Positions 1 through 64,000 of a stretch of DNA of 64,000 nt are shown in pieces (positions within the stretch are counted from its first letter, which is position 1; every line of letters starts with the position of its first letter). The DNA lies in NCBI GenBank assembly GCA_020160935.1, contig JAIUPL010000021.1, forward strand, positions 1 to 64,000. The letters run 5' to 3'. The DNA comes from Bacteroidota bacterium (GTDB lineage Bacteria > Bacteroidota > Bacteroidia > Chitinophagales > Saprospiraceae). The notes under the pieces were generated by a model, which was not told the origin of the DNA, searched no databases, and worked only from the letters and a program-made list of their open reading frames with translations. Made by a program: the position numbers and the translations under genes.

Positions 1-2
1 AT

Positions 3-66
3 AGCGAGTGTGATGTTATTTTTGAATGTTAGACTATCCAAAAATAGATAATTACACTCGCTTTTT
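3..66 (+). terminator. Imperfect hairpin terminator of a gene lying before the window
   Basis: The outer arms AGCGAGTGT (3-11) and ACACTCGCT (54-62) are complementary. An inner pair TATTTTTG (17-24) / CAAAAATA (39-46) extends the stem, and a T run follows at 62-66. This fits a rho-independent terminator for a plus-strand gene outside the window. Confidence 0.6.
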
Positions 67-84
67 CCCTTAAGTCAACGACAT

Positions 85-98
85 TGGGCTAAAGCCCA
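85..98. repeat. Short palindrome TGGGCT-aa-AGCCCA
   Basis: A perfect 6-bp inverted repeat with a 2-base centre lies in the gene-free 135 bases between the terminator and the first gene. Nothing else is recognisable in that stretch. It may be one copy of a dispersed intergenic palindrome. Confidence 0.4.
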
Positions 99-201
99 TG
101 CCACCACCCCATCAGCGCTTGGCTATTGTTGTACAGTAACCAATGTAACCAGTGAGGTACGCGCGGATAGTCAACAAATAAAAAATAAAAGGGCCAATAC
201 C

Positions 202-1503
202 TCAATCATTCACCACTATCTTCCTGGAATAAGCATGTCCATTCGCGTTTACCCGGATAAAATACATACTTGCGGGCCAGTTTTGTATTTGTAAGGTAAG
301 AACGGTGTTATCTGCCTGTTGTCGATGGATAATATTTCCCTGCAAATCATACACTACCACATCTGCATGTAACAGGCTGTCATTCAGCATCAATTGTATC
401 TGAGAACGGGCAGGATTGGGTGTAATGCGCAACATGGAAGGCGTATTTTCCACATCTGGAAGTGAAGTCACGCAATCGGGCGCATCTGCCGTTGCTACCA
501 GCATCGTGCCGTTTTCCACCCACCAGCGTTGCCAGATACCGCCGCCAGTACTCGACTGCCAGTCGCGGATATTGAACGCCACCTGTCCGTTCGATCGGCC
601 CTCGGCTTTGAACACACGTACGGCCTGCTGTCCACGTACCCAATGCAGCGGCTGTCCGGCGCTGCACACCTCCGGTGCGTACTCCGGCGAGCAATCCGCT
701 TGCAGGAAATAAGCGAAATCCTGATCCGAAGGATAGCCACCATAAACATGCGCCCAGCCTGCTGTATCGATACAGACAGCCGTGTATTCTTCACAGGCTA
801 TACCGAGCGAGCGGAATCCGTAATCCTGCGCAAGGCGGGCCAAAAAGCCCACATGCCGCCCGCGGCGATCGGGGTCGTCGTAATGCGTATCTGTGATAAC
901 CCGTTGAAGATCAGGGTGATCTATAAAGTCGGCATAGCCGATGGTCATGCGCGAATTGTACGGGTCAGCCAGGGCTTGTGCGGAAGTGACGCTGCCATTC
1001 AGCGCGGAAAAGTAGGATTCGCCTAGCACAGCCATACCGGCGCTGGTGCCGCCGACCACGGCTTTTTTGGTGTGAATAAGGTATTTAATTGCGTCTTCTA
1101 CCGGGCCGTTTTTCCAGTATTGCACGTATTTACCCTGATCGCCGCCTGCTATCCACAGGGCTTCTGCACGGCGTATTTGTTGTGCCACGTAAGGTTCCTG
1201 GGCGGAGTTGTAACTCGCGGTGAGTATCGTTTCGACAGAATTAACCGTCACGCCCAAGTCGCTGAACAGGTAATCGTTGTATCCATCAGCGCCGCTGGCC
1301 CGAATGACCACGATGTCGCCGCCGCCACTGCGTTGCAAAAACCAGCGCATGGCATTATCGTCTTCGGTAGCGCCACCCATGAGCACAACGCCCCCCTGGG
1401 TGATGGTGGTGACATCCGTAGTATCGCCTGTAAAATAGGACACATAGGTTTGTGCAGTGGCAGAAAAACGAACAAATAACAGGAAAAACAGCAAGAGACG
1501 CAT
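202..1503 (-). CDS. Secreted cyanophycinase-like peptidase (S51 family) with T9SS type A sorting domain
   Basis: The 433-residue protein starts with a signal peptide (MRLLLFFLLFVRFSATAQ). The S51 core includes the glycine-rich strand VVLMGGATEDD, IAGGDQGKYVQYW and the nucleophile elbow GGTSAGMAV with Ser154. Family members are serine peptidases such as cyanophycinase or dipeptidase E. The C-terminal ~75 residues begin TPNPARSQIQL and end ASMYFIRVNANGHAYSRKIVV, a T9SS type A sorting domain, so it should be exported through the outer membrane and perhaps surface-anchored. ATG at 1503 is set by the signal peptide. The substrate is unknown; cyanophycin is only one family option. It is divergent from the peptidase at 1564 and shares a 60-bp promoter region with it. 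Confidence 0.85.
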   Translation of the reverse strand: MRLLLFFLLFVRFSATAQTYVSYFTGDTTDVTTITQGGVVLMGGATEDDNAMRWFLQRSGGGDIVVIRASGADGYNDYLFSDLGVTVNSVETILTASYNSAQEPYVAQQIRRAEALWIAGGDQGKYVQYWKNGPVEDAIKYLIHTKKAVVGGTSAGMAVLGESYFSALNGSVTSAQALADPYNSRMTIGYADFIDHPDLQRVITDTHYDDPDRRGRHVGFLARLAQDYGFRSLGIACEEYTAVCIDTAGWAHVYGGYPSDQDFAYFLQADCSPEYAPEVCSAGQPLHWVRGQQAVRVFKAEGRSNGQVAFNIRDWQSSTGGGIWQRWWVENGTMLVATADAPDCVTSLPDVENTPSMLRITPNPARSQIQLMLNDSLLHADVVVYDLQGNIIHRQQADNTVLTLQIQNWPASMYFIRVNANGHAYSRKIVVND

Positions 1504-1540
1504 CGGAGAGTGATTTAAGCCGCCAAGTTACAAATCGTAT

Positions 1541-1548
1541 TACTTTTG
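1541..1548 (+). promoter_or_regulatory. Bacteroidota -7 box TACTTTTG
   Basis: An exact TAnnTTTG match, ending 15 bases before the ATG at 1564. Predicted transcription starts about 5 bases past the box, giving a leader of roughly 10 bases. No good -33 TTTG is visible. Confidence 0.55.
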
Positions 1549-1563
1549 CCCGAAAACATAACC

Positions 1564-3744
1564 ATGATGAAACAATTCCTTACCCTTGCCGTTTTGGCGT
1601 TGTTGGCCTTTCAGGCATGTAAACCATCAAATCGTAACGAAACCAGTATCCCTGCCTTGCAACCCTCCGTATTTCATCCCGAACAATTTTCTACCGTACA
1701 TCCGGAAAAGAAACCCAAAGAACTCATCTCCGCTTCCGGCGACAAACGCATCGACGAATATTACTGGCTGAACGAGCGCGAAAACCCCGCCGTTACCGCC
1801 TATCTGGAAGCCGAAAACCGGTATGCAGACTCCGTATTGGCGCCTGTCTCCCAATTGCGCGAAAAACTGTTTGAAGAACTCAAGGCGCGTATCAAGGAAG
1901 ATGACAGCACTGTACCTTATTTCAAAAATGGCTATTGGTACCTGACCCGTTTTGAAACCGGTAAGGAATATCCGATTTACAGCAGGAAAAAAGGCTCGCT
2001 CGATGCAGCGGAAGAAGTCATGATCGACGTCAATGAACTCGCCAAAGGCAAGGCTTATTGCCAGTTTGGCGGCTTTACTGTAAGTCCTGATAACAACATC
2101 ATTGCTTATGGGGTGGATTACACCGGACGCAACCTGTTCAAACTCTACTTTAAGGACCTCGTTTCCAATAAAAACCTGCCGGATACATTTGACTATGCCG
2201 GCGGAGCAGAATGGGCCAACGACAGCAAGACGATCATTTACGATACCAAAGACCCCGTTACACTCCGCAACGACAAGGTTTGGCGGCATGTGCTGGGCGC
2301 CGATCACAAATCGGACGTACTGATGTATCATGAAAAAGATGAAACACAGTACGCTTTCCTGTCCAAAACCAAATCGGACCAATACATTCTGATCAATTGC
2401 GCTTACACCCAAACCGTGGAAGTGCTGTACCTGGATGCCGATCAGCCTACAGGCACATTTCAATCTATTCGGCCGCGTGAAGCAGGTTTTTTCTATGAAA
2501 TCAGCCACCGCGACGACAAGTTTCTTATCAAAACCAACTGGAATGCCCCGAATTTCAGGTTGATGGAAGCGCCGGTTAGCGATCCTCGCCGGGAAAACTG
2601 GAAGGATGTGCTACCGCACCGCGAAGATGTGCTGCTGGACGGACTGACTGTATTTAAAGATTACCTCGTAACCGCAGAACGCAAGGGTGGATTGAGCCAG
2701 ATTCATGTGATTCGCTGGTCCGATCATGCCGATCATTACATTGAAGTAGGCGAACCATCCTATTCCGCTATGATCGACAACAACCCGGAATACGATACGC
2801 ATACCTTGCGCTACAGTTTTACCAGCATGAAAACCCCCACTACAGTGGTGGATTACAACATGGAAACGCGTCAGAAGGACGTAAAAAAAGTAGCCCCTGT
2901 GCTCGGTAATTTCAATGCCGACAACTACGAAACCGAATTTGCCTGGGCCACTGCCCGCGACGGCGTGAAAGTGCCCATTTCCATTATGTATAAAAAAGGC
3001 CTGAACCGCGACGGCTCGGCGCCCTGCTACCTTACCGGGTACGGGAGTTATGGTTTTTCCTACGACCCGTATTTTAACCGCGATAAAATCAGTCTGGTCG
3101 ACCGCGGTTTTGTCATCGCCATCGCCCACATTCGCGGCGGTATGGAAATGGGTTTCAAATGGTATGAAGACGGGAAAATGCTCAAAAAAATGAACACTTT
3201 CAACGATTTCATCGACTGTTCGGAATTTCTCATCCAAGAAAAATACACCAGCAAAGACCGCCTGTTTGCAGAAGGGCGCTCGGCCGGCGGACTTCTGATG
3301 GGCGCTGTTTCCAATATGCGCCCCGACCTGTACAAAGGCATTATTACCGGCGTGCCGTTTGTAGATGTATTGACCACTATGAGCGATGCAAGTATTCCAC
3401 TGACCACAGGAGAGTACAGTGAATGGGGTAATCCTGCTATCAAGGAGCAATACGAATACATGAAACAATACTCGCCCTACGACAACCTGAAAAAAGGGAA
3501 CTACCCGAATATGTTGGTATTGACCTCTTTTAGCGACTCGCAAGTGCAGTATTTTGAACCTGCCAAATACGTAGCGCGCCTGCGCGACCTTAAAACCGAT
3601 GACCACGTATTGCTTTTCAAAACCAATATGACTGGTTCTCACGGCGGTTCTTCCGGCCGATTTGAACGCCTTAAAGAACGCGCGCTGGAGTATGCCTGGA
3701 TGATGGGGCTGATGGGAATGGATGGTTCGGAAATGAAACATTGA
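1564..3744 (+). CDS. Oligopeptidase B-like S9A peptidase, lipoprotein
   Basis: A 726-residue prolyl oligopeptidase-family serine peptidase. Residues from about 45 to 420 are the beta-propeller domain (it opens with RIDEYYWLNERENP, the usual start of the family). The C-terminal half is the alpha/beta hydrolase: GYGSYGFSYDP, the nucleophile motif GRSAGGLLMG (Ser573), SFSDSQVQYFEP holding the Asp, and SHGGSSGR with His693. The family cleaves short peptides after basic residues (PtrB) or proline. The N-terminus MMKQFLTLAVLALLAFQACK is a lipoprotein signal with Cys as acylation site, so it is probably periplasmic or outer-membrane bound. A TTG 18 bases upstream is in frame but lies in the promoter box, so ATG 1564 (or 1567) is preferred. 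Confidence 0.9.
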   Translation: MMKQFLTLAVLALLAFQACKPSNRNETSIPALQPSVFHPEQFSTVHPEKKPKELISASGDKRIDEYYWLNERENPAVTAYLEAENRYADSVLAPVSQLREKLFEELKARIKEDDSTVPYFKNGYWYLTRFETGKEYPIYSRKKGSLDAAEEVMIDVNELAKGKAYCQFGGFTVSPDNNIIAYGVDYTGRNLFKLYFKDLVSNKNLPDTFDYAGGAEWANDSKTIIYDTKDPVTLRNDKVWRHVLGADHKSDVLMYHEKDETQYAFLSKTKSDQYILINCAYTQTVEVLYLDADQPTGTFQSIRPREAGFFYEISHRDDKFLIKTNWNAPNFRLMEAPVSDPRRENWKDVLPHREDVLLDGLTVFKDYLVTAERKGGLSQIHVIRWSDHADHYIEVGEPSYSAMIDNNPEYDTHTLRYSFTSMKTPTTVVDYNMETRQKDVKKVAPVLGNFNADNYETEFAWATARDGVKVPISIMYKKGLNRDGSAPCYLTGYGSYGFSYDPYFNRDKISLVDRGFVIAIAHIRGGMEMGFKWYEDGKMLKKMNTFNDFIDCSEFLIQEKYTSKDRLFAEGRSAGGLLMGAVSNMRPDLYKGIITGVPFVDVLTTMSDASIPLTTGEYSEWGNPAIKEQYEYMKQYSPYDNLKKGNYPNMLVLTSFSDSQVQYFEPAKYVARLRDLKTDDHVLLFKTNMTGSHGGSSGRFERLKERALEYAWMMGLMGMDGSEMKH

Positions 3745-3849
3745 TGGTGCGTACTGATTGGACATTGCACGTCTAAACAGCATATTTTCGCTTTCATTGG
3801 CTAGGAAAATGTGTCAGGTTCATTATATTTAAGCCACAAATACTGGCTA

Positions 3850-6258
3850 ATGAAAGCGAAACACCTGATATTCCTGCTTGCTCTTTGCTGTTGCTGCAAT
3901 TCGCTTTGGGGCCAACTGGATACCATCCACTGGTTGCCGCCCATGCATGCCCGCAATGAAGTAGGCCCGCAATACCTGTATCTTTCAACGCCTGAAGCAC
4001 AACCTTTCGACGTAACAGTAAAAGATGGTGCAGGAAATCTCGTGATCACGGTTTCCATCAGCAATAGCCAACCCTATCGATACAGCCTCGGCGCCAATAC
4101 CAGTTCGCTCACCCTGGTATCCGAACCCCTCTTGCACAAAGCCGTCAGCGGCAAAGGGCTGGTGCTTTCCGGCCCCAAAAAATTCTACGCATATTACCGG
4201 GTTCACGCCAGTTCGCTCAATCATGCAGGCGACCTGACCTGCAAAGGCAGGGCTGCACTGGGTACTGTTTTTCGAATTGGACATCTCAGTCAGGAATCGG
4301 ACGACCAGGATCGGCGATGCAATTTTGTCGGGGTGATGGCTACCCAAGATTCTACCCGGGTCACTTTGTCTGACTTTTCTAACCAGACAAAATTTCGCAT
4401 CAATGGGAATGATGAACCTTCCAATGGCGCCCCGCAAACTGTTTGGCTCAATGCTGGAGAGTCGGTGGTTTTTTCCAATTACATTGCCGAAAACAACAGT
4501 ATTCAGCCTCCCAATGGCCTTATGGGCGCATCGCTGGAATCAAGCAAACCTGTAGCCGTCAACTGCGGCTCATGGGTCGGTGCGCCAGTGGTGGCCATGG
4601 CCCACGATATTGGAATCGACCAGATTGCTCCGCTGGAAATGGTTGGCAAGGAATACATACTTTGTAAGGGAAACGGTTCGGAAATACTCGAACATCCGAT
4701 CGTGGTAGCGCATCATTCTAACACCCGGGTATTTCTGAATGGCAACAGCAATCCATTTGCAGTACTTGGCCCGGGTGATTTTACGATCATCCCCACGAGC
4801 GCTTATTCACTCGAAGGGAATTTGTACATCACGACTTCAGAGCCCGCGTTTATGTACCAGATGATCGGCGGGACCCCTACCGGAGCCGATGCGCCACGCA
4901 CGGCAGGGCTCATTTTTGTTCCACCCATCAGTTGCAATGTCCCAAACAGCGTCGACAATATTTACCAGCCCAACCAGATCGGCAACATGCGTTTTGAGGG
5001 TGGGCTGATGATCACCGCCATGCGCGATTCCAGTGTGAAAGTATTGCTGGATGGAACGGAGTATTCCATGGGGCCTCCTGCGTCTGTCGCGGGAAATCCG
5101 GATTTTGTTACGTACCGCAAACTCAATCTTTTTTCTCAATTCAGTACGGTCAACACGATCAGTGTGGTAGCGGAAGGCGCAGTGCAGGTGGCCATGTTTG
5201 GACGCAATGAACCGGCTAGTTTTGCCGCATTTTATTCTGGTTTTAGTAAAAATCCTGCGCCCAGCATACATCTCGTGATGCGGGGAGATGGCATTTGTCC
5301 GGATACACTTGTGGCATCGGGGCGTTTTGATGGTGTACAGTGGTCGCTGGACGGTTCTACGATTCAGTATGGGGCCGATACGACGTTGATTGCCTTTGTA
5401 CCAGGTCAGTACACCGCGCTTGGTTATCTGGGCGTTTGCCGGAAAACCGATTTTGCATCCGATTCATTGACAGCCAGTTTTACTTCACCCGAATTCCCGT
5501 ACAGTTTCGCCGATCCCAATTGTTACGGGCAACCCAATGGCTCCATACAGATCGGCACCCCTACGGGCGGGTTTCCACCTTATCAGTATTCCATTGACAA
5601 CGGGTTGCATTTTGGCAACAATCCGAATTTTACCATGATCGGAGCAGACACCTATCAGGTAGTGGTTCGCGATTCCACTGGCTGTTACAATCGGCCGTTG
5701 GAGATTGAATTGAAAGAACCCGACAGTTTTTCGGTTGAAATTGTGCCTCTTTTGTTGCCCAACCCATTGAAACCCGGCGAACGAGTCGAACTGGAAGCCA
5801 GGCCTGCCTTGCCCGTCATAGGCAGTGAATGGACACCTTCCGGGGGTGTAGAATGCTCAGACTGCCTGCAACAAGTATATTATCCGGAAGAAAACATGTG
5901 GGTATCGGTAACGGTGTATGATGCGGAAGGTTGCCCTGCCGTAGACAGCATCCGATTGTGGGTAGAACCGAATGTATACGTGCCAAATGTGTTTGCGCCT
6001 GCTTCTGTATCCGGGAATGCGCATTTCTTCCTGTCCAGCAGATACCCTTTACCAATAGAAGACCTGTCTATTTACGACCGATGGGGCGAGCGGGTGTTCC
6101 AGCGCCGTCATTTCAGCACCAATGCCCCTGAAGATGGCTGGGATGGATTATTCAGAAACCGCGAGGCATTGCCCGGCGTATATGTTTTCGTAGCCACGGT
6201 GGAAGTGCTGCCGGGAAAAAAAGCGATCCTGAAAGGAGATATACTATTGATTCGATAA
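3850..6258 (+). CDS. Large secreted protein: IgGFc_binding domain, SprB repeat, gliding/T9SS type B C-terminus
   Basis: 802 residues with signal peptide MKAKHLIFLLALCCCCNSLWG. Residues ~20-470 resemble the IgGFc_binding N-terminal domain (KFYAYYRVHASSL, PVAVNCGSWVG, DIGIDQIAPLEMVGKEYI, YQPNQIGNMRFEGG). Around 550-630 is one SprB repeat (CYGQPNGSIQIGTPTGGFPPYQYSIDNG). The last ~95 residues (NVYVPNVFAP, DLSIYDRWGERVF, DGWDGLF, PGVYVFVATVEV) form the gliding motility-associated C-terminal domain used as T9SS type B signal. This indicates a surface adhesin or matrix-type protein; its ligand is unknown. The in-frame GTG at 3811 would add 13 residues before the signal peptide and is rejected. Confidence 0.85.
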   Translation: MKAKHLIFLLALCCCCNSLWGQLDTIHWLPPMHARNEVGPQYLYLSTPEAQPFDVTVKDGAGNLVITVSISNSQPYRYSLGANTSSLTLVSEPLLHKAVSGKGLVLSGPKKFYAYYRVHASSLNHAGDLTCKGRAALGTVFRIGHLSQESDDQDRRCNFVGVMATQDSTRVTLSDFSNQTKFRINGNDEPSNGAPQTVWLNAGESVVFSNYIAENNSIQPPNGLMGASLESSKPVAVNCGSWVGAPVVAMAHDIGIDQIAPLEMVGKEYILCKGNGSEILEHPIVVAHHSNTRVFLNGNSNPFAVLGPGDFTIIPTSAYSLEGNLYITTSEPAFMYQMIGGTPTGADAPRTAGLIFVPPISCNVPNSVDNIYQPNQIGNMRFEGGLMITAMRDSSVKVLLDGTEYSMGPPASVAGNPDFVTYRKLNLFSQFSTVNTISVVAEGAVQVAMFGRNEPASFAAFYSGFSKNPAPSIHLVMRGDGICPDTLVASGRFDGVQWSLDGSTIQYGADTTLIAFVPGQYTALGYLGVCRKTDFASDSLTASFTSPEFPYSFADPNCYGQPNGSIQIGTPTGGFPPYQYSIDNGLHFGNNPNFTMIGADTYQVVVRDSTGCYNRPLEIELKEPDSFSVEIVPLLLPNPLKPGERVELEARPALPVIGSEWTPSGGVECSDCLQQVYYPEENMWVSVTVYDAEGCPAVDSIRLWVEPNVYVPNVFAPASVSGNAHFFLSSRYPLPIEDLSIYDRWGERVFQRRHFSTNAPEDGWDGLFRNREALPGVYVFVATVEVLPGKKAILKGDILLIR

Positions 6259-6355
6259 ATGGACAGATTGTCTGCTCCATTCCATTTGTGCAATATTCAC
6301 TAAAAAATAACTTTTCGGGCATCCTCGCGAAACCCGGGGTCGTTTTTCTTCGTAT

Positions 6356-6363
6356 TATCTTTG
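6356..6363 (+). promoter_or_regulatory. Bacteroidota -7 box TATCTTTG
   Basis: An exact TAnnTTTG match, ending 18 bases before the ATG at 6382. A small hairpin (GGACAGA / TCTGcTCC, 6261-6278) just after the preceding stop may help end the upstream transcript. Confidence 0.5.
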
Positions 6364-6381
6364 TGTCTTTGAGAGGCATAT

Positions 6382-8937
6382 ATGATGTGTAATTTTCCCA
6401 AAACAGGATTTGCGTTCTGGATAATCTGGTTTTCCCTGTACGTCTGTTTATCCGCTCAGCAAACAGTTGTACAAGGTAAGGTAATCGATGCACGCAGCGG
6501 CGAAGCTGTTGCTGCCGCCACCGTGCGTATGGACGGTGTGAATGCTGGCGCCATTTCCGATAGTACCGGCAGTTTCAGGTTCAGTACCCGTGAAAAAGGT
6601 GCAAGTGTTTCCATTTCCTGTCTGGGTTACGAATCGATACAACTGAAAATCATACCAGGACAAATCAATACCCTGGAAGTGAAATTAACAGAAAGCGGTG
6701 TGGCCATCAAGGAAATAGAAATCGTAGCAAAGGCCAAAAAATACCGCAACAAAGACAATCCGGCCGTCGAATTCATTCGGGAAGTATTGTCGCACAAATC
6801 CCAAAACAAAAAAGAAAATCTGGAGTATTACAGCCTGGAGCGATACGATAAAATACAGTTTGCGCTCAATAATATTGGTAGCAGGTTTCGCAGCAATCCC
6901 CTTTTCAGGAAAACACAGTTTATTTTCGACAACCTGGACACCAATCAGGTAACCGGACAGGTGAACCTGCCATTTTACCTCCGCGAAACCCTTTCGGACG
7001 TTTATTATCGGAAATCGCCTTCTACCTGGCGAGAATATATTCGGGGTGAAAAAAGTACCCGTTTACCGGGTTACATCGACGATGATGGCATTTCCAATAT
7101 GGTAGAAAACCTGTACCGGGAGATCGATTTTTACAAAAATGCCGTCAATCTTGTGACGGTAGATTTTGTGAGCCCGCTGGCAGATTTTGCACCCAATATT
7201 TACGAGTACTACCTCCGTGATACCTCTCTGCTGGACAATACGATGTGCGTACACGTTCAATTTGTTCCTCGTCAGAAAAATGACCTGGCATTCAATGGCG
7301 ATATGTGGATCGCATTCGACTCCACTTTTGCCCTTCGAAAAATCGAGGTAGCAGTGCCCGATGGCATCAATTTGAACTGGGTAAATGACTTGCAGGTACA
7401 ACAATCCTTCGAATGGGTTGCATACCCCGATGGACGCGCGTTGCTGCCCCAGTCAGATATGGTGAAAATGGAATTCGGGTTTGCCAAAGGTGATCATTTC
7501 CAGACCATACTGGCTCAAAAAAGCAGTTCCTGCTCAAAATACAGCATCAACCAGCCCGTAGCCGAATCTTTGCTGAAATCAGGTGTCAAAGTACAGCGCG
7601 ACTCCGGAGCCATGTACCGCGATGAAGCATTCTGGCAGGCGCACCGACATGATACCCTGAACAGGCATGAAACAGGTGTTTACCACATGATCGACAGTTT
7701 GCAAGGCAATGTCGCCTTTAAACGGTTTATGGGCGCCATGCGAATTTTCATCGACGGGTATTTCCCTTACAATAAACTGGATATTGGCCCCACGGGTGCA
7801 TTTATCGGCTTCAATCCGGTAGAAGGCCTGCGACTCCGATTCGGCGGGCGGACCAACCTTAAATTCAGCAAACGACTGATGCCGGAAGCATACGCAGCCT
7901 ATGGGCTTCGCGACAATCGTTTCAAGGGAATGGCCGGGATACGTTATTCTTTCGGCCCGGATGAAGTAACCAAATATCCGCTTCATCAAATTCGTGTAGC
8001 CTATTTGAACGACCTGCAATTGCCGGGCCAGGATGTTCAGAACAATTTGTGGACGTCATTGCAACGGGGCAACAATGACAAAATGCTGTATGCACAATCT
8101 GCTTACGTTCAATGTCTGGAAGAGTGGAAAAACGGATTTTCCTACTCCGTCACTTACCGCCTGGGTATGCAGCAGCCAGCGGGAAGTTTGCGTTTCGATT
8201 ACCTAAGTCCGGATGGCATTGCACAAAGAAAATCGTTGACTACCAATGAGTTGGGCTTCATGTTTCGCTACGCGCCGAATGAAAAATTTTACCAGTCGGG
8301 CGATGTGCGTTTGTATGCATTCAATAAGTACCCCACCATTCAAGCCTGGTACACAGCCGGGCTAAAAGGGGTGATGGGTGGCGAATACAGTTACCATACC
8401 CTGCGCACACGAATCAGCAAGGGCTTTTATTTTTCTCCGATCGGCTGGTCGACTGCCACTGTGGAAGCAGGGCGAACATTTGGCCAATTGCCATTTACAC
8501 TGCTGGTAGTACATCCTGCTAATCAGACCCTTGCTTTCAGCGACGAATCCTACAACCTGTTGAACAACTTTGAGTTTGTCAGCGACAAATATGCTTCCTT
8601 CCAGTTGAGTCATTACTTCGGTGGATTTATTTTTAACCGCATTCCGGGACTGCGCTGGCTGAAACTACGCGAAGTAGTCACCTGCAAAGCCCTCTGGGGT
8701 GGCCTCGACGCTCGAAATCAGCCTACCTCCGAAAACGCATTGCTGTTGTTTCCGGAGAATGAACAGGGGCAACCGCTCACCCATATGCTGGGCAAGAAAC
8801 CATATATGGAAGCCAGTTTTGGGATTATGAATATCCTGAAAGTGCTGCGCGTGGATTTTGTGTACCGGCTTACCTATCTGGATTTGCCGGAAGTAAGACC
8901 ATTTTCAGTGCGTGCCAGGTTTCAGGTGGAGTTTTGA
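6382..8937 (+). CDS. DUF5686-family outer-membrane protein with CarboxypepD_reg-like domain
   Basis: 851 residues. A signal peptide (to about LYVCLSAQ) is followed by a CarboxypepD_reg-like domain at ~30-110 (VQGKVIDARSGEAVAAATV, ISDSTGSFRF, LGYES). The rest matches the DUF5686 pattern: KYRNKDNPAVEFIREVL, EYYSLERYDKIQFALNNI, FYLRETLSDVYYRKSP, then a long C-terminal part rich in alternating beta strands and ending RARFQVEF with terminal Phe, typical of an outer-membrane barrel. Such proteins are widespread in Bacteroidota; the molecular role is unknown. It has its own promoter and is followed convergently by the small membrane protein gene. Confidence 0.8.
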   Translation: MMCNFPKTGFAFWIIWFSLYVCLSAQQTVVQGKVIDARSGEAVAAATVRMDGVNAGAISDSTGSFRFSTREKGASVSISCLGYESIQLKIIPGQINTLEVKLTESGVAIKEIEIVAKAKKYRNKDNPAVEFIREVLSHKSQNKKENLEYYSLERYDKIQFALNNIGSRFRSNPLFRKTQFIFDNLDTNQVTGQVNLPFYLRETLSDVYYRKSPSTWREYIRGEKSTRLPGYIDDDGISNMVENLYREIDFYKNAVNLVTVDFVSPLADFAPNIYEYYLRDTSLLDNTMCVHVQFVPRQKNDLAFNGDMWIAFDSTFALRKIEVAVPDGINLNWVNDLQVQQSFEWVAYPDGRALLPQSDMVKMEFGFAKGDHFQTILAQKSSSCSKYSINQPVAESLLKSGVKVQRDSGAMYRDEAFWQAHRHDTLNRHETGVYHMIDSLQGNVAFKRFMGAMRIFIDGYFPYNKLDIGPTGAFIGFNPVEGLRLRFGGRTNLKFSKRLMPEAYAAYGLRDNRFKGMAGIRYSFGPDEVTKYPLHQIRVAYLNDLQLPGQDVQNNLWTSLQRGNNDKMLYAQSAYVQCLEEWKNGFSYSVTYRLGMQQPAGSLRFDYLSPDGIAQRKSLTTNELGFMFRYAPNEKFYQSGDVRLYAFNKYPTIQAWYTAGLKGVMGGEYSYHTLRTRISKGFYFSPIGWSTATVEAGRTFGQLPFTLLVVHPANQTLAFSDESYNLLNNFEFVSDKYASFQLSHYFGGFIFNRIPGLRWLKLREVVTCKALWGGLDARNQPTSENALLLFPENEQGQPLTHMLGKKPYMEASFGIMNILKVLRVDFVYRLTYLDLPEVRPFSVRARFQVEF

Positions 8938-8948
8938 GGAGCCATTTT

Positions 8949-9371
8949 TCAGGCAAATCCAATGGACAAGGCAATTAATGCCGCAACGCCTAACAGGATA
9001 GGCACCAACAACACAGCAAACAGGCCTCTGCGCCGCTGTTTGGATTTACGTTTTGCCAGACTCAATGTGATCAAACCGCTGATGAGACCTGCCGCACTGG
9101 CAACGAGGAATATCAGGGCAAAAGCAAGCCGCACCTGAAAACCGATCACAAGAAAAGACAAGGCAGCACCCAGGGCTATCAATGTACAAATTTGAGCCAC
9201 TCTTGAAGGTTTTTCGGCCGGATCAATTTGCGCTACCTGTCCAGTGTCGCGCGAAGGCAAAAGGGAGTCGAGTTGCATCCATGCGCCAGGTGTAACAGGT
9301 ACCGTAGCGGAAAGGGTGGAAAAATTTCCCGTTGAGAAAAACAGGATAAGAAAGGGAATCAATTTTCTCAT
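8949..9371 (-). CDS. Small membrane protein of unknown function
   Basis: 140 residues. The N-terminus MRKLIPFLILFFSTGNFSTLSA looks like a signal peptide. A ~35-residue polar stretch follows, then three hydrophobic helices (about 60-77, 78-102, 117-138). The second and third helices are separated by a very basic cytoplasmic-type loop (AKRKSKQRRR). This layout recurs in uncharacterised Bacteroidota membrane proteins. I do not recognise a named family. It is convergent with the DUF5686 gene, with only 11 bases between them. Confidence 0.6.
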   Translation of the reverse strand: MRKLIPFLILFFSTGNFSTLSATVPVTPGAWMQLDSLLPSRDTGQVAQIDPAEKPSRVAQICTLIALGAALSFLVIGFQVRLAFALIFLVASAAGLISGLITLSLAKRKSKQRRRGLFAVLLVPILLGVAALIALSIGFA

Positions 9372-9482
9372 TACATAAAGTTTTACAGCGAAATGTTCGC
9401 CCTTTTTTCAGCAAAAGCAATAAACCTGGTCAGGCCAGCGATTGATTTTGGTCACAGGTTTCTGCAATTGGGGTAATACCGC

Positions 9483-9490
9483 TAAATTTG
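9483..9490 (+). promoter_or_regulatory. Bacteroidota -7 box TAAATTTG
   Basis: An exact TAnnTTTG match, ending 21 bases before the ATG at 9512. Confidence 0.5.
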
Positions 9491-9511
9491 CCGTCACATC
9501 TTCACCTTGCA

Positions 9512-10150
9512 ATGCGCCTCCGACACTTTTCAGTTTTGCTGTTTTTAATTTATCATGTGTCGGTCCGGGCACAGCCATCTACGGATGCCCATTACAGCCA
9601 AAGTATCGATGCGCATCGGCAACACTACAAGATGGAATTTCTAACAGAACCGCGTTCGCCGCTGAGTGTTTCCGATACTGCATTTTTTGATTTTTATGCG
9701 CCCAACCCTGCCTGGAACATAGCAGCACGGGTGGAACTGACACCGGAAGCACCGGTGTTTGATATGATGACATACAGCGGTGTCACCCGCAAATACAGAC
9801 AATATGCTGTATTATCATTCGAAGCGGCAGGACAGGCGCAAACATTAAGGCTTTATCAGAACCTGACCCTGATCGAAAAAGACTCATCCTACAAGGATTA
9901 CCTTTTTCTTCCGTTCAAGGATCTGACCAATGGTGAGGCAACCTATGGCGGCGGGCGTTATCTTGATTTCAGGTTAAAAGACATCCAAAATGGGAAACTG
10001 ATGATCGATTTCAATAAAAACTATAATCCCTACTGCGCTTACAGCGATGGATACAACTGCCCGATTCCCCCGCTGCAAAATCATTTGAATATGGAGGTGC
10101 CAGCAGGTGAGAAAAACTTTCGGAAAGAAAAAAAACACGAAAAACACTGA
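9512..10150 (+). CDS. DUF1684 domain secreted protein
   Basis: 212 residues with signal peptide MRLRHFSVLLFLIYHVSVRA. The C-terminal half shows the DUF1684 signature: LPFKDLTNGEATYGGGRYLD, then MIDFNKNYNPYCAYSDGYNCPIPP and VPAGEK. DUF1684 proteins are small and exported, with unknown biochemical function. The protein ends in an unusual lysine-rich tail (NFRKEKKHEKH), which may have been added by the A-rich sequence that now forms the gene end. The in-frame TTG at 9488 lies inside the promoter box and is not used. Confidence 0.8.
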   Translation: MRLRHFSVLLFLIYHVSVRAQPSTDAHYSQSIDAHRQHYKMEFLTEPRSPLSVSDTAFFDFYAPNPAWNIAARVELTPEAPVFDMMTYSGVTRKYRQYAVLSFEAAGQAQTLRLYQNLTLIEKDSSYKDYLFLPFKDLTNGEATYGGGRYLDFRLKDIQNGKLMIDFNKNYNPYCAYSDGYNCPIPPLQNHLNMEVPAGEKNFRKEKKHEKH

Positions 10151-10275
10151 GTATCTGACACTTCGAAATTTTAATTTTCAATAAATGTGCTTTTCGTTTT
10201 GCCATGAAGCAGGAAGCGCCTTACTTTCGGGACAAACAAAGTACCTAACAGACAACAAGTAAACATTCATAGCCT

Positions 10276-10704
10276 ATGATGAACGAACGCGTGCATACGG
10301 TAATGACCCCTGGAGTCGTAACCCTTACCCCGGAAGATACACTGGGCCAGGCACGGGCAATATTTCTTGAAAAGCGTATCCATCACCTTCCAATCGTCGA
10401 AGGAAAAATCCTGGTTGGAATGATTACAGCCTGGGATATATTCAAACTAGGCAAATCGGCAGAGGAATACAACGATACTCCGATTCACCAGGTAATGACG
10501 CGCAAACTCGCCACACTGGAGGCCGACAGCCACCTCGGCGCTGCAGCCGAAGTGCTGATGACACATCTTTTCCATGCAGTTCCCATCGTAAATGATCAGC
10601 ACGAACTGATCGGTATTGTTACCACGTACGACCTGCTGAAATACGAATATGGAAAGGAGTATCCGGACAATCTGGACAAGTTCGTGCCGGAAAACATGGT
10701 GTAA
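10276..10704 (+). CDS. CBS-pair domain protein
   Basis: 142 residues that are almost entirely two CBS domains: residues ~8-62 (VMTPGVVTLTPEDTLGQA, HHLPIVEGKILVGMITAWDI) and ~72-130 (VMTRKLATLEADSHLGAA, HAVPIVNDQHELIGIVTTYDL). CBS pairs bind adenosine nucleotides and usually regulate a partner. This one is free-standing and soluble, so the partner is not shown. A near-match -7 box (TACTTTCG, about 10222) lies upstream. The transcript ends at the hairpin at 10777. Confidence 0.85.
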   Translation: MMNERVHTVMTPGVVTLTPEDTLGQARAIFLEKRIHHLPIVEGKILVGMITAWDIFKLGKSAEEYNDTPIHQVMTRKLATLEADSHLGAAAEVLMTHLFHAVPIVNDQHELIGIVTTYDLLKYEYGKEYPDNLDKFVPENMV

Positions 10705-10776
10705 GAAACCGGCTGATGATATTTTGGCGCTTTTGCCAACATCAAAAAAACAACCGAACTATTCTAAACATGATAT

Positions 10777-10820
10777 ATCCCGAATTTTGGTGGAAGCCGG
10801 AATTCGGGATCGTGTTTTTT
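10777..10820 (+). terminator. Rho-independent terminator of the CBS gene
   Basis: A perfect 10-bp stem ATCCCGAATT (10777-10786) / AATTCGGGAT (10801-10810) with a 14-base loop, then TCGTG and six T (10815-10820). Confidence 0.75.
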
Positions 10821-10838
10821 AGGGTAGTTTCCTGTTGA

Positions 10839-11038
10839 GTGATTTCCCGTAGAGTATTTCCCGTAGAGTATTTCCCGCAGATTTGCGCAGATTTTTCCGC
10901 AGATTTTCGCTGATCGTAGAGTACACAATTTATTAACAGTCAATGTATTAGTGTACTCTACGATCTGCGGAAATCTGCGGAAAAATCTGCGCAAATCTGC
11001 GGGAAATACTCTACGAGAAATACTCTACAGGAAATCAC
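10839..11038. repeat. Very long inverted repeat, 88-base arms, between convergent genes
   Basis: The left arm 10839-10926 and right arm 10951-11038 are reverse complements at 84 of 88 positions by my count, around a 24-base centre. The arms are built from short words: GTAGAGTATTTCCC twice, then CGCAGATTTGCGCAGATTT and similar. With the terminator at 10777 this accounts for nearly all of the 373-base gap between the CBS and SOD genes. A shorter relative of the GTAGAGTA word sits at 19409-19469. As RNA from either strand it would form one very stable hairpin. Confidence 0.9.
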
Positions 11039-11077
11039 CCTACGAGCAATTACGCTGACTCATCTATGGCCTTCAAG

Positions 11078-11836
11078 TCAGCTCATTACTTTTTCGTAGC
11101 GCGCTGCCACTTCAACCCAGTTGATCACATTGTAAAACGAAGCGATGTAATCAGCACGGCGGTTCTGGTTTTTCAGGTAATAGGCATGTTCCCATACATC
11201 GATACCCAGAATCGGAGTACCGGTTTGTTTCACGATCTGCATCATCAGCGGGTTGTCCTGATTGGGCGTACTGCTGATAAACAGTTTTTTGTCTTTGCCC
11301 ACGCTCAGCCATGCCCAACCGGAGCCGAACACAGACTTGGAAGCATCAGAAAACTGCTCTTTGAATTTATCGAATGACCCGAATGTGTCATTGATGGCAG
11401 TTGCCAGCGCGCCTTGCGGCATGCCGCCTCCTTTGGGCGACATAATTTGCCAGAAGAAAGTGTGGTTCCAGTGCCCGCCGGCGTTATTGCGGATTTTTTT
11501 ATCGGCATCTGCCGTGCTTACCCGCGCTACAATATCTTCGAGTTCGTATTCCGCAAAAACAGTGTTTTTAACGGCGTCGTTCAGGTTATTGACGTAAGCA
11601 GCATGGTGTTTACCGTGGTGAATTTCCATCGTCTGCTTATCGATATTCGGTTCGAGCGCAGAGGGTTCGTAACCCAACGCAGGCAAAGTAAAAGGCGTGG
11701 TACGGCGCAATTTGGGTGGCGGGATTACCGGCATGGCCGGTGATTCGGCTTTGGTTTTGCAGGCCTCGATCAGCGGCGATACGGCAGCGGCTATGCCCAG
11801 AAAAAAGCCGGTTTTTAGAAATGTGCGTTTTTCCAT
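11078..11836 (-). CDS. Exported Mn/Fe superoxide dismutase (predicted lipoprotein)
   Basis: 252 residues. The SOD core is complete: [18 protein letters not shown], the first ligand His in [30 protein letters not shown], and the metal ligands of [23 protein letters not shown] favours the manganese or cambialistic type. The N-terminus [26 protein letters not shown] is unusual: it is a Lys-Arg (Tat-like) export signal ending in a lipobox Cys, followed by a proline-rich linker. The enzyme therefore probably works in the periplasm or at a membrane surface, detoxifying external superoxide. An in-frame upstream extension to 11893 would precede the signal and is rejected. Confidence 0.88.
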
Positions 11837-11965
11837 GATTGTATTGTAATTATGGTTGGAAAATGATTGAAACGATTTTGGAGAACTTGCCACTCCAAAA
11901 CGATTATTGCTGTGTCAAAAAGTGTAAATGCCCTACATTGGGCACAATTTTCAGCCAAAGATAGA

Positions 11966-13603
11966 ATGCCTGACCCGCTTTTGCCGACCGTTTTCAAATA
12001 TGCTTTCTGGTGTTGTATTACAACCGTTTTTTGCTTGCAAAGTTGCCGGCAGAGCACCCCTGAAACCCGCCCCAGAACCTCCTTTCGGTACAACCAACAC
12101 AATCCGATTACTTCCCTGGACCCTGCCTTTGCACGTACACAGAACAATATCTGGGCTGTGGACTGCCTTTTCAACGGCTTGGTTCAACTGGACGATAGTT
12201 TGCACGTAAAACCCTGCTTGTCAAGAAGTTGGAATATTTCTCCCGATGGCCTTCTTTATACATTCCACCTTCGCAACGACGTTTTTTTTCACGACGACCC
12301 GGCGTTTCCGGGAGGAATTGGCCGACGAATGGTAGCCAGCGACGTGGTGTATAGTTTTCAGCGTTTGCTGGATGCGGCCTGGCCCAAACCGGGTTCCTGG
12401 ATTTTTAAAGATCGTATTGCTGCCGATTCGGCTTTTACCGCTCCCGACGACACGACCTTCCAACTGCGGTTAAAAACGCCGTTCCAGCCTATGCTGCAAA
12501 TCCTGACCATGCAATACGCGAGTATTGTTCCAAAGGAAGCATGCGAGGTGTATGGCCGCGATTTCAGGCGGCATCCAGTCGGAACAGGGCCGTTTCGCTT
12601 CAAAATATGGGCTGAAAATCAGGCGTTGGTAGTAGTACGCAATGAAAAATATTTCGAGCGAGACGAAAACGGACAGCTCCTACCCTATCTGGATGCCGTA
12701 AAAACCAGTTTTATTACCGACCGGAAAACGGCCTTTCTGGAATTTAAACAACATAAACTCGATTACTTTTTCGGTCTCGAAAGTTCCTACATCAACGAAT
12801 TGCTCACCCCTGAAGGTGAATTGCAACCCAATCTGACCGGACAATTCGTTTTTTTTAAAAATCCATACCTCAACTCGGAATACCTGGGCATCCGAATGGA
12901 CAGCGCCATGAGTGGTTTGCAGCAGAAAAAGGTTCGACAGGCGCTTAATTTCGGGATCGACCGGAGGCAAATGCTGCGTTTGCTTCGCAACGGAGTAGGC
13001 AGGCCGGCCACTTCCGGTTTTACGCCCTATGGGCTGCCTTCTTTCAATGACGAAAAGGTTCCGGGGTATAAATATGACCCCGCACAGGCAGGTCGCCTGC
13101 TTGCAGACGCCGGGTTTCCGCAGGGGCGAGGACTGCCACCGATTACATTGCTTTGTAATGCGGACTACCTGGATTTGTGTACTTTTTTAGCACGTCAATG
13201 GGACGATCTGGGGATAAAAGTCAACATCGAATCCATAGAAACTGCCCTCTTGCGTGAACGCATGCGCAATGGTAAAGCGCCTTTTTTCAGGGCATCCTGG
13301 ATTGCCGACTATCCGGACGGGGAGAGTTTCTTAACCTGTTTTTATTCAAAAAATGCAGCGCCGCCCAACTACACGCATTTCTGTAATCCTGCATTTGATC
13401 GTTTGTATGAAAAAAGCCTGCTTGCCACAGATCCGGAGGAAAGATATGCCCTGTATCATGGCATGGAGAAAATCCTGATCGAGGAAGCCCCTGTGATATT
13501 CCTTTTTTATGATGAAACGGCTCAATTCGCAAGCAGCCATGTGGAAGGTTTGCCGCGCAATGCCATCAACCTGCTTTCACTTAAACGGGTCCGGAAAAAC
13601 TAG
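11966..13603 (+). CDS. Peptide/nickel ABC transporter substrate-binding lipoprotein (SBP_bac_5)
   Basis: 545 residues. A lipoprotein signal (MPDPLLPTVFKYAFWCCI, then VFCLQSC) leads into a family 5 solute-binding protein: ITSLDPAFARTQNNIW, FNGLVQLD, SWNISPDGLLYTFHLRNDVFFHDD, VASDVVYSFQRLL, HPVGTGPFRF, VRQALNFGIDRRQML and WIADYPDGESFL. Family members capture oligopeptides, or less often nickel, for an ABC importer. No permease or ATPase genes adjoin, so it is an orphan receptor. The 3' end overlaps the convergent glycosyltransferase gene by 23 bases. ATG 11966 is set by the lipobox. Confidence 0.85.
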   Translation: MPDPLLPTVFKYAFWCCITTVFCLQSCRQSTPETRPRTSFRYNQHNPITSLDPAFARTQNNIWAVDCLFNGLVQLDDSLHVKPCLSRSWNISPDGLLYTFHLRNDVFFHDDPAFPGGIGRRMVASDVVYSFQRLLDAAWPKPGSWIFKDRIAADSAFTAPDDTTFQLRLKTPFQPMLQILTMQYASIVPKEACEVYGRDFRRHPVGTGPFRFKIWAENQALVVVRNEKYFERDENGQLLPYLDAVKTSFITDRKTAFLEFKQHKLDYFFGLESSYINELLTPEGELQPNLTGQFVFFKNPYLNSEYLGIRMDSAMSGLQQKKVRQALNFGIDRRQMLRLLRNGVGRPATSGFTPYGLPSFNDEKVPGYKYDPAQAGRLLADAGFPQGRGLPPITLLCNADYLDLCTFLARQWDDLGIKVNIESIETALLRERMRNGKAPFFRASWIADYPDGESFLTCFYSKNAAPPNYTHFCNPAFDRLYEKSLLATDPEERYALYHGMEKILIEEAPVIFLFYDETAQFASSHVEGLPRNAINLLSLKRVRKN

Positions 13604-14816
13604 GCTGCTGCTGAATGCCTGCCACGCTGCGGTATGTCAGCAGAAGTTTCTTCGCAACTTCCACATTGTCAAAGTGTTCCACACAAAAGTCGCAGGCGTT
13701 CCGGCCAATTGCACTTAAAGAAGAACCTTGCTGGTAGCAGGAACGAATGGCCGCAGCAAATTCTTCGGGCGAATCTGCCAGCAGGCATTCTTCGTTGTTC
13801 CGGGCATCTATTCCTTCCATGCCTATACGCGTAGAAAGGACAACTTTTCCCAGTGCCATGCCTTCCAGAATTTTGGCGCGCATGCCTCCTCCGGACAACA
13901 ATGGCACCACCATTACTGCATGTTGGTTCAGAAAATCGGCAGCACTGGGCACTTCTCCGTGAAAAATGACCCGTTCCTTGTTCAGGTTGCGGAGCCAAAG
14001 CGGTGCAGTGCGGCCTGCGATATGAAAAGTAAGTTGGGGAAATTGAGGCACAAGCAAAGGTTCCCATACTTCCTCCAAAAACCATTTCAGCCCGTCCTGA
14101 TTGGGCATCCAGTCTAGTGAACCGATAAACGACAGGCTCAAAGGTTGCTCAAAGCACTTCATATCAGGCACGTAATCGCGGCTGTCGACGCCGATCGGGC
14201 ACACCACAGCAGGTTTTTGCAATCCCAGTCTGCGAAAATGTTCAATATCGCGGGCTGTGATGCCCACTACCAGGTCGTACTGGTTGAGGCGATCAATTTC
14301 ATACTGTTTCAGGCGGGGCGTTATTTTTTCGAGGTACCAGCGTTTGAGCGGATTTGAATTGGCAGCGACGCGCTCCCATATTTCGTATTCCACATTGTGC
14401 GCCCGCAATACAACCGCCGCTTTCGAATATTTTCGGATAACAGAAATATATGGAGCCAGGTAAACTGACTCCAGTTGTACTACATCAAAGTCCTGTGCCT
14501 GGAGGATTTCGCGTAATTTGGAAGCAAAACCGGCATCCTTGAATCGTTCGATGTGGTATGATTTGTCGGTAAACAAATTGAGCAGTGCCGGAAACGGCCG
14601 TATCCGATTGTCGATGTAGGTGGTATAAACCGCCTGATAGTGATTAAAATCCGGCGGCAAGGTGGCTGTATCAAACCAGTGTTTACTGGTATTCATAGAC
14701 AATAGAGATACTTCATGCCCCAATTCATCGAACGCCTTGGCCAGATAGGTAATGGCAATAGCCGCCCCGTCCTTGAGCGGATACGGAAATTTATTACTGA
14801 TTTGCAGGATTCTCAT
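13581..14816 (-). CDS. Glycosyltransferase, GT4-like (GT-B fold)
   Basis: 411 residues. The N-terminus MRILQISNKFPYPLKDGAAI plus FDELGHEVSLLSM is the acceptor-domain start of GT-B enzymes, with LRAHNVEYEIWERVA typical of GT4. The C-terminal donor domain carries LSFIGSLDWMPNQDGLKWFL, FHIAGR, FHGEVPS and the nucleotide-sugar site VPLLSGGGMRAKILEGMALGK. It probably adds a sugar during polysaccharide, lipid or glycoprotein assembly. The acceptor cannot be named and no other sugar genes are near. Its stop lies inside the 3' end of the convergent substrate-binding gene. Confidence 0.85.
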   Translation of the reverse strand: MRILQISNKFPYPLKDGAAIAITYLAKAFDELGHEVSLLSMNTSKHWFDTATLPPDFNHYQAVYTTYIDNRIRPFPALLNLFTDKSYHIERFKDAGFASKLREILQAQDFDVVQLESVYLAPYISVIRKYSKAAVVLRAHNVEYEIWERVAANSNPLKRWYLEKITPRLKQYEIDRLNQYDLVVGITARDIEHFRRLGLQKPAVVCPIGVDSRDYVPDMKCFEQPLSLSFIGSLDWMPNQDGLKWFLEEVWEPLLVPQFPQLTFHIAGRTAPLWLRNLNKERVIFHGEVPSAADFLNQHAVMVVPLLSGGGMRAKILEGMALGKVVLSTRIGMEGIDARNNEECLLADSPEEFAAAIRSCYQQGSSLSAIGRNACDFCVEHFDNVEVAKKLLLTYRSVAGIQQQPSFSGPV

Positions 14817-14948
14817 AGTCGGTTCGTATAAAGCAACACCCGTATTTTTTTAATTCTGTGCAGGTGAATACTCGTTGATTGTCAAGGTTTTTCAAGAAGT
14901 TGCAGGTGTGCAGAACACAACACCACAACTTTTTCGGACATTTGCCCC

Positions 14949-15602
14949 ATGGTATTATCAGCCCAGCACATACACAAATCATACGGCGCCCTGGAAATAC
15001 TCAAAGGGGTGGACATTTCGGTTGAACGGGGCGAAATTGTCAGCATTGTCGGAAAATCCGGCGCCGGCAAAAGCACCCTGCTCCACATACTCGGCACGCT
15101 GGATTCAGCCGATCAGGGACAACTCACCATCAGTGACACCCTCATAAAGTCGCTGAATGCCAGGCAATTGGCCGCTTTTCGAAATCGTCATATTGGCTTC
15201 GTTTTTCAGTTTCACCACCTCCTCCCGGAGTTCACAGCCCTGGAAAACGTCTGCATGCCCGGTTTTATTCAAAAAAGACCGGACGAAGAAGTCCGTAAAA
15301 GAGCCGAAGAACTGCTGGAGTATCTCGGACTGGCCCATCGTATGACACACAAACCAACGGAATTATCCGGAGGCGAGCAACAACGAGTTGCGGTTGCGCG
15401 CGCCCTGATCAACCAGCCGGATCTGATTTTTGCCGATGAACCCACCGGCAACCTCGATTCGGAGGCTTCCCAGGATATGCACCGGCTAATTCGTCAACTC
15501 CGCACGGATTACGGCCAGGCTTTCGTCATTGTAACACATAATAAAGAACTTGCAGATTTGTCGGATCGATGTCTGGAAATGCGCGACGGCGTTTTAATTT
15601 GA
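14949..15602 (+). CDS. lolD: LolD-type ABC transporter ATP-binding protein
   Basis: 217 residues with Walker [10 protein letters not shown] (~36-44), Q-loop [18 protein letters not shown], signature [15 protein letters not shown], Walker [13 protein letters not shown] and the H-loop VTHN. Sequence and length fit LolD, the ATPase that drives release of lipoproteins from the inner membrane by LolCE. It could equally belong to another MacB-like exporter, and no permease adjoins. A near-consensus -7 box (GACATTTG) ends 8 bases before the ATG. The alkaline phosphatase ATG follows 5 bases after the stop, so the two are probably cotranscribed. Confidence 0.8.
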
Positions 15603-15607
15603 GGATT

Positions 15608-16786
15608 ATGACAAGAGAAATTCGATCGGTGCCCCCGTTGCGCGTTATGCGTCCAACAAGACGCATAACGACTGGCGTGGCGTTTATGCTGCCTCTACTC
15701 CTGATGTTATTGGGTTGTGCTGCCAATAAAAAAAGCAGCATCGATCTTCAGGCAGTCAAATTTTCCAGTCGCCCAAAAAATATCATCTTGCTGATTGGCG
15801 ACGGCATGGCGCTTCCACAGGTTTCTGCCCACCAATACTGGCAGGGCATTGGCAACAGCATTTTTGAAAAATTCCCCATTATTGGTTTCCACAAAAGTTA
15901 TTCCCACGATGAACTTGTAACGGATTCGGCTGCAGGCGCCACGGCATTTGCCTGCGGACAAAAAACCACCAATGGCGCCATCGGTGTGTTGCCTCCCGAC
16001 AATGAACCTTGTATTACGGTACTGGAAGACCTCGATCGGAAGGGTTTTGCTACCGGTATGGTTGTAGCCTGTACTGCCACACATGCGACGCCTGCCTGCT
16101 TTATTGCGCACCGCGAACTGCGTGCTTTTACAGAAGAAATCGCGCTGGATTACCTCAAAACAGACATCGACTGTTTTATTGGAGGCGGGGAAGCATTGTT
16201 CAACGAACGGCCCGACAAACTCGACCTGACCGACTCGCTGCGAAGGAAAGGTTATGTCGTACGCAGTGGCACCAATTTTAACCGGCTGCCGCTCGACGGT
16301 TCGGCGCCTTTTATACAATTTACCCACGAAAGAGAACCACCCACTGCTTCCGGCGGGCGTAAATACATGCCCTATGCAACGGAAATGGTGTGCCAATACC
16401 TGCAAAAACGATCGCCCAAAGGTTTTTTTCTGATGGTAGAAGGCAGTCAGATCGATTGGGCTGGTCATGCCAACGATCGCAACTGGCTGCGTGCGGAAAT
16501 GAAAGATTTTGATAAAACCATATCAAAAGCACTCGAATTTGCTGCTTCAAATGGAGAAACGCTTGTAATTGTAACTGGCGACCACGAATGTGGCGGGCTG
16601 GCACTCGTGAAAGCATCGAGTAAAAAACAGTTTTTGCCCAGTTTCTCCACGCACCTGCATACTGCTGTCAATGTACCAGTGTATGCGTATGGCCCGATGC
16701 AAAATTTATTCAGCGGAACCTACGAGAATACCGGGATTTACTACAAAATTTACGAAGCACTCGGGCTTATCGGTTCCGAACAATAG
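15608..16786 (+). CDS. Alkaline phosphatase, lipoprotein
   Basis: 392 residues from ATG 15608, or 379 from ATG 15647. PhoA-superfamily motifs: the metal-binding IILLIGDGMALPQ, the nucleophile region VTDSAAGATAFACGQKTTNG, CTATHATPA, VEGSQIDWAGHAND, VTGDHECGGL and the late His in STHLHTAVNVPVYAYGP. It hydrolyses phosphate monoesters outside the cytoplasm using Zn/Mg. The segment GVAFMLPLLLMLLGCAANKK is a lipoprotein signal. A 24-residue signal starting at ATG 15647 looks more normal than the 37-residue one from 15608, but 15608 is only 5 bases from the lolD stop. The choice is open; see the hairpin at 15643. Confidence 0.87.
   Translation: MTREIRSVPPLRVMRPTRRITTGVAFMLPLLLMLLGCAANKKSSIDLQAVKFSSRPKNIILLIGDGMALPQVSAHQYWQGIGNSIFEKFPIIGFHKSYSHDELVTDSAAGATAFACGQKTTNGAIGVLPPDNEPCITVLEDLDRKGFATGMVVACTATHATPACFIAHRELRAFTEEIALDYLKTDIDCFIGGGEALFNERPDKLDLTDSLRRKGYVVRSGTNFNRLPLDGSAPFIQFTHEREPPTASGGRKYMPYATEMVCQYLQKRSPKGFFLMVEGSQIDWAGHANDRNWLRAEMKDFDKTISKALEFAASNGETLVIVTGDHECGGLALVKASSKKQFLPSFSTHLHTAVNVPVYAYGPMQNLFSGTYENTGIYYKIYEALGLIGSEQ
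15643..15670. repeat. 11-bp perfect hairpin over a candidate start codon
   Basis: CGTTATGCGTC (15643-15653) and GACGCATAACG (15660-15670) pair perfectly around CAACAA. The 5' arm includes ATG 15647, a candidate start of the alkaline phosphatase. It could hide that start in the mRNA or be a protein-binding site; its role is unproven. Confidence 0.55.
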
Positions 16787-16829
16787 GATATGCCGCGCAG
16801 GCGACCAACTGGAACCCGCAGGTTATACT

Positions 16830-16837
16830 TACCTTTG
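16830..16837 (+). promoter_or_regulatory. Bacteroidota -7 box TACCTTTG
   Basis: An exact TAnnTTTG match, ending 49 bases before the TTG start at 16887. Confidence 0.5.
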
Positions 16838-16886
16838 CTGCACCTGGATTTGAGCGCACATTTTTTGATCATTAAACTCCTGCATC

Positions 16887-18263
16887 TTGCCGTTAATTAA
16901 ATCGATTTCCGGTTTTCGTGGAACAATTGGGGGCCGCGCCGGCGATAACCTCACCCCGGAAGACATCGTTACGAGTACTGCCGCCTTTGGGCAATGGATC
17001 ATCCAAAAAACCGGCATCAGAAAAGTCGTGGTTGGCCGCGACGGACGAATTTCAGGCCCCATCGCCAGCGCGTTGGTTGTGAACACCTTGCAATCCCTCG
17101 GCATTTCTGTTGTAGACCTGGGACTGAGTACTACGCCTACCGTGGAGATTGCCGTTCCGCTGGAAAATGCCGGTGGAGGTATCATCCTTACCGCCAGCCA
17201 CAACCCCAAGGAATGGAATGCCCTGAAATTGCTCAACCACAAAGGCGAATTTATCAGTGCAGCCGATGGCGCTGAAGTGCTCGAACTGGCTGCAAACGGT
17301 GCAATTGAATACGCTACGGTGGATAAACTGGGCGATTACCGACAGGATGACACTTATATTCGCAAGCATATCGACCAGATTCTCGGTCTCGACCTGGTGG
17401 ATATCGAATCGGTGCGAGCCAAAAACTTCCGCGTGGTAGTGGATGCAGTCAACTCCACTGGCGCATTGTGCGTACCTCCGTTGCTGGAAGCATTGGGCTG
17501 TCAGGTCATCCTTATCAATGGCGAAGTAAATGGCCATTTTGCCCACAACCCCGAGCCGCTGAAAGAATACCTGGGCCAATTGTCGACAGAAGTTAGATTG
17601 CAAAAGGCGCATCTGGGTATTGCTGTCGACCCGGACGTAGATCGGCTGGTGTTTATGTGTGAAGATGGCGAATTGTTTGGCGAGGAGTACACACTGGTAG
17701 CAGTAGCCGACTACGTGCTGTCCAGAAAAAAAGGGAATACTGTGAGCAACCTCAGCAGCACCCGCGCCCTGCGCGACGTGACCCAAAAGTATGGTGGCGA
17801 ATATTATGCAGCCGCTGTTGGTGAGGTAAATGTGGTGGAAAAAATGAAGGAAGTGAGCGCCGTCATTGGTGGAGAAGGAAACGGCGGTGTAATTTTGCCC
17901 GAATTGCACTACGGGCGCGATGCGCTGGTAGGTATTGCATTGTTTCTGACCCATTTATCACAGGCTGGCAAACAAATTTCCACCCTCCGGAAAACTTACC
18001 CGGAATACCAGATGTCGAAAACCAAAATCGACCGCACACCCGACATCGACCTTGACAAAATCTTTATCGCGCTTCGTGAAAAATACCGCAACGAGCAGAT
18101 CAATACAGTAGACGGCTTGAAAATAGACTTTGAACAGGGCTGGGTTCACCTGCGCCCTTCCAACACAGAGCCGATTATTCGTGTTTATTCTGAAAGCAGT
18201 TCCATTGTCGTCGCAGAAAACCTGGCCAAAAAGATTATTCAGGACATCAACCAAATAAAATGA
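16887..18263 (+). CDS. glmM: Phosphoglucosamine mutase-type phosphohexomutase, TTG start
   Basis: 458 residues. The N-terminus MPLIKSISGFRGTIGG is the conserved beginning of Bacteroidota GlmM-like mutases. The phosphoserine loop TASHNPKEWNALK, the Mg loop DPDVDRLV, the sugar loop GGEGNGGVI and the phosphate-binding RPSNTEPIIRVYSE are all present. It interconverts glucosamine-6-P and -1-P for UDP-GlcNAc, or related hexose phosphates. The start codon is TTG: an in-frame TGA at 16866 and no ATG or GTG between them leave it as the only canonical start. It overlaps the cysteine desulfurase gene by four bases (ATGA), so translation is probably coupled. Confidence 0.88.
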   Translation: MPLIKSISGFRGTIGGRAGDNLTPEDIVTSTAAFGQWIIQKTGIRKVVVGRDGRISGPIASALVVNTLQSLGISVVDLGLSTTPTVEIAVPLENAGGGIILTASHNPKEWNALKLLNHKGEFISAADGAEVLELAANGAIEYATVDKLGDYRQDDTYIRKHIDQILGLDLVDIESVRAKNFRVVVDAVNSTGALCVPPLLEALGCQVILINGEVNGHFAHNPEPLKEYLGQLSTEVRLQKAHLGIAVDPDVDRLVFMCEDGELFGEEYTLVAVADYVLSRKKGNTVSNLSSTRALRDVTQKYGGEYYAAAVGEVNVVEKMKEVSAVIGGEGNGGVILPELHYGRDALVGIALFLTHLSQAGKQISTLRKTYPEYQMSKTKIDRTPDIDLDKIFIALREKYRNEQINTVDGLKIDFEQGWVHLRPSNTEPIIRVYSESSSIVVAENLAKKIIQDINQIK

Positions 18264-19423
18264 GAGTCTATTTCGACAACGCCGCCACCACAGCCATTTC
18301 GGAAGAAGTCATAGACGCCATGTTGCCCGCTTTGCGGCAATTGTATGGCAATCCATCCTCCATTCATGCAGAGGGTCGTGCTGCACGTGCTGCCCTGGAA
18401 AGCGCCCGCAAAACGGTAGCCCAGTGCATCGGCGCGGGTACCGGCGAGATTTTCTTTACCTCCGGAGGTACAGAAAGCAATAATATGGCGATCAAATGCG
18501 CCGTACGCGACCTGGGCGTCCAGCGCATTATCAGCAGCCCGACCGAGCACCACTGCGGTACGCATGCTATTGAAACGGTACAAAAAGTAAAAGGTGTTGA
18601 GGTGGTATGGCTTCCTGTGGACGAGCGTGGTCGGATCGACTATCATGCCCTGGAAACAGCGCTGGCCCATTCGGAGGGTAAAAAAACGCTGGTGTCGCTG
18701 ATGCATGCCAACAATGAAGTAGGTACCATGACCGATATCGCCCGGGTATCGGAACTTTGTCGTCAGTACGACGCCCTGTTTCACTCGGATACTGTACAAA
18801 CCGTAGGCCATTTTCCTGTTAATGTGCAGGAAATACCCGTCAATTTTCTTTCCGGCGCTGCTCACAAATTCCACGGCCCGAAAGGCGTTGGTTTTATTTA
18901 CATCAACCCGCAAACGCCTATAAAACCTTTTATTGATGGGGGCGCGCAGGAACGCAATATGCGTGGTGGCACCGAAAATGTGTATGGTATCATCGGTATG
19001 GCCAAAGCGCTCGAACTGGCATGCAACGAAATGAATGCCCGTACTGAACACATTCTGGATGTTCGCAACTACTTGAAAGACAGACTGCTGGAAGAGTTTG
19101 AAGATGTACATTTCAATGGCGACTGGGATGGTTCCAGTCTTTACACGGTATTGAATGTTTCATTTCCGCCATCACCCAAAAATGAAATCCTGCTGTTGAG
19201 TCTGGATATTGCAGGAGTAAGTTGTTCGGGTGGCAGCGCCTGCTCCAGCGGTTCGGAAAAAGGTAGTCACGTACTTGAAGCCATCGGCGCCGACCCGGGC
19301 CGTAAAAGCATCCGTTTCTCTTTTTCGCATTACAACACACGGGAAGAGGTGGATTATGTGGTTGAAAAACTGAAAAGTATTCTTCCGGAAATGGTGCGGG
19401 TTAATTTGTTTCCCGTAGAGTAG
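18260..19423 (+). CDS. Cysteine desulfurase, IscS/NifS family
   Basis: 387 residues, PLP-dependent. It begins MRVYFDNAATTAISEEV, then FTSGGTESNNMAIK, HHCGTHAIETV, HANNEVGTMTDI, the PLP-lysine motif GAAHKFHGPKG and the active-site cysteine region GVSCSGGSACSSGSEKGSHVL. It takes sulfur from cysteine for Fe-S clusters or tRNA thiolation. The long SGGSACSSGS loop points to the NifS/IscS group rather than SufS. No isc genes follow. The last codons and stop (VNLFPVE*) are written by the TTTCCCGTAGAGTAG repeat word, so the C-terminal tail may be repeat-derived. Confidence 0.9.
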   Translation: MRVYFDNAATTAISEEVIDAMLPALRQLYGNPSSIHAEGRAARAALESARKTVAQCIGAGTGEIFFTSGGTESNNMAIKCAVRDLGVQRIISSPTEHHCGTHAIETVQKVKGVEVVWLPVDERGRIDYHALETALAHSEGKKTLVSLMHANNEVGTMTDIARVSELCRQYDALFHSDTVQTVGHFPVNVQEIPVNFLSGAAHKFHGPKGVGFIYINPQTPIKPFIDGGAQERNMRGGTENVYGIIGMAKALELACNEMNARTEHILDVRNYLKDRLLEEFEDVHFNGDWDGSSLYTVLNVSFPPSPKNEILLLSLDIAGVSCSGGSACSSGSEKGSHVLEAIGADPGRKSIRFSFSHYNTREEVDYVVEKLKSILPEMVRVNLFPVE

Positions 19424-19469
19424 TTTCCCGCAGCGGAAAACTACTCTACGGAAATTATTCTACGGGAAA
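19409..19469. repeat. Nested inverted repeat covering the stop codon; GTAGAGTA family
   Basis: CGTAGAGTAGTTT (19414-19426) pairs perfectly with AAACTACTCTACG (19438-19450), with CCG/CGG near the loop. TTTCCCGTAGA (19409-19419) can alternatively pair with TCTACGGGAAA (19459-19469). The stop TAG of the desulfurase (19421-19423) lies inside the left arm. The word TTTCCCGTAGAGTA also builds the arms of 10839-11038. It probably acts as terminator or 3'-end stabiliser, although no U run follows. Confidence 0.8.
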
Positions 19470-19570
19470 TAAATCAGGGATACCTCTATATCTATCCCTC
19501 CCTGACGTATTTCATCCCTGAAAATCCCCGGTTTATCGGAATTGCTTTCGCCATCAGGCCCAGGGGCCCC

Positions 19571-19578
19571 TATGTTTG
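19571..19578 (+). promoter_or_regulatory. Bacteroidota -7 box TATGTTTG
   Basis: An exact TAnnTTTG match, ending 24 bases before the ATG at 19603. Confidence 0.5.
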
Positions 19579-19602
19579 CTGCATCAATCAATCGTAGCCA
19601 AC

Positions 19603-21777
19603 ATGAAGCACCTGCTTTTAGTACTCCCTCTTGTTCTTGTTTTTTTGCAACATTCCCTGGGTCAAACTGTCATCAGTGGAAAAGTGACCGACCGAAAAGG
19701 AGAGCCTTTGTTCGGAGCCAGTATCGCCATTAAAGGAAGTTATGATGGAGCAACTTCCGATTCGCTGGGCCATTTTTCATTTCGTACCCGTAAAAAAGAT
19801 TCCGTTACCATTTCTGCCTCCTATCTGGGCTATGAGCCTGAATTTCAAACACTTGTGCTAAAAGGTGGCAACCTGGACCTCCACTTCAAACTAAAAGACG
19901 CTTTCAACGAACTCAATGCCGTGACCATCACAGCGGGTATTTTCGAAGCGTCGGACAGCAAACGTATGGTCATGCTTCGCCCGATGGACATCGTGACGAC
20001 TGCCGGTGCGGGCGCCGACATCACGGCTGTTATGCAATTGCTTCCGGGGTCCAATCGCGTTGGCGAACAGGAAGGGCTGTTTGTACGCGGAGGCGCCGCC
20101 TATGAAACCAAAACCGTGATAGACGGGATGATCGTGCAGAATCCATTTTTCAGCAGTACGCCGGACGTGCCACAACGCGGCAGGTTCACACCTTTCATGT
20201 TCAAGGGAATGGCATTCAGCACCGGCGGTTACTCTGCACAGTATGGCCAGGCGCTTTCGTCGGTCTTGCTGCTTGATACACAGGACAAGGTTTCTGACCA
20301 AAGCAGTACCAACATTGTAGCCCACCTGGCGGGTGTTGGCATAGGGTACACGCACAAGGGCGCCATCAGCGGGCAATTGTACTACTCCAATCTTGCGCCG
20401 TTTCTGAAACTGGTAAAAACCAATATCGACTTTGTAAAACCACCTCAAGGCATGGGCGGCTCACTGACCTTGAATGAAAATCTGAGTAAAAACTCCGTAC
20501 TCAAAATGTATGTCACCTATAGCGACGGTGGCAACACGCTTGGGCTGCCGAATTACGATGATGGTGGCAAAATTTACCAGTTTAAACTCCGGAATCGCAA
20601 TCTTTTTACCAACAACACCTATAAAGTGTTTTTTGATGAAGGCAAATGGATCTGGCAATCCGGGTTTTCTTACAGCAATAACATCGACGATATAACTATT
20701 GGAACAACACCCGGTGATCGCCGAGACGAGCGTTCTCAAGTGCGCAGTGTTCTGAAACGTCTCTGGGGAAAAAATCAGGAAAATTCAGTGCTGGCTGGCT
20801 TGGAATACCACAATATCCGCAATTCCAACCTCTTCGACACCTATAAAGCCAGTCTTGAAGAGAATTATTCGGCAGCGTTTGCCGAAACGGAATTCTACCT
20901 GCTGACCAAACTGGCTTTGCGCGTAGGTCTGCGCGGCGAGTACACAAGTATCCTGGATCGTTACAATGCATCGCCGCGGTTTTCGGCAGCGTATAAAACC
21001 AGCCAGTACAGCCAGGTGTCTTTTGCCATGGGTCAGTTTTACCAGACGCCTGAAAAAAACTATCTGTACACCAACCGCAGCCTGGGTTATGAACTGGCCA
21101 ATCATTTTATCCTGAATTACCAATGGTCGAAAAGTGACCGCACTTTTCGGGTAGAAGCCTTCGATAAAGAGTACAAAAACCTCGTTCGAGAATACCAGAC
21201 CACTTTTGACCCCAATCCTTACCGGTTTCCAACAGGCGCCACGGACAACTCCGGATTTGGCAACGCTTATGGTTTCGACGTGTTTTTCAGAGACAAAAAA
21301 ACGGTACGGCTCGGCGATTTCTGGGTGACTTATTCTTACCTGAATACGAGCCGATTGTTTCAGAACTATCCTGTAGAAGCCGCGCCGATTTTCTCGACAA
21401 CGCATAATTTCAGCGTGGTGTACAAACAATTTATCCCGAAAATTTCATCCAATGTAGGTATCACGTACACCTACACTTCCGGCCGCCCCTACTATGACGC
21501 TGCCAGTCCGGTTTTTCTGGGCGACCGAACCAAATCATTTCAAAACGTCAGCATCGCAGCCAGCCATATCCGCAGCATAAAAGGCAGTTGGCTGGTGTTT
21601 TTCATGACATTGGACAATGTACTCGGGCGCAAGAATGAATTCGGATTCAGGTATTCATCCGACGGACAATCACGTTTCCCAGTTATTCCGGTAACCTACC
21701 GCACCCTTTTCTTTGGTGTCAGTATGAATATTTCAAGACATGCCGATGTGCCCAAAGAATCCAAACTCGACCTTTAA
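19603..21777 (+). CDS. TonB-dependent outer-membrane receptor with CarboxypepD_reg-like domain
   Basis: 724 residues. Signal peptide MKHLLLVLPLVLVFLQHSLG. CarboxypepD_reg-like domain at ~22-105 (VISGKVTDRKGEPLFGASI, TSDSLGHFSF, YLGYEPEF). Plug domain from ~125 (DITAVMQLLPGSNRVGEQEGLFVRGG, YETKTVIDGM, GGYSAQYGQALSSVLLLDT). A ~22-strand barrel follows to the C-terminus. It imports a scarce ligand using TonB energy. No SusD partner, iron or cobalamin gene adjoins, so the substrate is open. At ~725 residues it is short for a SusC protein and closer to catecholate or other small-ligand receptors. The spacer after it is the G-free tandem repeat. Confidence 0.87.
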   Translation: MKHLLLVLPLVLVFLQHSLGQTVISGKVTDRKGEPLFGASIAIKGSYDGATSDSLGHFSFRTRKKDSVTISASYLGYEPEFQTLVLKGGNLDLHFKLKDAFNELNAVTITAGIFEASDSKRMVMLRPMDIVTTAGAGADITAVMQLLPGSNRVGEQEGLFVRGGAAYETKTVIDGMIVQNPFFSSTPDVPQRGRFTPFMFKGMAFSTGGYSAQYGQALSSVLLLDTQDKVSDQSSTNIVAHLAGVGIGYTHKGAISGQLYYSNLAPFLKLVKTNIDFVKPPQGMGGSLTLNENLSKNSVLKMYVTYSDGGNTLGLPNYDDGGKIYQFKLRNRNLFTNNTYKVFFDEGKWIWQSGFSYSNNIDDITIGTTPGDRRDERSQVRSVLKRLWGKNQENSVLAGLEYHNIRNSNLFDTYKASLEENYSAAFAETEFYLLTKLALRVGLRGEYTSILDRYNASPRFSAAYKTSQYSQVSFAMGQFYQTPEKNYLYTNRSLGYELANHFILNYQWSKSDRTFRVEAFDKEYKNLVREYQTTFDPNPYRFPTGATDNSGFGNAYGFDVFFRDKKTVRLGDFWVTYSYLNTSRLFQNYPVEAAPIFSTTHNFSVVYKQFIPKISSNVGITYTYTSGRPYYDAASPVFLGDRTKSFQNVSIAASHIRSIKGSWLVFFMTLDNVLGRKNEFGFRYSSDGQSRFPVIPVTYRTLFFGVSMNISRHADVPKESKLDL

Positions 21778-21785
21778 TCTCCCCA

Positions 21786-21928
21786 CTCAACCATCTCAAC
21801 TTCTCAACCACTCAACTTCTCAACCATCTCAACTTCTCAACCATCTCAACTTCTCAACCATCTCAACTTCTCAACCATCTCAACTTCTCAACCACTCAAC
21901 TTCTCAACCACTCAACCACTCCACTCAA
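21786..21928 (+). repeat. Tandem repeat, ~16-17-base CTCAACC(AT)CTCAACTT units, no G on the plus strand
   Basis: Seven near-identical units CTCAACCATCTCAACTT or CTCAACCACTCAACTT run end to end, then decay to CTCAACCACTCCACTCAATT. The whole spacer 21778-21930 has no G on the plus strand, so its RNA would be nearly unstructured. It directly precedes the ATG at 21931 and contains no -7 box, so the next gene is probably read through from the receptor gene. The word CTCAACC also occurs in the loop at 26200-26232. Confidence 0.9.
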
Positions 21929-21930
21929 TT

Positions 21931-22608
21931 ATGAAACGTTTGCTCATGTATTTCCTCTTTGGAGCGCTCAACTATGGTATCATTTCTGCACAAAGCGCTG
22001 ACAGTCAGGCGCCTGCAAGCACGCAGAATCCGGAATTTGTAGAAGCCATGACCGGTGTGGTAGCCGATATCCAGGGAGCGCAGTTTGGCGAAGATTTACA
22101 ACCCTTTGCCAATACACTGGAACGCATCGCAGCGGCAGAACCCAAAGAATGGCTGCCATCTTACTGGGGCGCTTTCTGCTATATGATGAAATCATTTACA
22201 GAACCTGTCGTAGAAAAAAAAGACCAGTACCTTGAAAAGGCTGAAAAATTGGTGACAACTGCTGACGAACTCAACCCGAACAACGACGAGGTAGAGGTAC
22301 TTAAAGCCAACATTGCATCTGCGCGTATGGCCGTCGATCCGATGAACCGCTGGCAAAAATACGTCCCTATTGCAGGTGCAGCCATTGCCAAAGCGAAGGC
22401 GATTAATCCGCTCAACCCGCGCATTGCGCTGCATGAAGCACAGGGCGTATTTTATACCCCGGAAGCGTACGGTGGTGGCAAGGCCAAAGCACTGCCCATG
22501 ATAAAAGGCACCATTGAATTGTTCAAGGCCTTCAAACCGACCTCGCCCATGATGCCCAATTGGGGACAAGATGCGGCCGAATATATGCTGGGCGAAGCAC
22601 AAAAATAA
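21931..22608 (+). CDS. Secreted TPR-like protein of unknown function
   Basis: 225 residues. Signal peptide MKRLLMYFLFGALNYGIISA. The rest is helical with TPR-like spacing: LERIAAAEPKEWLPSYWGAFCYM, LEKAEKLVTTADELNPNNDEVEVLKANI, AKAKAINPLNPRIALHEAQGVF. The motif YTPEAYGGGKAKALPMI recurs in related Bacteroidota exported proteins whose role is unknown. It is preceded by the G-free tandem repeat, which forms the entire spacer from the receptor gene, suggesting cotranscription. No catalytic motif is seen. Confidence 0.7.
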   Translation: MKRLLMYFLFGALNYGIISAQSADSQAPASTQNPEFVEAMTGVVADIQGAQFGEDLQPFANTLERIAAAEPKEWLPSYWGAFCYMMKSFTEPVVEKKDQYLEKAEKLVTTADELNPNNDEVEVLKANIASARMAVDPMNRWQKYVPIAGAAIAKAKAINPLNPRIALHEAQGVFYTPEAYGGGKAKALPMIKGTIELFKAFKPTSPMMPNWGQDAAEYMLGEAQK

Positions 22609-22703
22609 GCATAGAAATTGCAGGACTGCGTTATACAGATTTGATTATCAAATACTTAATGCAGTTCTGCAATCCATTTTTTCACATTTTCAGGCAATAC
22701 AAG

Positions 22704-24788
22704 ATGTTGGAACCCGAAATCATAAAATCATGGCCGGTTGAAGGCATTTCGCGTATCGAAACGGAAGCATTGTTTGGAAATGTATACGTTGTCGGGCATG
22801 AAAGCAGCAAGATCAGGGTGGAAATTTCGGTCAGGAGTCTCGGTTGGCCCCTCATTTTCACATCCCGAAATACCCAGACGATTCTGAAGGACTTCGAACT
22901 CCACCTGGAACAAAAAGAGGATGTACTGCACATCAAATCCGGGCTGAAAGGCAACATGGTCAACTGGCTGCGTTTTACAGGTCTTCGATTCAAAATATCA
23001 CTCCCCAAGCACAAGGCCATTCAAACCTCTCTTCGCCTGGAAGCGGGCAATATTCGCCTCGACGATTGCGATGGAAAATTCCATGTCAGCACGGGCGCCG
23101 GCGTGTTACGTTTTGAACGGGTAAATGGGGATGTGGAGGGCAGGACTGCTGCAGGAACAGTTGAAATCAGCCGTTGTAAAGGCAATATTTCGGCACAGAC
23201 CTCGGCAGGCACCATTGAAGTCAGCGACTGCGAAGGCACCATGTCGTTTTCCACCTCGGCGGGTACTATCGAAATGGAACGCCTGGTAGGCAATGTGTAT
23301 GCCACTTCTGCCGCAGGCACAGTAGAAGCCGAAGATATCGACGGCGTGCTCAAAGTACATACCTCTGCCGGCACCATTGAAGTAAGCGGCATGAACGGCA
23401 GCCTGGGCGCCAGCACCAATATTGGAACCATCGAAGCAGAAATACTGGCACTGGGCGATTTTCTGCACCTGGAAACGCAGGCTGGAAACATCGACGTGAA
23501 GATGCCTTTCAATAAAGGCGCCGACTTGTCGATATCTGGTTATACGGTACGTGCTCCCCAAATCGAACATTTCGAGGGCATTCGGGAGCGCGACCGAATG
23601 GAAGGCGCTGTGTTCAACGGCGGCATTCCGGTTCAGATCAGGGCACATGCCGGCAATGTAAAAATTGGCCAGGGTAGATTGAATGCATTTTCTTCGCTCA
23701 ACAAGCGGATCAAGGAAAACCAGTTTACCCTGCCACAAAACTTATTCCAGTGGAACACCAAGGGTTTTCTGCTTTCTCTCGTTATCTGCGTGACTCTTAC
23801 ATATGGGGTAAATTCGATTTTTTATTTCAGCATCGAACTCTCCAATGGAAACGCTTTGAGCGGCATTTATATCGGCATCGTATTGGGCAATCTTGTGAAT
23901 TCGTTGATGGTACTATTGATGGTAGCATGGTTTACTAAATACTTCGTACCCAGAATCAAACGAAACTGGGTCAAGTATATGCTGCTAAATGCATTATCGT
24001 TGTTGGGTTCCTTTTTTGCACAAATTATCCTCATTCTGATTTACTGGCGATACGCAGACATTCCGGAAGATACAGAAGACTCGCTGAACATGGCGTATCT
24101 GTACCTGTTCATTCCCTGTATCGTTGCATCCATTTACTTCTTTTTCTGGCAACGCTCCCAGCAAATTACCCGTAAAATTTCAGAACAGGAGTATCAGTTG
24201 GTCAGCCTCGAAAAACTGAAAACCCGCGCCGAACTGGATGCCCTGCAAGCCCGCATCAACCCGCATTTTTTGTACAATGCACTCAACAGCATTGCAGGAC
24301 TGGTACATGAAGACGCCAACAAGGCAGAGCGAATGACCTTACTCCTTTCAAAATTGTTTCGTTTTACCATTGGAGTCAAAGACCAGCATTTCAATACCCT
24401 GGAGCACGAACTGGATATTGTACGCACTTACCTCGATATCGAGCAGGTGCGTTTCGGGCCACGGCTCACCTATCTGTTGCAGGTAGAAGAGGGGCTTTCA
24501 CAGGTAAAAATTCCGGTTTTTTTGTTGCAGCCCATTGTGGAAAATGCGATTAAACACGGCATCTCCAAAATTTCAGGGGAGGGTCGAATCGAGGTGCATA
24601 TTGCCCGACACGACGATCGGCTGGTTTTGCGTATCCACGACAACGGACCGCTGTTTTCGGAAAACTTCTTTACCGGCTATGGCCTGCAAAGTATTCAGGA
24701 CAAACTGAAATTGTTGTACGATCATCGGGCCAGTTTTGACATTCAAAACAATGATTTCAAACAAGTTATCATAGAATTGCCATGCTAA
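22704..24788 (+). CDS. LytS-type sensor histidine kinase with N-terminal DUF4097-like beta-repeat domain
   Basis: 694 residues, no signal peptide. Residues ~1-330 resemble the DUF4097/head-GIN fold and contain about seven 18-residue repeats (e.g. GNISAQTSAGTIEVSDCE) with core TSAGTIE, approx. 23070-23450. Four membrane helices span ~353-475, then a short coiled segment leads to the His_kinase domain (LDALQARINPHFLYNALNSI, phospho-acceptor His ~519) and HATPase (VENAIKHGI, IHDNGPLF, GYGLQSIQDKL). Because no export signal precedes the repeats, they are probably cytoplasmic, which is unusual for this fold. It overlaps the response regulator gene by 7 bases. ATG 22704 starts MLEPEIIKSWPVEG; upstream in-frame sequence is spacer and the previous gene. 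Confidence 0.85.
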   Translation: MLEPEIIKSWPVEGISRIETEALFGNVYVVGHESSKIRVEISVRSLGWPLIFTSRNTQTILKDFELHLEQKEDVLHIKSGLKGNMVNWLRFTGLRFKISLPKHKAIQTSLRLEAGNIRLDDCDGKFHVSTGAGVLRFERVNGDVEGRTAAGTVEISRCKGNISAQTSAGTIEVSDCEGTMSFSTSAGTIEMERLVGNVYATSAAGTVEAEDIDGVLKVHTSAGTIEVSGMNGSLGASTNIGTIEAEILALGDFLHLETQAGNIDVKMPFNKGADLSISGYTVRAPQIEHFEGIRERDRMEGAVFNGGIPVQIRAHAGNVKIGQGRLNAFSSLNKRIKENQFTLPQNLFQWNTKGFLLSLVICVTLTYGVNSIFYFSIELSNGNALSGIYIGIVLGNLVNSLMVLLMVAWFTKYFVPRIKRNWVKYMLLNALSLLGSFFAQIILILIYWRYADIPEDTEDSLNMAYLYLFIPCIVASIYFFFWQRSQQITRKISEQEYQLVSLEKLKTRAELDALQARINPHFLYNALNSIAGLVHEDANKAERMTLLLSKLFRFTIGVKDQHFNTLEHELDIVRTYLDIEQVRFGPRLTYLLQVEEGLSQVKIPVFLLQPIVENAIKHGISKISGEGRIEVHIARHDDRLVLRIHDNGPLFSENFFTGYGLQSIQDKLKLLYDHRASFDIQNNDFKQVIIELPC

Positions 24789-25540
24789 AAACCATCCTTG
24801 TCGACGATGAGCCACTGGCTGTAAGCAGGTTGAAACGTTTGTTGCAGCCTTACCAGGACGATTTTGAAGTCATTGCAGAAGCAGGTAATGGCCTCGACGG
24901 GCTGGAGTTGATCAAAAACCTGCAACCCGACCTGATTTTTCTGGATATTGAAATGCCCATGCTATCGGGTTTCGAATTGCTCGCCCAACTGGAACAAATG
25001 CCCTTGGTGGTGTTCGTGACGGCTTTTGATCAATATGCCATCCGCGCATTTGAAGAAAACTCGATCGACTATTTGCTTAAACCTGTGGAGGCAGAAAGGC
25101 TGGAAAAAACGGTGGATAAAATCCGCAAATTCAATAGCAGGCCCGCAGATGGCCTTTTCAATGCCAATCTGCTACAGGTGCTCGAGCGACTGAAACCCAA
25201 AAAAGACATTCATTCCATTTCGGTAAAATCGGGAGAGCGCTTCATTTTTATTCCACTGGCAGACATCAGCCACTTTGAGGCCGAAGATAAATACGTGTTT
25301 CTGCGCACGCTGGAAGGCAAACAACATCTGACCAATTACACCATCACGGTGCTGGAAGAAAAACTGCCCGATTATTTTGTTAGAATCAGTCGCTCGACCA
25401 TTGTTAATTCAATGATTATCAAGGAAATACAACGCGAATTCAACGGACGGTTCGCAGTAATCATGAAAGATAATAAGTCGACGCGCCTGAAAACCGGCAG
25501 TTCTTACGGCGATCAGGTGAAGCGCCTCATGGAAATATGA
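24782..25540 (+). CDS. LytTR-family response regulator
   Basis: 252 residues. The receiver domain (1-~120) shows the acidic pair VDDEP, the phospho-acceptor Asp in DLIFLDIEMPMLSG, the Thr/Ser switch VVFVTAFDQYAIRAF and Lys in YLLKPVEAERL. The LytTR DNA-binding domain (~150-250) shows ISVKSGERFIFIPLADISHFEAEDKYVFL, TNYTITVLEEKLPDYFVRISRSTIVN and the late LKTGSSYGDQVKRLM. It is translated with the upstream kinase (7-base overlap) and is its evident partner. Targets are unknown. Confidence 0.92.
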   Translation: MLKTILVDDEPLAVSRLKRLLQPYQDDFEVIAEAGNGLDGLELIKNLQPDLIFLDIEMPMLSGFELLAQLEQMPLVVFVTAFDQYAIRAFEENSIDYLLKPVEAERLEKTVDKIRKFNSRPADGLFNANLLQVLERLKPKKDIHSISVKSGERFIFIPLADISHFEAEDKYVFLRTLEGKQHLTNYTITVLEEKLPDYFVRISRSTIVNSMIIKEIQREFNGRFAVIMKDNKSTRLKTGSSYGDQVKRLMEI

Positions 25541-25595
25541 CACACGCGAGCCGCGTCATGTGAAGTTGAAACGTTTTGGGTACAACTTTTTACCC

Positions 25596-25603
25596 TAATT
25601 TTG
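25596..25603 (+). promoter_or_regulatory. Bacteroidota -7 box TAATTTTG, 4 bases from the ATG
   Basis: An exact TAnnTTTG match. The ATG begins at 25608, so a start about 5 bases past the box falls on or beside the start codon and the mRNA should be leaderless or nearly so. A TTTG at 25575-25578 is spaced 17 bases upstream, shorter than the usual 19-21. Confidence 0.6.
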
Positions 25604-25607
25604 GCGC

Positions 25608-26129
25608 ATGCGAATCCTTTACTCTTTCTTATTGTTGCTGTGTGCTTGTTCTGTTACAGGGCAAAAAATGTTGCTGCTGGAAAAAGCCAACCGGGCAAAA
25701 ACCGTCAAAATGTATATTGGAGAAACGCTCCAGTTCAGGCTCAACGGTCCGGAAAATTACTGGTACGAACGAACCATCACCGACATCCTGCCGGAGTCCA
25801 ATGTTCTTTTGCTGGATAATTTTCCGGTAAAACTGGACAGCATTTCTGATATCAAAGTATATAGACGTAGTGCCTGGCGCATTACCGGCGCATCGCTGGT
25901 AAGTCTGGGTGGTACATTGGCGCTGGCCACTACTGTAGGCAGAGTGCTGTACAACGACAAGAAACTCGATTTGCCCAAATTATACAGCGCTTCTGTCGTT
26001 TCCTTTGGAGCAGGCATGTTTATGCTGTCCAAGCGAAAACTTAAACTGGGCCAAAAACACCGGCTACGAATCGTGGAGATTAAATTTCCCGAACCATTGA
26101 TAGCGCCGCCGCCTATGAAGAGGCAATAG
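25608..26129 (+). CDS. Exported protein of unknown function
   Basis: 173 residues. Signal peptide MRILYSFLLLLCACSVTG. A small beta-rich region follows (KTVKMYIGETLQFRLNGPENYW, DNFPVKLDSISDIKVYR), then two weakly hydrophobic helices (~88-108, 122-140) and a basic C-terminus ending in PPPMKRQ. Similar layouts occur in short Bacteroidota envelope proteins without assigned function. It has its own promoter and a predicted leaderless mRNA. Convergent with the malic enzyme gene across a long inverted repeat. Confidence 0.65.
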   Translation: MRILYSFLLLLCACSVTGQKMLLLEKANRAKTVKMYIGETLQFRLNGPENYWYERTITDILPESNVLLLDNFPVKLDSISDIKVYRRSAWRITGASLVSLGGTLALATTVGRVLYNDKKLDLPKLYSASVVSFGAGMFMLSKRKLKLGQKHRLRIVEIKFPEPLIAPPPMKRQ

Positions 26130-26140
26130 TGGGTTTTGGT

Positions 26141-26292
26141 GTTTTGGTGTTTTGGTGTTTTTGTTTGCTTCGTGCTTAGCATTCAGGTTTTGAATACGCC
26201 CACTCAACCCTCAACACCTCAACCCTCAACACCTTGACTCATATTTTCGAATGCCAAGCGCGAAGCAAACAAAAACACAAAAACACTAAAAC
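26141..26292. repeat. Inverted repeat, 44-base arms, between convergent genes
   Basis: The left arm 26141-26184 and right arm 26249-26292 match as reverse complements at 40 of 44 positions. The outer arm is GTTTTGGTGTTTTGGTGTTT and the inner part includes TTTGCTTCGTGCTTAGCATTC. The 64-base loop contains CTCAACCCTCAACAC twice. The right arm stops 3 bases before the malic enzyme stop. The structure probably ends both transcripts. Confidence 0.85.
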
Positions 26293-26295
26293 ACA

Positions 26296-27486
26296 TCATC
26301 CTCCTTTTTTCTCTTTTATAGCCTGCCGAAATACCGCTCTCGCCACGGCCTTGGTCACTTTTTTATCCAGCGATGACGGGATAATATGATCGCGATCAGG
26401 GTTTTTAAGTAAACGGGCGATTGCAAAAGCAGCCGCTATTTTCATTTCATTGCTGATTCGAGTGGCGCGTGCGTCGAGTGCTCCACGGAAAATACCGGGG
26501 AATCCCAGCACATTGTTCACCTGATTAGGCAGGTCGCTACGGCCTGTGCCGTATATGGCAGCACCGCCCGCATACGCTTCTTCAGGCATGATTTCGGGCA
26601 TTGGATTGGCCATAGCCAGTACAATGGGGTCTTTCGCCATGCTTCGGATATGACTAGCCTGAAGCAAACCAGCCTGACTCACGCCAATAAAAATATCTGC
26701 ATCCTGGAGCACTTCAAACAGAGATCCGCTAAGGTGCTGGCGATTCGTAAAGTGCAACGCATCTTTTTTAAAACCGTTCAGGTCTTTGCGGCCCTTGTGT
26801 ATAGCGCCGTTTCGGTCGCAAAGAATAATGTTGCGCACTTTGATTTTTGCACGTTTGATGCCATAGCCGGAAAGCAGTTTGGCAATGGCTATGCCTGCTG
26901 CCCCGGCGCCATTGATCACAATTTTGGCCGCATTCAGGTCTTTGTTTAATACTTTGGTAGCATTGATGAGGGCCGCCAGTGCCACTACGGCCGTTCCGTG
27001 CTGGTCGTCGTGAAACACAGGAATACCCAGGTCTTGCAGGGCTTCCTCGATTTCAAAACAACGAGGCGCTGAAATATCCTCCAGGTTGATACCTCCGAAT
27101 ACCGGGGCAATCAGCCGAACGGTACGAATAATTTCATCCGCGTTTTGGGTGTCCAGGCAAATAGGGAACGCGTCTACATCGGCGAATTTTTTGAACAACA
27201 TCGCTTTCCCTTCCATCACCGGGATGGCTGCCGCCGCACCAATATTTCCAATGCCCAGCACCGCGGACCCATCGGTCACTACTGCAACGGTATTCGATTT
27301 AATGGTGTATTTGTAGACGTCTTCCGGGTTGTCGCGGATCGCTTCGCAGGGCGCCGCTACACCGGGGGAATATACCGTAGACAAGTCGTCTTTGGTGTTG
27401 ACAGACATTTTCAGGCGTGTGGCGATTTTTCCCTTGTACTTTTTGTGGAGGTCAAGTGATGCCTGGGCGTAATTTTTCACCGACAT
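26296..27486 (-). CDS. Malic enzyme, short form (oxaloacetate-decarboxylating malate dehydrogenase)
   Basis: 396 residues. The N-terminal malic domain shows VYSPGVAAPCEAI, NTVAVVTDGSAVLGIGNIGAAAAIPVMEGKAMLFK (Tyr/Lys region), PVFGGINLEDISAPRCFEIE and PVFHDDQHGTAVV (metal ligands). The NAD(P)-binding domain follows (INGAGAAGIAIAKLL, ILCDRNGAIHKGR, GVSQAGLL, LAMANPMPEIMPEEA). It converts malate to pyruvate, CO2 and NAD(P)H. Unlike the common ~760-residue MaeB it lacks the C-terminal phosphotransacetylase-like domain, ending at IKEKKGG. Cofactor preference cannot be read with confidence. Confidence 0.92.
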   Translation of the reverse strand: MSVKNYAQASLDLHKKYKGKIATRLKMSVNTKDDLSTVYSPGVAAPCEAIRDNPEDVYKYTIKSNTVAVVTDGSAVLGIGNIGAAAAIPVMEGKAMLFKKFADVDAFPICLDTQNADEIIRTVRLIAPVFGGINLEDISAPRCFEIEEALQDLGIPVFHDDQHGTAVVALAALINATKVLNKDLNAAKIVINGAGAAGIAIAKLLSGYGIKRAKIKVRNIILCDRNGAIHKGRKDLNGFKKDALHFTNRQHLSGSLFEVLQDADIFIGVSQAGLLQASHIRSMAKDPIVLAMANPMPEIMPEEAYAGGAAIYGTGRSDLPNQVNNVLGFPGIFRGALDARATRISNEMKIAAAFAIARLLKNPDRDHIIPSSLDKKVTKAVARAVFRQAIKEKKGG

Positions 27487-27692
27487 AGGTTTTATTTGCT
27501 TTCAGATCAATTCAATTACAGGTGTATCTGATTGATTTTCAGGCACACAAGAAGGATTTGATATTTCGGGAATCGGTTAGGGAGGGCTAAAGTAGAGTAA
27601 AAATGAAGAAGAATAATATAAAATTATACCGCAAGGGTAAGAAGTATCAAATGTGGCATTCTGATGTGTTTTTATTCGGCTTATTTAACAAA

Positions 27693-27725
27693 AAACCTAT
27701 AAGGTTTTAAAAACCTTATAGGTTT
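27693..27725 (-). terminator. 16-bp palindromic terminator downstream of msrB
   Basis: AAACCTATAAGGTTTT (27693-27708) pairs perfectly with 27710-27725. Read on the minus strand the hairpin is followed by a T run (TTTTTTG), which fits termination of msrB transcription. It lies in a 284-base gap that otherwise holds only the unrecognised promoter region of the malic enzyme gene. Confidence 0.75.
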
Positions 27726-27770
27726 AACAGCCTGATGAAATAAAATTCGGCGCGTATTTAGTATGAAATG

Positions 27771-28163
27771 CTAGTCCTGCTTTTCGGCCGACACAAATCG
27801 AATGGAGAGTGAATTTACACAGTGGCGTGTATTTTTGGCTGTCATGCGTTCTCCATCAAAAACGTGTCCCAAATGGCCGCCGCAATTGGCACACACAATT
27901 TCGGTTCTTTTCATCCCGAAAGAATTATCTACATGGCGTTCGATAGCGCCCGGGATTTCGTCATCAAACGATGGCCATCCGCAACCGCTATCAAATTTAT
28001 CAGAAGAACGATATAAGGGCGCATTGCAGCGGCGGCAAATGAACATGCCAACGCCTTTGTGGTGGTTGTATTCGCCGGTAAATGCCCGTTCGGTGCCTTT
28101 TTGCACGATCACGTATTCTTCTTCAGGAGTAAGTGCATTCCAGTTTTGATCGTTGTTTTCCAT
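27771..28163 (-). CDS. msrB: Peptide-methionine (R)-S-oxide reductase
   Basis: 130 residues. Two zinc CxxC pairs (CRRC and CANC), the substrate motif [25 protein letters not shown] and the catalytic cysteine in [11 protein letters not shown] are all present. It reduces the R epimer of methionine sulfoxide in proteins. No signal peptide, so cytoplasmic. It lies 47 bases from the di-haem peroxidase gene on the same strand, an oxidative-stress grouping that may be an operon. Confidence 0.95.
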
Positions 28164-28210
28164 GCAATAGTTTTTGAATTTGCTGTATAAACAACCTTCG
28201 CTGCAAAAAG

Positions 28211-29149
28211 TTACCTGATAAAACGATCGTCCGTGAGTGCTTCCAGAAATGCTTTCAAGTCGGCTTTTTCTTCCACAGTAAGTCGAAGTGGTTCACGCAG
28301 CAGGCTGTCCCGATTGAGCGGATTGGCCACCAACCTGTTGGGGGTATCATAAAAATCGATTACTTCATCCAGTGTTTTAAACATGCCGTTGTGCATGTAT
28401 GGAGGCGTTACTGCTACATTACGGAGCCCGGGTACCTTGAATTTGCCCAGGTCGGCACTGTCTTTTGTGATATCAAACCGGCCCCGGTCATTGAGGTTGC
28501 CTTTGCCGGTGTACAAACCGATATTCCGAAACTCGTCGCCTGTAAAATCCGGAGAAAAATGACAGTCGAAACATTTCCCTTTCTTCATAAATATCTGACG
28601 GCCGCGCACTGCCGATTGGTTCATGCCGCCCTCTTTGCCACGCGCCGTGCGGTCAAACGGCGTATCGGAAGTTTCGAGTGTACGAACATACGCAGCCAGG
28701 GATTGTGAAAGCGCCTCCATATCTGCCTCTTTACCAAATAATTGTACAAAAGCAGGGCCATAAACCTGGTGCATTCTGAGACGACGCGTAACCAGATCGG
28801 CATTGGAGCGCATTTCTACCGTATCCTGAATAGGCATCAGCACCTGTTGTTCGAGGGTGGCGGCCCGCCCGTCGTAAAAAAAATGCTCGCGCGATGACAT
28901 ATTGGTGATGCCAGGCGAATTGCGGCGCCCGAGCCTCCCTCCTACCCCTCGGCTGACCATCGAGGTGTCGGCAAAACCGTACTTCGGAATATGGCAACTC
29001 GAACAACTTACCGTACTGTCGAGCGAGAGAATGGGGTCAAAAAAAAGGCGTTCGCCCAGTTCCTCCGGTGATTGAAATAAAGATTTGTCAAAGGCTGATA
29101 AAGCGCCCAAAAGCAGGAACGAGATCGCAAATATGGTATTTCGCTTCAT
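28211..29149 (-). CDS. Di-haem cytochrome c peroxidase (MauG/CcpA family)
   Basis: 312 residues. Signal peptide [20 protein letters not shown]. Two c-type haem sites: CSSCH (~50) and CFDCH (~196). Typical family segments: [79 protein letters not shown]. It reduces peroxide in the periplasm with electrons from a cytochrome or copper protein, or acts as a MauG-like oxidase. No partner gene adjoins except msrB. ATG 29149 sits 4 bases past an exact -7 box. Confidence 0.92.
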
Positions 29150-29153
29150 GTCG

Positions 29154-29161
29154 CAAAAGTA
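29154..29161 (-). promoter_or_regulatory. Bacteroidota -7 box TACTTTTG, 4 bases from the ATG (minus strand)
   Basis: On the minus strand TACTTTTG is followed by CGAC and then the ATG at 29149. The predicted transcription start coincides with the start codon, so the peroxidase mRNA should be leaderless. No clear -33 element. Confidence 0.6.
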
Positions 29162-29290
29162 AGGTAACCGACAATTTTCTATCTAACAATCCAAAAACAA
29201 GTGTATAAATAGACTGTTAATGTGAAAAAAAGTAATTTTCGGGAAAGTATACACACCCTCTGTTTCTTTTAATATCCAAATCCGAATCAC

Positions 29291-30952
29291 ATGAAGTATT
29301 TTTTTACACTGATCATCCTGCTTTCGGGCACTTGTATTTTTGCTCAAACAGCGCCCAATTTTACTGTAACCACTTCCGACGGTGATGTTAGAAACCTGTA
29401 CAATGACTACCTGAATCAGGGAAAAGTAGTGGTCATTGAAGCGTTTTTTACCACTTGTCCGCCTTGTAATACACATGCGCCCTACTGGCAAGCATTGTAC
29501 CAAAGCCAGTTGATAGCCCACCCCAACAAGGTTGAATTTATCATGCTCAGCACCCTGCAGTCTGACAACAATACGAAGGTGGGTATTTACAGGAACAACA
29601 AGGGGCTAACAATGCCGGGTGTAGGGAACGACGGCGGGGGGCTTGCGGCTATCCTGCCTTACATGAACGGTCAGTTCGGGGAATTTCAGGGCACCCCTAC
29701 TTTCATTGTGATCGATACCGACGGGCATGTAACATTTGATATTCGTGGTACCAGTCCGCAAAATACCATGGATCTGATTGCACAGCAAATCACGACTGAC
29801 CTTGCCCAGTTTTGTTCGATTCAGACACCTTTCGGTACTCCGCTGGCAGATGTACAGATTAGCGCCACTTCGAGCAACATGACTGCCAATATCGCAGCAT
29901 CCTCAACGTACAGCCTGTCGAGTATTTCGCAATTACAAAATACATCTTACACCATTTCGGCCACAAAAACCGACGACAATCCGCTTTCCGGGGTCACTAC
30001 GTTCGACCTTGTAAAAATAAGCAAGCACATACTCGGGCTGGAAATTTTGAACGAACCCTGGCAACTCGCAGCAGCCGATATGAATTGCAATGGCACCATC
30101 ACCACATTTGACATTGTGATCGGTCGAAAACTTATTCTCGGCATCGATAACGACTTTCCTTGTAGTACCTGGAGGTTCATTTCCAACGGCTCCAATCAGG
30201 CGAGCAATGGCGGGTGCATCGATTTGGTCGGGGTGAGGCTGGGCGACATCACAGGTCCGTATTTTGCACCGCCTGCCAGCGAAAGAGCCCCGCTTGTGTT
30301 GGAGTCAATTGATCGGGAAGTTAAAGCCGGCGAAACAGTATTCATTCCATTGTATGCATCGGAAAACGTATCGGCCCGCAGCCTGCAAATGGGCATGAAC
30401 ATCGATCAAAATGCCTTGCAAATCAACCAATTAGGTTCGCTGCAATTGCCCGGCTTTGATGCTGCCACTTGCGCCAATTTAAATGCTGTAACAATGGGTC
30501 GTTTGCCAGTTTTGTGGATCGATGGCACGGTAGCCGAAATTGACCGGAATGTTCCTGTGTTGACTATACAAGCCACTGCCCTGCAAAATGGTTTGCTCTC
30601 CGATATGATTCACCTCGATCCATCTGTATTAGCATCTGAAATATTTGATACCGATGCACGACCCGTATCGCTCGATTTGCAGTGGCGCGATCAGGGAATA
30701 GAAACAACGCATGCCTGGCAGGTTTTTCCGAACCCGGCGCGCTCATCTTTTTACCTGAATTATGCCAGTGAAGAAAAAGAGAACGGTCTCATTCAGGTAG
30801 TCGATTGCCAGGGAAAAATTGTACTGGAACAAACAGTTTCCCTTGAAAAAGGCGAAAACCAGTGGGCGCTTCAGGTAAAAAACAATGCCTCCGGGTTGCA
30901 TGCGATTAAATTAAATGGCCGTCCTTTGGGCAGTATTTTACTTGGTTTCTAA
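29291..30952 (+). CDS. Secreted thioredoxin-like protein with dockerin-like repeats and T9SS type A signal
   Basis: 553 residues. Signal peptide MKYFFTLIILLSGTCIFAQ. A thioredoxin/redoxin fold at ~20-170 carries the redox motif TTCPPCNTHAPYW. At ~235-300 are paired dockerin-like segments (GVTTFDLVKISKHILGLEIL and NCNGTITTFDIVIGRKLILG). A beta-sandwich, cohesin-like region follows at ~330-440. The C-terminus (WQVFPNPARSSFYLNYASEE to the end) is a T9SS type A sorting domain. It seems to place a disulfide-active domain outside the cell; the partner is unknown. A near-match -7 box (TAATTTTC) lies upstream. RibD starts 11 bases after its stop. Confidence 0.82.
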   Translation: MKYFFTLIILLSGTCIFAQTAPNFTVTTSDGDVRNLYNDYLNQGKVVVIEAFFTTCPPCNTHAPYWQALYQSQLIAHPNKVEFIMLSTLQSDNNTKVGIYRNNKGLTMPGVGNDGGGLAAILPYMNGQFGEFQGTPTFIVIDTDGHVTFDIRGTSPQNTMDLIAQQITTDLAQFCSIQTPFGTPLADVQISATSSNMTANIAASSTYSLSSISQLQNTSYTISATKTDDNPLSGVTTFDLVKISKHILGLEILNEPWQLAAADMNCNGTITTFDIVIGRKLILGIDNDFPCSTWRFISNGSNQASNGGCIDLVGVRLGDITGPYFAPPASERAPLVLESIDREVKAGETVFIPLYASENVSARSLQMGMNIDQNALQINQLGSLQLPGFDAATCANLNAVTMGRLPVLWIDGTVAEIDRNVPVLTIQATALQNGLLSDMIHLDPSVLASEIFDTDARPVSLDLQWRDQGIETTHAWQVFPNPARSSFYLNYASEEKENGLIQVVDCQGKIVLEQTVSLEKGENQWALQVKNNASGLHAIKLNGRPLGSILLGF

Positions 30953-30963
30953 GAAACATAAGC

Positions 30964-31992
30964 ATGCATGAAGTCTATATGCGCCGGTGTCTCGACCTGG
31001 CGCTGCTGGGTGCGGGCCAGGTTTCTCCCAATCCGATGGTCGGCGCCGTATTGGTGTATGAAGACCGAATTATTGGTGAAGGCTGGCACCAACGCTGGGG
31101 AGGCCCCCATGCGGAGGTAAATTGTGTCCGTTCTGTCAAACAGGAAGATAGGCATCTGATCCCGCTTTCTACGCTGTATTGCACGCTGGAGCCCTGCTTT
31201 CACTTTGGGAAAACACCTCCTTGTGTCGATCTGATTTTGGGGGAAAAGATTTCAAGGGTTGTCATTGCCAATGAAGACCCCAATCCGAAAGTAGCAGGTC
31301 AAAGCGTACAAAAAATGCGTGAAGCCGGCATTGTGGTCGAAACAGGCGTCCTGGCCTCGGAAGCCGCTTTGCTCAATAGAACTTTTTTCCATTCTATCAG
31401 CCATAAACAACCTTACGTAGTGCTCAAATGGGCACAAAGCGCAGATGGTTTTTTGGGTCGCACCGGAGAAAGAACCGCGATTTCCGGCCCCTGGACGCAA
31501 CGCCTCGTACATCGATGGAGAAGTGAACTGGACGCAATCCTGGCAGGTACCCAAACAGTTTTGACCGACAACCCAAAACTCGATGCCCGCTTGCATGGAG
31601 GAAGAAATCCTTTGCGCATTACATTTGATATTGAAAAGAAAATTCCGGCTGAGTATAATATTTTAGATGACTCAACACCCACCTGGATTTTTGGCCCTAC
31701 ACGTGATGTGGCATTCCGGCAGACGGAATTCATTCCGTGTGACAGGCCTGTTGCGCTGGAAAAATTACTGAACAGGTTGTATGAAAACAATCGCGCCACC
31801 ATCCTGGTAGAAGGTGGCGCGCAAGTATTGGCAGCATTCCTGGAAAGCGGCCTGTGGAATGAAATCAGGATAATTGAAAGTTCTGCAAGCCTGGGCGGAG
31901 GCGTGCAGGCGCCACAGTTACCTGAAGGTTTGACGATACTGGAAAAATATCAGGTGGGCGCCGACAGCATCCGGATTTTTTTGAAAAAGTGA
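30964..31992 (+). CDS. ribD: Bifunctional riboflavin biosynthesis deaminase/reductase
   Basis: 342 residues. The N-terminal CMP/dCMP-type deaminase domain holds the zinc site HAEVNCV and CTLEPCFHFGKTPPC. The C-terminal RibD_C reductase domain begins PYVVLKWAQSADGFLG, with ISGPWTQRLVHRWRSELDAILAGTQTVLTDNPKL and VEGGAQVLAAFLE. It deaminates and then reduces the pyrimidine intermediate of riboflavin synthesis. No other rib genes are nearby. It ends one base before the convergent head-GIN gene. Confidence 0.95.
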   Translation: MHEVYMRRCLDLALLGAGQVSPNPMVGAVLVYEDRIIGEGWHQRWGGPHAEVNCVRSVKQEDRHLIPLSTLYCTLEPCFHFGKTPPCVDLILGEKISRVVIANEDPNPKVAGQSVQKMREAGIVVETGVLASEAALLNRTFFHSISHKQPYVVLKWAQSADGFLGRTGERTAISGPWTQRLVHRWRSELDAILAGTQTVLTDNPKLDARLHGGRNPLRITFDIEKKIPAEYNILDDSTPTWIFGPTRDVAFRQTEFIPCDRPVALEKLLNRLYENNRATILVEGGAQVLAAFLESGLWNEIRIIESSASLGGGVQAPQLPEGLTILEKYQVGADSIRIFLKK

Positions 31993-32727
31993 TTACTGTT
32001 CATTTTCCCGGCTCACATTGCCCGAACCGCTCACATCGGAATCCACCCTTGGATCGCCGGTATAGTATACATTGCCCGAACCGGAAACATGTGCTTCAAT
32101 GGTCTGATTGACATGGGCATAAATGGAGCCGGAGCCGGCAACATGTGCTTTCAATTCATTGATAGCCATTTTTTTAGCATTTATTTCTCCGCTACCGCTG
32201 ATATGTGCTTCCGTGGAATTGGCAGTACCACCGATTTCCACATTGCCACTTCCACTCACGCTGCATTCCAGTGTGCCAATGGTAGCCTGCAACATGGAGA
32301 AATCGCCGGAGCCGGAAACACTAATATCCATTTTTTCGGATTGAAGTGGCGTTTCTACTCGAATTTTTCCACTCCCCGAAACAGACAGTTTGTCGAACGA
32401 AGGCCCGCTGACAAGGAGCGTTATTTCTTTGGAAGAAGACACGTTTTCATCAAAGTAAACATGAAGAACACCATCTTCTACCTCGGTTTTGAGCAGGGGC
32501 AACAAATTGCCCTGTGCACGTGCTTCTACCGAATAGGAAGTGGCTACACGAATTTCCACATCACCCGGGATATCAGACTGCACCCCGTGAAAACCGTCCA
32601 CATTACGTGTTTCCGTTTGTACCGCCCCGGTGCCTTCCGTACCAGTTCCCATGAATGAACAATGAAAACTGCGTTTGCCAAACATAAATATGCCGACCAG
32701 CAGCATGAAAATAATCAAATACCGCAT
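31993..32727 (-). CDS. Head GIN domain protein (DUF2807)
   Basis: 244 residues. An N-terminal hydrophobic segment MRYLIIFMLLVGIFMFG acts as anchor or signal. Then the head-GIN opening RNVDGFHGVQSDIPGDVEIRV and a beta-helix of repeated SGSG turns (KLSVSGSGKI, DISVSGSGDF, CSVSGSGNV, AHISGSGEI, AHVAGSGSI, AHVSGSGNV, SDVSGSGNV). These proteins are exported in Bacteroidota and have no known activity. ATG 32727 is chosen because the 23 in-frame residues upstream would precede the signal. Confidence 0.85.
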   Translation of the reverse strand: MRYLIIFMLLVGIFMFGKRSFHCSFMGTGTEGTGAVQTETRNVDGFHGVQSDIPGDVEIRVATSYSVEARAQGNLLPLLKTEVEDGVLHVYFDENVSSSKEITLLVSGPSFDKLSVSGSGKIRVETPLQSEKMDISVSGSGDFSMLQATIGTLECSVSGSGNVEIGGTANSTEAHISGSGEINAKKMAINELKAHVAGSGSIYAHVNQTIEAHVSGSGNVYYTGDPRVDSDVSGSGNVSRENEQ

Positions 32728-32859
32728 TGGATTGGGTTGTTTTGTTTTGAAAATTATTGCCTGAATTTCAGGAACTTTGTGCTCAATTCTGCACAAAGAT
32801 GTCGATTTGACACTTCTTTCGTTCTGCAGGTTACACTAATATTTCAAATTTCTCCCGAG

Positions 32860-33231
32860 ATGCTCTGGCCGCTGCTTCAACTTGGCTTTTTATTTCTTTC
32901 CCCGGCTTCCATTCCGGATGCCGCTCCGGTAGTAAAATGGACGACAGAACAGGAACACGATTTTGGAAATCTAAAGCAAGGATGGCCCGAAACGTTCACG
33001 TTCCGGTTCAAAAACGTGTATTCTGATACCATTTTGTTACAAACCGTACGCACCACCTGTGGATGCACGGCTGCCAACTGGACAGAAACTCCTATTGCAC
33101 CGGGGCAGGAAGGCCAGGTAAGGGTGGAATATGACGCGTACCAGGGGGGCGATTTTGATAAAAAAATACGCGTATTTTTCGACGCCCAGCGCAAGCCGGA
33201 AATCCTGCGCATACGTGGTAACGTGAAGTAG
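32860..33231 (+). CDS. DUF1573 secreted protein
   Basis: 123 residues. Signal peptide MLWPLLQLGFLFLSPASI. A single DUF1573 immunoglobulin-like domain follows: HDFGNLKQGWPETFTFRFKN, VRTTCGCTAANWTETPIAPG, GQVRVEYDA and FDKKIRVFF. The TTCGCT motif is characteristic. These small beta-sandwiches are very common in Bacteroidota exported proteins and have no assigned activity. It is convergent with recF, with two bases between the stops. Confidence 0.85.
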   Translation: MLWPLLQLGFLFLSPASIPDAAPVVKWTTEQEHDFGNLKQGWPETFTFRFKNVYSDTILLQTVRTTCGCTAANWTETPIAPGQEGQVRVEYDAYQGGDFDKKIRVFFDAQRKPEILRIRGNVK

Positions 33232-33233
33232 TT

Positions 33234-34337
33234 TTAGCCCTCGGTCACGTTTCCGTCTTCAACTTCGAATAGTTTGTAATCCTCTGAAAATGAGGAGATA
33301 ATCTCTTCAATTCGATTGCGCTGGGTATCAGTGATAAATATTTGTCCAAAGTCGCGGCCAAGCAACAAACCTACGAGGTGACGTACCCGCCGGACATCCA
33401 GTTTGTCGAAGATATCATCGAGCAACAAAATTGGCGCAACACCTTTCGCCTGCCGCAACACCTCATACTGTGCAAGGCGCATAGCCAGCAAAAAAGACTT
33501 TAACTGGCCTTGTGAGGCAAATTTCTTGACCAGTTTTCCATCCATGTACAAATCCAGGTCGTCGCGGTGTGGGCCCAGCGTCGAACGCTGTAGAATGCGG
33601 TCTTTTTCGAGTGCAGCAGGTAACAGTTGCTCCAGTGTACCTTCTTTCAGATCAGAATCGTATTGAACATCCACTTCTTCCCGGCTGTCGGAAATGGCTG
33701 CATAAATTTCCCTGAAAAGTGGACGGAAAGTGGTTACAAATGCAGCCCGCTGTTCAAACAAAATTTGCGCAGGCCGAAACATCTGGTGGTCGATACTCTC
33801 CAGCAATACCTGATCGAAATTTCTGTGCTCGGCGAATCGCTTCAACAATGCGTTCCTTTGTTTTAGCAACGCATTGTAAACCAGCAAGTTTTGAAGATAG
33901 TCCGGTGAAATTTGCGACAGCGTGGAGTCCAGAAAACGGCGCCGATCTTCACTGCCTTCCTGTACCAACGACACGTCATCAGGTGCAATCATGACCACAG
34001 GAAACTGCCCGATGTAGTCTGTCAATCGTTCATACAGCGAGCCATTACGCTCGATTTCCTTGCGCTGCCCTGCCTGAAATTTGGCTACAATTTTTTGCGT
34101 CTGCTCTTCCGACCTAAAGTGTCCTTCGATGCGGAAAAAATGCTCGTCATGGCGCACCAACTGCCTGTCATTCAAGCCGGTATGATTTTTACACAGGCAA
34201 AGGAAATGAATCGCGTCCAGCACATTGGTTTTTCCCATACCATTCAGTCCGGTGAGGCAATTCAACCGGGGCGACAACGACATCGACAGATATTCGTAGT
34301 TCTTGAACTGGGAAAGTTTGAGTTGTGCGAGAAACAC
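33234..34337 (-). CDS. recF: DNA replication/repair protein RecF, GTG start
   Basis: 367 residues, SMC-like ATPase. MFLAQLKLSQFKNYEYLSM is the usual RecF N-terminus. Walker A GLNGMGKTN, MIAPDDVSLVQEGSEDRRRFLD, signature SQGQLKSFLLAMRLAQ and Walker B LLLDDIFDKLD are present. It binds gapped DNA and loads RecA with RecO/RecR. The start codon is GTG at 34337, because no ATG precedes the conserved N-terminus. The upstream inverted-repeat arm ends 2 bases before this codon, so no room remains for a conventional leader of unique sequence. The promoter is not visible. Confidence 0.93.
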   Translation of the reverse strand: MFLAQLKLSQFKNYEYLSMSLSPRLNCLTGLNGMGKTNVLDAIHFLCLCKNHTGLNDRQLVRHDEHFFRIEGHFRSEEQTQKIVAKFQAGQRKEIERNGSLYERLTDYIGQFPVVMIAPDDVSLVQEGSEDRRRFLDSTLSQISPDYLQNLLVYNALLKQRNALLKRFAEHRNFDQVLLESIDHQMFRPAQILFEQRAAFVTTFRPLFREIYAAISDSREEVDVQYDSDLKEGTLEQLLPAALEKDRILQRSTLGPHRDDLDLYMDGKLVKKFASQGQLKSFLLAMRLAQYEVLRQAKGVAPILLLDDIFDKLDVRRVRHLVGLLLGRDFGQIFITDTQRNRIEEIISSFSEDYKLFEVEDGNVTEG

Positions 34338-34339
34338 TT

Positions 34340-34485
34340 GTTAGTTATCAGTTATTGGTTATTGGTTATCAGGGTGGTAAGGAGACATTTGAACAAAAGT
34401 TTGGCTTCACAAGACAGATACCAGGTGTTGGCATGGATGGTCCTTTACCACCCCGATAACCAATAACTGATAACCAATAACCAAC
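34340..34485. repeat. Inverted repeat, ~41-base arms, between nadE and recF
   Basis: The left arm 34340-34380 and right arm 34445-34485 are complementary at roughly 35 of 41 positions. They are built from the word GTTATTGGTTATC and end in a GGGTGGTAA / TTACCACCC tip, with a 64-base loop. The right arm touches the nadE stop and the left arm lies 2 bases from the recF GTG start, so the element fills the whole spacer. Confidence 0.85.
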
Positions 34486-36123
34486 TCATGAGAGGTATTT
34501 CCCCACGATCGGCATACGTCGGCCCATACCAAATCCTTTGCTGCTCACGCGGAGAACAGGGGCGGCCTGTTCTCGTTTGAATTCATTGATATTGACCATT
34601 CGCAGCACGCGCCGCACCAGTGCTTCGTCGAATCCCATCGCAATCAGTTCGAGCGGGCCTTGCCGACACTCGATATACTGATACAGCAAGGGATCGAGCA
34701 CTTCATAGGGAGGCAGGCTGTCGGTATCTTTCTGACCGGGTCGCAGTTCGGCGCTAGGCGGCTTGACAATGCTGTTTGAGGGAATGACTTCGGCGTCTTT
34801 GTTGAGGTAGGCGGCCAATTCGTACACCTCCGTTTTGTACACATCTCCCAGCACGGAAATACCACCGCACATATCGCCATAAAGCGTACCGTATCCCACC
34901 GACATTTCGCTTTTGTTCGTCGTATTGAGCAGGATATTGCCAAATTTATTGCTCATCGCCATAAGCAAGGTTCCACGCACACGTGCCTGAATGTTTTCTT
35001 CCGTAACGTTGAATGCCAGCCCCTCGAATTGCGATTTCAGGGCCGTTTCAAATGCCTCGTACATCGGGCGGATAGCGACAATATCGTATTGAATACCCAG
35101 ATTTTCAGCCAGTTGGCGGGCGTCATTTACCGAATGGTCGCTGCTAAACTGACTGGGCATCAGCAGCACCCGAACATTTTCAGCCCCCAGTGCTTTGGCT
35201 GCCAGCACAGCCGTCACCGCCGAATCGATACCGCCGGAAAGACCAAGAATGGCCTTCTGAAAGCCCAGTTTTCGGAAATAATCGCGGATTCCAACCACCA
35301 GCGCATCGTGTATCAGTTGCACTTTATGTTTGGGTTGTTCCGCCGTTTTCCCACCTTTCAGCACGTCATCCAGATCATACACCCGAAGGCATTCTTCGAA
35401 ATACGGCATCTCATCAAATACCTTACCATCGGGCGACATGACAATGCTTCCACCGTCGAAAACAATATCTGTTTGTGCGCCCGTGTGGTTGGTATAAAAC
35501 ATCGGAATGCCATAACGCTCCACATTGGCGCGTACTACCTGAATGCGCATGGCCGCATGTGCATAATCAAAAGGTGATGCACTCAAATTCAGCACAAAAT
35601 CGGGTTGGTAGGGCATCATTTCATCCAGCGGACATACCACATACAGCGGGTTTTCATTGCCTACATTCCAGATATCTTCACAAATTGACAAGGCGATTTT
35701 TTTCCCCTTGAATGTTATGGGTTTAAATTCCGTAGCAGGTTCAAAGTAGCGGTATTCATCAAAAATGTCGTAAGTAGGAAGCAGGGCTTTGTGCTGCACC
35801 CCGATGATGGCGCCTTCCGATAGGAAATAAGCGGAATTGTACAAGTCTTTGCCGGCCCGAACCGGATTGCGGGAAGGGGCGCCTACCACGATACCAATGC
35901 CATGGCTCACTTCCCGGAGTGCGTCCACCGAGGCCTGCGAGCGTCGGATAAAATCGTCGAATTCCAAAAAATCACGTGGTGGATAGCCGCAAACGGCCAA
36001 TTCACCGAAGCAGATCAGGTCGGCCCCTTGTTCTTTGGCCGATGTTACAGCAGCCAGCATTTTGGCCAGGTTTCCTTCAAAATTGCCAATGTGGTAGTCT
36101 AATTGGGCAAGAGCAATACGCAT
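34486..36123 (-). CDS. nadE: Glutamine-dependent NAD+ synthetase
   Basis: 545 residues. The N-terminal nitrilase domain supplies ammonia from glutamine: FGELAVCGYPPRDFLEF (Glu), HKALLPTYDIFDEYRYF (Lys) and ALSICEDIWN (Cys). The C-terminal synthetase domain has the PP-loop ILGLSGGIDSAVTAVLAAKAL, then TTNKSEMSVGYGTLYGDMCGG. It makes NAD from nicotinate adenine dinucleotide. The length suits the shorter two-domain NadE. Spaced 46 bases from rimO on the same strand. Confidence 0.95.
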   Translation of the reverse strand: MRIALAQLDYHIGNFEGNLAKMLAAVTSAKEQGADLICFGELAVCGYPPRDFLEFDDFIRRSQASVDALREVSHGIGIVVGAPSRNPVRAGKDLYNSAYFLSEGAIIGVQHKALLPTYDIFDEYRYFEPATEFKPITFKGKKIALSICEDIWNVGNENPLYVVCPLDEMMPYQPDFVLNLSASPFDYAHAAMRIQVVRANVERYGIPMFYTNHTGAQTDIVFDGGSIVMSPDGKVFDEMPYFEECLRVYDLDDVLKGGKTAEQPKHKVQLIHDALVVGIRDYFRKLGFQKAILGLSGGIDSAVTAVLAAKALGAENVRVLLMPSQFSSDHSVNDARQLAENLGIQYDIVAIRPMYEAFETALKSQFEGLAFNVTEENIQARVRGTLLMAMSNKFGNILLNTTNKSEMSVGYGTLYGDMCGGISVLGDVYKTEVYELAAYLNKDAEVIPSNSIVKPPSAELRPGQKDTDSLPPYEVLDPLLYQYIECRQGPLELIAMGFDEALVRRVLRMVNINEFKREQAAPVLRVSSKGFGMGRRMPIVGKYLS

Positions 36124-36169
36124 GGTTGCTTGTAATCTTATGAAATGACAGGCCGTAAGGCCATAAAAT

Positions 36170-37486
36170 TTATTCCTTCACAACCTCACCGTACAGGTCG
36201 AATTCTTCGGCGCCAGTGATCCTGATATTGGCAAAATCGCCGAGTCGGATATAATTTCCCTTGGCAGGCACCAGCACCTCATTGTCTACATCAGGCGAGT
36301 CGGCTTCGGTGCGGCCAATGTAGTATTTGCCTTCTTTCCGATCAAACAGGGTGCGGAAAACCTGACCGATTTTAGCCTCATTTTTCTGATAGGAAATTTC
36401 CTGTTGGAGGTCCATCAGTCGCTGGGCGCGCTCGGCCTTGACTTCTGCTGGAATATCGTCGGGAAGTTCGTAGGCTCGTGTACTTTCTTCATGAGAGTAT
36501 TGGAAAACACCCACGCGTTCGAATTGCTGCTGCTGTACAAAATCGAGCAGTTCTTCAAAAGCCTCTTCCGTTTCGCCCGGATGGCCGACGAGAAAGGTAG
36601 TGCGAAGTGCGATGCCGGGTACCTTTTCTCTGATTTTTGCAATCAATTCTTCCGTTTCGGCACGTGTAATATGTCGGCGCATGGTATCAAGCACTGTATC
36701 GCTGGCATGCTGGAGCGGAATATCGAGATAATTGCAGATTTCTTTGCGCTCGGCCATCACATCCAGCACTTCCAGGGGGAATTTACTCGGGTAAGCGTAA
36801 TGCAAACGAATCCATTCGATGCCTTCTACATCGGCGAGTGCATGCAGCAGCCGGGGAAGTTCTCTGGTTTTGTAGATATCCAGGCCGTAATAGGTAAGTT
36901 CCTGGGCAATGAGCAGCAATTCTTTTACTCCACGCCGCGCCAGATTTTTGGCCTCCATGACAAGTTCTTCTATGGGTCGACTCACGTGTTTGCCACGCAT
37001 GAGCGGAATAGCGCAAAACGAGCAGGTACGGTTGCAGCCTTCCGAAATTTTCAGATAGGCATAGTGTGGCAGCGTGGTAATTTGCCTTTCTCCGAGCAGT
37101 TCGTATTTGTAGTCGGCATTCATTTTTTCCAGCAGCGCTGGCATTTCCAGCGTTCCGAAAAAAGCGTCTACTTCGGGAATTTCCGCTTCCAGATTGTCTT
37201 TGTAACGCTGTGACAAACAACCGGTTACATACAGTTTGTCGATACCGCCAGCCTGTTTGATGTTGGCATATTGTACAATGGTATCGATGCTTTCCTGCTT
37301 GGCTAGATCGATAAAACCGCAGGTATTGATCACTACAATATTGGCATCCTCCCGGTCGCTGTCGTGCGCCACATCAAAATCATTACCCCGCAACTGGGTA
37401 ATCAGGTTTTCGCTGTCCACCAGATTTTTGGAACAACCGAGCGTGATGACATTCACTTTGTCTTTTCGTATAGACTTCGTCTTCAT
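36170..37486 (-). CDS. rimO: Ribosomal protein S12 methylthiotransferase
   Basis: 438 residues, a radical-SAM methylthiotransferase. The UPF0004 domain (VNVITLGCSKNLVDSENL, INTCGFIDLAKQESID, VTGCLSQRY) carries three cluster cysteines. The radical-SAM core has CNRTCSFCAIPLMRGKHVSRP, and a C-terminal TRAM domain ends RITGAEEFDLYGEVV. It modifies an Asp of S12 using SAM. ATG 37486 gives the usual MKTKSIRKDKVNV start; an in-frame start at 37525 adds 13 unlikely residues. Divergent from the DinB-like gene. Confidence 0.94.
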   Translation of the reverse strand: MKTKSIRKDKVNVITLGCSKNLVDSENLITQLRGNDFDVAHDSDREDANIVVINTCGFIDLAKQESIDTIVQYANIKQAGGIDKLYVTGCLSQRYKDNLEAEIPEVDAFFGTLEMPALLEKMNADYKYELLGERQITTLPHYAYLKISEGCNRTCSFCAIPLMRGKHVSRPIEELVMEAKNLARRGVKELLLIAQELTYYGLDIYKTRELPRLLHALADVEGIEWIRLHYAYPSKFPLEVLDVMAERKEICNYLDIPLQHASDTVLDTMRRHITRAETEELIAKIREKVPGIALRTTFLVGHPGETEEAFEELLDFVQQQQFERVGVFQYSHEESTRAYELPDDIPAEVKAERAQRLMDLQQEISYQKNEAKIGQVFRTLFDRKEGKYYIGRTEADSPDVDNEVLVPAKGNYIRLGDFANIRITGAEEFDLYGEVVKE

Positions 37487-37581
37487 ATTCTCTTGAAAGG
37501 CCCCGGTTAAGGAAAGGGCCATCATGTCTTTGCTGAAAAATGCAAAGGTCGCTCATTTTGGTAAATTTTTCCAGGCACGCT

Positions 37582-37612
37582 TTTGGTACCCTGAATAACG
37601 ACACTACCTTTG
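37582..37612 (+). promoter_or_regulatory. Full -33/-7 promoter: TTTG, 19-base spacer, TACCTTTG
   Basis: TTTG (37582-37585) and TACCTTTG (37605-37612) match both Bacteroidota elements at the usual spacing. Only 6 bases separate the box from the ATG at 37619, which predicts a leaderless or near-leaderless mRNA. Confidence 0.7.
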
Positions 37613-37618
37613 CGCCCT

Positions 37619-38179
37619 ATGACACAAACCACGCTACTAGAACACCTGGAAAAGGAACTCCGGTACTGCCTTGATATCGTTCGCAACCAAATTGCCACCC
37701 AGAATACGGCCGTTTTGCAGGCACGCACAAGCCCCGAACACTGGAATGCGCTGGAATGTTTTGCGCACCTGAACGCTTACCTGGAGCGTTACATTCCACG
37801 TATGGAACTTTCCATCCACAAAGCCAAGGCGCGGGAATGGAAGACGGTAGACGATGTGAATTACAGCGGCGCTGGCAAGAGGTTTATCAAACACGCAGAT
37901 CCTGAAAACCGGAAGGCGTACAAATCACCCAAATATTACAATTTCTGGCAAAAAGACGTTGGTATTGCCGCATTGAAAGGCTTTACCATCAATACGGAAC
38001 GACTGCTCCGGGTGATTCAGGCGGCTAAAGAAGTGAACCTCAACAAGGCAAAAGTGGGTCGCGGCAAATCAGGATTTTTCAGCCTTTCCCTAGGGAATAC
38101 ACTCGAATGGCAGGTATTGCACATCCAACGACACATCCATCAAATTCAGGCACAAATCGTGCAACTGCAAAACCATTGA
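37619..38179 (+). CDS. DinB-superfamily protein
   Basis: 186 residues forming a four-helix-bundle DinB/DUF664-like protein: LLEHLEKELRYCLDIVRNQ, TSPEHWNALECFAHLNAYLERYIPRM (His of the metal site), and the C-terminal LGNTLEWQVLHIQRHIHQIQAQI with the usual HxxRHxxQ pattern. Members may use bacillithiol-type thiols or bind metal; the exact role is unknown. The start at MTQTTLL fits the promoter 6 bases upstream. A small hairpin with a U run follows the stop. Confidence 0.85.
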   Translation: MTQTTLLEHLEKELRYCLDIVRNQIATQNTAVLQARTSPEHWNALECFAHLNAYLERYIPRMELSIHKAKAREWKTVDDVNYSGAGKRFIKHADPENRKAYKSPKYYNFWQKDVGIAALKGFTINTERLLRVIQAAKEVNLNKAKVGRGKSGFFSLSLGNTLEWQVLHIQRHIHQIQAQIVQLQNH

Positions 38180-38200
38180 AAATTTTTTTTTCATTTTTTT
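38177..38200 (+). terminator. Short hairpin with U run after the DinB-like gene
   Basis: TGAAAA (38177-38182) can pair with TTTTCA (38188-38193), followed by seven T. The stem is weak, but the position just after the stop codon fits a terminator separating this gene from the aromatic operon. Confidence 0.45.
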
Positions 38201-38211
38201 GGGCTTCGGAC

Positions 38212-38242
38212 TTGCAGCATTCAATTCTACCTCTTACGTTTG
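38212..38242 (+). promoter_or_regulatory. Promoter of the Phe/Tyr leader and pheA operon
   Basis: TTG (38212-38214) as -33 element, a 20-base spacer, then the exact -7 box TACGTTTG (38235-38242). Predicted transcription starts near 38247, about 23 bases before the leader ATG. Confidence 0.75.
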
Positions 38243-38269
38243 CAGCGTAACAGTACAACAGTACACCGC

Positions 38270-38362
38270 ATGAGCAACAGCCGCGCATTTTATTTTGGTT
38301 TCTTTTTTTACTATTTCTTTTTTGGAAAAAGGAAAAGGAACTACCTGTGCGTGTCAGTATAA
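38270..38362 (+). CDS. Phe/Tyr-rich leader peptide of the aromatic operon attenuator
   Basis: A 30-codon ORF, ATG to TAA. Residues 7-18 read FYFGFFFYYFFF: eight Phe and three Tyr in twelve positions, with another Tyr at residue 25. The N-terminal MSNSRA and C-terminal KRKRNYLCVSV parts are ordinary. It lies between an exact -7 box promoter and a perfect intrinsic terminator, directly before the Phe/Tyr biosynthesis operon. By analogy to the pheL/trpL mechanism, its translation rate reports charged tRNA-Phe and tRNA-Tyr: stalling at the run would favour the antiterminator, and smooth reading the terminator. The peptide itself probably has no other function. It was found by reading; it is far below usual gene-calling length limits. 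Confidence 0.88.
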   Translation: MSNSRAFYFGFFFYYFFFGKRKRNYLCVSV

Positions 38363-38398
38363 ATAACAAACTGAATATCAACAGACAAGGGAGTTCCT
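38336..38398 (+). promoter_or_regulatory. Antiterminator pairing of the pheA attenuator
   Basis: AGGAACT (38336-38342) is a perfect complement of AGTTCCT (38392-38398) in the 5' arm of the terminator. After one mismatch, CC (38344-38345) pairs with GG (38389-38390). The 5' strand begins 12 bases after the last codon of the main aromatic run. A ribosome stalled in that run leaves part or all of it free, depending on the codon, whereas one at the leader stop (38360-38362) would cover or abut it. This alternative fold would prevent the terminator. Confidence 0.7.
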
Positions 38399-38423
38399 GA
38401 ACGACAGGAACTCCCTTTTTTTT
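38387..38423 (+). terminator. Attenuator terminator before pheA
   Basis: A perfect 13-bp stem AAGGGAGTTCCTG (38387-38399) / CAGGAACTCCCTT (38405-38417) with loop AACGA. The T run spans 38416-38423, so the last two stem bases are part of it. It starts 24 bases after the leader stop and ends 18 bases before the pheA ATG, so any transcript of the operon must pass it. Confidence 0.92.
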
Positions 38424-38441
38424 GGCCTACAAACTGCAACA

Positions 38442-39338
38442 ATGTCCGACTCAGCCATGCCGTCAACGACGGCCACAACACAAAAACTGACACCCGAGCC
38501 CGCCATACCGGGCCAGCGAATTGCCATTCAGGGCGTGCGTGGTGCTTTTCACGAAATTGCAGCCCGTCATTTTTTCGGTGAGCAGATAGAAGTAATCCCC
38601 GCTTTGTCGTTTCCAATTTTATTTGATAAAACTGCCGATGCGGCGCAAACCGATGCGGCGATTCTGGCTATAGAAAACAGCATTGCAGGAAGCATCCTGG
38701 GCAACTACAAATTGCTTGAAAACAGCAACCTGGTTGTCGTGGGTGAAGTGTATTTGCGCATACAACAGAATTTGCTGGCGCTTCCAGGTGTATCCATCGA
38801 TCAAATCCGCGAAGTGCACTCTCATCCGATGGCCCTGGCACAATGTGCCGAATTTTTTAAACAATACCCGCGTATTCGCCTCGTCGAATCGGAAGATACC
38901 GCCGAAAGTGCAGCCCGTATCGTTCGGCATCGCGCCATTCATATCGGCGCAATAGCCAGCACATTGGCAGCCAATATTTACGGTTTGAATGTGCTTGCCC
39001 CTGCTATTGAAACGGTACCGGAAAATTTTACCCGCTTCCTCGCTGTACGGCGCAAACATGATGCCGAGCCTGTGCAGCATGCCGACAAGGCCTCCGTTTG
39101 TTTCAGTGCAGGCCACCAGCCCGGAAGCCTGGCCCTCGTGCTCACCTTGCTGGCCACCGAAGGCGCCAACCTGACCAAAATACAGTCGGCACCACTCCTG
39201 GGACGCCCCTGGGAGTATCGATTTTTTGTCGATTTCACGGCAATTCCCGACAGAATTCCGGAAGTACTTCAACTACTCGAACAAAGTACCACCGATTTAC
39301 AGGTATTAGGTGTCTACCGGGAAGGAGAACAATACTAG
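38442..39338 (+). CDS. pheA: Prephenate dehydratase with ACT domain
   Basis: 298 residues. After a ~25-residue leader-like N-terminus, the PDT domain begins RIAIQGVRGAFHEIAARHFF, with AAILAIENSIAGSILGNYKLL and the catalytic Thr-Arg-Phe motif ENFTRFLAV. The C-terminal ACT domain (PGSLALVLTLLATEGANLTK, then IQSAP) normally senses Phe. It lacks a chorismate mutase domain; that activity is supplied by the fourth gene of the operon. The usual ESRP sequence of the ACT site reads QSAP here, so feedback may be altered. It is the first gene of the attenuator-controlled operon. Confidence 0.94.
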   Translation: MSDSAMPSTTATTQKLTPEPAIPGQRIAIQGVRGAFHEIAARHFFGEQIEVIPALSFPILFDKTADAAQTDAAILAIENSIAGSILGNYKLLENSNLVVVGEVYLRIQQNLLALPGVSIDQIREVHSHPMALAQCAEFFKQYPRIRLVESEDTAESAARIVRHRAIHIGAIASTLAANIYGLNVLAPAIETVPENFTRFLAVRRKHDAEPVQHADKASVCFSAGHQPGSLALVLTLLATEGANLTKIQSAPLLGRPWEYRFFVDFTAIPDRIPEVLQLLEQSTTDLQVLGVYREGEQY

Positions 39339-39381
39339 TAGAAACCCTGATTTCTGACACCCTGCAAATGATGAATAAGTC

Positions 39382-40545
39382 ATGATACAACCTGCCAAAC
39401 GCCTCGATACCGTCAACGAATACTACTTCGCAGGCAAACTGCGCGAAATTGCTCAAATGCAAAAGGAAGGCAAACCGGTGCTCAACCTCGGCATCGGAAG
39501 CCCTGACCAGCCGCCCCACCCTGCCGTGCTGGAAGCACTGCAAAACGGCGCTGCCCAACCCAAAGCACACGGCTACCAATCTTACACCGGTATTCCGGCA
39601 TTGAGAGAGGCCTGGGCAGCCTGGTATTCGCAGTTCTATGGTGTTGCCTTAAATCCTGACAATCAAATACTTCCGTTGATTGGCTCCAAAGAAGGCATCG
39701 TGCATGTGGCGATGGCATTTCTGGAGCCCGGCGATGTAGCACTGGTTCCGAATCCCGGTTATCCGGCCTACTCTGCGGCTACCCAACTGGCAGGTGCGTC
39801 TGTGCAGTTATATGACCTGAGTGAGTCGTCGGGCCGGTTGCCGGATTTGAAACAACTGGAAAGCACAGACCTCAGCCAGGTGAAACTCATGTGGGTCAAC
39901 TACCCCCACATGCCTACGGGCGAGCCGGGTTCAGCGGATATATTTCAAATGCTGGTGGATTTTGGAAAAAAACACAACATCCTGATTGTCAATGATAATC
40001 CCTACAGTTTTATCCTGAATGAACATCCTCGTAGCATTCTGGCAGCCCATGGAGCGGAAGATATTGCGCTGGAACTCAATTCCCTTTCCAAATCGCACAA
40101 TATGGCCGGCTGGCGCGTAGGCATGGTGGCCGGCCACCCCGAATACCTGAAATCGGTGCTTCGATTCAAAAGCAATATGGATTCCGGGCAGTTTCAACCG
40201 GTTCAACTGGCGGCAGTACAGGCACTACATTTACCGGCAGCATGGTATCAGTCGCTGAACGATATGTATCGCGAGCGGCAAAAAGTGGCCTTCCGGATTT
40301 TGGAAAGCCTGGATTGCGTGTTCAATCCTCAACAGCAGGGCATGTTCGTTTGGGCAAAAATTCCGGATCATTATGCCGATGGGTACGCTTTAAGCGATGA
40401 ATTGCTGTATGAACGACATGTATTTCTGACGCCAGGCGGAATTTTTGGTTCCAATGGCAACCGTTTTGTACGCATATCCTTGTGCAGTGATGTTGCTACC
40501 CTTCAAACTGCTCTCCATCAAATTCAAAACGCCCTCTCTGTATGA
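39382..40545 (+). CDS. Class I/II aminotransferase of the Phe/Tyr operon
   Basis: 387 residues, fold-type I PLP enzyme: LNLGIGSPDQPPHPAVLEAL, YTGIPALREAWAAWY, LIGSKEGIVHVAMAF, NYPHMPTGEPGS (aromatic/Asn region), NDNPYSFIL and the PLP-lysine motif LNSLSKSHNMAGWRVGM. From context it most likely transaminates phenylpyruvate and 4-hydroxyphenylpyruvate (or prephenate) to the amino acids. Sequence alone does not prove specificity: it also resembles LL-diaminopimelate aminotransferase-like enzymes. It starts 43 bases after pheA and overlaps tyrA by four bases (ATGA). Confidence 0.88.
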   Translation: MIQPAKRLDTVNEYYFAGKLREIAQMQKEGKPVLNLGIGSPDQPPHPAVLEALQNGAAQPKAHGYQSYTGIPALREAWAAWYSQFYGVALNPDNQILPLIGSKEGIVHVAMAFLEPGDVALVPNPGYPAYSAATQLAGASVQLYDLSESSGRLPDLKQLESTDLSQVKLMWVNYPHMPTGEPGSADIFQMLVDFGKKHNILIVNDNPYSFILNEHPRSILAAHGAEDIALELNSLSKSHNMAGWRVGMVAGHPEYLKSVLRFKSNMDSGQFQPVQLAAVQALHLPAAWYQSLNDMYRERQKVAFRILESLDCVFNPQQQGMFVWAKIPDHYADGYALSDELLYERHVFLTPGGIFGSNGNRFVRISLCSDVATLQTALHQIQNALSV

Positions 40546-41393
40546 CCATCACGATAATCGGGCCCGGTTTGATCGGCGGTTCGCTCGCAATGGGCCTACG
40601 GGAAAATGGTTTTGCCAGCCGACTGATCGGCGTCGACAACAAACCAGAAAATGCACAAAAGGCGCTGGAATTGGGACTGGTGGATGAAGTTCTTCCACTT
40701 CAGGAAGCCGTTGCTGCCAGTCGCATGATTGTCGTTGCAACGCCGGTGGACAGCCTGACCGCATTGATTCCTCAGGTACTTGATCTGGTGGATGCTCAAA
40801 AAGTTGTGCTGGATGTTGGCTCTACCAAAATACCGGTGCTGGAAGCCGTCGAGCACCACCCCAACAGGGCGCGTTTTGTGGCTACCCACCCTATGGCAGG
40901 TACGGAATATTCTGGCCCGGGTGCTGCTATTAGAGGACTGTTCGACGGAAAATGTTGCGTTTTCAGTGATGTAGAAAAAAGCGACGCGGAGGCCGTTTAC
41001 CTCTGCCGAAGCATGTATGAATCCCTGGGGATGCACATAAATTTTCTGGAAGGCGCTGCACACGACCTGCACGTGGCATATGTGAGCCATATTTCTCACA
41101 TTGCATCTTTTGCGCTGGCATTGACCGTTCTGGAAAAAGAGAAAAACGAAGACCGCATTTTTGAACTTGCAAGTGGTGGTTTTAACAGTACCGTTCGTCT
41201 GGCAAAAAGCAGCCCGGCCACCTGGGTGCCTATTTTCAGGCAGAACCGCGACAATGTGCTGGACGTACTGGACGAATTTATCAATACCATTAGTCGTTTT
41301 CGGACGCTTCTGATAAAAAAAGACTTCGATACGTTTGGTAACCTGATTCAGCAAGCCAATGATATCCGACGAATAATAGACCCCAAAACCTGA
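40542..41393 (+). CDS. tyrA: Prephenate dehydrogenase
   Basis: 283 residues. The NAD(P)-binding glycine motif ITIIGPGLIGGSLAMGL opens the protein. DVGSTKIPVLEAV and the catalytic THPMAGTEYSGPGAA segment follow, and the helical C-terminal domain contains HDLHVAYVSHISHIASFALA and GGFNSTVRLAKSSPATW. It makes 4-hydroxyphenylpyruvate, the Tyr precursor, from prephenate. No ACT domain is appended, so regulation may rest on the operon's attenuator. Translationally coupled to the aminotransferase gene. Confidence 0.94.
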   Translation: MTITIIGPGLIGGSLAMGLRENGFASRLIGVDNKPENAQKALELGLVDEVLPLQEAVAASRMIVVATPVDSLTALIPQVLDLVDAQKVVLDVGSTKIPVLEAVEHHPNRARFVATHPMAGTEYSGPGAAIRGLFDGKCCVFSDVEKSDAEAVYLCRSMYESLGMHINFLEGAAHDLHVAYVSHISHIASFALALTVLEKEKNEDRIFELASGGFNSTVRLAKSSPATWVPIFRQNRDNVLDVLDEFINTISRFRTLLIKKDFDTFGNLIQQANDIRRIIDPKT

Positions 41394-41431
41394 CGAATTG
41401 CTCATTTCTCACTATCTCATAATTGTTTGCC

Positions 41432-42502
41432 ATGTTCACGAAAAAAAATAACCGCCCCTTCCTGATTGCCGGCCCCTGCTCGGCAGAGACGGAAGAACAA
41501 GTAATTACAACCGCCCGGGGATTGAAAGACCTGGGTATCGACCTGTTTCGCTCAGGAGTGTGGAAGCCCCGTACGCGTCCAGGCGCATTTGAAGGCAATG
41601 GCGCTCAGGCACTCCCCTGGCTGCGACTGGTAAAACAGGAAACCGGAATGAAAACCACCATCGAGGTGGCTACCGGTAATCAGGTGTACGAAGCACTCAA
41701 GCACGGCGTAGACGTACTCTGGGTAGGCGCTCGCAGCACTGTGAATCCTTTTTCCGTACAGGAAATTGCAGATGCCCTGAAAGGCGTGGATGTGCCTGTA
41801 CTGGTGAAAAACCCTGTTAACCCCGACCTTGACCTTTGGGTAGGTGCCATCGAACGCATTAGAAATGCTGGCGTTACAAATATTGGCGCCATTCACCGCG
41901 GTTTTTCTGCTTATGCCAAATCAAAATTTCGCAATGCGCCGTACTGGGAAATTCCGATCGAATTGCGTCGCAGAATGCCGGAATTGCCCCTGATTTGCGA
42001 CAATTCGCACATCTGTGGCAACCGCGAAGACCTGCTCGAAGTAGCCCAGCAAGCGCTTGACCTCAACTACGACGGCCTCATGACGGAAGTACACCCGACA
42101 CCGGATGCCGCCTGGAGCGATGCCAAGCAGCAAATTACGCCGTTTACTTATGCCGAACTGGTGGCCAGCCTGATTGTACGTCGGGAAACTACCGATAATG
42201 CCGAGTTTCTGGAAAACATTGAAAACCTGCGCCACAAAATTGACGAAATCGACCTGGAATTGCTCAACCTGCTTTCCCGTCGTATGCGCGTAGCGGAAGA
42301 CATCGGTCGCTACAAACTCCGCAACAACATCTCCATCCTGCAGTCGGTGCGCTGGAACGAAATCCTGGAAAGAGGTTTTGCACAAGGCCGGCAGCGTGGT
42401 TTGAACGACGAGTTTATTGAAAAATTCCTTTCTGCGGTACACAACGAAAGTATTGCACACCAGCAGACAGTGATGCATCCGGCAGTTGAAAAGGAGGCAT
42501 AA
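41432..42502 (+). CDS. Bifunctional DAHP synthase / chorismate mutase
   Basis: 356 residues. The N-terminal ~255 residues are a type I DAHP synthase barrel (FLIAGPCSAETEEQV, LFRSGVWKPRTRPGAFEG, VGARSTVNPFSVQEIA, PVLVKNPVNPDLDLWVGAIER, IGAIHRGF, LPLICDNSHICGNRE, DGLMTEVHPTPDAAWSD). The C-terminal ~90 residues are an AroQ chorismate mutase (NLRHKIDEIDLELLNLLSRRM, AEDIGRYKLRNNISILQSVRW). It performs the first shikimate step and the branch-point step to prephenate. ATG 41432 is preferred to an upstream in-frame TTG. Last gene of the operon; no strong terminator follows (only a 7-bp palindrome at 42578-42598). Confidence 0.94.
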   Translation: MFTKKNNRPFLIAGPCSAETEEQVITTARGLKDLGIDLFRSGVWKPRTRPGAFEGNGAQALPWLRLVKQETGMKTTIEVATGNQVYEALKHGVDVLWVGARSTVNPFSVQEIADALKGVDVPVLVKNPVNPDLDLWVGAIERIRNAGVTNIGAIHRGFSAYAKSKFRNAPYWEIPIELRRRMPELPLICDNSHICGNREDLLEVAQQALDLNYDGLMTEVHPTPDAAWSDAKQQITPFTYAELVASLIVRRETTDNAEFLENIENLRHKIDEIDLELLNLLSRRMRVAEDIGRYKLRNNISILQSVRWNEILERGFAQGRQRGLNDEFIEKFLSAVHNESIAHQQTVMHPAVEKEA

Positions 42503-42698
42503 GGTTTTTATTTCTGTGTTTCTTTGGATTGTTTGTTCAACGTCCGTTGGGCGGGCAATCCAGAGAACTTTATCTTTTACCAATCCCTTGTATTGGTATG
42601 CTGCTCGATCAAACGAAAAGAAAGTGGGTAAAACCGCGCGGTTTGTTGCCGAAACAGGTATTCATGGTTAAATAAAAAATCTTCCAGTGGAGCATGCA

Positions 42699-44264
42699 TC
42701 AATTTGCGGCTAAAGGTTGGGGCTGATCAAGGATGGAAGACAAACCCATTTTTTCCAGCAACAATTCTGTCAGTGTTTCATACGGTATTACTTCAATGGC
42801 AAAATACTGGCGTGCAATTTCGGGCGTTTGGCTTTTGATACTGGCAAATTCCCGGTTTATCTTTTTCTTGTGGTTAACAGTTAGGTGGGGGTATTGTGCC
42901 AGTGTCATCACGATTCTGAAAAAACTGTTGCTGCGGCTATTCAGGTCATTGGCCAGCCAACGTTGGCGGTATTTTTCCAATGCTTCCACTGGAATTTCTT
43001 TGGCAGGCTTGCCAGCGCCTTGCGTGAGTTCGTACAACACCGGTAGAAGGATGAGCGGGATATTCATACCTTCTTTGTCTTTTTTGAGTACCTCGATTTC
43101 GTTGAAGAGTTTGCTGTAGCGGAACTTTCCGGCTACAGATTCTACTTCTTGAGGGTCGAGTTGGTTGAGTTGGGCAAGGAGGTGGAGGTAGCCGCCGAGG
43201 AGAAGCCAGTTGTCGTGGTAGATTCCTTCAACAGGAAACAATCGACAATCTACAAAAGTTTCATTATATATTTTTAGACTTTTATGATATTGCAGAGTAT
43301 AGCAACAATAGTAGAAGTATACTTCATTAAAACGAACCCAATTGAAATTATCAGCATCACGATACTCGTGAAAATACAAAAGCAACTTATTTATTTCATT
43401 AGTATCGTTCACCCTAAGGTGAGTAAAGCAAGACATTTTTTGTATGGCTATATTCAAAATCATTGTACGATTGGTATTCTTCTTTTTCACTAAATAATCA
43501 AGCATTATGCTACATTGTTCAAGCGCTTCACAAATTCTATTTACAGAAAATAAGTGAATTAATCGAATAGAATATGTATAAAAGTAAAAGGCAGAAGTGT
43601 TTATTAATTTAACAAAAGGATGAAGTTTTTCAAAATAATTGATGGCTTTGTATGAAGTTTCATGATCAGGCGATCTTTTCACAAAAAAATCTTCTATTAG
43701 TGTTTCGTAATAATCAGATGCCATGCTTTCATAATTTTTTATTTTCTCAAGATCTCGATTTAAATCTGTGTAATGTTGACATTTAGCCAAATTAGAAGAC
43801 CGCCTTTTGAATTCATTTCTGAGTAATTTAGATACATCTACTGCAATGTCAACGAATTCATATTTCATTGCCTGTTCTAGTACATCCTCCAATATTATGA
43901 TTGCTGGTCTCGTACACTTTCTAGCATATAAAATGATGGCAGTAGCATAATCTTTTCTAGTTGAATAGTATGCTTTAACCCTATCAGTAGGCATAAGATG
44001 GTTAATATCAACAAAGAATGTAAGCGTTTTTAGTTGTTGTATTAATCTATTTTTAAGTTTCAGGTAAGCAGGGTACTTAACATCATATGATTTAAATAAT
44101 TTCCTTACAGCCTCTTTCTCTGTGTAAACTTTATCATCAAGTAATATTTGTAAAAATTGCTCAGTTTTATTTTTTTTATTTTTGTTAGTATTAATAAGTT
44201 GAATTTCTTTTGAAAGGTTTTTATTTAAAAACCTGGCAAGTTCCTTAAGGTTATCAAAATCCAT
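42699..44264 (-). CDS. Large helical protein of unknown function, paralogue A
   Basis: 521 residues from MDFDNLKELARF, the start shared with its neighbour; an ATG at 44306 would add 14 residues. I recognise no family. It is predominantly helical with TPR-like spacing, has no signal peptide or membrane segment, and is rich in Tyr, Asn and Lys. It aligns along its length with the next gene: LKNRLIQQLKTLTFFVDIN, ARKCTRPAIIILEDVLEQAMKYEF, YHDNWLLLGGYLHLLAQL, FNEIEVLKKDKEGMNIPL, LEKYRQRWLANDLNSRSNSF, EVIPYETLTELL. The first two thirds of the gene are strikingly AT-rich, while the last third (42699-43250) has normal composition, which suggests a mosaic origin. Confidence 0.8.
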   Translation of the reverse strand: MDFDNLKELARFLNKNLSKEIQLINTNKNKKNKTEQFLQILLDDKVYTEKEAVRKLFKSYDVKYPAYLKLKNRLIQQLKTLTFFVDINHLMPTDRVKAYYSTRKDYATAIILYARKCTRPAIIILEDVLEQAMKYEFVDIAVDVSKLLRNEFKRRSSNLAKCQHYTDLNRDLEKIKNYESMASDYYETLIEDFFVKRSPDHETSYKAINYFEKLHPFVKLINTSAFYFYTYSIRLIHLFSVNRICEALEQCSIMLDYLVKKKNTNRTMILNIAIQKMSCFTHLRVNDTNEINKLLLYFHEYRDADNFNWVRFNEVYFYYCCYTLQYHKSLKIYNETFVDCRLFPVEGIYHDNWLLLGGYLHLLAQLNQLDPQEVESVAGKFRYSKLFNEIEVLKKDKEGMNIPLILLPVLYELTQGAGKPAKEIPVEALEKYRQRWLANDLNSRSNSFFRIVMTLAQYPHLTVNHKKKINREFASIKSQTPEIARQYFAIEVIPYETLTELLLEKMGLSSILDQPQPLAAN

Positions 44265-44353
44265 AGCGTGTAAGATTATTGGTGAAGAGTTGTTGTTTTT
44301 TGACATGTAAAGTTAAAAACACTCCTCAATAATACAAACACCAGTAATAAATA

Positions 44354-45871
44354 TTATTTTTTGTTATTCAAAAGTTCCCAAAGTGTTTCATAGGGAATTA
44401 TCTCTACTGCGAAATTTTGCCCTGCTACTTCTGGTGTTTCATTCTTTAAAATTTCCAGTTCTTTGTTGATTTTTTTCTCTGCTGCAGCTGAAGAATAGTC
44501 CTTTTTGGCAAAGGCAATCAGCATTTTTAAAAAACTGTCACTACGACGATTCATATCATTGGCCAGCCAGCGTTGGCGATACTTTTCAAGGGCGTCGATA
44601 GAAATATCTTTTTGATCATCGAAAGATTTTTGTGCCAAATGGAAAAGGATAGGAAGCAAGACGAGTGGTATGTTCATACCTTCTTTATCTTTGTCGAGTA
44701 CCTCAATTTCGTTGAAGAACTTGCCCAATCGGATGCTGCCTACTACTGGTTCTACTTCTTCGGGCTTTAATGCTCCTAGTTTTGAAAGAAGGTGTAAGTA
44801 GCCTCCAAGAAGGAGCCAATTATCATGATGACTGCCATCTAACAAGCCAAAGTTAGTTGATTTAGTTACTTTTTGATATACATTTAAAGCGTTCATATAT
44901 TTTTTCGAATAGGTACAATGATAAAAATAAACTTCATGAACTTTAAACCAGTTGAAATCTTGATCTTCAAGATTATTCAAACAATAATTAAACAAACTTT
45001 CAAACTCGTCTACATCATTCATTCTCAATTGATTATAAAATGCCATTTTTTGCATTGTAAAATTTACCAATGTGCTACGATTTGTATTTTTTCTTGGAAC
45101 AAGTATTTCTAAAGCATGATTAGTTAAATTCAATGCTTTTTCAATGTCATTTATTGACGAATATTTAATTAGACCAATATAATAAGTATAACTATGAAAT
45201 GCTGATGTATCTACGATACTAATTAGTGGTAACAATTCTTCAAAATACTCAGCGGCTTTCTTGTGAATTAATTCGTTGGGTGAACGTTTAGTAAGATAAT
45301 AACTTACTAATTCTTCATAGTAATCAATTGCCATTGATTCATACCTTCTCTTTTCTTCATATTTCCTATGTAAGTTTGTGTAATACTGATTTTTTTCATG
45401 GTCTCCACCACCACGTGCATATTGGCGCCGCAAAATCCTAGATACATCTGCTGCCAAATCAATAAACTCGTACTTTATTGCTTGTTCGAGTACTAATTGA
45501 AAAATATAGATGCCTGACTTATCTGCATTTCTTGTCATGAAAACGACACCTGCAGCAAAATCACGGTATGCTGTAAAGTAAGCTTTTGCTCTTTCGTTAA
45601 AGGCAGGTTGATTCACATCGACAAAAAACGCGGTATTGATTAGTTGCCTGATCAACTTATTCTTGAGTTTCCTGTAGTTTGGGTCTTTTGAGTCACTTTT
45701 GAAAAAAAACTTTGCCACATCATCCTCTGACTTGAACTTCCCTGAACTGATGCCATCGTACATCAATTCTGTTCGGCTTTTCTCCTCCCCCGGGTTTCCC
45801 AGCACCTCAATGCTTTTTATTTTATTCCGGGTAATGGTCTGTACCAGGTCTTTCAGTACATCAAAATCCAT
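44354..45871 (-). CDS. Large helical protein of unknown function, paralogue B
   Basis: 505 residues from MDFDVLKDLVQTI; the further upstream in-frame start is only a TTG at 45889. It is a paralogue of the gene 89 bases downstream on the same strand: LKNKLIRQLINTAFFVDVN, LVLEQAIKYEFIDLAADVSRILRRQY, YHCTYSKKYMNALNVYQ, HHDNWLLLGGYLHLLSKLGALKPEEVEPVVGS, FNEIEVLDKDKEGMNIPLVLL, ALEKYRQRWLANDMNRRSDSF, FAVEIIPYETLWELL. No signal peptide, membrane helix or catalytic motif is visible. Composition is AT-rich over most of its length. The two genes look like a tandem duplication. Function unknown; a helical-repeat scaffold is my inference. Confidence 0.8.
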   Translation of the reverse strand: MDFDVLKDLVQTITRNKIKSIEVLGNPGEEKSRTELMYDGISSGKFKSEDDVAKFFFKSDSKDPNYRKLKNKLIRQLINTAFFVDVNQPAFNERAKAYFTAYRDFAAGVVFMTRNADKSGIYIFQLVLEQAIKYEFIDLAADVSRILRRQYARGGGDHEKNQYYTNLHRKYEEKRRYESMAIDYYEELVSYYLTKRSPNELIHKKAAEYFEELLPLISIVDTSAFHSYTYYIGLIKYSSINDIEKALNLTNHALEILVPRKNTNRSTLVNFTMQKMAFYNQLRMNDVDEFESLFNYCLNNLEDQDFNWFKVHEVYFYHCTYSKKYMNALNVYQKVTKSTNFGLLDGSHHDNWLLLGGYLHLLSKLGALKPEEVEPVVGSIRLGKFFNEIEVLDKDKEGMNIPLVLLPILFHLAQKSFDDQKDISIDALEKYRQRWLANDMNRRSDSFLKMLIAFAKKDYSSAAAEKKINKELEILKNETPEVAGQNFAVEIIPYETLWELLNNKK

Positions 45872-46523
45872 AGTATAAAAAATTGACAATCAAATAATTA
45901 AGTGCAAAAACAGTCAATCTGCCCGGGTCAAAACGATGTAAAGTGTCCTTGTCAGGTTCATCCCGCTGTTATCATATTTGCACTGTCAACAATTCACCAA
46001 CAATCACCACGCCTTCGGTTCCGACAGCACAAAGTTAGTAAAAAAACAACACGGGTTGACGGAACAGCTAAAATGAACACTATGCAAATGTAAAACAATC
46101 TTAATCAAGCATTTAAACGCAATAAAAATCAAAATACGTCGCGTTTATGATCAATCTGACCGGATTGAAAAGGGGAGTTTTGTCCTTTTTTGAAGGGTAG
46201 GCTCGCCGGACTTTTGTGCCAGGATTTCAATCTAACACAAAATCATTCCCGGTCATGCCTATCATATTCTTCATCATCAGCCTGTTCCTCGCAAACCAAA
46301 ACGCAATCACAATTTCCCCAAAAGGGAATGGTACTACTATCCAAAAAACAGTTAAGAATACAGGAGAACCAACTGGTAGCGAAGATTTTATTATTGGGAA
46401 TGACATCAATCCATAATTACCCAATATTCTGTTTCAAAGAACTTTTCCGGGCCCCCGCCCCGAAACTCGAATATAATCTGTTCAAGATTAATAAGATATT
46501 TTGCTTCGTTTATCTTCCCTTGG

Positions 46524-46596
46524 GGCCTTCAACAGTGAAGGCCAAGCAAATTACGGGCCACCTTCCTTCTTTATGAGTAAAGAAGGAAGGTTGGCC
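46524..46596. repeat. Two strong adjacent hairpins
   Basis: Hairpin 1: GGCCTTCA (46524-46531), loop ACAG, TGAAGGCC (46536-46543). Hairpin 2: GGCCA plus CCTTCCTTCTTTA (46556-46573), loop TGAG, TAAAGAAGGAAGG plus TGGCC (46578-46596), with one bulged T. Both have four-base loops and GGCC ends and lack a U run, so they look like RNA structure rather than simple terminators. Confidence 0.65.
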
Positions 46597-46718
46597 ACCC
46601 TTTAATCCGCATCAAACACGGCATTTTGATAATCCTGTCAAATATAGCAATCTTTCTTTTGCCCACAACACGCCTCATTTTAGTGGGACTATTCCCAGGT
46701 CTAATCCCATTTATGTGC

Positions 46719-46749
46719 ACCGGAGCGCTCCCCCGCGCTCCGGTTTTTT
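46719..46749 (+). terminator. Orphan rho-independent terminator upstream of valS
   Basis: A perfect 10-bp stem ACCGGAGCGC (46719-46728) / GCGCTCCGGT (46735-46744) with loop TCCCCC and six T (46744-46749). It ends an unassigned plus-strand transcript from the gene-free region. Confidence 0.85.
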
Positions 46750-46770
46750 CTTTTTCAGCCGTGTCCGTGT

Positions 46771-46778
46771 TACCTTTG
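46771..46778 (+). promoter_or_regulatory. Bacteroidota -7 box TACCTTTG of valS
   Basis: An exact TAnnTTTG match, ending 52 bases before the valS ATG and downstream of the terminator at 46719. Confidence 0.55.
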
Positions 46779-46830
46779 CCGCCCATTCAGGATTCTCAAT
46801 CAAACAACACATCGACCGCTGCTGACGCAC

Positions 46831-49506
46831 ATGGAACTTTCGACCCGATACTCGCCTGCCGATACTGAAGACCGCTGGTATGCCCACTGGGAACGCCGTG
46901 GCTATTTCCGCTCTACTCCCGACGACCGGGAGCCATTTACCATCGTAATTCCCCCTCCGAACGTAACAGGTGTGCTTCATATGGGGCACATGCTAAACAA
47001 CACGATTCAGGATATTCTGATACGCAAAGCACGCATGGATGGCAAAAATGCCTGTTGGGTACCTGGTACCGACCATGCCAGTATTGCTACAGAAGCCAAG
47101 GTAGTGCGCTGGCTGCGTGAAGAAAAAAAACTGCGCAAGGCGGACATTACCCGTGAGCAGTTTATGGAATACGCCTACCAGTGGAAAGATAAGTATGGTG
47201 GCATTATTCTGAATCAGTTGCGCAGACTCGGTGCTTCCTGCGACTGGGAGCGCACCGCTTTCACTATGGACCCGCAATACTATGCGGACTGCATTCAGGT
47301 ATTTGTCGATCTGTACCAAAAAGGGAAACTGTATCGCGGACAACGGATGGTCAACTGGGACCCGGAAGCCAAAACCGTTCTGTCGAACGAAGAAGTACTG
47401 TATTTCGAAGAACAATCGCAGTTCTACCATATACATTATAAGAAGGAAGACGGCTCGGATGGCGTTGTCATTGCCACCCAACGCCCGGAAACCATTTTTG
47501 CCGATGTCGCAGTGGCCGTACATCCTAAAGATGCACGTTATGCACACCTTGTCGGACAAAAAGTAATGGTGCCACTCATCGGCCGCGCTGTTCCTGTCAT
47601 TGCAGACGAATATGTAGACATCGAACTGGGTACGGGCGCACTGAAAATTACCCCTGCACATGACCCGAACGACTACGAAATTGGACAGCGCCACCAACTC
47701 GATATCATCGACATCATTACCGATGATGGCCGAATCAGCGATCAATGCACGTTTACACCGCTCGTAGGCCTCGATCGCTTCGAGGCCCGCAAGCGCATGA
47801 AAGCCTTGCTGGAAGAAAGCGAAAATCTGGTAAAAATTGAAGATTATCAAACCAAAATCGGACGTTCTGAACGCACCAACGCCGTTGTAGAACCTAAACT
47901 TTCCCTCCAGTGGTTTGTAAAAATGGAGGACCTCGGCGCTCCAGCGTTGCGGGCTGTCTTGGAAGAAGAGATCAAATTTTACCCACCCAACTTCCAAAAC
48001 CTCTACCGCAACTGGATGGAAAACCTGCGCGACTGGTGCATTTCACGGCAGTTGTGGTGGGGCCAGCGCATTCCGGCCTGGTACCTGAAATCGGAGGGAT
48101 TGAGTCAGGAAACACATGTATTTGTAGCAAAATCCGTAGAAGAGGCCCTGCAAATAGCACGTGAAAAAACCGGAAACGCACAACTCGGTATGGATGACCT
48201 CCGCCAGGATGAAGACGTGCTGGACACCTGGGCATCATCCTGGCTGTGGCCTATCAGCGTATTTAATGGATTTAGCCAACCGGAAGGCGAAATCAACTAC
48301 TACTACCCTACCAGTGTACTGGTGACCGGCTGGGACATTATCTTTTTCTGGGTGGCACGTATGATTATGGCCGGCTATGAATACAAAGGCGCCCGGCCTT
48401 TCGAATCGGTTTATTTCACCGGTATGGTGCGCGATAAACAGCGCCGAAAAATGTCCAAGTCGCTGGGCAATTCTCCGGATGCCCTGAAATTGCTGGATGA
48501 TTTCGGCGCCGACGGCGTTCGTTATGGCCTGATGTCGAGCGCTGCTGCCGGTGGCGACATACTTTTTGATGAAAAACTGTGTGAAAACGGCCGTAATTTC
48601 TGCAATAAACTCTGGAATGCCCTGCGCCTCGTGAAAGGATGGCAAGTTACTGAAGTGCCTGAAAATGAAGAGGTTAAACGCAAAAACGAACTGGCCATTC
48701 TCTGGTTGCGTGAAAAACTCAACCAGGTGCTTGCCGAAGGCACCAATGATTTCAAACAATTCCGTCTGAGCGAAGCACTGCTCGGACTGTACAGTTTTAT
48801 CTGGGATGATTTCTGTTCCTGGTACCTTGAAATGATTAAACCGGGGTACGAACAGCCGATCGATCGGGCAACTTATGAAGCAACCCTCGATCTTTTCTCC
48901 GACTTAATGGTGGCCCTGCATCCATTTATGCCCTTCATCACGGAGGAAATCTGGCATCAATTGCGCGAGCGTGCTGAAGGGAATGATTGCTGTACACAGC
49001 CCTACCCTGCTATTTCCAGCGCCAATGCTACATTGATCAGCCAAGTAGAAACAGCCAAGGATGTAATCGCCAAAATCAGAGACCTGCGCAATCAAAACCA
49101 GATCAAGCCTCGTGAACCTTTGACTGTAACGGTTCAAAACAGCCCGGCTGTAGTCGAATTGTTCGGTGTAAGCGGCCTGCGGGAAATGATCGTAAAACTC
49201 GCCACTTTGAGCGAATTGAACGTGTCGGATACCGAACCGGCCAATGCTAAATCGTTTATTTCAGGTACCGATAAATACTACGTTGTACTGAATCAGGAAA
49301 TCGATGTAGAGGCTGAAATTCAAAAACTCAGCGCCGAACTCACCTACCAGCAAGGCTTCGCACAATCCGTTCAAAACAAACTCTCCAATGAACGTTTTGT
49401 AAATGGCGCACCCGCACAAGTCATTGAAAATGAACGGAAAAAATTATCCGACGCACAAACGAGGATAGCCATTTTGGAGGAAAGCCTGGGGAAACTAAGG
49501 CCGTAA
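46831..49506 (+). CDS. valS: Valyl-tRNA synthetase
   Basis: 891 residues. The class I HIGH site is HMGH in NVTGVLHMGHMLNN and the KMSKS loop is RKMSKSLGNSPDALKLLD. The CP1 editing domain (VIATQRPETIFADVAVAVHP, ITPAHDPNDYEIGQRHQL) clears Thr-tRNA-Val. The anticodon-binding domain and a C-terminal coiled coil (from ~AEIQKLSAELTYQQGF to the end) complete the usual ValS plan. The start METSTRYSPADTEDRWYAHWE-type N-terminus (here MELSTRYSPA) is normal. The gene stands alone between the gene-free region and a long inverted repeat. Confidence 0.97.
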   Translation: MELSTRYSPADTEDRWYAHWERRGYFRSTPDDREPFTIVIPPPNVTGVLHMGHMLNNTIQDILIRKARMDGKNACWVPGTDHASIATEAKVVRWLREEKKLRKADITREQFMEYAYQWKDKYGGIILNQLRRLGASCDWERTAFTMDPQYYADCIQVFVDLYQKGKLYRGQRMVNWDPEAKTVLSNEEVLYFEEQSQFYHIHYKKEDGSDGVVIATQRPETIFADVAVAVHPKDARYAHLVGQKVMVPLIGRAVPVIADEYVDIELGTGALKITPAHDPNDYEIGQRHQLDIIDIITDDGRISDQCTFTPLVGLDRFEARKRMKALLEESENLVKIEDYQTKIGRSERTNAVVEPKLSLQWFVKMEDLGAPALRAVLEEEIKFYPPNFQNLYRNWMENLRDWCISRQLWWGQRIPAWYLKSEGLSQETHVFVAKSVEEALQIAREKTGNAQLGMDDLRQDEDVLDTWASSWLWPISVFNGFSQPEGEINYYYPTSVLVTGWDIIFFWVARMIMAGYEYKGARPFESVYFTGMVRDKQRRKMSKSLGNSPDALKLLDDFGADGVRYGLMSSAAAGGDILFDEKLCENGRNFCNKLWNALRLVKGWQVTEVPENEEVKRKNELAILWLREKLNQVLAEGTNDFKQFRLSEALLGLYSFIWDDFCSWYLEMIKPGYEQPIDRATYEATLDLFSDLMVALHPFMPFITEEIWHQLRERAEGNDCCTQPYPAISSANATLISQVETAKDVIAKIRDLRNQNQIKPREPLTVTVQNSPAVVELFGVSGLREMIVKLATLSELNVSDTEPANAKSFISGTDKYYVVLNQEIDVEAEIQKLSAELTYQQGFAQSVQNKLSNERFVNGAPAQVIENERKKLSDAQTRIAILEESLGKLRP

Positions 49507-49507
49507 A

Positions 49508-49629
49508 GAGTTATGAGTTGTGGAGTTATGAGTTATGAGTATACTCACATTGCTTTCGGCCACTCTATCGTAAAAGCAATGAGTAGTGTGAGTATAACTC
49601 ATAACTCATAACTCCACAACTCATAACTC
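49508..49629. repeat. Inverted repeat after valS built from GAGTTATGAGTT words
   Basis: The left arm (49508-49556) starts 1 base after the valS stop and the right arm spans 49573-49629. The first 32 bases of the left arm pair without mismatch, and after a small offset ACTCAC and ATTGCTTT also pair. A further ACAACTCATAACTC unit continues to 49644. It probably terminates valS. Confidence 0.88.
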
Positions 49630-49697
49630 CACAACTCATAACTCACACCTGATAACTTTTTCCCTTTCTCCCTGTTTAGTGTCAAAACACTCAAACA

Positions 49698-50465
49698 ATG
49701 GCGATCACAATCTTACCAAAAGAAAAACAGGGATATGGTGCGTTCAATGGCGGCGAAATAGTTGAAAACAAACCTATTGGTTTTCCCAGCGACCACTCTA
49801 CCCTTCGCCCCTACTCCAACCTGTTTTATTGGGCTCATGCACGTGCTGTTGTAGACAGCACCATTGGCCTGCATCCGCATCAGGGATTTGAGATTTGCTC
49901 GTTTGTACTGAAAGGCAAAATCAGACATTTCGACACCAAACTGAACGAGTGGCGTCCTTTGGAATCTGGAGATGTTCAAATTATTCGCGCTGGCAATGGA
50001 ATCAGCCACTCGGAAGCAATGAATAAGGACGCAGAGATATTCCAGATTTGGTTTGACCCGGATCTGACCAAAACCATGAGCCAGCCGGCCTCTTACGATG
50101 ATTATCGTGCAGTCGATTTCCCGGTAGAATCTATGGAAGGCAGCAAAATTACCCGGCTGGCAGGGGCTGGCAGTCCATTTAAAATGGATACTCCAGGCAT
50201 AGAAATTGAACGGATTGACTTGAACAATGCCCACCATTCGATTCCAGCGAGCCCGACAAAAACATATTCTATTTACGTGCTGGAAGGGGAGGCAATCCTG
50301 AATGGAACACCGGCCCAAACATCAGATTTTGCACTCGTCAATGACGAACAAGTTCTTGAAATACAAGCCGATACATCTGCATCTTTGTTTCTGATTTCGT
50401 CTCCCAAACACCCGGGTTACCGGACTTATGCAGAATTGATGAAAGCGCGCATCGGCCAGCATTGA
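49698..50465 (+). CDS. Pirin-family protein
   Basis: 255 residues with two cupin domains. The N-terminal pirin motif reads PYSNLFYWAHARAVVDSTIGLHPHQGFEICSFVLKG (metal His in HPHQGFE), followed by SGDVQIIRAGNGISHSEAM and a second cupin with YSIYVLEGEAILNG. Some pirins act as quercetinases, others as redox-responsive regulators; this one cannot be assigned. A near-match -7 box (TAACTTTT) and a small palindrome AGTGT-caaa-ACACT (49678-49691) lie just upstream of the ATG. Confidence 0.87.
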   Translation: MAITILPKEKQGYGAFNGGEIVENKPIGFPSDHSTLRPYSNLFYWAHARAVVDSTIGLHPHQGFEICSFVLKGKIRHFDTKLNEWRPLESGDVQIIRAGNGISHSEAMNKDAEIFQIWFDPDLTKTMSQPASYDDYRAVDFPVESMEGSKITRLAGAGSPFKMDTPGIEIERIDLNNAHHSIPASPTKTYSIYVLEGEAILNGTPAQTSDFALVNDEQVLEIQADTSASLFLISSPKHPGYRTYAELMKARIGQH

Positions 50466-50535
50466 TGATATTTTGCGCGGTGAAATTTCCGATATAAATT
50501 GAATTTGAAATCGGGAATTTCATCGCAGATGCCCC

Positions 50536-50543
50536 TACTTTTG
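50536..50543 (+). promoter_or_regulatory. Bacteroidota -7 box TACTTTTG, 6 bases from the ATG
   Basis: An exact TAnnTTTG match, followed by TGCGCT and the ATG at 50550. It fixes the start codon and predicts a nearly leaderless mRNA. Confidence 0.6.
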
Positions 50544-50549
50544 TGCGCT

Positions 50550-51119
50550 ATGGTCACCGATTCCGTTGCTCTAATCCTTTGTGCCGCTTTTGTCTGTTGC
50601 CTCACCTCGATGGTTTCCCGGGATTGGGAAAACAGTATTTCCTGCACGTTCAAAAATCGCGATTTAATTCTCGCCTATCCCATGCAGCCCACTGCAGAGG
50701 CATACCGCTTGCGTGGCAGGCAGGCGACGCTGAAAATGGATACGCTTAGCAACTGGTACGATTCCGTAAAAAATTATGTGGAAATTGTGCGTCAGGATCA
50801 CCCAACACAGCCCACACTCGGTATTGCCATAGGGTTTGAATTCGATGAACAAAACGGCGAATATCCATACACGCCCTCCTATGCAGTACTACAATTAAAA
50901 GACTTTGGCTGGGGCGGCGTGGAGTTCAGCAAGCGCGATACACTCAACTACACCGGTATTTCCAACGATGTAAGCGATGACCTGCAAATTGAAATCGAGG
51001 ACTACCGAAACGACACTATTTTCGGGCATTTTTCCGGCTTGCTGTTGAGCGGCGCCGGCCCAATGGGCAGTATTGAAAACGGACGCTTTGCTGTAAAGGT
51101 TTACAGGGTTCAGAGGTGA
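50550..51119 (+). CDS. Protein of unknown function with N-terminal hydrophobic segment
   Basis: 189 residues. The N-terminus MVTDSVALILCAAFVCCLTS is a hydrophobic anchor or signal. The remainder looks beta-rich: FKNRDLILAYPMQP, IGFEFDEQNGEYPYTPSYAV, FGWGGVEFSKRDTLNYTG, IEDYRNDTIFGHFSGLLLSGAGPMGSIENGRFAVKVYR. The last segment resembles the closing strands of small lipid-binding-like or DUF beta-sandwich proteins, but I cannot name a family. ATG 50550 is preferred over an in-frame start 51 bases upstream, which precedes the promoter box. Convergent with the LuxE-like gene, 8 bases apart. Confidence 0.7.
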   Translation: MVTDSVALILCAAFVCCLTSMVSRDWENSISCTFKNRDLILAYPMQPTAEAYRLRGRQATLKMDTLSNWYDSVKNYVEIVRQDHPTQPTLGIAIGFEFDEQNGEYPYTPSYAVLQLKDFGWGGVEFSKRDTLNYTGISNDVSDDLQIEIEDYRNDTIFGHFSGLLLSGAGPMGSIENGRFAVKVYRVQR

Positions 51120-51127
51120 AAGGGCAT

Positions 51128-52123
51128 TTATTCCACCATAAGGTTGCATCCGCGCATTTCCGCCACATCCAGGCGGCCCAGCACTTCAAAACGACCGTCT
51201 TCATACACCCTGCCAACATCTTCTGTTTGTATAAAACTACAGGTATCGAGATTGGCAAGGTCAATAACATTCAGCACACCGGTTTTCCCGGGTCTTGTGA
51301 TACAAAATGGGTCGTTGATCTCTGTTGTCTGAATACGCATGGTAGCCATCGGCGCAAAAACCTCTCCCTCCATGGCATATGCCTGCGAAAGCAATTCCGT
51401 CATACCATATTCAGAATGAATGTGTTGCACATGGAAAGCCTGTCGCAATTCCTGATGCAGTTCGCTTCTGGTGAGTTCTTTTCGACGCCCTTTCATACCG
51501 CCTGTTTCCATAATTGTAACACCGGATAAATCCATGGGAAACTGCTCGGCAAAATCCAGCAAACCAAAACTTACGCCCAACAGCAACGTTTTATACCCAT
51601 GCAGACGGCATCTTACGAGTGTATGACTGAGTTGCTGCAGATCGTTCAGGAAAAAGCCGCTTTCTGAATATTTCGACAAGTGGATAAAATAGTCGGCCAT
51701 CGCTACCAGCGAAGACCCTGTACGTTCCAAATAGGACGGAAGCAGCGCCAAAACACACCACTCTGATGGATCGCCATAAAACTGCCCAAACCCTCGCCTC
51801 GTATTTTGCAGGTACCAGTCGACGGAGCGTACCAGGTGCTGCGATGGCGTTTGACCCGTCGTACTACTGCTCAGAAAAATCGTTTCAGGCGTCCAATCGC
51901 CGCTTTGTATTTCCTGTTTTTTGAAAAACTGGATAGGCAAAAAAGGAATATCAGACAGCCGATCAATCGTTTCAGGGTTGCGGCCAAGCAATTTCAGGTA
52001 TTTTGCATAAAAAGGATTGGCTTTCGCCTGATACCGAAAAACAGACAATGCGGTCGTTTCGAACTGCGCTGGCGACAAATCTGCCAGTAGTGGCAATAAT
52101 TCTGATCGTTCGGGTGTTTGCAT
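51128..52123 (-). CDS. LuxE-like acyl-protein synthetase
   Basis: 331 residues, resembling the acyl-protein synthetase (LuxE) family of adenylate-forming enzymes: FRYQAKANPFYAKYLKLLG, DIPFLPIQFFKKQEIQSG, the phosphate loop FLSSSTTGQTPSQH, MADYFIHLSKYSESGFFL, IMETGGMKGRRKELTRSELH, HIHSEYGMTELLSQAYA and the late GRVYEDGRFEVLGRLDVAEMRGCNLMV. It should activate a carboxylic acid with ATP and pass it to a protein or carrier. No acyltransferase, reductase or carrier gene is adjacent, so the pathway is unknown. ATG 52123 (MQTPERSELLPL) is preferred to the start 30 bases upstream. Confidence 0.82.
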   Translation of the reverse strand: MQTPERSELLPLLADLSPAQFETTALSVFRYQAKANPFYAKYLKLLGRNPETIDRLSDIPFLPIQFFKKQEIQSGDWTPETIFLSSSTTGQTPSQHLVRSVDWYLQNTRRGFGQFYGDPSEWCVLALLPSYLERTGSSLVAMADYFIHLSKYSESGFFLNDLQQLSHTLVRCRLHGYKTLLLGVSFGLLDFAEQFPMDLSGVTIMETGGMKGRRKELTRSELHQELRQAFHVQHIHSEYGMTELLSQAYAMEGEVFAPMATMRIQTTEINDPFCITRPGKTGVLNVIDLANLDTCSFIQTEDVGRVYEDGRFEVLGRLDVAEMRGCNLMVE

Positions 52124-52176
52124 TCTCACAAAAAAAGCCAATTTTTGGCACAAATTACGGCATAAATCTTTTCGCT

Positions 52177-52695
52177 ATGAAGAACAGTGTCCTCACAATA
52201 CTTTGCCTGGCTGTTTTGGCGGGTCTGACGGCTCAATTTTGTGTAAAACCGCCTGATTACCCCCTGGAGCCGGTCATTGAGTTCAAAAGCGTCTCTACCA
52301 CTGTGATGCGGCAAAAAGCCATTCCAACGACTGACCCCGACAGTGTTACGGTAACATTTTCCTATACAGATGGCGATGGAGATTTGGGCTATCCGGATGA
52401 TGACCCGACTACCAGCGTTTTTTTTCGCGACGAGCGTGATCAGTTTGCCAGCGAACGCAAATTGCCGTTTGTAGACCCACAAGGTGCAGGTAATGGCATT
52501 TCCGGAGAAATTTCCGTCGTTTTACCCACCACCTGTTGTATCCATGTCGACCCGGTAGAAGGCACAAAAACGGCCTGCGAACTGGTCCCAATCAATACAG
52601 ATACCCTTCGGTACGTCATCACCATTCGCGACAGAGCGGGGCATATGAGCAATGAAATAAGAACCAGCCCGATCGTTTTGATTTGCAAACAATAA
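52177..52695 (+). CDS. Exported protein of unknown function
   Basis: 172 residues. Signal sequence MKNSVLTILCLAVLAGLTAQ followed closely by Cys (FCVKPPDYP), possibly a lipoprotein, although the lipobox is poor. A beta-sandwich-like region carries the acidic motif TFSYTDGDGDLGYPDDDP, seen in small Bacteroidota lipoproteins and resembling a calcium-type Asp-rich loop, then DERDQFASERKLPFVDP, LRYVITIRDRAGHMSNEIRTSPI. No activity is known. ATG 52177 is chosen because upstream in-frame sequence overlaps the divergent gene's promoter and 5' end. Confidence 0.72.
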   Translation: MKNSVLTILCLAVLAGLTAQFCVKPPDYPLEPVIEFKSVSTTVMRQKAIPTTDPDSVTVTFSYTDGDGDLGYPDDDPTTSVFFRDERDQFASERKLPFVDPQGAGNGISGEISVVLPTTCCIHVDPVEGTKTACELVPINTDTLRYVITIRDRAGHMSNEIRTSPIVLICKQ

Positions 52696-52789
52696 AATTT
52701 GTAAAAAAATACCCGGTACTGTCTCATTTCAGAATTGTCGATGGTTATAGAAGTGTACTTGAACATTCTGTAACCAAACAAGCAACAAC

Positions 52790-53131
52790 ATGGACGAATT
52801 TGTATTGATTTTCAGGCACATGGATGGCAAAGAAGTAGCCTCTCCCGAACAAATCCAGCAGTGGATGCAAATGACGATGGACTGGATCGGGGGTATTGCG
52901 GCCCAAAACAAGTTTGTAGCGGGCGTCGGACTTCCTTTTGACGACGCCAAAGTGGTGCACTCCAACAAAATGGTGACCAACGGCGCCTTTGGAGACATCA
53001 AGGAAACTATTGGCGGATACATTATTGTAAAAGCCGAGTCCGTAGAGGAAGCAGTCGAATTTGCCAAGGGAAGCCCTGTTTTGCTTGGCGAAGGGAATAC
53101 CGTAGAAGTCAGAAAAATAGCACATCAATAA
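52790..53131 (+). CDS. YCII/DGPF-domain protein, partner of the ECF42 sigma factor
   Basis: 113 residues: FVLIFRHMDGKEVASPEQIQQWMQMTMDWIGG, a glycine-rich VGLPFDDAKVV, then ETIGGYIIVKAESVEEAVEFAKGSPVLL, ending VEVRKIA. This is the YCII-related alpha/beta ferredoxin-like fold. Genes of this family are consistently linked to ECF42 sigma factors, as here (sigma gene begins about 60 bases downstream). The biochemical role is unresolved; a stress-related enzyme or sensor is possible. The two probably form an operon. Confidence 0.88.
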   Translation: MDEFVLIFRHMDGKEVASPEQIQQWMQMTMDWIGGIAAQNKFVAGVGLPFDDAKVVHSNKMVTNGAFGDIKETIGGYIIVKAESVEEAVEFAKGSPVLLGEGNTVEVRKIAHQ

Positions 53132-53190
53132 CAATCAGAGAGAAGGCTTTCCACACCCTTCTCTCGCTTCTCACCTCTCACTTCTCACCA

Positions 53191-54426
53191 CTGTCTCTAC
53201 TTCCACATCTTTTTCGAAACGAATTCAGCAAGATCACAGCCGTTTTGTGCAAGCGGCTGGGGCCGCATTTTATCCATGTAGCCGAGGATATTGCATCCGA
53301 AACTTTTTTGCTTGCTTCCGAAACCTGGCCTTACAAAGGTGTTCCAGAAAACCCGGTAGCCTGGTTGTATGTAGTTGCCAAAAACAAACTGCACAACTAC
53401 CTGACTCGCAACAAGTTGTACAACGATAAGATTAAACCCAAACTTCAATCGCCCCGTGCTGCATTCGAATCCCCAGATATCGACCTTTCCGAATCCAATA
53501 TTTACGACAGCCAGTTGCAAATGTTGTTTGCCATCTGCCACCCGGCCATTCCAGCAGAAGCACAAATCGCGCTGGCGCTCCGGATTCTCTGCGGTTTTGG
53601 TATCGAGGAAATTGCAAGCGCATTCCTGAGCAACAAGGCAACTATCAACAAACGCCTGCTGCGGGCAAAAGAGAAACTGCGCCTCGAAAATATCCCGATT
53701 GAAATGCCCCCCGACGAGGCCATACCACAACGGTTAGGAAATGTATTAACCACCCTGTACCTGCTTTTTAACGAAGGCTATTATTCCGAAAGTCATGATG
53801 CTGTGTTGCGCAACGATTTGTGCCTGGAAGCCATGCGCCTGACTCAAATGTTGACGGTACATCCTGCTACCGCCCATCCGCAAGTATTTGCTTTGCTGGC
53901 CATGATGTGTTTTCATGCTTCCAGGTTTGAAGCGCGAAAAAACGACCGGGGTGAACTGGTTTTGTACGAAGATCAGGATGAAACCCTTTGGAATCGTGAA
54001 CTGATAGCACAGGGCGCCTATTTTCTACATGAGGCATCCAGAGGTGAGCATGCTTCGCGCTACCATCTCGAAGCGGGTATCGCATACTGGCACACCATCA
54101 AAACTGATTCGCCTGAAAAGTGGCAGCAGATACTCCAACTGTACAATCGCCTGCTCATGCTGGAATACTCCCCCATTGCAGCACTTAACCGAACGTACGC
54201 ACTTTCCAAAGTGAAAGGCATTGAAGCAGCCATCTCAGAGGCCGAAAACCTGCTACTGTCGGATAACCCTTACTACTTCAGCCTGCTTGGAACACTGTAT
54301 GCTGAAAGCAATCCAAAAACTGCTATCGAACACTTCGAAAAGGCTGTGTCGCTGGCGAAAACCAGTGCCGACAGAAATCTTATTGCCCTGAAAATCAGTC
54401 GTTTGAAAGCGCAGCAAAACCGCTGA
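53191..54426 (+). CDS. ECF42-type sigma factor with C-terminal TPR-like extension; apparent CTG start
   Basis: 411 residues from CTG 53191. Region sigma-2 reads SLLPHLFRNEFSKITAVLCK then HVAEDIASETFLLASETWPYKGVPENPVAWLYVVAKNKLHNYLTR. Region sigma-4 reads ALALRILCGFGIEEIASAFLSNKATINKRLLRAKEKL. The C-terminal ~230 residues form the helical extension typical of ECF42 (LFNEGYYSESHDAVLRNDLCLEAMRL, LALLAMMCFHASRFEAR, LEAGIAYWHT, NRTYALSKVKGIEAA). The conserved HLFRNEFSK helix lies upstream of the first canonical start (TTG 53245), and no ATG occurs in any frame from 53131 to 53245. CTG 53191, inside a pyrimidine-rich TCTCAC repeat, is the best candidate. A mutation or assembly error that removed an ATG is an alternative. 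Confidence 0.8.
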   Translation: MSLLPHLFRNEFSKITAVLCKRLGPHFIHVAEDIASETFLLASETWPYKGVPENPVAWLYVVAKNKLHNYLTRNKLYNDKIKPKLQSPRAAFESPDIDLSESNIYDSQLQMLFAICHPAIPAEAQIALALRILCGFGIEEIASAFLSNKATINKRLLRAKEKLRLENIPIEMPPDEAIPQRLGNVLTTLYLLFNEGYYSESHDAVLRNDLCLEAMRLTQMLTVHPATAHPQVFALLAMMCFHASRFEARKNDRGELVLYEDQDETLWNRELIAQGAYFLHEASRGEHASRYHLEAGIAYWHTIKTDSPEKWQQILQLYNRLLMLEYSPIAALNRTYALSKVKGIEAAISEAENLLLSDNPYYFSLLGTLYAESNPKTAIEHFEKAVSLAKTSADRNLIALKISRLKAQQNR

Positions 54427-54428
54427 TT

Positions 54429-56873
54429 TTATTTCAGGATGCGCTTCGCTTCCCAGTTGCTCATCAATACGCCGAACAACACAATAGAAATCGAACTCGT
54501 TGGCATAAGAATCGCTGCCACCAGCGGCGACAAGTGACCCGTTACACTGTAACCAAGTCCGATGATGTTGTAAACCAGTGCAACTGCATAGGATTTGTTT
54601 ACCGTACGAACACCGGCACGGGCAAGTTGTACGTACTTGGGCAGGTTTTCAAACTCGTCTGCATGTAAAATCGCATCGCAGGCCGGCGTAAAGTTGTTGG
54701 TATCCTCTGCCACCACCACGCCGAGGTTGCTTTGGCGCAAGGCGCCTGCATCGTTTAGGCCATCGCCCAGCATCATAACCTGACGACCGTGACGCTGGAG
54801 TTTTTTTACAAATTCAAGTTTGTCCTGTGGCGTACGCTGGAACAACATGGTTTCGCGATCGGGGAAAAATGGAGACAGCGCATTTGCTTCGCGGTCCTGG
54901 TCGCCAGACACCAGCCACACGCGATTAAAATCGTTCTGTTGTTTACGCCACCAGGTAGCCGGTCTGGTTTGACGGAAATAATCCAGCACTTGTTTCAGGC
55001 CATAGCGATACCGGCTTTTCACTTCGTAGTAGCCGAGGATATTTTCATCGATCGCTACAAAAAGTCCCTGACCCTCTGCACCTACAAATGCAGCCGAACC
55101 AACTTTTACATTCCTTCCATCAATGTTGCCCTGAATGCCTAGTCCTGGTAATTCCTGAAACTGTTGCGGCGTCACAAGCGGTACATCCGGCATGGATTCA
55201 TACAAACGCCGGCTCAAAGGGTGCGAAGAATGCTTGGTTAGCGAACGAATGGCCACTTTATCAGCAGCCGAAAGCGCCTGGCCTTTAAATTCATACGTTT
55301 GTTGCGATACATTGGTAATTGTACCTGTTTTGTCGAATACCACCGAATCGATCGCGCTAAAAGATTCCACCGTTTTGATGTTTTTCATGTAAAAACGGTG
55401 ACGGCCCAGAATGCGCATGATATTTCCCAGGGTAAAAGGAATAGACAAGGCTACTGTACAGGGGCAAGCCACAATCATCACTGCTGTAAAGGCATTGATC
55501 GCGCGGCCCATATCGGTGGGCATCCAGTACAGGAAAGCGCCCAATCCGAAAATCAGGATCATCCAGGAGAAAAAACGGCCCGCCTGATCTGCCAGTTTGG
55601 TCACCTGCCCTTGCTCATCTTCTTTGAACGCCTGGTCATTCCACAGCCGTGTGAGGTAACTCTGCGATACACGACGGGTAAGCGAAATTTCAATGCTCTC
55701 CCCTACCTGCTTGCCGCCGGCAAAAATACGCTCTCCGCTTTTGACGATCTGGGGCTCGGCTTCACCCGTTACAAAACTGTAATCCACCTGCGCCGTACCT
55801 TTCAGCAAAATACCATCGGCAGGGATAATTTCCTGGCTACGTACCACGATGATATCGCCCGGGACTAGCCGATTTACGGGTACGGACGTTTCTTCGTCGC
55901 CATTTTTCAAAGAAGCGGCAACGGGAAAATAGGATTTATAATCGCGCTCGAAAGACAATTGGTGCCAGGTGCGCTGCTGGAACCATTTCCCGATCAGCAG
56001 CAAAAAGGTAAGTCCGGCAAAGGAATCGAGGTAGCCCGGCCCGGTGTGCGTCAGAATTTCCCATACACTTCGGCCAAAAAGCGACAACAAGGCCAGGCAC
56101 AAAGGAATATCGATGTTCAAGTGTCCGTTTCGCAAGCCGTTCCAGGCAGAAACCAGATAGTCGCGGGCGCTCACCAGCAAAACAGGCAGGGCCAGCAAGA
56201 GGCTCAAGTAGCCAAAAACATCAGCAAACCATCGATATGTTTCACCGTCCATTCCAACATACTCGGGGAAACTGAACAGCATGATGTTGCCAAAAGCAAA
56301 ACCGGCAATACCGATTTGATACGCCAGTTTTTTGCTGATTACCTTGGGTTTTGCGTTGTCTACATCGCCGAGGTTGATTTCGGGTGCATAGCCTATGGAT
56401 GACAGCAGGGCCGCCAGTTTGCGAAGCGAAGTCTGTTCGGGATTATACTGGATTGTAGCCGTTTTTTTCAGAAAAACAACGCGGGAATGCAGCACGCCCG
56501 CATCAAGTTTGTACAGGTTTTCCAGCAGCCAGATACAACTCACGCAGTGCATATTGGGCAGGTAGAAAGTCACTTGCGCGGTTTCTCCGTTGTTGAATTC
56601 AAGCAGTTTTTCCTGCACTTCCGGGTCGTCGAGGTATGCATAGGCCTTGGCATTGCGCTGATCTTTCAGGCTTTTTCCGGGCTTATCGTCCAGCGCATAG
56701 TATTCGCACAGGTTGTGCGTATTCAATATCTCGTACACCATCTTGCAACCGTCGCAACAAAAAAACTTGTCGTCGATGTGCAGGTGCTCATCGGGGCACA
56801 CATCGTGGCAGTGGAAACAGGTATGCGATGTTATGGCAGGATTTTTAGGTTGCAAGAGTACGCTGGAAGCCAT
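54429..56873 (-). CDS. Copper-type P1B ATPase, CcoI/FixI-like
   Basis: 814 residues. The N-terminus has a cysteine-rich segment (CFHCHDVCPDEHLHI, FFCCDGCKMVYEIL) and then an HMA-type domain with NMHCVSCIWLLENLYKL. Eight membrane helices are implied. Key motifs: FVTGEAEP, the metal-site CPC in MIVACPCTVALSIPF, the phosphorylated Asp in VFDKTGTITN, HP in KHSSHPLSRR, and GDGLNDAGALRQSNLGV. CcoI/FixI members export Cu(I) for cbb3 oxidase assembly. No cco genes are in the window, so the role is inferred from the protein. Its stop is 2 bases from that of the sigma gene. Confidence 0.92.
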   Translation of the reverse strand: MASSVLLQPKNPAITSHTCFHCHDVCPDEHLHIDDKFFCCDGCKMVYEILNTHNLCEYYALDDKPGKSLKDQRNAKAYAYLDDPEVQEKLLEFNNGETAQVTFYLPNMHCVSCIWLLENLYKLDAGVLHSRVVFLKKTATIQYNPEQTSLRKLAALLSSIGYAPEINLGDVDNAKPKVISKKLAYQIGIAGFAFGNIMLFSFPEYVGMDGETYRWFADVFGYLSLLLALPVLLVSARDYLVSAWNGLRNGHLNIDIPLCLALLSLFGRSVWEILTHTGPGYLDSFAGLTFLLLIGKWFQQRTWHQLSFERDYKSYFPVAASLKNGDEETSVPVNRLVPGDIIVVRSQEIIPADGILLKGTAQVDYSFVTGEAEPQIVKSGERIFAGGKQVGESIEISLTRRVSQSYLTRLWNDQAFKEDEQGQVTKLADQAGRFFSWMILIFGLGAFLYWMPTDMGRAINAFTAVMIVACPCTVALSIPFTLGNIMRILGRHRFYMKNIKTVESFSAIDSVVFDKTGTITNVSQQTYEFKGQALSAADKVAIRSLTKHSSHPLSRRLYESMPDVPLVTPQQFQELPGLGIQGNIDGRNVKVGSAAFVGAEGQGLFVAIDENILGYYEVKSRYRYGLKQVLDYFRQTRPATWWRKQQNDFNRVWLVSGDQDREANALSPFFPDRETMLFQRTPQDKLEFVKKLQRHGRQVMMLGDGLNDAGALRQSNLGVVVAEDTNNFTPACDAILHADEFENLPKYVQLARAGVRTVNKSYAVALVYNIIGLGYSVTGHLSPLVAAILMPTSSISIVLFGVLMSNWEAKRILK

Positions 56874-56901
56874 ATGCAGTATGGTTGAGATGAATTTTTG
56901 T

Positions 56902-56909
56902 CAAAAGTA
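56902..56909 (-). promoter_or_regulatory. Bacteroidota -7 box TACTTTTG of the P-type ATPase gene (minus strand)
   Basis: On the minus strand TACTTTTG ends 28 bases before the ATG at 56873. It is divergent from the MFS gene's box at 56965, about 55 bases away. Confidence 0.55.
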
Positions 56910-56964
56910 CCTGCTAGCGGACATGCACCGGGGTGACCATAGTCATGGGTGTGGATGATTTCTA

Positions 56965-56972
56965 TACATTTG
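56965..56972 (+). promoter_or_regulatory. Bacteroidota -7 box TACATTTG
   Basis: An exact TAnnTTTG match, ending 18 bases before the ATG at 56991. Confidence 0.5.
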
Positions 56973-56990
56973 CCTCAAATCACTTTGCAA

Positions 56991-58211
56991 ATGATGAACA
57001 ATGGACGCGGCATTTTCCAACTGGCCGTGATAGTAAGCGCACTGGGTTTCTTTGTAGACGTTTATGATCTGCTGCTTTTTGCCATCATCCGAAAAGCCAG
57101 TCTGGCAGGACTCGGACTTTCACCGGATCAAATACTGACAGAAGGTGAATTGCTGATCAGTGTACAGATGATTGGTCTGTTGCTGGGCGGTATTTTGTTT
57201 GGCATCATTGGCGACAAAAAAGGCCGATTGAGTGTATTGTTCGGCTCCATTCTACTGTATTCCATTGCCAATATCCTGAATGGCATGGTGACAAGCATGC
57301 CGCAATACCTCATCCTGCGTTTTATTGCGGGCATAGGCCTGGCTGGCGAACTGGGCGCCGGTCTGACGCTCGTAAGCGAAATGCTTCCAAAGGAAAAACG
57401 AAGCATCGCAGCGGGTTTTATCGCCGGTTTCGGCGTATTGGGCGCTGTGGCTGCCTTTCTTATTAGTAAAGTTTTCGATTGGCGCACCTGCTACTATATC
57501 GGTGGCGCGCTGGGTTTTGTTTTGTTGCTGATGCGCGTGAGCGTACACGAAAGCGGCCTTTTCAAACAGGTGCAACAAACATCGGTCGAACGCGGCAATT
57601 TCCTTCAATTCTTTACCAGCCGCGAGCGATTCGGGCGCTACATCCGATGTATTCTGATCGGTGTACCTGTGTGGTATGTCATTGGCGTGCTAGTGACTTT
57701 TTCGGATCAGTTTGGAAAGGCATTTGGTATTCCGGATGTCGATCCTGGCATGGCTATCATGTATTTGTATTTGTTTGTCGGGCTCGGCGATTTTTCTGTG
57801 GGCTGGCTCAGCGAGCGCCTAAAAAGCCGGAAAAAAACACTGTTTCTTTTCATGGCCATTACCATATTCTTCTGCGTTTTGTTTTTCCTGCAACGTGGGG
57901 GCAGTGCTTTCACTTTCTATCTCTTGTGTATGGGCCTGGGTTTTGGCGCAGGTTTCAATGTGGTGTACATGACCATGGGTGTCGAGCAATTCGGCACCAA
58001 CTTGCGTGCTTCGGCAGCCATCAGCATACCTAACATGGTGCGGGGCGCCCTGCCGCTCATCATTTTGCTATTTAAATACACCCGAAATCTTTTTCAGGAT
58101 TATGTGACCGGGGCCTGGGTCACTGGCGTCATTTTGTTTGCCATTGCGATTGCTGCGGCCTGGACGATGGAAGAAACGTATGGAAAAGATTTGGATTTTT
58201 TGGAACACTGA
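56991..58211 (+). CDS. MFS transporter, metabolite:H+ symporter-like
   Basis: 406 residues with about 12 membrane helices. The first helix reads FQLAVIVSALGFFVDVYDLLLFAI. The loop 2-3 signature is GIIGDKKGRLSVL, and its counterpart VGWLSERLKSRKKT appears in the second half. LRFIAGIGLAGELGAGLTLVSEMLP, with acidic residues in the fourth helix, fits the sugar/metabolite:H+ symporter branch. The substrate is unknown. The stop is followed one base later by the arm of a long inverted repeat. Confidence 0.88.
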   Translation: MMNNGRGIFQLAVIVSALGFFVDVYDLLLFAIIRKASLAGLGLSPDQILTEGELLISVQMIGLLLGGILFGIIGDKKGRLSVLFGSILLYSIANILNGMVTSMPQYLILRFIAGIGLAGELGAGLTLVSEMLPKEKRSIAAGFIAGFGVLGAVAAFLISKVFDWRTCYYIGGALGFVLLLMRVSVHESGLFKQVQQTSVERGNFLQFFTSRERFGRYIRCILIGVPVWYVIGVLVTFSDQFGKAFGIPDVDPGMAIMYLYLFVGLGDFSVGWLSERLKSRKKTLFLFMAITIFFCVLFFLQRGGSAFTFYLLCMGLGFGAGFNVVYMTMGVEQFGTNLRASAAISIPNMVRGALPLIILLFKYTRNLFQDYVTGAWVTGVILFAIAIAAAWTMEETYGKDLDFLEH

Positions 58212-58212
58212 G

Positions 58213-58414
58213 ACACGGATTGCGCGGAGTTTTTGACGGATTTACACGGATTTGATGGGTAGTAATGAAGCATACCAGATAAATCAATACCATCTATCAA
58301 ATCGAGCAAATCCTGGAAACCACCATAAAATCTGAATATATCCGCAGAACAAAATTTCTTCATCACCACCCATCAAATCCGTGTAAATCCGCCAAAACTC
58401 CGCGCAATCCGTGT
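58213..58414. repeat. Inverted repeat, ~48-base arms, after the MFS gene
   Basis: The left arm 58213-58260 and right arm 58368-58414 pair at about 45 of 48 positions. The word ACACGGATTGCGCGGAGTTT is followed by CGGATTTACACGGATTTGATGGGT. Pairing continues imperfectly inward to ATGAAG/CTTCAT, leaving a loop of about 85 bases. The arm starts one base after the MFS stop. The CGGATTT words recall the CGCAGATTT words at 10839. Confidence 0.88.
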
Positions 58415-58446
58415 TACATTAGCGGCTCAAACTTCTCTCTTGACAC

Positions 58447-60195
58447 ATGTCCGATTTTCAGATTAAAGCAGCCCCGACCACCTATGATGTAATCATTATT
58501 GGCTCCGGAGCAGGCGGCGGCATGGCCGCCTACGAACTCACCAAAGCCGGCGCCAAAGTGTGCATGCTCGAAGCAGGCCAACATTTCGACCCGGCAGATC
58601 CGAAGTACATTACCCAACTGAAATGGCCCTATCAGTCGCCACGCCGTGGCGCCAGCACCAAATACCGCCCATTTGGTGATTTTGATGCTGCATATGGCGG
58701 CTGGGACATCGACGGAGAACCATACACGACCAAAGATAACACAAAATTCCGCTGGTTTCGTTCGCGTATGCTGGGCGGGCGTACCAACCATTGGGGGCGT
58801 ATCAGCCTGCGTTTCGGACCACAGGATTTCAAACGCAAAAGCATTGATGGCCTGGGAGAAGACTGGCCTATCGGATACGAAGACGTAGCACCTTTTTATG
58901 ATGAAATTGACCGCCTGATCGGCGTTTTTGGCAGCAATGAAAACCTTCCAAACGACCCGGATTCGATTTTTCTGCCCGCACCCAAGCCGCGCCTGCATGA
59001 AATGATGTTGTTGAAACACAACAAAAGGCTTGGCATTACCACTATTCCTTCCAGGCTCAGTATTCTTACCAAACAGATCAACGAAGAGCGCGGCTCCTGT
59101 TTCTATTGCAGCCAGTGCGGCCGCGCCTGCGTTGCATATGCTGATTTTTCCTCTTCGTCCTGTCTGTGCAAACCCGCCCAAAAAACCAGCAATCTGGACA
59201 TCGTTTACTACGCCATGGCGCGCGAAGTGCTGACTGACCCACAAACAGGGCTGGCCAATGGCGTGTCGTACGTTGATACGTTGAGCATGGAAGAAAAAAC
59301 GGTGCGCGGAAAAGTCGTCGTGCTGGCTGCCAGCGCCTGCGAATCGGCGCGGCTGTTGCTGAATTCCAAATCAGCGCGTTTCCCAGAAGGGCTGGCCAAT
59401 TCATCGGGTGTGGTAGGAAAATACTTGCACGACTCCACCGGTGCTTCCAGAGGCGCTATTGTTCCGACCTTGTTTGACCGGAAACGATACAACGAAGATG
59501 GTGTTGGAGGCATGCACGTGTACTCACCCTGGTGGCTCGACAATAAAAAACTGGACTTTCCGCGTGGTTATCACATCGAATACTGGGGCGGTATGGGCAT
59601 GCCAGCCTACGGTTTTGGCTGGGGTATTGAAGGCATCAACGGGATGTTCCCAGACCGAAATGGCAACAAGCACGAAGCAGGTGGTTATGGCGCATCGCTC
59701 AAGGACGACTACCGCCGTTTTTATGGTGCTTACATCGGTATGGCCGGCCGCGGGGAAGCCGTAGCCCGCGAAGACAACTATTGCGAAATTGATCCGGAAA
59801 AAGTGGACAAGTTTGGCATACCCGTATTGCGGTTCCATTATAAATGGTCGGACTACGAGCGCCTGCAAGCCAAACACATGCACGATACATTTGAACAGAT
59901 CATTCAGGAGATGGGCGGTATTGCGTTGGGTAAAAAACCGGGCGCCGACGCAGATTACGGCCTTGCCGAGCCTGGAGAAATTATCCACGAAGTAGGTACC
60001 ATTCGCATGGGCAATGACCCGAAAAAATCGGCCCTTAACAAATGGCAACAGGCGCACGACGTAAAAAATCTTTTTGTCGTAGATGCGGCGCCCTTTGTTT
60101 CACAAGGCGATAAAAACTGTACCTGGACCATTCTTGCCCTGTCTATGCGCGCTTCCAGGCATATTGTTGAAGAACGAAAAGCAGGCAACCTCTAA
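58447..60195 (+). CDS. GMC-family flavin oxidoreductase
   Basis: 582 residues. The FAD-binding N-terminus YDVIIIGSGAGGGMAAYELTK is followed by RMLGGRTNHWGRISLRFGPQDF (GMC motif), a cysteine-bearing segment CFYCSQCGRACVAYADFSSSSCLCKP, VVVLAASACESARLLLNS, and the C-terminal catalytic region HEVGTIRMGNDPKKSALN and FVVDAAPFVSQGDKNCTWTILALS. It oxidises a sugar or alcohol; related proteins pair with a gluconate 2-dehydrogenase subunit 3, encoded next. No signal peptide is visible: the Tat signal is on the partner, which may carry this protein out as a complex. The substrate is unknown. Confidence 0.88.
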   Translation: MSDFQIKAAPTTYDVIIIGSGAGGGMAAYELTKAGAKVCMLEAGQHFDPADPKYITQLKWPYQSPRRGASTKYRPFGDFDAAYGGWDIDGEPYTTKDNTKFRWFRSRMLGGRTNHWGRISLRFGPQDFKRKSIDGLGEDWPIGYEDVAPFYDEIDRLIGVFGSNENLPNDPDSIFLPAPKPRLHEMMLLKHNKRLGITTIPSRLSILTKQINEERGSCFYCSQCGRACVAYADFSSSSCLCKPAQKTSNLDIVYYAMAREVLTDPQTGLANGVSYVDTLSMEEKTVRGKVVVLAASACESARLLLNSKSARFPEGLANSSGVVGKYLHDSTGASRGAIVPTLFDRKRYNEDGVGGMHVYSPWWLDNKKLDFPRGYHIEYWGGMGMPAYGFGWGIEGINGMFPDRNGNKHEAGGYGASLKDDYRRFYGAYIGMAGRGEAVAREDNYCEIDPEKVDKFGIPVLRFHYKWSDYERLQAKHMHDTFEQIIQEMGGIALGKKPGADADYGLAEPGEIIHEVGTIRMGNDPKKSALNKWQQAHDVKNLFVVDAAPFVSQGDKNCTWTILALSMRASRHIVEERKAGNL

Positions 60196-60220
60196 TCTTT
60201 GAACTCAAAAGCACTACATC

Positions 60221-60853
60221 ATGAAACGTCGCAATCTATTGAAAGGCATCGGTTTGGGTTCACTGGGCATGGTTGGCCTGAGCCCTCAGGTAAAAGCCTC
60301 CGAAATATTGAATCCGCTGGAAGGGCTGGAGGAAAAGAAAAAAGACCCGGCATTCGAACAATTCGGGCGAACAGACTATGAAACGGCCCGGGATGCCAAA
60401 CTCTTTGCCGAACAGTTTTTCACCAAACACGAAATGAAAACCATTTCTGTACTGGCCGATATTATTATTCCGCGCGACAGCCGTTCGGGTAGCGCCACGG
60501 ATGCGGGTGTTCCCGAATTCATCGAATTCATGGCAAAAGACAAACCGGAATTACAAACACCCTTACGCGGGGGCATCGCCTGGCTCGACAGCCAGATGAA
60601 AAAACGCCACGAGCAGGATTTTATCAGCAGCACAGATGTTCAGCGCATTGCCATGGTAGAAGATATCGCCTATCCGGAGCGTAAGAAAAGCGGTATGAGT
60701 CAGGGTATTGCTTTTTTCAGTCTCATGCGCAACCTGACCGCTTCCGGCTTCTGGTCGAGCAAAATAGGCATCGAAGATATTGGATACCAGGGCAATACAC
60801 CCAATCAGTGGGACGGGCCGCCGGAAGATGTCATCAAACAATACGGTTTATGA
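60221..60853 (+). CDS. Gluconate 2-dehydrogenase subunit 3-family protein, Tat signal
   Basis: 210 residues. The twin-arginine signal MKRRNLLKGIGLGSLGMVGLSPQVKA is followed by the subunit 3 fold (FFTKHEMKTISVLADIIIPRDSRSGSATDAGVPEFIEFMAKD, LDSQMKKRHEQDFISSTDVQR, FFSLMRNLTASGFWSSKIGIEDIGYQGNTP). The subunit pairs with the GMC dehydrogenase encoded 25 bases upstream and probably brings the folded complex through Tat to the periplasm. No cytochrome subunit gene follows. It overlaps the next small gene by four bases (ATGA). Confidence 0.88.
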   Translation: MKRRNLLKGIGLGSLGMVGLSPQVKASEILNPLEGLEEKKKDPAFEQFGRTDYETARDAKLFAEQFFTKHEMKTISVLADIIIPRDSRSGSATDAGVPEFIEFMAKDKPELQTPLRGGIAWLDSQMKKRHEQDFISSTDVQRIAMVEDIAYPERKKSGMSQGIAFFSLMRNLTASGFWSSKIGIEDIGYQGNTPNQWDGPPEDVIKQYGL

Positions 60854-61137
60854 GCAAGGTATTGTTCTATGTATTATTCGGTTTTGTGGCCATCCTGGGC
60901 GTTTATTACGTTGGAAGCAGCCTTTTCGGCCGTTTTTCCTTGTGGAATGCCCATCCGGTGGTTGCCCGGGTTATACTGCTTCTGGCAGCAGCCCTGGGCG
61001 CCCGCGTATTGTACTGGGCATACCAGATGGGTGAATTGCAAAACCGATGGCTCGCCGGAGCAGGCGCGGTGGTGTTGGCCTTGATTTCTTTCCAGGCTGT
61101 GCTGTTGCTGGGCGCGGTGACGCTGGGGAGGAGATAG
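60850..61137 (+). CDS. Small three-helix membrane protein, coupled to the GMC pair
   Basis: 95 residues. Three hydrophobic helices: MSKVLFYVLFGFVAILGVYYVG, VVARVILLLAAALGARVLYWAY and WLAGAGAVVLALISFQAVLLLGAV. The ATG overlaps the stop of the subunit 3 gene (ATGA), so translation is coupled. I recognise no family. Its position suggests a membrane anchor or accessory for the GMC dehydrogenase, but that is inference. A run of GTCGAC/GACGACAGTC words (61137-61182) follows before the convergent hydrolase gene. Confidence 0.65.
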   Translation: MSKVLFYVLFGFVAILGVYYVGSSLFGRFSLWNAHPVVARVILLLAAALGARVLYWAYQMGELQNRWLAGAGAVVLALISFQAVLLLGAVTLGRR

Positions 61138-61182
61138 TCGACAGACGACAGTCAACAGTCGTCAGACGAAAGGTGTCAGTCG

Positions 61183-62013
61183 TCAGTTGGCCGGGAGGTG
61201 TTGTTTCATCCAGTTAAAGGTGTATTCAAACACTTCAGCCTTTTCATTTTCATTGTGCAACTCATGGTAAAGCCCATCCCATTCCTGGTGTGTCACATCA
61301 CCTTTTACCCTTTCGGCGAATGCCTTTGTGGCAACAGGTGAAATGATTTTGTCGCCCGTGCCATGCAACAACAGCAATGGCATCGGCACTTCCCCTTTGT
61401 ACGAATCCAGCCAGTCAGCGGCATCCATCAGCGCGATGCCTGCGGCTGCACTGATTTTATCATGAACCAGGGGATCGTTTTTGTAAGCCTCCACGACTGC
61501 TTTGTCTTGAGAAATAAAATGTGCTGCCAGGTTGGTTGGCAACGTGAGTGTGGGCATAAATTTCCGCATCAGTTTACCTACAAGCACTTTGATAGCGGGC
61601 GCTTCAAACGCCAATTGTATCCAGGGACTGGTAGCAATCAAGCCTTTTAGTTCCGGTTTGCGGCGCAGCGCATAATTCAACACCAGGTTGCCGCCCATGG
61701 AATGCCCGTACAGGAACAAGGGCGTATCAGGGTATAATTCCGCTGTTTTTTCCAGCAGCAGTCCAATATCGTCCAGAAAAGCATCCAGATCTTTCACATG
61801 GCCTCTGGGGCCGCCACTACGGCCGTAGCCCTGGTGATCAAAACCAACCACAGCCACCCCATGTGCATTGTACCATTCCGCTACATGCTGATAGCGGCCT
61901 ATGTGTTCGCCCTGTCCGTGGGCTAAAGCGATAACGGCAATCGGGTTCGCCACAGGCCAGTGCGCAGCATACAACTCGATTCCCTGACTATTTTTCCAGT
62001 TTAATGCGTTCAT
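61183..62013 (-). CDS. Alpha/beta hydrolase, monoacylglycerol lipase-like
   Basis: 276 residues. Serine hydrolase 4 family: ELYAAHWPV, oxyanion motif LAHGQGEHIGRYQHVAEWYNAHG, GFDHQGYGRSGGPRGHV, nucleophile FLYGHSMGGNLVLNYAL, the late Asp in LLLHGTGDKIISP and His in GLYHELHNENEKAEVF. It likely splits monoglycerides or related esters; no signal peptide. ATG 62013 (MNALNWKNSQG) is preferred; earlier in-frame starts run into the upstream OmpA gene's end. Spaced 34 bases from that gene. Confidence 0.88.
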   Translation of the reverse strand: MNALNWKNSQGIELYAAHWPVANPIAVIALAHGQGEHIGRYQHVAEWYNAHGVAVVGFDHQGYGRSGGPRGHVKDLDAFLDDIGLLLEKTAELYPDTPLFLYGHSMGGNLVLNYALRRKPELKGLIATSPWIQLAFEAPAIKVLVGKLMRKFMPTLTLPTNLAAHFISQDKAVVEAYKNDPLVHDKISAAAGIALMDAADWLDSYKGEVPMPLLLLHGTGDKIISPVATKAFAERVKGDVTHQEWDGLYHELHNENEKAEVFEYTFNWMKQHLPAN

Positions 62014-62047
62014 ATCTGTCTGAATTGATTGGTTGATACAGGTGCCA

Positions 62048-63613
62048 TCATTTGATAATTTCCTTGCCTTTTGGCCCGAACCGGACCAAAATAGCATCGG
62101 GGTGTTCAGGTTTTATGGTCTTTTTGTAGTATTTTTTTATATCACTATCGGTTCCTGTTGGGATAACGTAATAATACCATGCGCCTTCACCTTCCTGCCG
62201 CCAGAAAATTTCCGAAAAACTGCGCAGGTTTTTAGGCAGGGCATTCAATTCATTCGGGGTCGTATAAATTTGAACAGCATAACCTGCATAAGCGCCGTCG
62301 AGGGGGACAATATTTACCTGTCTGGACTGGCTTTTATCCATAGATCGTGCCGGACTGCCCGACTGATTGGAGCCATCCACTTTGTTGTTTCCCTGAAATT
62401 CCGGCAATGGTACCGAGTTATTTGCTTCCGGAAGTGGTTTGTTTTTGATTCGGGGTGGTTTGGGAACGTTTTTGACCAAATTTTGCTCCGATTGCGCGCG
62501 GGCTGCAATTTTCTCCTCTTCAATTACCTGTTCAATGCTCAACCAGGCATAGGGCTCTTGTGAAACGCTGGTGATGGTAAGTTCCACACGACGATTCTGA
62601 AGATGTTCTTCTTCCGTACAGGAAACGTCATTGGCACATTTATTTAGCAACTGAGTTTCACCATATCCTTTTGCTGTGATGCGTTCAGGCTCCACCCCGC
62701 CGTTAATAATATAATTGCGCGCAGCATCAGCCTGTTTTTGTGAAAGTTCCAGGTTATAAGCATCGTTTCCCCAGGAATCCGTGTGAAATCCGATTTCAAA
62801 TGACACATCCGGGTTGTCTCGTAAAAGCATGATAACCTGATCCAGTCCTTTTATATGACCATCAGATTGAGTCCACTTATCTCCTGGATTACTTTCCGGA
62901 TAATAGAGCACTGGTATGTGTTTTCCTACAACGGATCGTTCCAATATCACCGGGGCAGATAAAGGAATCACTTTATTGGTGCCGATTTGCTGGATTTTAT
63001 CACCTTTTGTGTAATCTGGCAGACCTTCCAGGCACAGCGCGCAGCCATTGTTATTGATATACACTTCAATACGTCGGCCAAGATAACCAGGTTTTCTAAG
63101 CATGACGAGGTAGCGATTTCCCTGATCAAAACGCTGTTGAAAAACCGAAGTTGTTTTCAGGTGCTGCACTGTTTCTGCCAAATCTCTGGTTCTGTTATAC
63201 ACTTCCACCGTTACGTCTTGTACCTCGATTTGATTTGTATTACCCGGGGCGATTTCTACTAATTGTGCATTCAGCAAATACCCGGGCTGACGATTCAAAA
63301 CAACCTTGAGAAATATTTTGGTGTTTTCCACCTTGAAGATGTCCTCTCGATCTTCAAATATATCTTTGCGGGTCACCATGCGGTACTGTCCGGCAGGCAG
63401 ACTGGTACTAAAATGTCCAAACGGACCTGAATTGAATGTACCAATCTCCTTGTTGTCCGGTATTGAATAGAGTGTAACTATTGCGTTTTCAATAAACCCG
63501 GCGTTGTTGTTTTCGTACACATAACCTTCCACTACAACTTGTGAAAAGGCAGAAAATGATACAAAAACGAGGAAAAAAGGCAGAAAGAAGAAGGAGTGTT
63601 TATGGTATTGCAT
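62048..63613 (-). CDS. OmpA-family protein with carboxypeptidase-like N-terminus and SPOR-like C-terminus
   Basis: 521 residues. Signal peptide MQYHKHSFFFLPFFLVFVSF. Residues ~25-110 form a carboxypeptidase-regulatory-like sandwich (VVVEGYVYENNNAGFIENAIV). An unassigned region follows, with INNNGCALCLEGLPDYTKGD. The OmpA/MotB peptidoglycan-binding domain is at ~260-360 (FEIGFHTDSWGNDAYNLELSQ, ARNYIINGGVEPERITAKGY, NRRVELTI). A linker leads to a C-terminal SPOR-like repeat (YAVQIYTTPNELNALPKNLR, WYYYVIPTGTDSDIKKYYKK). It probably links the envelope to peptidoglycan. Both terminal domains can bind the wall, which is unusual in one protein. Confidence 0.83.
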   Translation of the reverse strand: MQYHKHSFFFLPFFLVFVSFSAFSQVVVEGYVYENNNAGFIENAIVTLYSIPDNKEIGTFNSGPFGHFSTSLPAGQYRMVTRKDIFEDREDIFKVENTKIFLKVVLNRQPGYLLNAQLVEIAPGNTNQIEVQDVTVEVYNRTRDLAETVQHLKTTSVFQQRFDQGNRYLVMLRKPGYLGRRIEVYINNNGCALCLEGLPDYTKGDKIQQIGTNKVIPLSAPVILERSVVGKHIPVLYYPESNPGDKWTQSDGHIKGLDQVIMLLRDNPDVSFEIGFHTDSWGNDAYNLELSQKQADAARNYIINGGVEPERITAKGYGETQLLNKCANDVSCTEEEHLQNRRVELTITSVSQEPYAWLSIEQVIEEEKIAARAQSEQNLVKNVPKPPRIKNKPLPEANNSVPLPEFQGNNKVDGSNQSGSPARSMDKSQSRQVNIVPLDGAYAGYAVQIYTTPNELNALPKNLRSFSEIFWRQEGEGAWYYYVIPTGTDSDIKKYYKKTIKPEHPDAILVRFGPKGKEIIK

Positions 63614-63643
63614 GAATCCGCAGTTGGGAATGAAATGAACCCG

Positions 63644-63651
63644 CAAAATTA
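63644..63651 (-). promoter_or_regulatory. Bacteroidota -7 box TAATTTTG of the OmpA gene (minus strand)
   Basis: On the minus strand TAATTTTG ends 30 bases before the ATG at 63613. Confidence 0.5.
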
Positions 63652-63672
63652 AAAAGAGTTTCTGTTCGACTT

Positions 63673-64000
63673 ATGAGAATTGTGTATCTCGGCACACCCG
63701 AATTTGCGGTTGCGCCACTTCGTGTGTTACTGGAAAACGGATATCAGGTAGTGGGTGTTGTAACCGCGCCCGACAAACCCGGCGGAAGAATGGGTTTGCA
63801 GGTATCGGCAGTGAAAAAATTTGCCCTCGACCACGGGCTCCCTGTTCTTCAACCTGAAAAACTTAAAAATCCTGATTTTTTGGAACAATTACGCGCCTGG
63901 AAGGCTGACCTTCAGATAGTTGTCGCCTTTCGGATGCTTCCGGAAATTGTATGGAATATGCCACCTATGGGTACCATGAACCTGCATGGCTCCCTTTTGC
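63673..64000 (+). CDS. fmt: Methionyl-tRNA formyltransferase, 5' part cut by the window end
   Basis: 109 codons are present. MRIVYLGTPEFAVAPLRVLL is the standard Fmt N-terminus, then VTAPDKPGGRMGLQVSAVKKF, LPVLQPEKLKNPDFLEQL and MNLHGSLL, the start of the formyltetrahydrofolate site. In family members the next residues continue to the PxYRG motif, outside this window. The enzyme formylates the initiator Met-tRNA. It is divergent from the OmpA gene, and no clear -7 box precedes it. Confidence 0.93.
   Translation, partial: MRIVYLGTPEFAVAPLRVLLENGYQVVGVVTAPDKPGGRMGLQVSAVKKFALDHGLPVLQPEKLKNPDFLEQLRAWKADLQIVVAFRMLPEIVWNMPPMGTMNLHGSLL

Follow-up and report, generated by a model that had tools for sequence, protein, structure and literature searches.

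In the enterobacterial pheL and trpL systems, a short leader ORF carrying runs of codons for the end product lies in an RNA that can form 1:2, 2:3 and 3:4 pairings and contains an intrinsic terminator. Attenuation of the E. coli trp operon has been outlined in a paper that also describes the tandem attenuator ORFs in the single leader RNA of Salmonella mgtCBR, which sense ATP and proline (PMC3641672). In a 2010 terminator survey, leader-peptide systems were known to the authors solely from Proteobacteria and Actinobacteria before their own Firmicutes case (PMC2965389); a survey of leader genes (PMC4833913) and a motif list that includes an actinobacterial pheA motif (PMC2864571) are also available.

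The literature found for Bacteroidota gives hints only of leader-peptide attenuation. A map of B. thetaiotaomicron contains short ORFs reminiscent of leader peptides (PMC7366714), and a Flavobacterium psychrophilum transcriptome paper describes structured, conserved 5' elements ahead of pheA and hisG and sees 'strong clues' that operons for amino acids are preceded by leader-peptide attenuation (PMC9723704). In view of the latter paper, the original prediction, which had presented the element analysed here as extending a mechanism best documented in Proteobacteria, overstated its novelty for the phylum.

The window analysed is a 64,000-nucleotide stretch of a Saprospiraceae genome, in which positions 38212-38423 very probably (roughly 0.93), as judged from sequence and folding models, constitute a ribosome-mediated (leader-peptide) transcription attenuator for a Phe/Tyr operon. 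Together with its relatives, this element provides strong sequence evidence that, in a branch of Bacteroidota, Phe/Tyr operons are controlled by leader-peptide attenuation, as are, under less strict criteria, those for His, Trp and Ile/Val.

Leader region and operon in the window

The region before pheA contains a leader ORF rich in product codons, a terminator between leader and pheA, and a helix that excludes the terminator (Table 1). The promoter-like pair, the 30-codon Phe/Tyr leader, the 13-bp terminator with its U run and the mutually exclusive antiterminator described in the original prediction were all found in place, ahead of the four genes that it had named.

Table 1. Features of the attenuator and of the operon that follows it in the window.
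Feature	Coordinates	Strand	Basis
Promoter-like pair: TTG (38212-38214), 20-nt spacer, TACGTTTG (38235-38242)	38212..38242	+	Sequence
Leader ORF, 30 codons + stop; ATG at 38270, TAA at 38360-38362	38270..38362	+	ORF translation; kept in L148-L152, L154, L155, L163
Regulatory codons, leader residues 7-18 = FYFGFFFYYFFF, Phe/Tyr 11/12	38288..38323	+	Sequence; family leader codon counts
1:2 hairpin, U-rich Phe/Tyr codons with purine-rich segment 2, -12.3 kcal/mol	38297..38342	+	Folding
Segment 2, 5' half of antiterminator	38336..38345	+	Pairing, folding
Segment 3, common to terminator and antiterminator	38389..38398	+	Pairing
Intrinsic terminator: 13-bp stem 38387-38417 (-22.0 kcal/mol) and U run	38387..38423	+	Sequence, folding
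pheA, prephenate dehydratase	38442..39338	+	Pfam PDT 3.4e-53; best NCBIfam match 190.8 bits, below model cut-off 219
Class I/II aminotransferase gene	39382..40545	+	Pfam PF00155 9.3e-56
tyrA, prephenate dehydrogenase	40542..41393	+	NF006307 340.1 bits, cut-off 295
DAHP synthase/chorismate mutase fusion, TTG start as listed	41423..42502	+	Pfam PF00793 and PF01817; NF009239 177.5 bits, below cut-off 279

The promoter-like pair, which we take to be of the -33/-7 type of Bacteroidota, is absent from the listing of a sigma-70 consensus scan; transcription would start at about 38248. Between this pair and the leader start lies a GTAC-AACA-GTAC repeat (about 38253-38264), a potential 4-bp hairpin, of which AGTAC and the second TAC are invariant across a nine-sequence alignment of the window's clade. 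The leader peptide of 30 residues is MSNSRAFYFGFFFYYFFFGKRKRNYLCVSV (translation of 38270-38362), and its frame continues through segment 2, as in several other leaders, many elements instead stopping just 5' of that segment.

The terminator consists of 13 uninterrupted pairs around a 5-nt loop, with a T run up to 38423. In the antiterminator, AGGAACT at 38336-38342 complements AGTTCCT at 38392-38398 within the 5' arm of the terminator, and after a bulge CC at 38344-38345 pairs with GG at 38390-38391. The fold of 38240-38442 reaches -61.5 kcal/mol against a mean of -38.6 (z -6.2), a value equalled by none of 200 dinucleotide shuffles. Folded without a ribosome, the antiterminator (-17.0 kcal/mol) and a shorter 1:2 hairpin can form before segment 4 has been made, and the full terminator is preferred once it has.

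In the proposed mechanism, a ribosome would translate the leader while RNA polymerase moves ahead. With charged tRNA-Phe and tRNA-Tyr in ample supply, the ribosome would reach the stop codon and segment 2 would be unavailable, allowing the 13-bp terminator to form and ending transcription at about 38423. Were Phe or Tyr short, it would stall on the Phe/Tyr codons and mask segment 1, so that segment 2 could pair with segment 3 and the polymerase could enter pheA, the aminotransferase gene, tyrA and the DAHP synthase/chorismate mutase gene.

An aminotransferase gene follows pheA at 72 of 79 family loci; for the product of the window's gene, the 25 best NCBIfam matches all fall below cut-off, and its putative substrate is taken from the operon context. 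Beyond the operon, on the minus strand, lie two adjacent genes for proteins of 535 aa (42699-44306) and 511 aa (44354-45889), which share 45% identity and have no Pfam match at E 0.001.

Conservation, antiterminator pairing and codon content

PheA matches were found in 80 of 120 family genomes, giving 79 loci for analysis (window included), 77 of them with at least 300 nt upstream. The detector required six or more F/Y within 10 residues of an ORF 10-45 codons long, and an intrinsic terminator no more than 100 nt away. Such a unit precedes pheA at 66 of the 77 loci, the window counted (38 single, 28 double, 11 none), as against 0/770 dinucleotide-shuffled upstream regions and 0/1,966 other 600-nt chunks of the relatives' loci. 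On both strands of the window (424 overlapping 600-nt chunks), the detector returned this element and one other match, with a TTG start on the minus strand. At least three of the 11 detector-negative loci (L041, L048, L053) have F/Y ORFs that were left unpaired with a terminator, and inspection by eye found two units at L029, where the detector had scored one, and at L048, where it had scored none. In a set of 80 public records that overlaps the family genomes, the 77 with enough upstream DNA comprised 46 single, 24 double and 7 without a unit.

The 40 family genomes without a PheA match include the sole same-genus genome (G040, 3.6 Mb, listed as 100% complete), which also has no hisG or ilvD match, a pattern that suggests amino acid auxotrophy.

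A single leader of the window's design occurs in L148 (PheA identity 93%), L149 (79%), L150 (70%), L151, L152, L154, L155 and L163. Retention in relatives had been proposed as a check on the original prediction, and leader ORF, terminator and antiterminator are kept in 8/8 close named relatives. The hairpin could instead be a mere terminator of the upstream DinB-like gene (37610-38179), which ends at 38179 on the same strand, the F/Y ORF being a chance reading of a leader region that is indeed T-rich. This is very improbable, because among 79 stretches only the window's own gave a match to the DinB-like gene and the unit was found at 66 of 77 pheA loci, so that the unit goes with pheA and not with the DinB-like gene; moreover, the promoter-like pair separates that gene from the leader, and shuffled DNA gave no units.

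Across 94 family elements, the 5' arm of the terminator scored a mean of 16.55 against its best complement near the stop codon of its own leader and 13.02 when arms of other elements were used; the former mean was reached by 0/10,000 permutations, which ignore shared ancestry. On this measure the antiterminator covaries across the family. In 55 of the 94, the complement starts 1-5 nt downstream of the stop codon's first base, and in tandem genomes the own pairing was better than the swapped one in 21 of 28, worse in 3 and tied in 4. Within the window's own clade, the nine-sequence alignment retains the majority of the antiterminator pairs (in some cases as G-U), shows a single C-U mismatch and lacks a T-A pair in 6/9 sequences; here the pairing is conserved and does not covary.

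All 94 leaders contain both Phe and Tyr. Their in-frame codons include 453 for Phe (347 TTT, 106 TTC) and 308 for Tyr (185 TAT, 123 TAC) and only 34 TTA or TTG (12 and 22), whereas the +1 frame holds 72 TTA and 57 stops and the +2 frame 228 TTA and 128 stops, a contrast that is partly built in, the ORFs having been picked for F/Y content. Independently of T-richness, F/Y leaders are retained at loci of 0.56-0.67 G+C. These data bear on the idea that the U-rich tract is selected for its RNA pairing, with the F/Y codons a by-product. The 1:2 hairpin of the window does pair U-rich with purine-rich RNA, and some residues at leader ends track RNA pairing and not peptide sequence, yet the rarity of TTA and TTG and the abundance of TAT and TAC in frame (a comparison biased by the F/Y selection of ORFs), together with the persistence of F/Y leaders in GC-rich genomes, make the idea scarcely credible.

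Stalling at these codons was modelled by masking a 30-nt ribosome footprint and folding the RNA as far as mid-terminator. With an F/Y codon in the A site, segment 3 paired upstream over 8.7 nt in the family and 9.3 nt in the window, against 4.7 and 1.4 nt with the ribosome at the stop codon. Modelled Phe/Tyr stalling favoured the antiterminator in 87 of 94 elements and acted in the opposite direction in 7, a result that is partly geometric, as a ribosome at the stop codon covers any nearby segment 2 by construction. The attenuation mechanism put forward for the locus thus draws support from family-wide antiterminator covariation and from a compatible folding model.

Serial units and the stop-codon hairpin in relatives

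The window itself holds a single unit. At 28 of the 77 family loci, among them L003-L007, L030, L032, L158 (Flavilitoribacter nigricans DSM 23189) and L186 (Phaeodactylibacter xiamenensis KD52), the detector found two complete leader-terminator units of the Phe/Tyr type one after the other, and each of the two has an antiterminator of its own. The second leader begins a median of 26 nt past terminator 1, which frequently leaves too little room for a whole promoter. Of the 38 single elements, 24 have an exact TAnnTTTG, with TTG 17-23 nt further upstream, ahead of the leader; in tandems this pair lies ahead of leader 1 in 25 of 28 and in the gap between terminator 1 and leader 2 in 0/28. A wider promoter scan, covering leader 1, terminator 1 and the gap up to leader 2, gave 1/28 (L026, 17-nt spacer), or 5/28 with one mismatch allowed, against 26/28 upstream of leader 1; the tandems among public records have the promoter before leader 1 in 23/24 and in the gap 0/24 exact and one weaker match. 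To judge from these motifs, tandems nearly always have a recognisable promoter before the first unit only.

With single leaders left out as neighbours, the nearest element in other genomes was a first leader for 25 of 28 first leaders and a second leader for 18 of 28 second leaders, and a leader's own tandem partner was its nearest element in just 2 of 56 cases, which speaks for an old tandem arrangement and leaves recent duplication unsupported as its origin. A quick-method PheA tree of 78 rows, with 10 of 75 inner branches starred, is too weakly resolved for placing gains and losses of the second unit. Division of labour, one leader for Phe and the other for Tyr, was also considered and found unsupported, the means being 4.6 F and 3.0 Y in first leaders and 4.8 F and 3.8 Y in second leaders.

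In a second family of the class (f9), two F/Y leader ORFs occur at 5 of 26 loci (3/3 in genus g222, 2/5 in g128), at each of which the detector scored one complete unit, the other terminator being imperfect; L098 and L107 (g128) show two F/Y leader ORFs by eye, and the other 18 loci (g220, g221, g223) have one leader at most. Before leader 1 of the seven doubled f9 loci, the exact promoter was found in 0/7 and a one-mismatch form with TTG in 6/7. Two units are likewise present in L198, a record titled Chitinophaga niabensis MAG. Outside family f1, a looser threshold gave units at 22 of 39 order- or class-level loci and 2 of 25 phylum-level loci fetched; among these loci, which are part of all matches, the detector found no doubled units.

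Some leaders end in a further structure. In 62 of 161 pooled distinct elements (for example L026, L030, L032 and L161), five pairs join the region of the last Tyr-Gly codons (e.g. TAYGG) to the last sense codon and the UA of the stop (e.g. CCRTA), and in many such units this hairpin sits immediately 5' of segment 2. When the 5' arm is displaced by -6 to +2 nt, no more than 5 elements remain. The three inner pairs exceed permutation (114 vs 70.3, sd 4.9; 108 vs 77.0, sd 4.8; 95 vs 60.3, sd 5.7) and the outer two show no excess; the hairpin was spotted by eye before testing, and the permutations ignore ancestry. Some changes hit both arms and alter the peptide, as from Gly-x-Pro to Ala-x-Ala. 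First leaders have the hairpin in 29 of 44 cases, second leaders in 22 of 43 and single leaders in 11 of 74; the window, with just four weak pairs, lies outside the 62. A search for a fixed pause sequence 3' of the hairpin gave nothing beyond the purines of segment 2 and the later T tract. A stalling signal at terminal proline, in which 34 of 94 leaders end, was set aside because these positions covary as an RNA hairpin, switching residue when the pairing partner changes.

Taken together, the observations make it fairly probable that the pheA leader of Saprospiraceae and of part of the second family is a serial attenuator, in many units of which the stop-codon hairpin may replace the long 1:2 hairpin of the window as a compact element for polymerase pausing or antiterminator stacking. 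One promoter would be followed by two complete, long-separated Phe/Tyr units, the polymerase would need release twice by the same starvation signal, and multiplication of the two read-through fractions would give a steeper response. No same-amino-acid tandem attenuators were met in the full-text literature searched, most subscription papers being outside its reach. As far as sequence comparison goes, the window's element is of the pheL/trpL type, and the serial version in its relatives is the unexpected part that deserves work; its presence in named strains makes the gain from a second copy of the same attenuator a testable question.

Other amino acid operons and known systems

In the family, hisG is preceded by a leader of matching codons at 25 of 28 loci, trpE at 27 of 30 and ilvD at 14 of 30 (L228-L317). 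These counts come from simple thresholds with no separate null, and one extra trpE match is false. Doubled units occur at two hisG loci (L245, L253) and one ilvD locus (L302). The window's own genome (L228/L321) has a His leader before hisG, and no leader was found there before its two trpE-like genes or ilvD. Permutation, again ignoring ancestry, supports antiterminator pairing for His (1/10,000; 27 elements) and Ile/Val (0/10,000; 15 elements); the 27 Trp elements gave no covariation signal (6,298/10,000 permutations as high), perhaps owing to terminators that hardly vary. Matching codon runs bear on a further alternative, in which the leader works as a riboswitch, a T-box or a protein-bound attenuator and its ORF is incidental. 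A terminator/antiterminator pair would suit any sensor, but Rfam gave no family at gathering score in the window or in seven tandem loci, the codon run is the conserved part, and His, Trp and Ile/Val operons have other codon runs that match their products, all of which renders this alternative highly unlikely.

Read as a leader-peptide attenuator, the window's element resembles enterobacterial pheL-pheA and trpL-trp in its short ORF of end-product codons, its 1:2, 2:3 and 3:4 pairings and its terminator before biosynthetic genes. It differs from them in mixing Phe and Tyr codons, in serving an operon for both amino acids and in its Bacteroidota-type promoter. Compared with the Rfam family Phe_leader (RF01859), the window scored 19.5 bits against a threshold of 55 (E 0.78), with no significant similarity; the element would work like pheL but lies outside that sequence family.

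The elements of Flavobacterium psychrophilum belong to the same phylum and precede the same genes; unlike the present family, they are described, in the accessible part of that paper, without a pheA leader sequence or mention of tandem units (PMC9723704). Salmonella mgtCBR likewise has two attenuator ORFs in one leader, as in the tandem relatives of the window, but according to the accessible text its ORFs respond to different signals and lack recognisable intrinsic terminators, whereas both units of the tandems in these relatives are of the Phe/Tyr type and have terminators of their own (PMC3641672).
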